A stretch of 23,665 nt of DNA from a virus, in IMG/VR virus record IMGVR_UViG_3300044823_000094, positions 1 to 23,665 of that record, one strand, 5' to 3'. How positions within the stretch are numbered: position 1 is the first letter of the stretch; the number at the start of each line of letters is the position of its first letter. Below the pieces are notes generated by a model that was given only the letters and a program-made list of their open reading frames with translations, had not been told where the DNA came from and searched no databases. Positions 1-23,665 of the stretch are shown here, in pieces. The position numbers and the translations under genes are program-made.

Positions 1-2
1 GC

Positions 3-116
3 CCAGCGAGTCAGGCGGCTTTGCCGGGGCTGGCGGCAGGAACGGCGGCGGGTGGAGCGGGAGATTACAACGAGGGCCTCGCGGCGGGGCGAAGGGCGGC
101 AAACTGGATCAAATAA
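3..116 (+). CDS. C-terminal end of a protein entering from the left edge
   Basis: Frame 3 is open from the first bases of the window to a TAA at 114-116. It reads as an Ala/Gly-rich stretch and ends in NEGLAAGRRAANWIK, which has a plausible mixed-charge C-terminus. The other two frames give arginine- or glycine-rich strings. The fragment is only 37 residues, so no family can be named. Between its stop and the next hairpin (117-214) I see no gene. A weak CCCAC/GTGGG dyad near 149-160 is too short to call a terminator. Confidence 0.3.
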   Translation, partial: PASQAALPGLAAGTAAGGAGDYNEGLAAGRRAANWIK

Positions 117-214
117 GGTACTCCCGAGGGGCCAGGGGGCACATTTCCCACTTGTGGGTTCCTCCCTTTTCGCACACGGACGATGGTAATTTAGGTAAGA
201 AACAAGACACAAGG

Positions 215-256
215 CCCGCTGGGCGGCATAACAGCAACTCCCCGCCGCCCAGCGGG
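215..256 (+). promoter_or_regulatory. Perfect 13-bp inverted repeat before the 267 ORF
   Basis: The arms CCCGCTGGGCGGC (215-227) and GCCGCCCAGCGGG (244-256) are perfectly complementary around a 16-nt loop. The structure ends 10 nt before an ATG at 267 and has no following T-run, so it is not an ordinary intrinsic terminator. It could be a 5' UTR stabiliser or an operator. Similar hairpins precede the genes at 2385, 5826, 10569 and 19028. Confidence 0.6.
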
Positions 257-266
257 TCACAGCATT

Positions 267-491
267 ATGTCTAAGCAAAAAAACTCCTCTGACCCGCTCG
301 CCCATATTACGCCTGCCCTGAGGGCTCTGGCGTTGCCCCTGGGCGATGTTGCTCCCGATCCCAATAATACTCGCTGCGGCGTGGCGTTTGAAGGAGAATA
401 CGCCGAAGTCACTGCTAACGCTGAAGGGCGAAATGCTCGACGCCGTCGCGAAGGACACCGAAGCCCAAACGGCGGCCGTCACGGCCTATGA
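267..491 (+). CDS. Short ORF with ParB-like N-terminal signature, probably truncated
   Basis: The 74-aa ORF begins with a segment of the type HITPALRALALPLGDVAPDPNNTR. This resembles the start of phage ParB-like nuclease/methyltransferase proteins, where a hydrophobic strand and a DPxNxR motif lead into the ParB fold. After residue 35 the resemblance stops and the sequence becomes an Arg-rich string overlapping the next ORF, which has better coding character there. The simplest reading is a ParB-like gene cut by recombination near 365-390. There is no clear ribosome binding site. The call rests on a short motif only and could be chance. Confidence 0.35.
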   Translation: MSKQKNSSDPLAHITPALRALALPLGDVAPDPNNTRCGVAFEGEYAEVTANAEGRNARRRREGHRSPNGGRHGL

Positions 492-873
492 ATCTCGAAT
501 CCTCGAAATCGCTGCCGATGTCCGCCATTGTGACGCGGCCGCACAGCCAAAGGCGCTGGCTTTGGCCGATCTGACCGGAACCACGATCTTCGTCAGTGGC
601 CCTGCGCCGGGCGCGGCTGCGAACGACGTCACCTTCAACGTCAAGCTGCTTAACCGGCTGACCAGCAACGTGACCGCCGCCGTCCACACGTCCCGGCCCG
701 CTGCCTCCGCGGAACCGCCGGCCGTGCTTCGCCTCTACCGGCCGAGGACCATAACGAGTGCGTGCCGTGCGCCCGCCGCGACGAAGCCAACTACCGTCAC
801 GATTCGCGTCGAGCTGACTTGGCGCGGCGAGAAGATCAGGATTCCGTTTGTCGAGAAGATCGGCCGCCCGTAG
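433..873 (+). CDS. Unrecognised protein
   Basis: A 146-aa reading frame from ATG 433, with strong G/C preference at third codon positions across most of its length, which supports real coding. The N-terminal 50 residues are helical and Ala-rich (AAVTAYESRILEIAADV). The middle has a Gly/Ala-rich turn followed by strands (DVTFNVKLL). The C-terminus ends VELTWRGEKIRIPFVEKIGRP and looks like a native protein end. The frame is open further upstream: AAGGAG at 391-396 is followed by ACG at 400-402, so the gene may once have started there with ATG. The 3' end overlaps the opposite-strand portal remnant by about 38 bp. No family recognised. Confidence 0.4.
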   Translation: MLDAVAKDTEAQTAAVTAYESRILEIAADVRHCDAAAQPKALALADLTGTTIFVSGPAPGAAANDVTFNVKLLNRLTSNVTAAVHTSRPAASAEPPAVLRLYRPRTITSACRAPAATKPTTVTIRVELTWRGEKIRIPFVEKIGRP

Positions 874-1990
874 GTTCCGCCTGCCGTGCAATCAGCCGCT
901 CCTCTTGCTCGGGGTCGAGGCCGCTGCGCAGGGCCATCGTGGCGACCGACATCGCCCCGTTGCGGACGAGAATCTGATCGGCTTGGGCATCCTTGAGACG
1001 ATCGCGGACCGCCAGCGTCGGCGGGATGCCGCGAATGTCGATTGTCGGAAGCGCGTCGCTCGGCAAACGGCCGGCGGCCACGGCGTTTTGCACAACGCGA
1101 CGCAGCAGTTCGAGGTCGTCGGCCAACATCTCGTGCTGCAGCCGGTCGAAAATCTTGACCGCCGGACCTTCGGCGACCATCGTCGAACTGTAGTTGGCGT
1201 TGCTGGCGTCGCTGCTGAGCATGAACTCGGGCATGACCAGACGGCTGGCGACCGCGCGAAGCTCGGCCTGCAAGACCGTGACGTAGCGGCCGGCGTCGAT
1301 GCCCGCGGCGGGGAACTCGTAGTCGGTGCCGGCCACCGCGTCGAGAATCGTGCCGGGGGCGTAGCGGCGGAAATGACTGGTGCGGCCCGTCGCCGAACTG
1401 GTCACACTCATGTCGGCCTGATTGGCGACGAAATCGGCCAGGCCGGCGGCGGTGGCGGCCTTATGCTTGCGAATCACGGCGATGGCCGATTGAATCTCGG
1501 CCACCACGCTCATGTTCCGCAGCAGCTTTTCGGCGCGGCGAAGATTCTTTCGCACCGGATAGAACAGCGGCAGGCCGCGTTTGACGTTGCCGTCGACGTT
1601 CGCCTTGCGGTGCTGGATTTCGTCGGCGTCGATCAGCCGGCCGTCGATCCAGTAGCCCAGCACGGTCTCGACGTCGTTCGAGTCGGTCTGAATGCCGAAG
1701 CTGGCCGAGGGGTCGGCGGTGCGATCGCTGGGCGCGGCCACCTGGGCGGGCTCGACGAACCGCACCCGCGTGGTGCCGTCGGCGGCCGCGAAGAGCCGCA
1801 AGAAGCACTCGCCGTCGCGATCCTTGCGGCGGACAATCTCCTGTTGCCGCCGCTGCCAGCAGTTGAGGCGGACGAACTCGTCGATGACCCGTTGCACGGC
1901 CAGTGTCAGCGAATCATCGCTCGCGCCGCCGCGCGTGGCCGTGGCCCGATAGGTGTGGCCGCTGCCGACGATGTAGCTGATGCGGTTTTC
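836..1990 (-). pseudogene. 5'-truncated phage portal protein (second portal)
   Basis: The minus-strand frame is open from 1990 down to a stop at 836-838, 384 codons. The upstream GTG at 1897 is not the true start, because coding sequence of portal character (ENRISYIVGSGHTYRATA) continues to 1990, where a TAA at 1993-1991 ends it. Visible portal features are the RFVEPAQV segment, the stretch ending IQHRKANVDGNVKRGLPLFY (about residues 125-145), and the ANYSSTMVAEGPAVKIFDRL segment in the C-terminal half, as in lambda/SPP1-type portals. The protein lacks its N-terminal region. It is unlike the intact portal at 11949-13640 in sequence and is antiparallel to every other intact gene. It is probably a remnant of another prophage, or flanking DNA, joined to this phage near 1990. 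Confidence 0.7.
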
Positions 1991-2043
1991 TTACCCCATG
2001 CCATAACCTACAGAATGTTGTTTACTTCGCCCGCGTTGACGTT

Positions 2044-2256
2044 TTGGGCAAAAGCACGCGGGAAAAGGCCCTAGAGCTTCTAGGCAGCCGTTACGAACGC
2101 GGAGAGCCGACATCGACCAAAGCGCTAGCCGAGCGGTTGGGAGTGAGCAGCACGCGGATAGGGCACATTCTGACGGAGGCCAAGCGGGGCGGGGTTGTGC
2201 GATCGGTCCCGCAAAAGGGATGGGAGCCAGTTTCCCAAACGAACGAAAAACCGTAA
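2044..2256 (+). CDS. Small winged-helix DNA-binding protein
   Basis: A protein of 70 aa with a clear helix-turn-helix: REKALELLGSRYERG, then TSTKALAERLGVSSTRIGHI as the HTH (about residues 23-43), then a wing-like KRGGVVRSVPQKGWEPV. It is probably a small transcriptional regulator or a DNA-binding replication accessory. The start is uncertain. The only common start codon in frame is TTG at 2044, it has no ribosome binding site, and the frame stays open upstream to the 1990 junction. The gene may therefore be 5'-truncated by that junction. A near-perfect 22-bp palindrome lies 20 nt after the stop and could be its operator. Confidence 0.6.
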   Translation: MGKSTREKALELLGSRYERGEPTSTKALAERLGVSSTRIGHILTEAKRGGVVRSVPQKGWEPVSQTNEKP

Positions 2257-2276
2257 ACTTGAGATAGCCGGCGCGT

Positions 2277-2298
2277 CCCGAATGTTGCAACGTTCGGG
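2277..2298 (+). promoter_or_regulatory. 22-bp near-perfect palindrome, candidate operator
   Basis: Positions 2277-2298 read almost identically on both strands, centred on TTGCAA, with a single symmetric T/G pair breaking the dyad. There is no loop, so it suits binding by a dimeric repressor better than a terminator. It lies between the winged-helix gene and the 2385 gene. Confidence 0.45.
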
Positions 2299-2303
2299 CC
2301 TTG

Positions 2304-2354
2304 CGGTCGGCATGGCGTCGCGGTCCTATCCATCCCCGCGGCCCATGCCGACCG
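2304..2354 (+). promoter_or_regulatory. Nested hairpin upstream of the 2385 gene
   Basis: Outer arms CGGTCGGCATGG (2304-2315) and CCATGCCGACCG (2343-2354) are perfectly complementary. An inner stem CGCGG (2319-2323) with CCGCG (2336-2340) fills the loop. No T-run follows. The structure ends 30 nt before ATG 2385. Confidence 0.55.
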
Positions 2355-2384
2355 GGCCGGCATTGAATTGAAAGGATGGTTTCT

Positions 2385-3200
2385 ATGTCAATTCTCGACG
2401 CGCTGGCTGCTGACGCGGGCCATGAGCAACAACAGGCCGCAGAACGCGAGCGGCAGGCCGACCAGGCAGGGGAAGCCGATCGGGTCTATCTTGAGGCATG
2501 GGTCGCAGTCGGAAAGTACGCCGGCATCAGGCCCCCAGAGGGAAAAGACCCCTCCGCTTTCTATAGCGAGGCGGAAGAGGCATTGCGAAGATTGGCCGTC
2601 GTTATTGTGGGGCGCGGATGGGATAAGTACCTCCCCGCGGTGGCCCAAGATATTGAACAGGGCAGGTCGAATATCGACCAGCGATTCCGCCCAGGCGAAA
2701 CGGCCGTCGCCGAGCTTCTCCGGCTGGCCCTCGACAACGCCACCCCCGCCGGCACGATTGCGCGTGAGTTGCAACGGCTGGCAGAAAGGGAGCGGCGATC
2801 GTGCGGACTGGCCGCCGAAGTGGATAACGTGCGATTTGCCTTCCTCCAATGTGTGCAAAATCAGTCGCCACCAGCGTCAATGGAGGCACCCGCTCTACCG
2901 ACGCCCCCCCCGCAAATTGCGCCGCCGCCGAAAGTGCTCGCGACAACCAAGCGACTCAAAGCCAATGAACTGATGATTCTGGAGCTTGAAAAGAACCCCG
3001 AGGCCAAGGGCTGGACCGTAACGCAATGGCAAGCAGCGATCGGTCGCAGTAGAGATAGTATTCACAAGGCGGAACAGTGGACGCAGCTTGAAGCGGCCAA
3101 GAAGGTCGCCAGGGCTGAGCGAGCAATGAGGCAAGATAAGTTGAGGGGGTTGAACAGGAGGGGTATAGACCGACGACGACAGGGGCGGAACCTCGACTAG
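2385..3200 (+). CDS. Unknown protein with C-terminal HTH-like segment
   Basis: The protein has 271 aa when started at ATG 2385. This start is preferred over ATG 2376 because AAAGGA at 2371-2376 then sits 8 nt upstream. The N-terminal 40 residues are Gln/Ala/Glu-rich (HEQQQAAERERQADQAGEAD). A helical region follows (residues about 60-160) and a proline-rich linker (PTPPPQIAPPPK). Then comes a segment KGWTVTQWQAAIGRSRDSIH (about residues 207-227) that looks like a helix-turn-helix, and a very basic tail (RGLNRRGIDRRRQGRNLD). This suggests nucleic-acid binding near the replication genes, but I do not recognise a family. It is followed by ACCCGAAC repeats and a terminator. Confidence 0.65.
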   Translation: MSILDALAADAGHEQQQAAERERQADQAGEADRVYLEAWVAVGKYAGIRPPEGKDPSAFYSEAEEALRRLAVVIVGRGWDKYLPAVAQDIEQGRSNIDQRFRPGETAVAELLRLALDNATPAGTIARELQRLAERERRSCGLAAEVDNVRFAFLQCVQNQSPPASMEAPALPTPPPQIAPPPKVLATTKRLKANELMILELEKNPEAKGWTVTQWQAAIGRSRDSIHKAEQWTQLEAAKKVARAERAMRQDKLRGLNRRGIDRRRQGRNLD

Positions 3201-3201
3201 C

Positions 3202-3353
3202 ACCCGAACAAAACCCGAACGAACAGCGCCAAACCCGAACGCCGCGAATAATTTTCAAGAAATCTCCAAGGGCCGTTTTCTTCGGAAAACAGGCCCTTTT
3301 TGTTTCTTGATATGCTCACCAGAGGAAAAATCTTGCTCAAAACCCGAACGAAC
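3202..3353 (+). repeat. Four copies of ACCCGAAC, two within a 15-bp direct repeat
   Basis: ACCCGAAC occurs at 3202-3209, 3213-3220, 3233-3240 and 3342-3349. The 15-mer AAAACCCGAACGAAC is exact at 3210-3224 and 3339-3353. Three copies lie directly after the stop of the 2385 gene and the fourth lies beyond the terminator, before the 3379 gene. The spacing of the first three (11 and 20 bp) is close to multiples of a helical turn, which suits a protein-binding cluster or a replication iteron. Confidence 0.6.
3269..3302 (+). terminator. Intrinsic terminator with UUCG tetraloop
   Basis: The stem AAGGGCC plus TTTTC pairs with GAAAA plus GGCCCTT across a C(TTCG)G tetraloop, with a G/CA internal bulge, followed by TTTTTG. 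This is a classic rho-independent terminator closing the 2385 gene. Confidence 0.85.
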
Positions 3354-3378
3354 GCGGTAGCTACGAAAGGGACGAGCA

Positions 3379-3561
3379 ATGGAAAAAATCAGCAACAAAG
3401 AAGGGCCGGGAGCACTCGTTAGCGTCGCCCGTGCTGCGCACCGCACTGGGGACCGAAACCTTGAACGCGCCGCCAAGCGGCTACTACGGGACGACTACGG
3501 TATCCAAATCAGTTTTGTCAGGACGGAACGCGAGCCCCCAGCACAAGAGGCCGCAAAGTGA
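3379..3561 (+). CDS. Small hypothetical protein
   Basis: A 60-aa protein starting at ATG 3379 with AAAGGGA at 3365-3371 as ribosome binding site. It is helical and basic in its central part (VARAAHRTGDRNLERAAKRL) and ends in a strand-like segment, IQISFVRTE. It is the first gene after the terminator at 3302 and so likely opens the primase operon. Its stop overlaps a GTG start of the next ORF (GTGA at 3558-3561), which indicates translational coupling. No family recognised. Confidence 0.55.
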   Translation: MEKISNKEGPGALVSVARAAHRTGDRNLERAAKRLLRDDYGIQISFVRTEREPPAQEAAK

Positions 3562-3731
3562 TCTGCCTCCCCAGTGCCATGCCGGCCATGTTCGCGGAAT
3601 CGACCGTTCCGAGCGGTCCCATCGGCGACGAGGCCGCAAATCTGATTGCGTTGCTGCTGCTGGAAGCGGCGGAAGACGCCGGCGAGCAGCAGGCCGGCGG
3701 CAGCGGGCAGGGAGGGGGCGGCAATGGTTGA
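3558..3731 (+). CDS. 57-aa hypothetical ORF linking to the primase
   Basis: It starts at GTG 3558 inside a GTGA overlap with the preceding stop and ends at TGA 3729-3731, overlapping the primase ATG at 3724. The peptide has a helical middle (DEAANLIALLLLEAAEDAGEQ) and a Gly-rich tail (GGSGQGGGGNG). Overlaps at both ends support a translated link in the operon. The Gly-rich tail coincides with the primase ribosome binding site and so may partly reflect that constraint. No function can be assigned. Confidence 0.4.
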   Translation: MICLPSAMPAMFAESTVPSGPIGDEAANLIALLLLEAAEDAGEQQAGGSGQGGGGNG

Positions 3732-4983
3732 CACCACCACGCAAGCCGATGTTGCCGAAATCCGGCGAGCCCTCGACCTGTTGACCGCGCCCGGCGGCGT
3801 GGTCGAGATTCGAGCGTTGAAAATCCCCGGCCGTGGAAAGCCCCACATGGCGGCCGGCTACTTTACCGACCTCGACAAAGCCGCGGAAGCGGCGACGACT
3901 CAAGACACCCGCCAAGCCGCCGGCGTCTATCTTGTCTTGAACGAAGTAACCCCCGCTCTATTTGCCCGTTCACCGAATCAGATAACCGACCACCTCGACC
4001 CGACCACAAGCGACGGCGACATAGCCCGCCGGCGATGGTTGCCCCTCGATTTCGACCCGACCAGGCCGACCGGCGTTTCATCTTCCGAAGATGAACATTG
4101 CGCGGCCGAAGATGCGGCCCGAACTTGCGCGGCGTGGTTGTCTTCGCAAGGTTGGCCCGCGCCGATTCTGGCCGATAGCGGCAACGGGGCCCACTTGCTA
4201 TATCGCATCGACTTGCCTAATGATGACCGGAGCGGCAATCTTGTACGCGACACCATCGCAGCGGTGGCGGCAAGGTTCACCGGCGGCGGCGTTGACGTTG
4301 ACCGCAAGGTATTCAACGCGGCCCGGATATGGAAACTATACGGCACAACGGCCCGTAAAGGGCACGATATGCCCGATAGGCCCCACCGGCTGGCCGCGCT
4401 AATCGAGGTTCCCGATTCGGTCGAGGTGTTGCCCGTCGAGAGACTAAAGGCCCTTGTGGCAATGGTGGCCAAGCCCGAGCCGTCGAGAAACAACGGCAAC
4501 GGGGCGGCACAATTTGACCATCGGCTTGACGTTCCGAAGTGGTTGGGATCCCGCGGCGTTTCATTCCAATTGAAAGACAGGCCGGACAAACACGGCCGGG
4601 CGGTTTTTCTCTTGGAACAATGCCCGTTTGACGGCAACCACGGGAGCGGCGGCGAAACCGCGATTTTCCAGAGTGGCGACGGCGCACTCACGACGAGGGC
4701 AGCTGAGTTCTCTGCCGGGCTGTTCAACCTCATTCGTTCGATTTGGCGAAAGGAAACCGGTAAGCGGCTCTCGCGTATGCCCGACGATCTCGGCCGCATC
4801 GAACAATGTGACCCGACCTTGAGTATCCGCCTTGCGATGCAACAGGTTGCACCGTACATTAGGGACGGGCAACTACTGCCGGCGAAGTTCATCTGTCCGC
4901 TGGTCCGATCCGAAAATCCCGGCCGCGAGGCAGCGCAGAAGGCGTGGGCCACGCGGCGACGAAAGGCGGTGCAACATGGCTAA
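3724..4983 (+). CDS. AEP-type DNA primase (primase/polymerase-like)
   Basis: A protein of 419 aa starting at ATG 3724 with AGGGAGGGGG just upstream; an open frame to 3646 exists but lacks this signal. It carries the three motifs of archaeo-eukaryotic primases: hDhD as LDFD (D109, D111), SGNGAH (S152-H157) and the third acidic motif VDVD (D191/D193), followed by NAARIWKLYGT and a Lys-rich ARKG, as in phage and plasmid PrimPol-like proteins. The C-terminal part (about 275-400) has the CPFDGNH and GGETAIFQ segment often seen after such primase domains. No Walker A motif is present, so a helicase is not fused and none is visible nearby. It synthesises primers, perhaps also DNA, for phage replication. 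It overlaps the radical SAM gene by 8 nt. Confidence 0.85.
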   Translation: MVDTTTQADVAEIRRALDLLTAPGGVVEIRALKIPGRGKPHMAAGYFTDLDKAAEAATTQDTRQAAGVYLVLNEVTPALFARSPNQITDHLDPTTSDGDIARRRWLPLDFDPTRPTGVSSSEDEHCAAEDAARTCAAWLSSQGWPAPILADSGNGAHLLYRIDLPNDDRSGNLVRDTIAAVAARFTGGGVDVDRKVFNAARIWKLYGTTARKGHDMPDRPHRLAALIEVPDSVEVLPVERLKALVAMVAKPEPSRNNGNGAAQFDHRLDVPKWLGSRGVSFQLKDRPDKHGRAVFLLEQCPFDGNHGSGGETAIFQSGDGALTTRAAEFSAGLFNLIRSIWRKETGKRLSRMPDDLGRIEQCDPTLSIRLAMQQVAPYIRDGQLLPAKFICPLVRSENPGREAAQKAWATRRRKAVQHG

Positions 4984-5764
4984 GGTAATATCAGGCGTCA
5001 AGGAGTGGGCCATTGAATCCGTCAACTGCATACTCGGCTGCCCACATCGCTGTAGGTATTGCTACGCCTCAGCCCGCGCGGTGAAGTTTGGCCAATGCCC
5101 GAACCGGGAGGCATGGGGAACGAGCTATCATTCTGTTCGCGCCGCTGAGGTCAGAAAGCGGCGAAAGAAGGCCGATGGCCGGGTAATGTTTCCGACGACG
5201 CACGACATCACGCCCGAACACCTCGATTCCTGTCTGGCTGTCATTGAAAACATTTTGCGGGCCGGCAACGACATCCTGATCGTCAGCAAGCCGCACTTGG
5301 ATTGCATCAAGGCAATCTGCGGGCGGTTTTCCATGTACCGCGAGGCTATCCTCTTCCGTTTCAGCATCGGGGCGATGGACGATACCATTCTTGGCTATTG
5401 GGAGCCGGGGGCACCAACCTTTGACGAGCGGCTATCATGCCTCCGGTACGCTCACGCTGAGGGCTACGCCACGTCGGTATCGTGTGAACCATTGCTAGAC
5501 GCCCCCAAGGTCGTCGCTCTATTCAACGCCTTGCGGCCCTACGTCACGGATTCGATCTGGATCGGCAAGATGAACGAGGCCCGCCGCCGGGCGGCCCCAG
5601 GAACCGACCCGAGAGCCATCGCCCGCATTGAGGCAGGACAGACACCGGAAGCCATTCGCATCATTTACGATCTACTGAAGTATGATCCGCTTGTGCGATG
5701 GAAAGAATCCTATAAGGCCGTGCTCGGGCTCGACCTGGCAACCGAGGCGGGGCTGGACAAATAA
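4976..5764 (+). CDS. Phage radical SAM protein
   Basis: The protein has 262 aa. The start at ATG 4976 gives an 8-nt overlap with the primase stop. The radical SAM signature CxxxCxxC is exact (C22, C26, C29 in GCPHRCRYCYA), preceded by VKEWAIESVNCILG. The cysteines should bind a 4Fe-4S cluster that cleaves S-adenosylmethionine. The arrangement resembles phage Gp37/Gp68-type and spore-photolyase-like radical SAM proteins. There is no extra cysteine cluster for a SPASM domain. The C-terminus has helices and KESYKAVLGLDLATEAG. The substrate is unknown. Co-translation with the primase suggests a role in DNA or nucleotide chemistry, which is inference. Confidence 0.85.
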   Translation: MAKVISGVKEWAIESVNCILGCPHRCRYCYASARAVKFGQCPNREAWGTSYHSVRAAEVRKRRKKADGRVMFPTTHDITPEHLDSCLAVIENILRAGNDILIVSKPHLDCIKAICGRFSMYREAILFRFSIGAMDDTILGYWEPGAPTFDERLSCLRYAHAEGYATSVSCEPLLDAPKVVALFNALRPYVTDSIWIGKMNEARRRAAPGTDPRAIARIEAGQTPEAIRIIYDLLKYDPLVRWKESYKAVLGLDLATEAGLDK

Positions 5765-5768
5765 CCTA

Positions 5769-5797
5769 TTGACGATTGTCGGCTAATCGTTTAGATT
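5769..5797 (+). promoter_or_regulatory. Candidate promoter of the packaging operon
   Basis: TTGACG at 5769-5774, a 17-nt spacer, and TAGATT at 5792-5797 resemble a sigma70-type promoter (5/6 and 4/6 matches). It lies in the short gap after the radical SAM gene. Initiation about 7 nt downstream would begin inside the first arm of the 5798-5849 hairpin. Confidence 0.5.
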
Positions 5798-5849
5798 AGA
5801 AATGGGAGTTGCGTGAAGGACTGTTGTGTCCGCTCGCACTCCCATTTCT
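5798..5849 (+). promoter_or_regulatory. Hairpin presenting the terminase ribosome binding site in its loop
   Basis: The arms AGAAATGGGAGT (5798-5809) and ACTCCCATTTCT (5838-5849) pair perfectly, extended by GCG/CGC after a one-base bulge. The 21-nt loop (5814-5834) contains GAAGGA (5815-5820) and the GTG start at 5826. The second arm is coding sequence of the terminase small subunit. The TTTCTTTT at its end could also let it act as a terminator for transcripts from upstream. Confidence 0.6.
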
Positions 5850-6533
5850 TTTGATGCCCCACCCCCTCCTCCCGATCCATCGGGCAAGGCCGATAGTCAG
5901 CTTGTGTTGTCGGCCATCAGAAAGAATGCTCGCGGTGAATCTCTTACCGCCCGCGAGACATCGGCTTACAGACGATACCTCGCCAACCAGGAAACCAAGT
6001 TTCTCGACCGCTGGTTGCCGGCCGTCCCGCAGAAGGTTATCTGCCGCATTTTCGGGGTGAAAACCAAACAGCTACAGGATATGGCGCGTCGTCTCGGATT
6101 GGCTATCGACGGCAAGACGACGAACCTCCCCCTGGTCGGCCCGCAGATGTGGAAGTGGTGGCTAAAGGCCGGCAAGCATCTAAGCGAAGATGAAGCCATC
6201 TTGCTGGGGCCGAATAGTCCCATGCGCGATCAGTATCTCGCCGTGAAAATCGAGCGGGAAAAGCTGGCTCACCAGAAAGACCTAGGGGTTGTGCGCAGCC
6301 TTGAAGAGATTCAGGGCGTATGGCAACCGTTTACGGCGGCTTTGCGTCAGGCGTGCGAACGCATCCAGCGGCAGAACTTGGCGGGGGCGGAAGCGGTGGA
6401 GGCAATACGTGAATCGGTGTCTGCCGGGGAACGATCCCTCGCGGCGATCATGGAATCAGAAAATGAATCTACGGACGATTCTTACAATAATAATGGCGAT
6501 AGTGATAGCAAGTCACCCGTTGCTTCGGAGTGA
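5826..6533 (+). CDS. Putative terminase small subunit
   Basis: A 235-aa protein starting at GTG 5826, 5 nt after GAAGGA. A proline-rich start (DAPPPPPDPSG) is followed by helical segments. Residues about 50-95 (RWLPAVPQKVICRIFGVKTKQLQDMARRLGL) look like a helix-turn-helix for DNA binding. A central helical region holds REKLAHQKDLGVV and WQPFTAALRQACERI, as in Nu1-like and other small terminase subunits. The C-terminus is Ser/Asp/Asn-rich and disordered. It would recognise the packaging site and deliver DNA to the large subunit encoded next. The 71-nt overlap with the large terminase start supports coupling. Identification rests on position and general architecture more than on a diagnostic motif. 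Confidence 0.65.
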   Translation: MSARTPISFDAPPPPPDPSGKADSQLVLSAIRKNARGESLTARETSAYRRYLANQETKFLDRWLPAVPQKVICRIFGVKTKQLQDMARRLGLAIDGKTTNLPLVGPQMWKWWLKAGKHLSEDEAILLGPNSPMRDQYLAVKIEREKLAHQKDLGVVRSLEEIQGVWQPFTAALRQACERIQRQNLAGAEAVEAIRESVSAGERSLAAIMESENESTDDSYNNNGDSDSKSPVASE

Positions 6534-8550
6534 CAAGCGGCGGTCGGACTATGCCGGTTTGCGACGATCGGCTATTCCGAGCCGCATTCGTTCCATGCGC
6601 CAATTCGCCTTGGAGGAGATTCGTCCTGACGGCGGTCCTCGTTCCGGTCTACCTCTGCGAATCGAGAGTCAGCCGTTTACTGGTTTGTTGCTGACAGAAC
6701 TGGATCGCATTGACCCGGCTACTGACGGAAAGTATTGGAATCGAATCAATCTTATCGGCACGCGACAGGCGGGCAAAACCCTTTTTGGCTCAGCACTGCC
6801 CGTGCTCTTTCACACGTGCGAAGTCGGCGAGACGGTTATTTATGGCGTTCCCGATCTCGATATGGCCAAGGACAAGTGGAACAGCGACTTGTTGCCCGTC
6901 TTTGAAAAGACACGATACCGCGAACTACTGCCAAGTTCCGGCGGCGGATCGCGCGGTGGCTTTGCGATGACCATGCAGCTTCGCAACGGGGCACGCATCC
7001 GCTTTATGACCGGTGGCGGTGGGGCAATGGGCCGTGGTCGAGTCGGCTTTACCTCCCGCGTGCTTGTTGTAACGGAACTGAACGCATTCGGCGTGTCGGT
7101 GGAAACTTCCGAGGAGGGTAACAAGCTGTCGGAGCTTGAGGGATGCGTGGCGGCGTTTAAGAACGCGATGATCTATCAGGAATGCACCGTCACTACCGAA
7201 GATTGTTTGATTTGGAGTCATTATGTTAATGGCAGCCATTCGCGGATCGTGTTGCCGTGCCCGCATTGTCGCAAGTGGGTCGAGATGGAGCGAGAGCAGC
7301 TTGTGGGCTGGCAAGAGTCCGAGTCTCAAGGACAAGCGGAAGAAACTTCAGAGTGGTATTGCCCGAAGTGCGGAGAACAAATAACCGAGCCGCAGCGCGT
7401 TGCCATGAATCTTGCCGCCAAGGTTTTGCATGGCAAGCAAGAGATTGACGAGGCCGGGGAGATTCATGGCGATATGCCGCCGACGCGCACGTTGGGCTTC
7501 CGCTGGTCTGCCTTTCACAACATTCTTAGCACCGACGCGAAGATTCTTGGCCGGCAGGAATGGGAAGCGAAGCAAGCGGCGGACAAGAACCTCGCCGAGC
7601 GAGCAATGTTGCAATACCGCTGGGCTGTTCCATACAAGCCGGAACTTATTGAGGGGGCACCGCTCGATTACAGGGACGTGATGAAGCGAACCGGCTCGCT
7701 TCCGAAGGGTGTCATTCCGGCCGACACCGAATATCTGACGTTGGCCATTGACCCCGGCAAGCGATTCGCGTGGTGGATATTGATGGCATTTCGGAAGACG
7801 GGACAGATTCATATTCCCGCCTCTGGCGTGTTGCATGTACCGGTAGAGGCCATGAAGGAAGAGGTTGCTTTACTCGCCACGTTGCGAGACTTCCGCGATG
7901 TCGTTTTAGCGGGTTGGGAAGTCCAAGGCAGCGGAGTCAAGCGGTCGCCGGATATGAACTGGATTGACGCTGGCCACTTGCCGGGAACCGTTCATCAGTT
8001 TTGCGTCGAGTCGGGAACGTATCCATCGGGCAAGTGGATGGCAACAATCGGGCGTGGCAGTAGCACGATGGAGAAACAGGTGTTCGGCTCTCCCAAGCGA
8101 CTCAATAACGAGATTCGCAAGATTGGCGACGGCTGGTTTGTCAGTCGGCAGCAGCAGCATCAATCGTGGGTTGCGACGGTCAATTCCGATGCCTGGATTA
8201 TCTGGTTTCAGAATGGTCTTAAGCTGCCGACGAAGGATTCTAGCGGCAATGCGGTTGTAACGCCGGGCGCTATCACGCTGTACGATCCTGGCAACGACAG
8301 AGACTTGCAGAGTGAATATAAGAAGTTGACGATGCAGTTTGCCAACGAATACCTAGAAACGGAAATGATCGAGGGACGTGGCATGGTGCAAAATTGGAAG
8401 CATAAGGGACGCCACGATCACTTGGACTGCGGTAAGCTGGCGGCGGCTGCTGGAAACTATCTCGGTTTTTCGTTGACCTCGGTTAAGGGTCCATCGTCTG
8501 TACCCACGCTGTCCGACTGGATGGCGTCAAGACAGCAGGGGGCGAGATGA
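6463..8550 (+). CDS. Terminase large subunit, gpA-like
   Basis: The protein has 695 aa from ATG 6463, which has GGAA 7 nt upstream; ATG 6493 is an alternative without such a signal. The packaging ATPase Walker A motif is GTRQAGKT (residues 99-106, K105). The Walker B region is VLVVTELNAF, with Thr204-Glu205 where many relatives have Asp-Glu. A four-Cys zinc finger follows (CPHC at 266-269, CPKC at 300-303), as in lambda gpA-type large terminases. The nuclease region includes LTLAIDPG and ends in HDHLDCGKLAAAAG, the conserved C-terminal segment of this family. The enzyme pumps and cuts phage DNA at the portal. Its stop overlaps the next start (ATGA at 8547-8550). Confidence 0.9.
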   Translation: MNLRTILTIIMAIVIASHPLLRSDKRRSDYAGLRRSAIPSRIRSMRQFALEEIRPDGGPRSGLPLRIESQPFTGLLLTELDRIDPATDGKYWNRINLIGTRQAGKTLFGSALPVLFHTCEVGETVIYGVPDLDMAKDKWNSDLLPVFEKTRYRELLPSSGGGSRGGFAMTMQLRNGARIRFMTGGGGAMGRGRVGFTSRVLVVTELNAFGVSVETSEEGNKLSELEGCVAAFKNAMIYQECTVTTEDCLIWSHYVNGSHSRIVLPCPHCRKWVEMEREQLVGWQESESQGQAEETSEWYCPKCGEQITEPQRVAMNLAAKVLHGKQEIDEAGEIHGDMPPTRTLGFRWSAFHNILSTDAKILGRQEWEAKQAADKNLAERAMLQYRWAVPYKPELIEGAPLDYRDVMKRTGSLPKGVIPADTEYLTLAIDPGKRFAWWILMAFRKTGQIHIPASGVLHVPVEAMKEEVALLATLRDFRDVVLAGWEVQGSGVKRSPDMNWIDAGHLPGTVHQFCVESGTYPSGKWMATIGRGSSTMEKQVFGSPKRLNNEIRKIGDGWFVSRQQQHQSWVATVNSDAWIIWFQNGLKLPTKDSSGNAVVTPGAITLYDPGNDRDLQSEYKKLTMQFANEYLETEMIEGRGMVQNWKHKGRHDHLDCGKLAAAAGNYLGFSLTSVKGPSSVPTLSDWMASRQQGAR

Positions 8551-8672
8551 GCGTCTTTGACATGGGAAAGAATCAAGAGAAGTACAATCGCACATATCGG
8601 TTTCGTCAGCCGGTTCATCCCGGCCCACGTGAGTCATGTTCAATTTGTAACCTAACCCCAAGGAGTCCAATC
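8547..8672 (+). other. In-frame 42-codon extension before the GroES-like domain
   Basis: The GroES-like frame is open back to ATG 8547, which overlaps the terminase stop and has a GGGGG-type ribosome binding site. It would add 42 residues containing CSIC and no GroES similarity. Either the protein has two starts (152 and 110 aa), or 8547-8672 is a leader. The sequence just before 8673, with AAGGAG and stop codons in the other frames, looks like an intergenic leader. Confidence 0.4.
8660..8665 (+). promoter_or_regulatory. Perfect ribosome binding site deciding the GroES-like start
   Basis: AAGGAG at 8660-8665 lies 7 nt before GTG 8673, the point where GroES similarity begins. Confidence 0.7.
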
Positions 8673-9005
8673 GTGAAAGTAGAAGAGATTCGTATCGAAC
8701 CCATCGGCGACCATGTTGTTGTGAAGCGAGACAAACCGCAAGAGAGAAGTTCCGGCGGTATCATGTATCCCGAGATGGCTCAGAAGTACCTCGATACTGC
8801 CGTGGTTGTTGCAGTCGGTCCCGGTCCACTGGTGGTTGTTGGCAATCAGGTTGTGCGCGGGCCGATGCAGACCAAGGTCGGCGATCGCATCACCTTGCCA
8901 TCATCGGGCTACGGCTTTCGCGTCGATCCGTTCGACAAGGAGACGGACTACGAAGTCCTGCATGAACATCAGATTTACTCGATACTAAGAAAGGAAACCC
9001 CATGA
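8673..9005 (+). CDS. GroES-like co-chaperonin
   Basis: A 110-aa protein from GTG 8673 (152 aa if started at 8547). The GroES fold is recognisable: IEPIGDHVVVKRDK at the start, a mobile loop with SSGGIMYP (residues 26-33) in the place of the canonical GGIV/L contact with GroEL, then VVVAVGPGPL, VKVGDRITLPSSGYG and a final EVLHEHQIYSIL strand. Canonical GroES has about 95 residues, so the length fits. It presumably caps the host GroEL ring; T4 gp31 is the known precedent for a phage GroES needed for capsid folding. It lies in the packaging operon. ATGA at 9002-9005 couples it to the next gene. Confidence 0.85.
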   Translation: MKVEEIRIEPIGDHVVVKRDKPQERSSGGIMYPEMAQKYLDTAVVVAVGPGPLVVVGNQVVRGPMQTKVGDRITLPSSGYGFRVDPFDKETDYEVLHEHQIYSILRKETP

Positions 9006-9247
9006 ACACGCGAGAAAAGCTACAGAACATCAAGACTCAATTTCAGCGAGGTGGTCTGAGCCTCGACTCGACTCAAGAACAGCGGCTACAGTCTGAGCTT
9101 ATCGATTGCTGCATGACACTCGATGCTCGGTTGTCGGCCATTGAGAATCGCGGTATGCCGGAAAACGTCCGCGTAATTGATGAAGTCGAGCAGCGGCCTC
9201 GCGTCGATAACGACGTGACGCGGCGGGGAGGAAAGGGGCAGAAATAA
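9002..9247 (+). CDS. Small helical hypothetical protein
   Basis: An 81-aa protein starting at ATG 9002 with AAAGGAAA upstream, overlapping the GroES-like stop by 4 nt. The first two thirds are predicted helical and amphipathic (REKLQNIKTQFQRGG, SELIDCCMTLDARLSAIENRG), suggesting a short coiled coil. The C-terminus is charged (VTRRGGKGQK). The stop TAA at 9245-9247 overlaps the next ATG by one base. No family recognised. Confidence 0.6.
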   Translation: MNTREKLQNIKTQFQRGGLSLDSTQEQRLQSELIDCCMTLDARLSAIENRGMPENVRVIDEVEQRPRVDNDVTRRGGKGQK

Positions 9248-9978
9248 TGGACAAATGCCCGTGGTGCGGAGAAGAAACGATAGAGTTTTCCTCTCCGGCT
9301 CCGACGTGTAGCAATTGCGGCTACAGCGGCACGCGGGGCGTTGGTATGCTCGGCCGCGGCAAGCTCGAAAAGGCGATCAAACATTGTCCGCACTGCAAGG
9401 CTGGGATGCCGGACTATGCGGGGCTGTGTGTCGAGTGCGAGCGGTGGAGCAATCAGACAGTCCAATCGGATGACTACTACGCGATTGAACGGGAGATTTC
9501 TGCGATGGCTCACAATACCCACGAGCGGCGGGACGTGATTTTTCGACTAGCCCAAAACAACCCCATCGTTGCAAATGCTGTGCAATCGTGGCGACACAGT
9601 TCTCTATCGTGGGAAGATGCCTTGACGTATGCCGTCCAATCTCTCGTCCAGCATAACGATAAACTGATGGAGATAGCAACGAAGAATCTTCCGTCCTCAT
9701 TCTCCGTTGAAGTCAACGACTACGTGGAGCAATTTATGCGGCGAGTTTCAGGCGAAGGGCAAGACGTTCACACCGGCTCATTCAACGCGGGCACGGTAGA
9801 GGAACTTCATTCCGTCGCCGAAGTTGCTGAGCGAGCGAGGCAAGAAGAACGGGAGTTGTGTGCGAAGTTGGTGGAGGCAGACCGGTTCGCAATACTGGAA
9901 GAATATCGGGGTGTTCCGCTCTCTCTGATTAATTCCGCACACAACAGCTTGGCATGTGCCATTCGCAACCGCAAATAA
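9247..9978 (+). CDS. Double zinc-ribbon phage protein
   Basis: A 243-aa protein with eight N-terminal cysteines in two four-Cys groups: C4, C7, C21, C24 and C47, C50, C61, C64 (CPWC, CSNC, CPHC, CVEC). Each group should bind zinc. The middle (about 85-180) is helical with no recognised domain. The C-terminus, ERARQEERELCAKLVEADR followed by SLACAIRNRK, is of the kind attached to many otherwise unrelated phage accessory proteins. It is probably a nucleic-acid or protein-binding accessory. It follows the 9002 gene directly and precedes another zinc-ribbon gene. Function unknown. Confidence 0.7.
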   Translation: MDKCPWCGEETIEFSSPAPTCSNCGYSGTRGVGMLGRGKLEKAIKHCPHCKAGMPDYAGLCVECERWSNQTVQSDDYYAIEREISAMAHNTHERRDVIFRLAQNNPIVANAVQSWRHSSLSWEDALTYAVQSLVQHNDKLMEIATKNLPSSFSVEVNDYVEQFMRRVSGEGQDVHTGSFNAGTVEELHSVAEVAERARQEERELCAKLVEADRFAILEEYRGVPLSLINSAHNSLACAIRNRK

Positions 9979-9981
9979 CCG

Positions 9982-10362
9982 ATGCCTCTTGGAGTCCTGA
10001 ATGTGCCCACCGGCTGGCGAAACAAAGGTGAGTGCGGCCCAAAATGCCCGTACTGTGATTGCCCGGATGCGGAGATTATCCGCCAGGCAAAACGCATTGA
10101 CGGGTATCCGGTGCAAGGACGGGCCGTCTGTCCGCATTGCCGAGAGGCGTTCGGGTTCAATCCACCGCTGCCATCGGCGATGGTTCAGGAATCGGATGAT
10201 CCGCCAGTGTATCGAATCGTGCGGGAGCGGCTGCGGTGCCCCTCGTGCCGGTCGGTGGAGTTCCGGCTCTACAAGACGATGCCGGAGGGGGTGGACGGGT
10301 CGCGGGTACGGTACTATGTGTGTCGGAAATGCGAGTTTAATTTCTCGGATATTGAAAGGTGA
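9982..10362 (+). CDS. Zinc-ribbon protein
   Basis: A 126-aa protein from ATG 9982. GTG 10003 is an alternative start, with GGAG at 9991-9994 placed 8 nt upstream. CxxC pairs occur at C22/C25, C50/C53, C86/C89 and C114/C117, which makes two four-Cys zinc ribbons. The second (RCPSCRSVEFRLYKT to YYVCRKCEFNF) has the look of a transcription-factor or transposase-type zinc ribbon ending in an aromatic residue. It is likely a nucleic-acid-binding regulator. It is the last gene of the packaging operon before the hairpin at 10402. Confidence 0.65.
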   Translation: MPLGVLNVPTGWRNKGECGPKCPYCDCPDAEIIRQAKRIDGYPVQGRAVCPHCREAFGFNPPLPSAMVQESDDPPVYRIVRERLRCPSCRSVEFRLYKTMPEGVDGSRVRYYVCRKCEFNFSDIER

Positions 10363-10401
10363 GCTCAACGGCGTTTTCTCGTCATTGATGGCCGCGGCGA
10401 A

Positions 10402-10433
10402 GGGGCGGCGAAAGAAAATCTTTCGTCTGCCCC
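10402..10433 (+). terminator. Hairpin abutting the 10434 promoter, candidate terminator
   Basis: GGGGC (10402-10406) plus CGAAAG (10409-10414) pairs with CTTTCG (10420-10425) plus GCCCC (10429-10433), with a GG/TCT internal loop and an AAAAT terminal loop. The next base starts the -35 box TTGACA. The T-rich tail is weak (TTGACATTTTCT), so termination would be partial. Confidence 0.45.
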
Positions 10434-10461
10434 TTGACATTTTCTAGCGACCTGCTTTAAT
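10434..10461 (+). promoter_or_regulatory. Near-consensus sigma70 promoter
   Basis: TTGACA at 10434-10439 (6/6), a 16-nt spacer, and TTTAAT at 10456-10461 (5/6). It is the strongest promoter-like sequence I found in the window. The start would fall near 10468, just before the hairpin at 10472-10531. It would drive the 10569 gene and the GTCNN array as one unit. Confidence 0.75.
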
Positions 10462-10471
10462 GTAGCTATCA

Positions 10472-10531
10472 GCCCTGCAAGGCCCATACGACAACTTCGC
10501 CGCCGTGTTCTGCGTTCTATCCTTGCAGGGC
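10472..10531 (+). promoter_or_regulatory. 5' leader hairpin
   Basis: GCCCTGCAAGG (10472-10482) pairs with CCTTGCAGGGC (10521-10531), an 11-bp perfect stem enclosing a 38-nt loop. It sits at the predicted 5' end of the transcript. It may protect the RNA from decay or regulate expression. It is not followed by a T-run. Confidence 0.6.
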
Positions 10532-10568
10532 CCGTGGAGCCGGCGGCACTTTCTATTGAGGTGTTGCT

Positions 10569-11264
10569 ATGGCGAAAGCCAAATCGCGTCCAGTCGCGTC
10601 TGATGATCTGCACAAAGTGGCAATTTCCGCACCGAAAATGCGGATTGCTACGTTCACCATCGAGGGAACCGCCCCTTACGTGCAGGAGCATTTTTCTAAC
10701 AAGTCGAAACTGTCGATGCAGGAGAAAATGGAGGCCGGCAGCGGCCAGGCGAAGAAAGGGGCCAAAAAGGCACCGAAGGACTTCGCAGCGGCGTGCGAGG
10801 AGGCAAAATACAAGCCGGCCGGCGAGAACTGGCCCAACGGTGCCCTTCCGGCGACGGCGTTTCGTACGGCAATGATTGACGCATGTCGGCTGGTCGATTT
10901 CAAGATGACCGTCGCCAAGGAAGCCGTGTTTGTTGTGGCCGAGGGCTACGACGTGAGCGATGCAATTCCGCTCATCCCGATCACCAAGGGCAAGCCGGAA
11001 ATGTTTTTGCAGCCGTTGAAGAACACAAACGGCGGGACTGACATTCGGTCGCGTCCGAAGTGGCAACCCGGCTGGCAGGCGAAGATTCAGATTCGCTACG
11101 ATTCGGATATGTTTTCGCTGGAGGATGTGACAAACCTGCTTGTGCGTGCTGGCGTTCAAGTTGGCATCGGAGCGGGCCGTCCGACGAGTAAGAAGTGTTC
11201 CGGCTGCGGCTGGGGAACGTGGAAAGTATTGGACGCAGTGAGGGATGAGATTGCGAAGGTGTAG
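10569..11264 (+). CDS. Uncharacterised phage protein, possibly RAMP/Cas7-like
   Basis: A 231-aa protein at ATG 10569 with GAGG 7 nt upstream. It resembles a phage protein family of unknown function that I have seen with a C-terminal VGIGxGRPxSK motif. Visible parts are a strand TIEGTAPYV (30-38), a Lys/Ala-rich linker (58-82), LPATAFRTAMIDA (93-105), and a glycine-rich loop from V196 to V220 (VGIGAGRPTSKK, then GCGWGTWKV) that also holds a CSGC pair. In RAMP (Cas7-like) proteins a strand with a PG(S)xxxRxAxR helix and a C-terminal Gly-rich loop bind RNA. The similarity is suggestive only. It has its own promoter and is followed in the same unit by the GTCNN array. It could equally be a single-strand annealing or other nucleic-acid-binding protein. 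Confidence 0.7.
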   Translation: MAKAKSRPVASDDLHKVAISAPKMRIATFTIEGTAPYVQEHFSNKSKLSMQEKMEAGSGQAKKGAKKAPKDFAAACEEAKYKPAGENWPNGALPATAFRTAMIDACRLVDFKMTVAKEAVFVVAEGYDVSDAIPLIPITKGKPEMFLQPLKNTNGGTDIRSRPKWQPGWQAKIQIRYDSDMFSLEDVTNLLVRAGVQVGIGAGRPTSKKCSGCGWGTWKVLDAVRDEIAKV

Positions 11265-11266
11265 AT

Positions 11267-11509
11267 ATGTTGGCGGGTCAAGTCAACGCTGTCTGGTCAA
11301 GTCGCGTCACGTCGCGTCACGTCGTGTCGCGTCGAGTCAAGTCACGTCAAGTCGTGTCGAGTCAACGCTGTCGCGTCGAGTCGGGTCGTGTCGAGTCGAG
11401 TCCGGTCACGTCATGTCACGTCACGTCTGGTCAAGTCGAGTCTATGCTGTCGCGTCGGGTCTGGTCGCGTCGCGTCTTGTCGAGTCTGGTCCGGTCCCGT
11501 CTTGTCTAG
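11267..11509 (+). CDS. Possible repeat-encoded Ser/Arg/Val peptide
   Basis: An 80-aa frame opens at ATG 11267 with AAGGTG 5 nt upstream and runs through the array to a TAG at 11507-11509. Because the DNA unit is 5 nt, the peptide repeats every 5 residues as V-x-S-[RSGC]-[RHQP] (for example VTSRHVVSRRVKSRQ). All three + frames are almost stop-free, since GTCNN can only form a stop when NN is TA. The open frame is therefore weak evidence of translation. The phase of the peptide changes at each four-base separator. Confidence 0.25.
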   Translation: MLAGQVNAVWSSRVTSRHVVSRRVKSRQVVSSQRCRVESGRVESSPVTSCHVTSGQVESMLSRRVWSRRVLSSLVRSRLV

Positions 11510-11517
11510 TCAACGCC
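11277..11517 (+). repeat. Array of 45 GTCNN pentamers in blocks of 2, 15, 15 and 13
   Basis: From 11277 to 11517 every unit is GTC plus two variable bases. The 45 units are interrupted only by CGCT (11287-11290), CGCT (11366-11369), TGCT (11445-11448) and CGCC (11514-11517). The first two full blocks have exactly 15 units, giving a 79-bp super-period. GTC is invariant in 45/45. The NN pairs are AA 8, GC 7, GA 7, AC 6, TG 4, GT 3, two each of GG, CG, TT and TA, and one each of AT and CC. AG, CA, CT and TC are absent. The complementary triplet GAC never occurs on the + strand inside the array, so the RNA would have little self-pairing. It starts 12 nt after the 10569 gene and ends 4 nt before a terminator stem, so it is transcribed as a 3' UTR or processed RNA. 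Confidence 0.95.
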
Positions 11518-11521
11518 GTAT

Positions 11522-11556
11522 AGCCCGCATGGGGAACCATGCGGGCTTTTTTCTTT
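11522..11556 (+). terminator. Strong intrinsic terminator closing the array unit
   Basis: AGCCCGCATGG (11522-11532) pairs with CCATGCGGGCT (11537-11547) across a GGAA tetraloop and is followed by TTTTTTCTTTT. It is a textbook rho-independent terminator. Confidence 0.95.
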
Positions 11557-11562
11557 TATTGC

Positions 11563-11599
11563 TTACCACAGGATGGTAATCGCATCCGCTGAGATTACC
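11563..11599 (+). promoter_or_regulatory. Mutually exclusive hairpins before the portal operon
   Basis: TTACCA (11563-11568) can pair with TGGTAA (11574-11579). The overlapping GGTAATC (11575-11581) can instead pair with GATTACC (11593-11599). The two folds compete for the same bases. The region lies between the array terminator and the 11623 gene and may be a leader switch or an operator. No convincing promoter was seen in it. Confidence 0.35.
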
Positions 11600-11622
11600 C
11601 CTCTTCGTTTTATCTTTAGGGC

Positions 11623-11949
11623 ATGGCCGATGCCCTCGATGATTTTGCTTTGCTCAAGCAATTCCGCGCCGCCGCTCTATCGGCGTTAGGTGCTGGCGAC
11701 TACAACACCGCTATCAATCAGGCGTTGGCCGCCCAGCTTGTTCTCTCGACAATGCCCGGCCACCTCTCCCGTTCGCAAGGTGGCGGCGGCAATCAGTCCC
11801 TAGCGTGGGATTCGGAGTCGATCGATCGCTTCGTCGTTCGTTGCCGCCAAGCCCAATCTGCCGGCCTCGGTGTTCAGACCGCCAATATCGTCTACTCGCC
11901 GCCGCAGCAAACCGGCGCGCAGGCGTGGCAGCCGGGAGGCGAGTTCTAA
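11623..11949 (+). CDS. Small protein at the gpW position (head-tail joining candidate)
   Basis: A 108-aa protein located directly before the portal gene, as lambda W lies between terminase A and portal B. The N-terminus is helical (DDFALLKQFRAAALSALGAG, INQALAAQLVLSTMP). A Gly-rich turn follows, then NQSLAWDSESIDRFVVRCRQ and a Pro/Gln-rich tail. The helix, turn, helix layout is compatible with a gpW-like connector, but the length is greater than gpW (about 68 aa) and the similarity is weak. The ribosome binding site is poor. Its stop overlaps the portal ATG at 11949. Confidence 0.55.
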   Translation: MADALDDFALLKQFRAAALSALGAGDYNTAINQALAAQLVLSTMPGHLSRSQGGGGNQSLAWDSESIDRFVVRCRQAQSAGLGVQTANIVYSPPQQTGAQAWQPGGEF

Positions 11950-13640
11950 TGGCAGTCGCCCCTCCCCCGGTTCCTGGTTCTGATGCTGCCAAAGCTGTCG
12001 ATGCGTGGATGGAACGTCTCGCGGGTTCCAATCCTGATTTTCGCCGTCAGGGTCGCCCCAACGCCTCCGAACAACGCGAGCGGCGTTGGCAGGGTGCAAC
12101 CACCAATCGCCTGAATCAAGGCCATTGGCAAGAGGCAACCGGCCAGCCCATCAACGCCGATGCGGCGGCAAGTATTGATTTGCTCCGCGCCCGTTCGGAA
12201 GACGAGATCAGCAAGAACCCGCTGGCCGAGGGAATGGTCAGCACTTATACGCTTTGCTGCCTCGGCAGTAATGGTCCGACGCTCCAAATTGTCTCGGACG
12301 ATGCCGAGTACAACGCGCAACGCGAGGCGATCTACAACGAATGGTCGGAACATGCCGGCTCGAATCAGCAGCTTGGCATATGCGACATTATGCGGCTGTG
12401 GGTGCGGTCGCTTTTTGGCAGCGGGGAATATCTCGACCAGTTTGTTAGCATTCCCGACGCGCCCGGCCCGGTGAAGATGCGACTGCTACCGGTCCATGCT
12501 CATCGGCTTTTTACCCCGCCTGAGTTTCTCGGCGATCACAGCGTAGCGATGGGCGTTCGCCGCGATCTTCAAAATCGTCGGCCACTTTGTTACTACCTCA
12601 GCCAGCCGTACATCATGGGCAGCTTCGAGGTTTACACCGGCGAGTTTTTGGAGGTTCCGTATCGGGACTTGCTGCACGGTTTCTTGATGATGGAAGAGGA
12701 CCAAGTCCGCGGCGTGCCGTGGTTGGCTCCGTGTCTTGACGCGATTGGGGAGTTGCGCGATTACGTCGATTCGACGCTGGATGCCGCCCGCGCCGCCGCA
12801 GACCTTGGCGTCTTTTTCTACTCGAATCATCCCGACCTGCCAGCATTGCCCGTGGGTGGCGCAAATCAACTTCCGCCCGATCAGCCGATGCAACGGCGTC
12901 AACGACAGTTTTTGCCGCCAGGTTGGGAACCCAAACAAGTTGTTCCGCAACAGCCGCCCAGCAATTGGGAAATGTTCTACAAATCGCGGGTGCAAGAGAT
13001 TGGCCGCGCCGTGAACATGCCGCTGATGATGATGTTGCTTGATTCGAGCAATCACAACTATTCGTCAGCCCGGTTCGATGGACAGCTTTTTTGGCGTGGT
13101 ATCGGTTACACGCAAGGTTCTTTACTCGGCCGCAGTCTCGACCGCATTGAAGAGAATGTGGCAAGGGAAGCGGAGTTGGCCTACCTGGCCGGCGACCGAC
13201 GAGGGCTCAAGCCGTGTCCGCAAGGTGTTGTGCAACGTCGCTGGCTCTGGCCTCGTGCTCCGCACGTTGACCCCGTGAAGGAACGCATGGCCGACCGCAC
13301 CGGCTTGGAGAATGGCGACCTGACTTATGCCGATGTCTGCGCCCGTGACAATCGCGATTGGGTCCAGGTTATCGCCGAGCGAAAGCGAATCAACGACGAA
13401 TTGAAGAAATCCGGTCTTCCGTCCATCCCGGGCATACCGGACCCCAGCAAGGTTCCGGGCGGACCCGGCGGGCAAGACGATGATACGGAACCCACACCCG
13501 GCGGCAATGCCCCTGCAAAGCGATCTGACGATGGCTGGGGACGTCCGGCGACCTGGGGCAGCGAAGCCCGCGAGGGTTTGATTCGAGCATTACAAGCGAA
13601 TGGCAACGGACACAACGGCAACGGGGGACATCATGCCTAA
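11949..13640 (+). CDS. Phage portal protein, lambda family
   Basis: A 563-aa protein from ATG 11949, which overlaps the stop of the preceding gene; the longer open frame to 11805 is not needed. Portal features are the N-terminal helical LLRARSEDEISKNPLAEGMV, the wing and stem region with YRDLLHGFLMMEEDQVRGVP (about residues 238-257), RVQEIGRAVNMPLMMML and NHNYSSARFDGQLFWRG, and a disordered Gly/Pro/Asp-rich tail ending in GNGHNGNGGHHA. The lambda-type portal (gpB family) forms the dodecameric DNA-entry ring. The length matches the family (about 500-550). Its stop overlaps the next gene. Confidence 0.9.
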   Translation: MAVAPPPVPGSDAAKAVDAWMERLAGSNPDFRRQGRPNASEQRERRWQGATTNRLNQGHWQEATGQPINADAAASIDLLRARSEDEISKNPLAEGMVSTYTLCCLGSNGPTLQIVSDDAEYNAQREAIYNEWSEHAGSNQQLGICDIMRLWVRSLFGSGEYLDQFVSIPDAPGPVKMRLLPVHAHRLFTPPEFLGDHSVAMGVRRDLQNRRPLCYYLSQPYIMGSFEVYTGEFLEVPYRDLLHGFLMMEEDQVRGVPWLAPCLDAIGELRDYVDSTLDAARAAADLGVFFYSNHPDLPALPVGGANQLPPDQPMQRRQRQFLPPGWEPKQVVPQQPPSNWEMFYKSRVQEIGRAVNMPLMMMLLDSSNHNYSSARFDGQLFWRGIGYTQGSLLGRSLDRIEENVAREAELAYLAGDRRGLKPCPQGVVQRRWLWPRAPHVDPVKERMADRTGLENGDLTYADVCARDNRDWVQVIAERKRINDELKKSGLPSIPGIPDPSKVPGGPGGQDDDTEPTPGGNAPAKRSDDGWGRPATWGSEAREGLIRALQANGNGHNGNGGHHA

Positions 13641-14805
13641 CACGCTTGATCGTCACGTCCGCCGCTTCGCCAAGGGGGTTCCCAGCAAGCTCTTGCTCGA
13701 TACCTACGGTGCCTTCCGTGTTTACGTTGTGGACGGCGAGCAAATCCGCAATAGCAGTCTCGCTGGCCAGGAGTTTGGCGAATCGGCCAGCCACTTCACC
13801 TTGCCACTGGTGGTGCCCGATGGCGAAGTCTGGATCGAAGACGACGTATCGCTTGATGAGCGGCCTTTCGTGATTGCCGGGGCTCTGCGGATTGCACAGA
13901 CGCATGATTATGCAAGTGGCGTTTGCTTCGAGAAGCATGAGCGTGAGAAGGCAAAGCTGGCCGGCACGGAATGGCCGGGCGAGTGGCTGTCGTCTGACTG
14001 CTACGTCCGCCAAGTTGGCATGTTGCCAAACGGCGTTGCGGTTTTTCTTGTCGATGGCGAAAAGGTCCGCGACGAAACGAAGACGGACTTCATCGAGGGT
14101 GGCCACGATCTTGTCTACCCGTGGTTGCCGCCAAAAACCATCGTCATTGAAGCTGGCTCCCACGCGAATGAGCAACCGTTCATCCTTGACCACGAAGGGA
14201 CGGAGCGCCGCCGCATGGCGAACGGCATGGGCTACGCTAAGGCCCATCACTTCGCCGCAAAAGAAGAGTTTGCGGCTCGACAGCATGGGGCACCGTCATG
14301 GTGTATCGAGTTGATGGCGATCGGCCAGTGCTTGGAGCGGAGTAAGACGGCCGGCGACGGCGATGCGGCCCGTACCGTCTACGCCTCGGCCGGTCCCGGC
14401 GTTCAGCAAGACGTGTCTCCCGCCGGCCAGCTAGCGATGGCGTTCGAGTATTGCCACACCGCACGCATAACGGGTCTTCCTGTCGCTTACGACGAAATCA
14501 CCGGCCCCGTGGTCGTCGAGCCCGGCGTCAGGATCAGCTACGCCCGTCGTGGCCAAACGCTCGATCAGCAACCGGCCTCGGTGCAATTCGATTCGGAGAA
14601 GTTCTCTGAAGATCAGGCGCGGGCTTGGCTCAATGCCCACAACATCCGGGAATACACGTTTCTTCCCGACGTGCGTGACAAGGCCCCTGTGACGCAAGGC
14701 TCGCCACGAGATGAGGGCGAGAAGCCGCCCGAGGGTTTTTCGGACATCGGCAGTTTCTACTCGGCCACGCTTCCCATCGAAACGGAAACGGAGAACACGC
14801 AATGA
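13633..14805 (+). CDS. Virion-module protein with an internally duplicated domain
   Basis: A 390-aa protein from ATG 13633, overlapping the portal stop by 8 nt. Two tandem copies of one domain are visible. The first reads VYVVDGEQIRNSSLAG with DGEVWIEDDVSLDERPF (about 31-82). The second reads VFLVDGEKVRDETKTDF with HEGTERRRMANGMGYAKAHH (about 137-210). The second keeps a HExxER-like element at the place where relatives have HEIVE. A C-terminal segment (FDSEKFSEDQARAWLNAHNI) matches a motif common beside phage prohead proteases; a similar one occurs in the next gene. The role is unknown. The position between portal and protease-capsid genes suggests head assembly. Confidence 0.65.
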   Translation: MPNTLDRHVRRFAKGVPSKLLLDTYGAFRVYVVDGEQIRNSSLAGQEFGESASHFTLPLVVPDGEVWIEDDVSLDERPFVIAGALRIAQTHDYASGVCFEKHEREKAKLAGTEWPGEWLSSDCYVRQVGMLPNGVAVFLVDGEKVRDETKTDFIEGGHDLVYPWLPPKTIVIEAGSHANEQPFILDHEGTERRRMANGMGYAKAHHFAAKEEFAARQHGAPSWCIELMAIGQCLERSKTAGDGDAARTVYASAGPGVQQDVSPAGQLAMAFEYCHTARITGLPVAYDEITGPVVVEPGVRISYARRGQTLDQQPASVQFDSEKFSEDQARAWLNAHNIREYTFLPDVRDKAPVTQGSPRDEGEKPPEGFSDIGSFYSATLPIETETENTQ

Positions 14806-17800
14806 GCGTTGCCACCGCCACAATGCAGCCTGATGTTGCCCCGCTTGGTGCTCTCGCCGCGCCGCAGCCGGAAGCACGAAAGTCTCGCCGCGATCCAAAG
14901 ACCGGAAAGGTCTATAAGCTCGACAAGAACCAATGGGTTGTTGACGACGCTCTTACTGATGACGCGGCCGGTCGTTCCGATTCCGGGGGCTCTTTCGGCG
15001 CGGCGTTCACTGATAATGCGAACGCCAAGCTGGCCGGGAACGAGACCGAGCGATCCAAACATCCTGGCGACAAATACTACAACATGCACTCCGCCAAGAT
15101 TTTGGACCCCAATGAGTACCCTGTTGTCGGATCAAAGGAAATTGATGACGGAGTTACGCATGTTTATGGAATAAAAAAGGGCACCGATGGCCCGCTGGAA
15201 GTTGTCGCCTATCACTTCGACGCCAAAAAGTTCACGCCAAAACAAGCGAAGGATTATTGTCACGCAACGATTGATCGTCACGCTGAGGACTGGATTAAAA
15301 ATGGAGAGAAGTTTTGTGCGCACGGCTGTTTTGGTCCAGAGTCGTACCGTAACGCTACACCTCAGTTGGACGAAGCCGCCCGTTCCGCCCCAGCGGACGG
15401 CACCGGTGCCGTGGTACGCAAGGCCACCGTCAATGCCTCGACGTGGAATGATGTTGATCGGTCCATTGATGCCGTTATTTGCACCGATTCGCCCGCCTAC
15501 TCCACCGAGGTCAAAACCGGACGCGCCGTCAAGGAAGTCTGGCTAATGAGCGGCTTGGAATTTGATCCGCACGTCCGCTGTCTGAACGATCACAAGCGCG
15601 ACGACTGCGACGACGTTATTGGCTCGGTAGACAACCATCGCGTTGCCGCCCATGAATGCGTTTCGCGGATGCTGCTTTCTTCCGCCGAGCCAAAGATTTG
15701 TACCAAGATCAGAGAAGGCCACTTGCGTGATGTGTCTGTTGGCGGCGAGCGCCGCGAAATTGTCACGATACCCGCCGGCCAGAGCAAGAGCATTGATGGC
15801 CAAGTCTTCACGTCTGAGAGATCGGAGCCGCTGAACATTGTCACTCGTTTGCGGATTTATGAGGTCAGCTTTACGCCAATCGGCTCTGACCCGTCCGCAG
15901 TTACACGTTCATTAACCAGTATCACAAGGAGTTTCCCAATGCTTTCAAAGCATCAGCGTAAGTTTATGGTCCGAACCACGGGCCTCGACCCGAAGGCCAC
16001 CGACGAGGAGGCCCAAAAGCACCACGATGCATTGCACCCCGATGTGCAAAAGGCATGTCGCAATTTCGCCGACGCCGAAGAGGCCGACGAGGATGCCGCG
16101 AAAAAGAAGTCCGAATCGAACGAGGCTGATCGCAAAAAGAAGGTCGAAGAGGAAGAAGCCAATCGTAGCCGATCGGCCAACGCGGTTGACGCCGACGCGA
16201 TCCGCAAACAGGGCATGGACGCCGAGCGGAAGCGACAGGCCGAAATTACCCGCCTAGGCGAAGACTTGCCCAGCGAGGTTGTCCGCAAGGCACTGGACGA
16301 TGGGTATACCGTCGAGCGAGCCGCCGTGGACTTCCTTAAAGTTCAGCGGACTCGTGTCCCTGGCATTGGCCCCGGTTCCCCGGCGGTTCAGGTTCGCAGC
16401 TACGACAAGGACTTGACTGCCGACGTTCTTGGCGCAGCCCTCGTTGTGCGGACGATGAACCGGCTTCCGCGACAGGAAGGCAACGGCAGTGTGTTCGCTT
16501 CCGACCCGAGCGAATTGCTTGGCCGCTATCGGCCGGGCACGATGGTTCGCGGCGGAATCGGCGACTGGGTTCCCGACTTCCCGACCGAGCGGCTTTCGGA
16601 CGCACAACGCTCCCGCAACCAGGATTTGTTGAATCGGGCCGACCGCTTCCGCGGCTTGAGCCTGATTGACATCTGCCGGCACTGCTGTCGCATCGACGGT
16701 GTTCAACTTGACACCTTTGCCGCCCCGATGGAAGTCGCCCACGCCGCGCTCGATAGCGTCATGCGAGCCGGGCCGAGCGGCGGCACGTTCGGTGCCGTGT
16801 TCACTCAGAACTTTAATGCTCAGATGTTGGGATCGTACCTCGAAGCCGGCGACTCAACTTTGGGGTGGTGCTCGGAAGGCGATGCGCCTGACTTCAAGCA
16901 GGGCGAACTTGCCATGACCGGCAAGATGGGCGGACTCACGCTCAACGGCAAGCAGCAAGCTGATCATCTTACCTGGGGTGATTGGAACGAGCCGATCCAG
17001 GTATCGCGGTTCAGCGGCATGTATGAGGTGGACGAAACCGACCTCATCAACGACCGGTTCGGCGTGCTGCGTAATGGTAGCCCGCAGGAGATCGGCCTGT
17101 CGGCGCGGCGGTTGCGACCTAATCTGATTTACTCGTTGCTGCTGAGCAACTATTCGGCCGGCAACTATCGAGGCCCGAAGCTTAACCAGTTGGGCAATCA
17201 GTCGGCAGCCAATCAGTACATGTTCTGTGCGAACAACGGCAACTTCCTCGTTGCCTCCTCCAATGACTTGTACATGCCGGCTGCCGGCACCGCTGGCGTA
17301 GCAGGCTATCTGCCCGCCTCGGTTGGTGTCGGCGGTTTGCAAGCCGCAATTCCTGCCATCGGCAACCAGCGGCTTAACGGCGTGCCGTTGAATCTGACGC
17401 CACGATTCGCTTTGCTGCCGAAGGATTTGGACACCAACATCCGAGCCGCGCTGTTCAGTCAGCAACGCATCGGTGCGAACACCGGAGGCGGCACAATGAA
17501 CCCGCTGCAAGTGTTCAACATCGAGCCGCGTACCGATTCGCGTCTTGGAACGGTTGGCAGCGTTGATCCGCTCAACGCGAACAAGGCAGTTGCTGGTCTG
17601 GCCTACCACTGGTTCCTCGCTTGTCGTCCAGGTGAAGAGGGAGCCAAGACGATCCACGTCAACTACCTGCTCGGCAGCGGACGCGCCCCGCAGATTCGTG
17701 CCTACGTTCTCGGCGGTCCTGGCGCTGCCGGCCGCTGGGGCATTGGCTGGGATGTCAAGATGGACATCGGCGCGGCACCCGAGGACTACCGTGGCATGTA

Positions 17801-17822
17801 TTACGCTGAATCCTCAACCTGA
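14802..17822 (+). CDS. Prohead protease-major capsid protein fusion
   Basis: A 1006-aa protein starting at ATG 14802 (ATGA overlap). Residues 95-170 form an accessory domain (YHFDAKKFTPKQAKDYC). Residues about 240-375 form a prohead protease of the HK97/U35-like type: NDHKRDDCDDVIGSV with His264, LRDVSVGG with Ser312, and IYEVSFTPIGSDPSA with Glu354 as likely catalytic residues. Residues about 420-475 are a highly charged coiled-coil linker (EEADEDAAKKK, KKKVEEEEANRSRS), probably a scaffold. From about 525 the major capsid protein follows, including the segment at 659-677 (TFGAVFTQNFNAQML). It should be processed during head maturation. An internal ribosome binding site allows separate synthesis of the capsid part. 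Confidence 0.85.
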   Translation: MSVATATMQPDVAPLGALAAPQPEARKSRRDPKTGKVYKLDKNQWVVDDALTDDAAGRSDSGGSFGAAFTDNANAKLAGNETERSKHPGDKYYNMHSAKILDPNEYPVVGSKEIDDGVTHVYGIKKGTDGPLEVVAYHFDAKKFTPKQAKDYCHATIDRHAEDWIKNGEKFCAHGCFGPESYRNATPQLDEAARSAPADGTGAVVRKATVNASTWNDVDRSIDAVICTDSPAYSTEVKTGRAVKEVWLMSGLEFDPHVRCLNDHKRDDCDDVIGSVDNHRVAAHECVSRMLLSSAEPKICTKIREGHLRDVSVGGERREIVTIPAGQSKSIDGQVFTSERSEPLNIVTRLRIYEVSFTPIGSDPSAVTRSLTSITRSFPMLSKHQRKFMVRTTGLDPKATDEEAQKHHDALHPDVQKACRNFADAEEADEDAAKKKSESNEADRKKKVEEEEANRSRSANAVDADAIRKQGMDAERKRQAEITRLGEDLPSEVVRKALDDGYTVERAAVDFLKVQRTRVPGIGPGSPAVQVRSYDKDLTADVLGAALVVRTMNRLPRQEGNGSVFASDPSELLGRYRPGTMVRGGIGDWVPDFPTERLSDAQRSRNQDLLNRADRFRGLSLIDICRHCCRIDGVQLDTFAAPMEVAHAALDSVMRAGPSGGTFGAVFTQNFNAQMLGSYLEAGDSTLGWCSEGDAPDFKQGELAMTGKMGGLTLNGKQQADHLTWGDWNEPIQVSRFSGMYEVDETDLINDRFGVLRNGSPQEIGLSARRLRPNLIYSLLLSNYSAGNYRGPKLNQLGNQSAANQYMFCANNGNFLVASSNDLYMPAAGTAGVAGYLPASVGVGGLQAAIPAIGNQRLNGVPLNLTPRFALLPKDLDTNIRAALFSQQRIGANTGGGTMNPLQVFNIEPRTDSRLGTVGSVDPLNANKAVAGLAYHWFLACRPGEEGAKTIHVNYLLGSGRAPQIRAYVLGGPGAAGRWGIGWDVKMDIGAAPEDYRGMYYAESST
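15939..17822 (+). CDS. Nested start: scaffold plus major capsid protein
   Basis: AAGGAG at 15926-15931 lies exactly 7 nt before ATG 15939, in frame with the 14802 gene (Met380). The resulting 627-aa product lacks the protease domain and starts with MLSKHQRKFMVRTTGL. It contains the charged linker and the capsid domain. The position fits the need to make far more capsid than protease, as with lambda C and the nested Nu3. I infer that most capsid protein comes from this start. The alternative is that the sequence is coincidental and only proteolysis separates the domains. Confidence 0.6.
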   Translation: MLSKHQRKFMVRTTGLDPKATDEEAQKHHDALHPDVQKACRNFADAEEADEDAAKKKSESNEADRKKKVEEEEANRSRSANAVDADAIRKQGMDAERKRQAEITRLGEDLPSEVVRKALDDGYTVERAAVDFLKVQRTRVPGIGPGSPAVQVRSYDKDLTADVLGAALVVRTMNRLPRQEGNGSVFASDPSELLGRYRPGTMVRGGIGDWVPDFPTERLSDAQRSRNQDLLNRADRFRGLSLIDICRHCCRIDGVQLDTFAAPMEVAHAALDSVMRAGPSGGTFGAVFTQNFNAQMLGSYLEAGDSTLGWCSEGDAPDFKQGELAMTGKMGGLTLNGKQQADHLTWGDWNEPIQVSRFSGMYEVDETDLINDRFGVLRNGSPQEIGLSARRLRPNLIYSLLLSNYSAGNYRGPKLNQLGNQSAANQYMFCANNGNFLVASSNDLYMPAAGTAGVAGYLPASVGVGGLQAAIPAIGNQRLNGVPLNLTPRFALLPKDLDTNIRAALFSQQRIGANTGGGTMNPLQVFNIEPRTDSRLGTVGSVDPLNANKAVAGLAYHWFLACRPGEEGAKTIHVNYLLGSGRAPQIRAYVLGGPGAAGRWGIGWDVKMDIGAAPEDYRGMYYAESST

Positions 17823-17905
17823 TGAAAGCAGCAGTGGCTGGCGATTCCGTTATAAATCGCCCGCCCTTCCTACAACATTTACGTTTTCACAAAGGAAAAT
17901 TACTC

Positions 17906-18949
17906 ATGGCTCTTTGTCCTATTCGTAATGCGGAAACCACGGTGTTGCAAGACCCGTGGACCGAAAAAGTGGTAGTCAAGGCGTGGACCGCCTCGACGGC
18001 CTATGTTGTTGGCAACATCGTTCGATCCACGACGTTGACCAACGCTCCCGGCACCGGCAATTACTATCAGTGTACCGTAGCCGGTACAAGCGGTGCGTCC
18101 GCACCGACCTGGACGACCACGGGCACCACCGTTTCCGACAACGGCATTACCTGGCAAGATATTGGCGCTGGTTACGCCGGCGACCTTGTTCAACGGCCTA
18201 ACGGTCTGGTTGCCTTCCTCACCGGCTTGCAATCGCTGCCCAATCAGAACATCGCCAGTTTCAGCTACCTCGGCGCTCAGTCGGTTGCGAAGGCGTCTGG
18301 CACCACGGCTGCCGATGGCGAGGCAATCTATTTCGACGCCTCCGCTCAGTTGTTTGTGACTAGCGCTCCGTCGTATGGCTTTTACGCCGGCACGGCTCGG
18401 GGTGCGTGGGTCAACGGCTCGACAACCGGTGTACTGGTTGTCAACACTCCGCTTACCATGTCGGCGTTTGCTGGGGCGGCATTGACCCTCAGTGGTGCCC
18501 TAGTGACACAAAGTACGCTGGCGGTAACTGGAACCAGCACGCTCAGCGGTGCCGTCAGTTGCGCTAGCACGCTTGCCGTGGCCGGCACGCTTGCCGTGAC
18601 TGGCGGGACGACGTTGAGTGCATCGCTCAAGATTGCAGTTAATAATACGCCCGTGACGGCCACGGTCGGCATTGCAGCAATCGGTGCGCAGGATGTTGTG
18701 CGTGTTACTGGGATCACCGGACAGCCTGCCTATGGCGTTAAGTTGCTGACCGGAGTTCCCGGCCAAGTAATCACGATCATCGAAACGGGTGGTTTTGCTT
18801 GCACGGTGCAAGCTGCCAGCGGCGGCACAATTAGCGGCCTAGGTGCTAATGCCCCCGTAACGATTGCTCCCTATCATATTATCCGCCTCTATTGCTTGGC
18901 GGCTGATACGTGGCAGGCCGAGGATTGCGGGGCGCGTCTGGCTGTCTGA
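17906..18949 (+). CDS. Capsid decoration/head-fibre-like protein
   Basis: A 347-aa protein. The start ATG 17906 is chosen for AAAGGA at 17891-17896; an open frame to 17822 gives a basic, unconvincing extension. Residues about 22-90 (KAWTASTAYVVGN, YYQCTVAGTSG, PTWTTTGTTVSDNGITW) resemble a carbohydrate-binding CBM5/12-like module. Residues about 90-175 (ADGEAIYFDASAQLFVTSA, YAGTARGAW) resemble the DUF2190 capsid-decoration fold. A repetitive Ser/Thr/Ala/Gly segment follows (TLAVTGTSTLSGAV, TLAVAGTLAVTGGTTLS), typical of beta-rich fibre proteins. It lies where lambda D is, directly after the capsid. It probably decorates the capsid and may contact surface glycans. Confidence 0.65.
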   Translation: MALCPIRNAETTVLQDPWTEKVVVKAWTASTAYVVGNIVRSTTLTNAPGTGNYYQCTVAGTSGASAPTWTTTGTTVSDNGITWQDIGAGYAGDLVQRPNGLVAFLTGLQSLPNQNIASFSYLGAQSVAKASGTTAADGEAIYFDASAQLFVTSAPSYGFYAGTARGAWVNGSTTGVLVVNTPLTMSAFAGAALTLSGALVTQSTLAVTGTSTLSGAVSCASTLAVAGTLAVTGGTTLSASLKIAVNNTPVTATVGIAAIGAQDVVRVTGITGQPAYGVKLLTGVPGQVITIIETGGFACTVQAASGGTISGLGANAPVTIAPYHIIRLYCLAADTWQAEDCGARLAV

Positions 18950-18969
18950 TGTGTCCGAGAGCACTTCAC

Positions 18970-19017
18970 ACCGGGGGCGCGGGCCTTTCCGATTGGCTCC
19001 GTCCCCCGGTAGTTTTT
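18970..19017 (+). terminator. Hairpin with T-run after the decoration gene
   Basis: ACCGGGGG (18970-18977) pairs with CCCCCGGT (19003-19010), followed by AGTTTTTT. The 25-nt loop can form a short inner GGCC/GGCT stem. It separates the head genes from the connector genes and is probably a partial terminator. Confidence 0.65.
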
Positions 19018-19027
19018 TGAGCGTGTT

Positions 19028-19429
19028 ATGTCCAACTATTTTGACACCATGTTTTCCGAAGCGGCTGATACGACGCTCGACGCCGTTTTTGCTGAGCCGT
19101 TTGACTACGGTCATTCAGGCACACTGGTTGACGGCTCGCCGATCACGGCAACACTCTCGACCCATCCGATCATTTACGACGCCTCGGGCAGCGTGGTTGA
19201 AACGGTTCACACTCACGTATTTGTAGTTACTGCCACCGATATTTCGTTCAATGGTACGGTTCGCCTTCCGCAACCCGGCGACAAGATTACGCACGATAAC
19301 GGCGACGGAACACAAGACGTATACGAAGTTTGTAAAGGCGAGAAAACCCGCTGCTACGATCCCATCGACGGGCAAGGCTATAGGCTGACAGTTTTTACAC
19401 AACTGACGGGAAGGGGCGTAGCAATATGA
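19028..19429 (+). CDS. Putative head-tail connector (gpFII position)
   Basis: A 133-aa protein from ATG 19028, with only a weak GAG signal upstream. The N-terminus (MSNYFDTMFSEAADTTLDAVF) is helical. The rest is beta-rich, with a Gly/Asp turn (PQPGDKITHDNGDGTQDVYEV) of the type seen in phage head-closure or head-tail joining proteins. In lambda order it occupies the FII position after the capsid/decoration genes. Its stop overlaps the next start (ATGA at 19426-19429). The function is assigned by position. Confidence 0.5.
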   Translation: MSNYFDTMFSEAADTTLDAVFAEPFDYGHSGTLVDGSPITATLSTHPIIYDASGSVVETVHTHVFVVTATDISFNGTVRLPQPGDKITHDNGDGTQDVYEVCKGEKTRCYDPIDGQGYRLTVFTQLTGRGVAI

Positions 19430-19914
19430 GTAGTCCCATGTTTGATATTGCGAATGCCGTGGTAGCCGCGTTGCAATCGGGTGACGTACCGAGCGACCCG
19501 ATTCACACTTTTGCGGATTTGGTTGAGACTCCCATCGCCTTCATGCTCGACCCGGAAGTCGAGTTGGAAGACGCAGAGAAGTCTCATCTGTTCGTTGTGC
19601 CCGGTAACGTGAAGCAAGAGATCGGAACCAGAGATAGCAAGCGTGGTGAATGGTCCATTGACATTGCCTTGCGGAAGAAGTTTCCCTTGGCGTCGGTGGT
19701 GCCGTTCAATTCGGCGAGTCTCGCCCTGGTTGCTCCGCTCTTTCAGTTGCTCGAAGACGTTGATGACTACCTGTTTCAGCTTCAGAGATTGCCGACGATG
19801 GATGGGCCGGCGTGGCTGTCGAGTGCCTTGCGATACGCCTACGTCATGCAGCGATTTCGCTCCGAAGGCGAGTACGTTGGAATCCTCACGGTAACTTATT
19901 TGCACTGGCAATGA
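19426..19914 (+). CDS. Putative tail terminator/completion protein
   Basis: A 162-aa protein, coupled by 4-nt overlaps with both neighbours (19426-19429 and 19911-19914). It has an N-terminal helix (FDIANAVVAALQSGD), central strands with KSHLFVVPGNVKQEIGTRDS, a basic DIALRKKFPLAS segment, a helical PLFQLLEDVDDYLFQL and a final strand GILTVTYLHW. The alternation of helix and strands, and the position between the connector and the gp10-like protein, fit a gpU-like tail terminator. No diagnostic motif is seen. Confidence 0.5.
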   Translation: MSSPMFDIANAVVAALQSGDVPSDPIHTFADLVETPIAFMLDPEVELEDAEKSHLFVVPGNVKQEIGTRDSKRGEWSIDIALRKKFPLASVVPFNSASLALVAPLFQLLEDVDDYLFQLQRLPTMDGPAWLSSALRYAYVMQRFRSEGEYVGILTVTYLHWQ

Positions 19915-20309
19915 TCGAGTTTTTGGTAAAAGCCTTTGAGGATCACACGGCGGACGTTGAAAAAGCCGTCCAGCGTGCCGACATGCGCGCCCTGCAAAAG
20001 GCCGCCTATCAGATTTTCAAGGACGCCCAATCGTCGATCGAGCAATCAGACAAGCCGAGCCCGGCGGGACAGCCTCCGCATAGCCGCAAGGGTCAACTAA
20101 AGCGAGCGATTCGCTACAGCGTAGAGAAGTCCGAGGAAATGGCCGTGATTGGTCCGCGTGAGAGCGAAGTCGGCACGTCAGCCGAGCCAGAGGAGTTCGG
20201 CGGCGAGTACAAGGGGAGCCAGTATCCGAAGCGATCATTCATGGGCCCGGCACTACAACGCAACATCAGTTCCATTCCGTCGCTGTGGTCGGCGGAAGTT
20301 CACAACTAA
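19911..20309 (+). CDS. HK97 gp10-like tail completion protein
   Basis: A 132-aa protein from ATG 19911. The N-terminus is helical (EDHTADVEKAVQRADMRALQ). The diagnostic part is PHSRKGQLKRAIRYSV followed by VIGPRESE, GGEYKGSQYPKRSFMGPAL near the C-terminus, the typical pattern of HK97 gp10/lambda Z-like tail completion proteins. It would help join head and tail. The longer frame starting at 19812 overlaps the previous gene and is rejected. Confidence 0.75.
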   Translation: MIEFLVKAFEDHTADVEKAVQRADMRALQKAAYQIFKDAQSSIEQSDKPSPAGQPPHSRKGQLKRAIRYSVEKSEEMAVIGPRESEVGTSAEPEEFGGEYKGSQYPKRSFMGPALQRNISSIPSLWSAEVHN

Positions 20310-20327
20310 CCAATAAGGAAATCGATC

Positions 20328-20756
20328 ATGGCCAACATTATTAGCATGGGATATGAGGGGATGATTTATTACGGTGCGCCAGGCAGTAGTGCCACCACGC
20401 TGCTGACGAACAGCCGTGACGTAAAAATCACGCTCGAACCTCAATATGGCAATACAACGGTACGCGGCGATAGCACATCGCCACCGGTTGAGAGCGTCGG
20501 AGTCTCTTCCATCAAGTGGGGTGCGACGTTGAGCATGGTAAACAAGACCAGCGACACCGCCTTGACGGCGATGCTCACGGCAGCGACGACGGGTGCGCCT
20601 ATCGCCTTGCGGTTCAAGAGCACTACGTCTGGCAAAGGCTACGACGGCGATGTGAACGTCAAATACGAACAGGGCGCGCCGCTAAAAGGCGAGCAAACTC
20701 TTGACTTTTCTTTCGAGCCGAACCGCGATCTTCGCGTCCCCGTGCTGCTTGTGTAA
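20328..20756 (+). CDS. Major tail (tube) protein
   Basis: A 142-aa protein from ATG 20328 with TAAGGA 9 nt upstream. It is compact and beta-rich. The C-terminal YDGDVNVKYEQGAPLKGEQT followed by LDFSFEPNRDLR resembles the tube-protein signature of lambda V-type proteins (GD strand, then PLK and a final strand pair). Position before the tail chaperones supports this. About 140 residues is short for lambda V, but usual for tube proteins of related siphophages. Confidence 0.65.
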   Translation: MANIISMGYEGMIYYGAPGSSATTLLTNSRDVKITLEPQYGNTTVRGDSTSPPVESVGVSSIKWGATLSMVNKTSDTALTAMLTAATTGAPIALRFKSTTSGKGYDGDVNVKYEQGAPLKGEQTLDFSFEPNRDLRVPVLLV

Positions 20757-20804
20757 TCCGCTCCCACACCAAATCACAGACCACAACGCAAAGGAATTTA
20801 CATT

Positions 20805-21434
20805 ATGGCTATTTCTGGCGCTCAGCCCGGATCGGTGCAAATGGTTGCATCGCTCGGCGGAAAAACTCTCACCGCCAACGTGGCGACAAACGGCTCTGTG
20901 TTGCTACAGCCAAGCGTGACTGCTCCGGCAATCCTCACTGGCCAATCCGCCTCAATGGCTTACGTGAGCGGCACGCAAGCCATTATCACGTTTTCATCCG
21001 CTCACGGCCTGGCAGGAACGGAAACGCTTGCCACGTTCTGGACCGGTGGTGTCGCTTATGAGGGATCGATTACCTCTCACGATACGCTGACGGCACATAT
21101 CACTTTTGCCGCTGGAACAGCAGTTCCGAGTCCTGGGCCGACGACGGTCAACGTGGCGGTGGGACAATCACTGACCGATCTTACTATGGTTGGCTCCAAC
21201 TTGGAGCAGCTTCTTATTGACAGTCAGCAGGCCGGCTTTATCGATATGCTCGACGGCACGGCTGCCAGTCGTCTCGCAACGGCGATTGGTCCATCGAATG
21301 CCAGTCCAGGCCCTTACGTTTGGCCGATCACGACAGGGCAAGCGGTTCCGTTCTCGCAAACTATTACCGACATCGTTTTCTACAACAATAGCACAAGTTC
21401 GGCGGTTATGACCGTTACGGCATCTCTATTGTAA
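20805..21434 (+). CDS. Virion structural protein, role unknown
   Basis: A 209-aa protein from ATG 20805 with AAAGGA about 9 nt upstream. It is almost wholly Ser/Thr/Ala/Gly/Val-rich, acidic to neutral and beta-strand-like, with an Ig-like or tail-fibre feel (GSVQMVASLGGKTLTANVAT, YEGSITSHDTLTAHITFAAG). A helical patch lies at SNLEQLLIDSQQAGFIDML. It lies between the tail tube gene and the tail chaperone and so is probably a second tail or surface protein. No family recognised. Confidence 0.55.
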   Translation: MAISGAQPGSVQMVASLGGKTLTANVATNGSVLLQPSVTAPAILTGQSASMAYVSGTQAIITFSSAHGLAGTETLATFWTGGVAYEGSITSHDTLTAHITFAAGTAVPSPGPTTVNVAVGQSLTDLTMVGSNLEQLLIDSQQAGFIDMLDGTAASRLATAIGPSNASPGPYVWPITTGQAVPFSQTITDIVFYNNSTSSAVMTVTASLL

Positions 21435-21444
21435 GGGTGGTAAA

Positions 21445-22029
21445 GTGTCAAAGTTCAAAGACGACAAGGGCCGAGAGTGGGACGTTGTTACCAATGTTCT
21501 CACGTTCGGCCGTGTGCGCGAGGAGATGAAGTTCGACTTGCCTGAACTTCTCCTCTCGGAAAAAAGCGCGACGAATGGCGAACCGGAGAACCGAGTGCTT
21601 GACCGGCTCACGGAAGACGTGGTCGAGTTGGCTCAGCTTCTCTTTGTCATGGTGCAAGATCAAGTCGAGGCGGCTGGCGTGACCCAATCGGACTTTTACG
21701 GTTCGCTGGACGAGGAAGCCTTGACGCAAGGATTGTGGGCGGTCCTGGAGAGTGTGGTGGGTTTTTCCCGGAGCGGAGCGAAACAAGAGGCGCTCCGCAA
21801 AGTTCTAACAACGGCGCGGCGAGTGGAGATGTTGCAAGAGGCGAAGGCGCAGAGTGTGCTGCAATCGCCGGAACTGGCAGCGGAGATCGAGAGAGAGGTC
21901 CAAAATGCGTTGAGTCCGCCCACGCCGTTGGCGAAGCCAATTGGCAGCGATGCTGGGAACTTGCCGGACTCCTCAGAATCGACCTTACCGATAGACGAGT
22001 TGCCGGTCGGCATAGCCTTCGAACGCTGA
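21445..22029 (+). CDS. Tail assembly chaperone (gpG-like)
   Basis: A 194-aa protein from GTG 21445, with AGGGTGG 4 nt upstream. It is acidic to neutral and helical, starting KFKDDKGREWDVVTNVLTFG, with a central helical domain (EDVVELAQLLFVMVQDQV, ALTQGLWAVLESVVGFSR), as in tail chaperones. The C-terminal 35 residues are Pro/Ser-rich and likely a flexible tail. It lies directly before the tape measure gene, as lambda G does. The -1 frame is open across it and runs on to 22244, which suggests a programmed frameshift product. Confidence 0.65.
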   Translation: MSKFKDDKGREWDVVTNVLTFGRVREEMKFDLPELLLSEKSATNGEPENRVLDRLTEDVVELAQLLFVMVQDQVEAAGVTQSDFYGSLDEEALTQGLWAVLESVVGFSRSGAKQEALRKVLTTARRVEMLQEAKAQSVLQSPELAAEIEREVQNALSPPTPLAKPIGSDAGNLPDSSESTLPIDELPVGIAFER

Positions 22030-22244
22030 CGCCCATGGCGCGTGGTGCCTGGATCGCGGTCGCCTACCCGGCGGCGGTAATCCATAACGCGATGGTAATG
22101 GAGGCTGGAATCATGCAGGCTTACGACATCGACCCCTACTGCCTGCTGAGCGATGCGGATGAGGCACCCGCCACCGTTACCACAATGCCGTATAACGAGG
22201 ATCTACTTGAAAGTCTCGCAACCAAGGGAGTCCCGTTAGGGTAG
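21765..22244 (+). CDS. Probable -1 frameshift extension of the tail chaperone (GT-like)
   Basis: The -1 frame is open from well before 21735 to TAG 22242-22244, and from about 21935 it reads like real protein: NWQRCWELAGLLRIDL, SLRTLTPMARGAWIAV, then a helical patch and DIDPYCLLSD. The W-x-RCWELAG segment resembles the extension domain of siphophage chaperone pairs. A canonical slippery heptamer GGGTTTT, in phase G_GGT_TTT, lies at 21759-21765. Coordinates here start at that site. The shift could lie later, since zero-frame sequence looks native to about 21930. ATG 22035 has no ribosome binding site, so independent translation is less likely. Confidence 0.55.
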   Translation, partial: FPERSETRGAPQSSNNGAASGDVARGEGAECAAIAGTGSGDRERGPKCVESAHAVGEANWQRCWELAGLLRIDLTDRRVAGRHSLRTLTPMARGAWIAVAYPAAVIHNAMVMEAGIMQAYDIDPYCLLSDADEAPATVTTMPYNEDLLESLATKGVPLG

Positions 22245-22252
22245 GCTGTCCA

Positions 22253-23665
22253 ATGGCCGGAACTTCCGACATTATTGCTGGTCGCGCCGCGGTAGAAATC
22301 TACCTTAATCGCTCCGCCCTGACAAAGGGCCTAAAGTCCGTCGCCGGCGAGTTTAAGGCGTTTGGCGATGGGGCGGCAGCTATTGGCAAGCGACTGATGG
22401 CGATGGGCGCTATGATAACGGCCCCCATGATGCTCGCAGCGAAGTCTTGGGCGGAATCCGGGGCGGAACTAGCCCGCATGAGCCAACGCACAGGCATGGC
22501 TGTGGAGCAATTGTCGGCGTTGAAGTTCGCGGCCGAATCCACGGGTACAAGTTTTGAGGCTGTCGAGTCGGGCATCAAGCGGATGCAGCGAGCGATTTAT
22601 CAAGCCGCGCAAGGCAATGGCAGTGGCCCGGCGTTTCTTCACAATCTGATTGGCAAGGATTCGGAAACGCAACTGGAGACGATAGCCGACAAGCTGGCAA
22701 CTCTGACCGATCCTGCACAGCGGGCGGCCGTGGCCATGCAGATTTTCGGCCGTGGTGGTACGGAAATGTTACCGATGCTTTCCAAGGTTTCAGCCGGGCT
22801 ACGCGAGTTCCGCAAGGAAGCGGAAAACATGGGCATGATCCGCTCGAAGGAAAGTGCCGAGGCTGGGTTGGCATTGTCAGTTGCGTTTACCCACATGACT
22901 GGGGCTCTTAATTCCCTAAAAAACGCCCTGGCAACCGCCATTGGTCCGCTGATTACCGGCTTTCTCGGTGGTATGAAAAACAACATTCTCGCGGCGCGTG
23001 ATTGGCTCAAGTCACATCAGCCATTGGTGCAACTGATTTTCAAGATCGGAGTGGCAGCGACGGCAGCGGGGGCGGGGCTGTGCGTATTTGGAAAGGTGAT
23101 GCGCGAAGTTGGCAACATCTTCTCCGTTGGCGTGAAGATCATCGGTATTGTCGGGCACGTAATTTCGTTGTTGTTATTGCCGGTAAAAATGGTTTCTGGG
23201 CTAATCGGCTCGGTGTTGTCGGGAGCACTCGGGATTGTAAAGGGTGCATTTTCAACAGTCGCAAGCGTAATTAGCGGCGTGTTTTCCGCTGCAATCTGGG
23301 GCGTGAAAATCGCAGTCGGGGCGTTGGCTATTGCGTGGAGCATACTCACCGGCGCGTTGAATATCGGCATATCGGTTATCTCGGGAGTTGTCGGGGCGTT
23401 GGCTGGGTTTTTGGCAATGGGTCCAGTCGGAATACTCTTGCTCATTCCGGCGGCGCTGGGGTTGGTTGCAGCGTGGATGGCGATGAAGCCGGCAATTTCG
23501 GACGCTGCATCGGGTCTATCGGAGTTTGGCGGAAAGGCAACGCAGGCATCGAAGAACGCGGTCTCTTCGGCAGGAAAAATCGTTAGCGATGTCGGCGGCA
23601 AGATACGCGAGGCCGTTCCGCAGTGGGTCACTGCTATCAAGTCTTTTGCGAGCAACACCGCCTCG
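22253..23665 (+). CDS. Tape measure protein, N-terminal part (runs off window)
   Basis: From ATG 22253 the frame is open for 471 codons to the last base, so the gene continues beyond the window. The N-terminus (IIAGRAAVEIYLNRSALTKG) and the following helical SWAESGAELARMSQRTGM, with QIFGRGGTEMLPML, match phage tape measure proteins. Residues about 257-410 contain several long hydrophobic helices (such as IIGIVGHVISLLLLPVKM), as in lambda H-type proteins that reach the cell membrane. It sets tail length and joins DNA ejection. The ribosome binding site is a GGGTAGG-type signal 8-14 nt upstream. No internal stop is present. Confidence 0.9.
   Translation, partial: MAGTSDIIAGRAAVEIYLNRSALTKGLKSVAGEFKAFGDGAAAIGKRLMAMGAMITAPMMLAAKSWAESGAELARMSQRTGMAVEQLSALKFAAESTGTSFEAVESGIKRMQRAIYQAAQGNGSGPAFLHNLIGKDSETQLETIADKLATLTDPAQRAAVAMQIFGRGGTEMLPMLSKVSAGLREFRKEAENMGMIRSKESAEAGLALSVAFTHMTGALNSLKNALATAIGPLITGFLGGMKNNILAARDWLKSHQPLVQLIFKIGVAATAAGAGLCVFGKVMREVGNIFSVGVKIIGIVGHVISLLLLPVKMVSGLIGSVLSGALGIVKGAFSTVASVISGVFSAAIWGVKIAVGALAIAWSILTGALNIGISVISGVVGALAGFLAMGPVGILLLIPAALGLVAAWMAMKPAISDAASGLSEFGGKATQASKNAVSSAGKIVSDVGGKIREAVPQWVTAIKSFASNTAS

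Follow-up and report, generated by a model that had tools for sequence, protein, structure and literature searches.

What keeps three bases of a five-base repeat constant while the other two are left free to vary? The question is raised by an array at positions 11277-11517 of a viral contig (IMG/VR record IMGVR_UViG_3300044823_000094; the whole stretch of 23,665 nucleotides is referred to here as the window). The original prediction regarded this array as unlike any described element. Such an element is, however, described in a preprint of April 2026 (bioRxiv 2026.04.26.720920; PMC13142463), with GGY in place of GTC.

The system in question, the Viral Interference Programmable Repeat (VIPR), was first found in phage SUSP1 and is reported as the first RNA-guided system to be read through a noncontiguous code (PMC13142463). 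Its protein, Vipr, is a RAMP, and its vrRNAs consist of 9-16 GGY/NN repeats and a 3' tail; the NN dinucleotides pair with double-stranded DNA, one target base being skipped per repeat, and the complex represses transcription in competing phages, satellites and prophages (PMC13142463). The preprint speaks of seven VIPR types with a GGY/NN "or a related consensus", and of an accessory gene, vap, that is "typically" present in VIPR loci (PMC13142463). No other paper on VIPR was found in the literature.

Structure and probable transcription of the array

Parsing confirmed that the array contains 45 GTCNN pentamers, with GTC intact in 45 of 45 and NN taking 12 of 16 dinucleotides, and that its + strand lacks GAC. 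The units fall into blocks of 2, 15, 15 and 13, closed by CGCT, CGCT, TGCT and CGCC, respectively; the three long blocks and their closers are as originally predicted. The single five-base register once claimed for the array does not hold, as the register moves at each 4-nt closing element; the 79-bp super-unit is thus 15 x 5 + 4, and a 79-bp period is also detected by TRF. Six GTC triplets at 5-nt spacing are matched 28 times in the window and the reversed pattern, used as a control, not once (0), which excludes chance as the source of the spacing. Since the NN letters of blocks 1 and 2 are identical at just 10 of 30 positions (hand count from the unit list), the array is not a simple recent duplication. 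The features of the locus are as follows, with protospacers predicted by analogy from the 1-nt skip rule of PMC13142463:

10434..10461, + strand: possible promoter TTGACA-16-TTTAAT upstream of vipr (weak; read from the sequence)
10569..11264, + strand: vipr gene, 231 aa, phrog_4652 family (match E 1e-10), predicted RAMP fold
11277..11290, + strand: remnant block of 2 GTCNN units + CGCT (array parse)
11291..11369, + strand: putative vrRNA 1, 15 GTCNN units + CGCT; predicted protospacer TGNAANGCNACNGCNACNGTNGCNGANAANACNAANGTNGANAA
11370..11448, + strand: putative vrRNA 2, 15 GTCNN units + TGCT; predicted protospacer GCNGANGGNGTNGANGANCGNACNATNACNACNTGNAANGANTA
11449..11517, + strand: putative vrRNA 3, 13 GTCNN units + CGCC; predicted protospacer GCNGGNTGNGCNGCNTTNGANTGNCGNCCNTTNTANAA
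11522..11547, + strand: intrinsic terminator, 11-bp stem, 4-nt loop, then a T run

The array begins 12 nt downstream of the end of vipr, and its two-unit block may be the leftover of a further vrRNA. The strong terminator predicted to follow the array is indeed present directly 3' of it, making transcription of the array probable. In contrast, the expectation that the RNA should stay open was not borne out, the predicted fold being as stable as those of dinucleotide shuffles (MFE -80.7 kcal/mol, z = -0.37). The possible promoter was not reported by a consensus scan, which accepts a -10 box only if its second base is A. The vipr leader (10472-10531) contains an inverted repeat with perfect 11-bp arms, GCCCTGCAAGG...CCTTGCAGGGC, around a 38-nt loop, possibly an operator or an RNA hairpin. 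No Rfam family, CRISPR families included, reached its gathering score on the window, and a hammerhead reading of the array was ruled out on this basis.

Recurrence of GTCNN arrays and their association with vipr

The collection search suggested at the outset proved decisive. At least 119 stretches with eight GTC triplets at 5-nt spacing occur in IMG/VR, and those listed fall into two kinds: plain microsatellites with a single NN, and high-diversity arrays, which mostly show 5-13 NN types and often occur several to a contig. A related pattern was matched by 51 stretches in 84,980 cellular genomes. Almost all of these are simple tandem repeats, and the clear examples of high-diversity, multi-array loci are four MAG contigs, from Geobacteraceae (L154), Gemmatales (L162), Blastocatellia (L176) and the FCB group (L187). 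The Gemmatales contig (MAG KatS3mg105, BPJP01000018) contains a giant VIPR-like region (L162:4700-6560), in which 22 GTCNN arrays, mostly with GTCA-GTC boundaries, follow a Vipr gene over a stretch of about 1.8 kb; this is by far the largest guide set among the loci of this analysis.

An all-against-all comparison of ORFs brought out a protein family present at 48 of the 66 array loci retained; the product of the window gene at 10569-11264 is a member. Two other apparent families were artefacts: one of ~137 aa, common to 23 loci, is antisense to vipr, and one of 45 members consists of ORFs across the arrays themselves. Among the IMG/VR matches listed, a profile of the genuine family found a Vipr homologue at 46 of 61 high-diversity loci and at 3 of 58 low-diversity loci (cut at an entropy of 1.9; the three exceptions, at 1.66-1.84, lie slightly below it); because the profile was partly built from array loci, the 46 is not an independent figure, whereas the contrast with the microsatellite loci is. 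Conversely, when 160 loci were picked by protein alone, exact-triplet arrays (at least 6 units, within 2.5 kb of vipr and on its strand) were present in 90, and a further 24 had arrays with one degenerate position, as against 0 of 160 mononucleotide-shuffled controls. High-diversity GTCNN arrays are also seen where the fetched stretch holds no Vipr gene (L033, L037, L040, L042, L055, L067, L081, L101, L120 and others); these are candidates for contig ends, or for guide-only elements using another element's Vipr.

The Vipr protein

The associated family, phrog_4652, is of unknown function and has no Pfam family; it was matched by 44 of 44 aligned family members, which share a conserved end, G-x-G-x-x-R-P...G-R-F. 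A single-protein search with the window Vipr gave no matches, and a family alignment was required. Against PDB 36pp (SUSP1 Vipr), the family profile scored E 3e-42 when it included a Felixounavirus row close to SUSP1, and E 9.7e-11 without the cultured-phage rows; the latter is therefore the unbiased figure. The window protein, modelled with AlphaFold (pLDDT 86, pTM 0.80), resembles Csm3/Cas7-type RAMPs in a Foldseek search of the PDB (best E 1e-6, probability 1.00, TM about 0.46). Judged by profile and predicted structure, the product of 10569-11264 is a RAMP and belongs to the family of the SUSP1 Vipr.

Taken as a whole, the co-occurrence of arrays and Vipr, the RAMP fold and the 36pp profile match make it very probable that the window array belongs to a VIPR locus of a tailed phage, with GTC as handle, NN as guide and three vrRNAs silencing competitor DNA.

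Comparison with known systems

The likeness to the SUSP1 system extends to the RAMP homologue itself, the adjacent arrays of a triplet plus NN, the presence of several vrRNAs per locus, the phage-encoded setting and the codon-like NN, and the blocks of 13-15 units fall inside the published range of 9-16 (PMC13142463). The window differs in its triplet (GTC, not GGY), in its closers (CGCT/TGCT/CGCC, with no structured tail seen between blocks) and in having no recognised accessory (vap) gene in the contig. The GTC handle, the repeated change of triplet across the family and the missing accessory are new, although the "related consensus" of the preprint may list GTC.

Homologues of Vipr also occur in cultured phages, including Cy-LDV1, Quico and its relatives, ODay, Trine, LESphi2 and Felixounaviruses. 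Arrays of a triplet plus NN were found near vipr in all six cultured phages examined (Cyanophage Cy-LDV1, Mycobacterium phage Quico, Gordonia phages ODay and Trine, Pseudomonas phage LESphi2 and Escherichia phage VpaE1), every one with GGC or GGT rather than the GTC of the window, beside a homologous (phrog_4652) Vipr. The odd GTC array is thus a case of a general triplet-NN system. Several of these GGC/GGT arrays are unannotated, as in Quico (L192:3600-3890, upstream of gp57), ODay (L193:4560-4760) and VpaE1 (L196:3040-3540 and 4640-4950), and the neighbours of the arrays in these three phages are hypothetical proteins.

The predicted fold of the window Vipr is common to the class 1 CRISPR RAMPs (Csm3/Cas7), and a protein filament that periodically interrupts guide-target pairing is likewise shared by class 1 CRISPR RAMPs and VIPR (PMC13142463). 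In contrast to class 1 CRISPR systems, the window has no CRISPR array or cas genes (no cas family was found among the ten window proteins scanned), and its 5-nt repeat is built into the guide.

Proposed guide code and target searches

If coding DNA is read with its wobble base skipped, the NN dinucleotides should look like codon positions 1-2, a test that needs no target database. Measured as summed log-likelihood against genes of the same contigs, positions 1-2 account for the NN of GTC arrays better than do positions 2-3 (+42.7) or 3-1 (+219.3), with a bootstrap by contig of 0.0006; GGC arrays behave alike (+69.2 and +217.4). Positions 1-2 are favoured individually in 26 of 40 contigs, and are not favoured by block 3 of the window taken alone. 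This codon-phase signal agrees, indirectly, with the 1-nt skip rule.

Direct searches gave no target. A local scan of 277 arrays against a small set of 2.6 Mb, with skips of 0, 1 and 2 and with shuffled guides, showed no excess at skip 1, and four exact 8-pair scans of IMG/VR with the window guides yielded 33 loci, none extending beyond chance. At up to 3 mismatches, one guide of the Geobacteraceae MAG found no target in 76 genomes, nor did one of the Gemmatales MAG in 102 genomes.

Diversity of the repeated triplet

The sense triplets of the protein-picked homologues are mostly GGC, followed by CGC, GAC, GTC, GTT and GGT. The reverse form of GGC, GCC, is never dominant, and the arrays therefore run in the orientation of vipr; sense GAC and sense GTC are accordingly treated as two different triplets. 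A quick tree of 115 Viprs, with many weak branches and with labels drawn from arrays no more than 1.8 kb from vipr, requires a minimum of 21 changes of triplet class (shuffled mean 49.8), and the starred branches alone carry at least 5 changes each for GGY, GAY and GTY. Viprs up to 79% identical use differing triplets (L343, GAC; L350, GGC). A mutual-information search for triplet-determining residues gave no clean column beyond phylogeny.

The window Vipr pairs with L197 (57% identity; GTC, some GTT) inside a mainly GGY clade. Its triplet lies outside GGY itself; since GGC, GGT, GTC and GAC are all used within one clade, GTC can be regarded as a related consensus. It can be suggested, tentatively and at somewhat less than even odds, that several, possibly mutually exclusive handles (GGY, GTY, GAC and CGC) have arisen by repeated joint recoding of Vipr and array, the window being of the GTY type and working without the accessory of its clade. 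As a separate observation, CGC is the invariant sense triplet at Vipr loci L351-L355, L306 and L348, with up to 9 arrays; such a handle is at odds with a G-N-Y rule.

Block ends, accessory genes and genomic neighbourhood

In the clade of the window, successive blocks have a 4-nt element between them, for which GGCA (93 matches) and CGCA (29) are the commonest sequences; such separators are present, too, at L197 and L230, in GTC arrays, and at L217, in GGT arrays. The window departs from the clade in having CGCT-type block ends rather than GGCA; CGCT, TGCT and CGCC are its own version of the 4-nt separator, which may mark the end of a vrRNA. A conserved, structured 3' tail between the window blocks was sought and not found, only 4-nt separators being present, and the last block (13 units, CGCC) is followed by the terminator hairpin.

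A phrog_15946-type protein is encoded by every one of the 73 relatives in the clade for which 1.5 kb or more of sequence downstream is available. Neither this type nor wHTH-like families gave a match anywhere in the 23.7-kb window contig, which may be incomplete. As vap is described as typical of VIPR loci, its absence is not taken to exclude the window from them. The gene adjoining vipr is phrog_15946 in Cy-LDV1, Quico and ODay, and phrog_5926 in LESphi2 and VpaE1; neither was seen in the window. A second family of small proteins, of about 160-195 aa, lies between the arrays of 27 loci of the GAC-type clade (L154:1995-2474, L029:5362-5886 and 20 other distinct sequences); winged-helix-like by eye and without a Pfam family, it is a candidate accessory different from phrog_15946.

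The window locus is situated between terminase-side genes and the portal gene, with an unassigned 108-aa ORF (11623-11949) intervening between array and portal gene. A GroES-like co-chaperonin of the phage's own (Cpn10, E 4e-15) is encoded at 8547-9005, adjoining the terminase gene.

Alternative explanations

Four other explanations of the array were weighed. Slippage may have built a pentanucleotide microsatellite whose NN was later blurred by mutation, and both the pure GTC pentamer microsatellites among the IMG/VR matches listed and the 79-bp TRF period would suit such an origin. Mutation, however, should strike GTC as often as NN, and GTC is unbroken throughout; as the Vipr gene accompanies diverse arrays rather than microsatellites, and NN is codon-like, this origin is highly improbable. 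Very unlikely, too, is a role at the DNA level rather than as RNA, in which Vipr or some other phage protein would bind the array as a centromere, an origin, an operator or a packaging site. The regular half-turn spacing and the intergenic position of the arrays, in the window between the terminase-side and portal genes, are as such sites would have them, whereas NN variation would be useless there, the orientation is fixed relative to vipr (sense GGC dominant, never GCC), the protein has the predicted fold of guide-RNA-binding RAMPs, and the GGY homologues have been shown to act as RNA guides (PMC13142463).

Triplets at 5-nt spacing in RNA are also read by TRAP, the RNA-binding attenuation protein, so that the array might specify a regulatory RNA bound by a ring or filament, in which any NN would simply be tolerated and which would have no target in DNA; the searches run did, after all, find none. 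TRAP spacers carry no information, whereas the NN of these arrays hold a codon-phase signal, and the window protein is modelled as a RAMP, with a fold unrelated to the TRAP ring. As DNA is moreover targeted by the GGY members (PMC13142463), a regulatory RNA of this kind is given very little weight. Least credible of all is translation of the array into a low-complexity protein. ORFs at 11245-11523, 11267-11509 and 11388-11579 do span or overlap it, but NN has to be TA before GTCNN can yield a stop, and open frames across the array therefore come automatically; codon phase is broken by the 4-nt block ends, and the homologous GGC, GAC and CGC arrays would encode unrelated peptides.

Proposed mechanism

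In the favoured reading as a VIPR locus, the GTC triplets are most likely the handle gripped by the neighbouring Vipr and the variable NN pairs most likely spell the DNA target; GTC would be conserved because it is held by the protein, and NN variable because it is the guide. Beyond sequence and fold, the steps that follow are carried over by analogy from the GGY systems of the preprint (PMC13142463). The gene at 10569-11264 would produce Vipr, a small RAMP protein, and the array would be co-transcribed with it up to the terminator, the transcript giving rise to three separate vrRNAs of 15, 15 and 13 repeats. Vipr subunits would line up along each RNA, every subunit holding one GUC and presenting the next two bases. 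Successive NN would then pair with the double-stranded DNA of a competitor (another phage, a satellite or a prophage), one base being skipped per repeat, and this pairing would silence the target gene.

Two causes had been offered for the 5-nt spacing. A per-subunit protein footprint is the likely one; a half-turn DNA footprint is unneeded, as the repeat is best read as RNA held by a Cas7/RAMP-like protein. The original interpretation thus survives in part: GTC is kept, NN is free and the array is probably transcribed, while the open RNA and the undescribed element have been given up.

Significance

Triplet-NN arrays beside a phrog_4652 gene mark VIPR loci even in well-studied cultured phages, where the genes are annotated only as hypothetical. 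In the lineage of the window, as in several others, the published GGY handle has been replaced by another triplet. The repeated changes on the tree, together with close Vipr homologues that use different triplets, suggest that the handle is evolvable. If so, swaps between close homologues could serve to map the residues that read the triplet, and VIPRs that differ in their handles might operate side by side in one cell; were the handles mutually exclusive, no VIPR would read the guides of another resident in the same cell.

Follow-up and report, generated by a model that had tools for sequence, protein, structure and literature searches.

A conserved, probable internal start codon at the protease-capsid joint of a fused phage head gene

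Our analysis suggests that a fused phage gene very probably encodes two in-frame products, the shorter of which would begin at an internal start codon, ATG 15939. The sequence examined is a whole viral record, IMGVR_UViG_3300044823_000094, of 23,665 bases (hereafter the window), in which one open reading frame (ORF) holds a protease, a helical middle region and an HK97-fold capsid. The evidence consists of the Shine-Dalgarno (SD) motif itself, its reading frame, its position at a domain boundary, its conservation, the selection seen at synonymous sites, the weak mRNA structure around it and the match to the capsid start of relatives with separate genes. The features on which the argument depends are as follows.

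14802 to 17822, plus strand: fused protease-scaffold-capsid gene, an ORF of 1006 aa
14802 to 15413, plus strand: N-terminal extension, residues 1-204, of low model confidence and mostly missing from relatives
15414 to 15911, plus strand: predicted prohead protease domain, about residues 205-370 (T4 gp21 fold, Z 11.1; invariant His264 and Ser312)
15912 to 15938, plus strand: linker, residues 371-379, modelled as disordered (pLDDT under 50) and containing the SD in its codons
15926 to 15931, plus strand: internal SD, AAGGAG, present in the sequence and conserved in relatives
15939 to 15941, plus strand: putative internal start codon ATG, Met380 (aligned ATG or GTG in 56 of 63 representatives; gene start in the split loci L054, L073 and L077)
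15939 to 17822, plus strand: proposed nested product of 627 aa, scaffold-like region plus capsid (from the ORF, domain matches and structure model)
15939 to 16376, plus strand: helical, charged region resembling a scaffold (delta domain), about residues 380-525 (model secondary structure, and a place as in HK97 gp5; function inferred)
16779 to 17801, plus strand: capsid domain PF25209 Phage_capsid_4, residues 660-1000 (family match; HK97 fold)

Seven bases separate AAGGAG from ATG 15939, which is in frame with ATG 14802, as (15939-14802)/3 = 379, making it Met380. An earlier note on this DNA had claimed the AAGGAG, the 7-nt spacing, the in-frame ATG and product lengths of 1006 and 627 aa, and the coordinates and ORF translation agree with it on every point. 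The fusion gene's ATG at 14802 overlaps the stop of the upstream ORF 13600-14805, and the gene has a portal gene (PF05136) upstream and a head-decoration-like ORF (phrog_20658) downstream. The ORF 4832-5761, upstream of the terminase gene, gave a sub-threshold Radical SAM match (PF04055, 1.4e-4). The roughly 200 extra N-terminal residues (14802-15413) contain a small beta/alpha segment near 108-170, modelled with low confidence, and most relatives do without them; long ORFs are also found in L049 (1005 codons) and L079 (965 codons).

The domain assignments and model boundaries put Met380 exactly between the protease and the scaffold-capsid part. The whole-protein model (61 sequences; mean pLDDT 74, pTM 0.53) has a confident beta-rich domain at about residues 213-370, helices between 383 and 518 and the capsid after them. 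The position at a domain boundary that had been claimed is thereby borne out: the modelled protease fold extends to about 370, residues 371-379 are disordered and order resumes from 380. Modelled alone, the protease domain reached a pLDDT of 85, and a second structure alignment likened it to T4 gp21 (5jbl_C; Z 11.1, 2.8 A over 129 residues) and to herpesvirus proteases (Z 5-7); Foldseek with the protease-domain model returned no match below E 0.001, the same proteins ranking high. His264 (15591-15593) and Ser312 (15735-15737), which we take to be the catalytic pair of the prohead protease S78 family, are invariant in all 50 of 50 aligned sequences. Pfam gave no family for this gene's protease domain, PF04586 Peptidase_S78 included, and no ClpP match in this protein; PF04586 is matched by 25 of the 50 aligned members. 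Fold and motifs place the modelled protease in the S78/prohead-protease type and not with the ClpP-like enzymes. The 627-aa part matches PF25209 Phage_capsid_4 (Pfam, 7.6e-17; residues 660-1000 in full protein numbering), and the capsid part is similar to HK97-fold shells (HK97 and other capsids, E about 1e-7 to 1e-6); by fold and family match, the capsid domain is predicted to be an HK97-fold major capsid protein. PHROG 4523, 'major head and protease protein', is matched by both the C-terminal (1.6e-30) and the N-terminal part (8.9e-13). A helical, scaffold-like stretch spans residues 380 to about 525 of the model, and the PF25209 capsid is encoded in the same ORF as this region, not separately.

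Could the motif be there by chance? The window has one AAGGAGN{4,10}ATG, where 0.88 would be expected over both strands, so that a match somewhere is unsurprising and the lone sequence makes a weak case, which is carried by the relatives. However, the expectation falls to about 0.02 when scaled to one strand, one frame and this gene, and to about 0.0006 within 30 codons of the boundary; frame, place and conservation make a chance origin unlikely. The SD energy at Met380 (-8.0) is the second strongest of 21 in-frame ATGs, that at the gene's own start ATG 14802 being -6.6, and 300 synonymous recodings of the boundary region reached this sequence's SD value with p = 0.003. SD energies were scored against a generic 16S tail, from which that of the host may differ. 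The strongest in-frame SD (-10.1) belongs to Met899 (17496), yet we rejected it as a real internal start: it lies inside the capsid fold, a product begun there would have 108 aa, and in one alignment none of the other five sequences has Met at this position. The SD-like sequence before it, within the capsid domain, is probably due to chance.

Scans provided 82 further loci, including the best 80 of 103 from one scan and, from a scan of genome contigs, 2 loci, both in one Gemmatales MAG. Among the matches listed, 77 of the 83 records (this one included) are one fused ORF, three are split (L054, L073, L077) and three are cut off at the 5' end. Collapsing them to at most 60% common 4-mers left 63 non-redundant representatives, this sequence included. 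Of these 63, 56 have an ATG (51) or GTG (5) between -1 and +4 residues from the position aligned with Met380, the aligned boundary starts having been picked without use of the SD. Conservation of the AAGGAG-ATG pair in homologous fusions, which the earlier note had named as the thing to look for, is borne out: 56 of the 63 representatives have the aligned ATG or GTG, together with selection at synonymous sites. The residues after the boundary start are conserved, typically MNPKLRKYLESIGLR on this gene's side of the family and MTFEEWLxSxGF on the other side, and those preceding it are not. Where Val takes the place of the boundary Met, its codon is GTG in five of five cases, compared with 36% of Val codons in general. 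The median SD duplex energy is -7.4 at boundary starts vs -2.6 at 957 other internal ATGs (p 2e-25), and an exact SD core of four or more bases is found at 93% of the former vs 16% of the latter. Two other Met columns, conserved in at least half of the representatives, have SD energies of -1.7 and -4.6. Since the representatives are related to one another, these and the following p-values are optimistic.

An SD-like sequence might also be a by-product of protein sequence, if a linker rich in Lys, Glu, Arg and Gly has codons that resemble an SD by accident. In the region-wide null, the amino-acid sequence alone does yield SD-like stretches (median of medians -5.7), and in ClpP-type fusions (see below) the upstream residues are fairly conserved (KRIEEFEKMP), with the SD in one phase in 32 of the 33 that have a core. 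However, in this gene's family the SD core at the boundary is represented in all three codon phases, and out-of-frame ATG and GTG codons of the same linkers lack an SD (-3.0, n=131, p 1e-20 vs boundary starts). Synonymous recoding of the six upstream codons, done with each gene's own codon usage and at the aligned start only, gave a mean rank of 0.24 (p 2.2e-9, n=56), while control ATGs ranked at 0.49 (n=224). This test was added to a region-wide synonymous shuffle, kept as the conservative result, whose effect is modest (Fisher p 0.0016; 8 of 63 below 0.05; 46 of 63 beyond the null median) because a best-site scan over a 60-codon linker dilutes the signal. The synonymous bias at the boundary, which control ATGs lack in all three fusion groups that we analysed, speaks against linker composition as the sole cause. 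With mRNA structure reduced as well, an accident of linker codons is barely credible.

The mRNA around boundary starts is less structured than at the same genes' other ATGs (median -12.3 vs -17.8 kcal/mol), with weaker structure at the boundary start in 51 of 56 genes (GC-corrected p 3e-4), and the A content just after the boundary start is 0.36 vs 0.21. It could be supposed that the SD-like sequence does not serve initiation, but slows ribosomes between the domains for folding. The site does lie in a linker between independently folding domains. However, pausing needs neither an ATG or GTG at initiation spacing nor the replacement of ATG by GTG, and it needs neither an A-rich start nor identity with the start codon of a split gene; we regard it as highly improbable.

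Internal starts are weak or displaced in a minority of the family. Seven of the 63 representatives are without an aligned start. In four of them, L025, L052, L079 and L081, an ATG preceded by an SD-like sequence occurs some residues beyond the aligned place, and L064, L066 and L070 have no convincing start site in the boundary region. SD pairing is weak (above -5) in 5 of the 56 with a boundary start. L064, L066 and L074 form one clade (100/100) of fused genes whose internal start is weak or missing, which suggests that it has been weakened or lost there.

The split relatives show what this codon does when the two genes are apart. In L054, L073 and L077 the two ORFs overlap in an ATGA at the end of the protease ORF, whose ATG starts the capsid ORF; this ATG is preceded by AAAGGAG, TAGGAG and GAAGGAG, respectively, and the capsid protein opens with MNPRLIAYLRSLGL and the like. 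In place and signal, the proposed internal start is the ordinary gene start of these relatives, as far as sequences can tell, and the internal-start reading gains support from this codon's role as the real beginning of the capsid gene when protease and capsid are encoded apart. The three split loci form one clade (100/100) among 65 capsid sequences and therefore count as one event, either a fusion or a fission. L158 was considered as a further split and rejected: its frame break lies past the boundary, its translation has an ambiguous residue, and an assembly error is the probable cause. The L171 gene is in three fragments. In the Mu-like locus L209 (263-2536; see below) protease and capsid ORFs are separate, with a strong-SD capsid ATG just after the protease stop; it is a possible further split and, as a single case, was left out of the count.

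The existence of split relatives with the same signal, together with the possibility that a fusion arose from a lost frame break, raises the question of whether the SD and ATG are merely left over from once-separate genes, with only the long polyprotein now being made and cut. However, the signal has been retained in fused lineages whose median terminal branch is 0.5 changes per site, and in three fusion groups selection still acts on synonymous sites. Moreover, five representatives have GTG, still a start codon, where a relic would have decayed. We therefore consider a relic very unlikely, and retain functional internal initiation as the preferred reading.

The same codon also serves as a joint for a different protease. 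In two loci, an unrelated S49 protease, in place of the S78 type, is fused to the same capsid family at the same start codon.

L067, 2511-4910: S49-capsid fusion, SD energy at the joint ATG -6.6
L082, 2520-5006: S49-capsid fusion, SD energy at the joint ATG -9.1

As the S49 protease joins at the same ATG with its SD, the start codon is a joint for protease exchange too. L082 and L083, two contigs of one Gemmatales (Planctomycetota) MAG, carry one S49 fusion and one fusion of the S78-type alignment, which hints at a planctomycete host for relatives of this fusion.

Internal start signals are found in other fusion groups as well. We assembled the best 80 scan matches each for ClpP fusions and for Mu-like S78 fusions; among the matches listed, 80 of 87 ClpP loci and 83 of 87 Mu-like loci are full fusions. 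A start lies within six residues of the reference Met in 37 of 50 ClpP representatives (SD -6.0 vs -2.1, p 1e-13), and one was found in 41 of 58 Mu-like representatives (SD -7.0 vs -2.2, p 3.5e-17). If the remainder are assigned their nearest ATG between -25 and +45, these counts rise to 48 of 50 (83% at or below -5) and 58 of 58 (91% at or below -5). The synonymous SD bias recurs in both groups (ClpP p 1e-9, Mu-like S78 p 2e-9; none at control ATGs), and mRNA structure is reduced at their boundary starts too. In addition, we collected records of 23 isolated phages whose protease and capsid are fused (15 S78-type, 8 ClpP-type) and of one with separate genes. A joint ATG with an SD energy of -5 or below is present in 12 of 15 S78-type and 8 of 8 ClpP-type phages, compared with 18% and 19% of their other ATGs, respectively; F10 and its relatives (ClpP type) carry the signal, and RcHotPocket has an SD and ATG at the protease-capsid joint. 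Because the boundary Met of these 23 phages was picked by eye with SD energies visible, the p-values for them are not blind; the alignment-based sets are more reliable, though in the ClpP and Mu-like sets the reference Met was still chosen by us.

We propose the following scheme for the two products. Initiation at ATG 14802 would give the 1006-aa protease-scaffold-capsid protein, and initiation at ATG 15939, guided by AAGGAG at 15926-15931, would give the 627-aa scaffold-capsid protein without the protease. Both proteins would be made, presumably with the short one dominant. Long and short chains might co-assemble via their common scaffold-capsid part, so that only some of the subunits would carry protease into the procapsid interior, limiting its number as with C in lambda; the protease could then remove the scaffold region and free itself. 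The SD at the first ATG or GTG of the full ORF has a median of -6.0 (best of the first three, -7.9) vs -7.4 at the internal start, no clear difference, and SD energies do not settle the ratio of protease-capsid to capsid. Since residues 380 to about 525 are scaffold-like, the mature capsid should be trimmed; a processed virion N-terminus would thus not contradict internal initiation, as the earlier note had supposed it would, and virion N-termini alone are no test of it.

This scheme may matter beyond the window. Fused protease-capsid genes are widespread yet annotated as a single protein: the fusion is entered as a single CDS in each of the 23 fused records and an internal start is marked in none of them, so that the N-terminus assumed for these phages in precursor lengths, capsid models and proteomics searches may be wrong. 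It is hard to see how a shell could assemble if each of its hundreds of subunits bore a protease. A conserved internal start would remove that difficulty, and for many phages it would indicate which chain is the real capsid precursor. We lean, with only a little more than even confidence, towards a rule for tailed phages, by which any fusion of a maturation protease (S78, ClpP/S14 or S49) to a capsid precursor keeps a functional internal start at the joint, one gene setting the protease-to-capsid ratio, and by which this start codon is also the joint for protease swaps and splits.

Several known systems share parts of this arrangement. In herpesviruses, UL26/UL26.5 is a protease-scaffold gene with a nested in-frame scaffold; UL26.5, however, is nested by a separate transcript, not by internal translation, and the capsid is not included. 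The UL26 protease has a fold related to that of the protease domain modelled here (Z 5-7).

Gifsy-2, studied by Effantin et al. in 2010, reportedly has protease, scaffold and HK97-fold capsid in one gene. MD8 and its kin also have protease, scaffold and capsid fused in one gene, according to PMC8508860. The present gene resembles those of MD8 and Gifsy-2 in combining protease, scaffold and HK97-fold capsid, but their protease is ClpP-like, whereas here it appears to be of the S78 type; the text of the MD8 paper makes no mention of 'internal' or 'start codon'. The same source describes the HK97 delta domain as preceding the capsid in gp5, with the protease gp4 as a separate gene. The proposed 627-aa product is like HK97 gp5 in having a helical delta-like region before an HK97-fold capsid, but HK97 encodes the protease gp4 apart from gp5, and here there is one gene. 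Phages of the Rhodobacter RcC cluster have a 'fused major capsid and protease' (PMC8601537), an S78-type fusion of the same capsid family as here, and there, too, 'internal' and 'start codon' are not mentioned. A search of the open literature brought up no article describing an internal start in such a fusion; one may exist in the subscription literature, to which Effantin et al. 2010 on Gifsy-2 belongs.

Already known, then, are the protease-scaffold-capsid fusion and the nesting of a scaffold in the lambda protease gene. In lambda, the scaffold gene Nu3 is nested in frame within the protease gene C and has an internal start with an SD. C and Nu3 were reportedly described as one gene by Shaw and Murialdo in 1980, and they are likewise treated as one gene in PMC8508860. 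The present gene is like C/Nu3 in having an N-terminal protease, a scaffold-like C-terminal part and an in-frame internal SD start at the joint, and the common C-terminus would carry the protease into the procapsid. The likeness to C/Nu3 drawn in the earlier note therefore stands at the sequence level for the internal in-frame start with its own SD at the protease-scaffold joint, but only in part for the product, since the capsid is included and the nested protein is not scaffold-only. There are two differences: the lambda capsid protein E is a separate gene, whereas here the capsid lies inside the nested product, and the lambda protease is S49-like, whereas here it is predicted to be S78-type. 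The arrangement thus reads as a lambda-type nesting, predicted from sequence, that is extended to the capsid.
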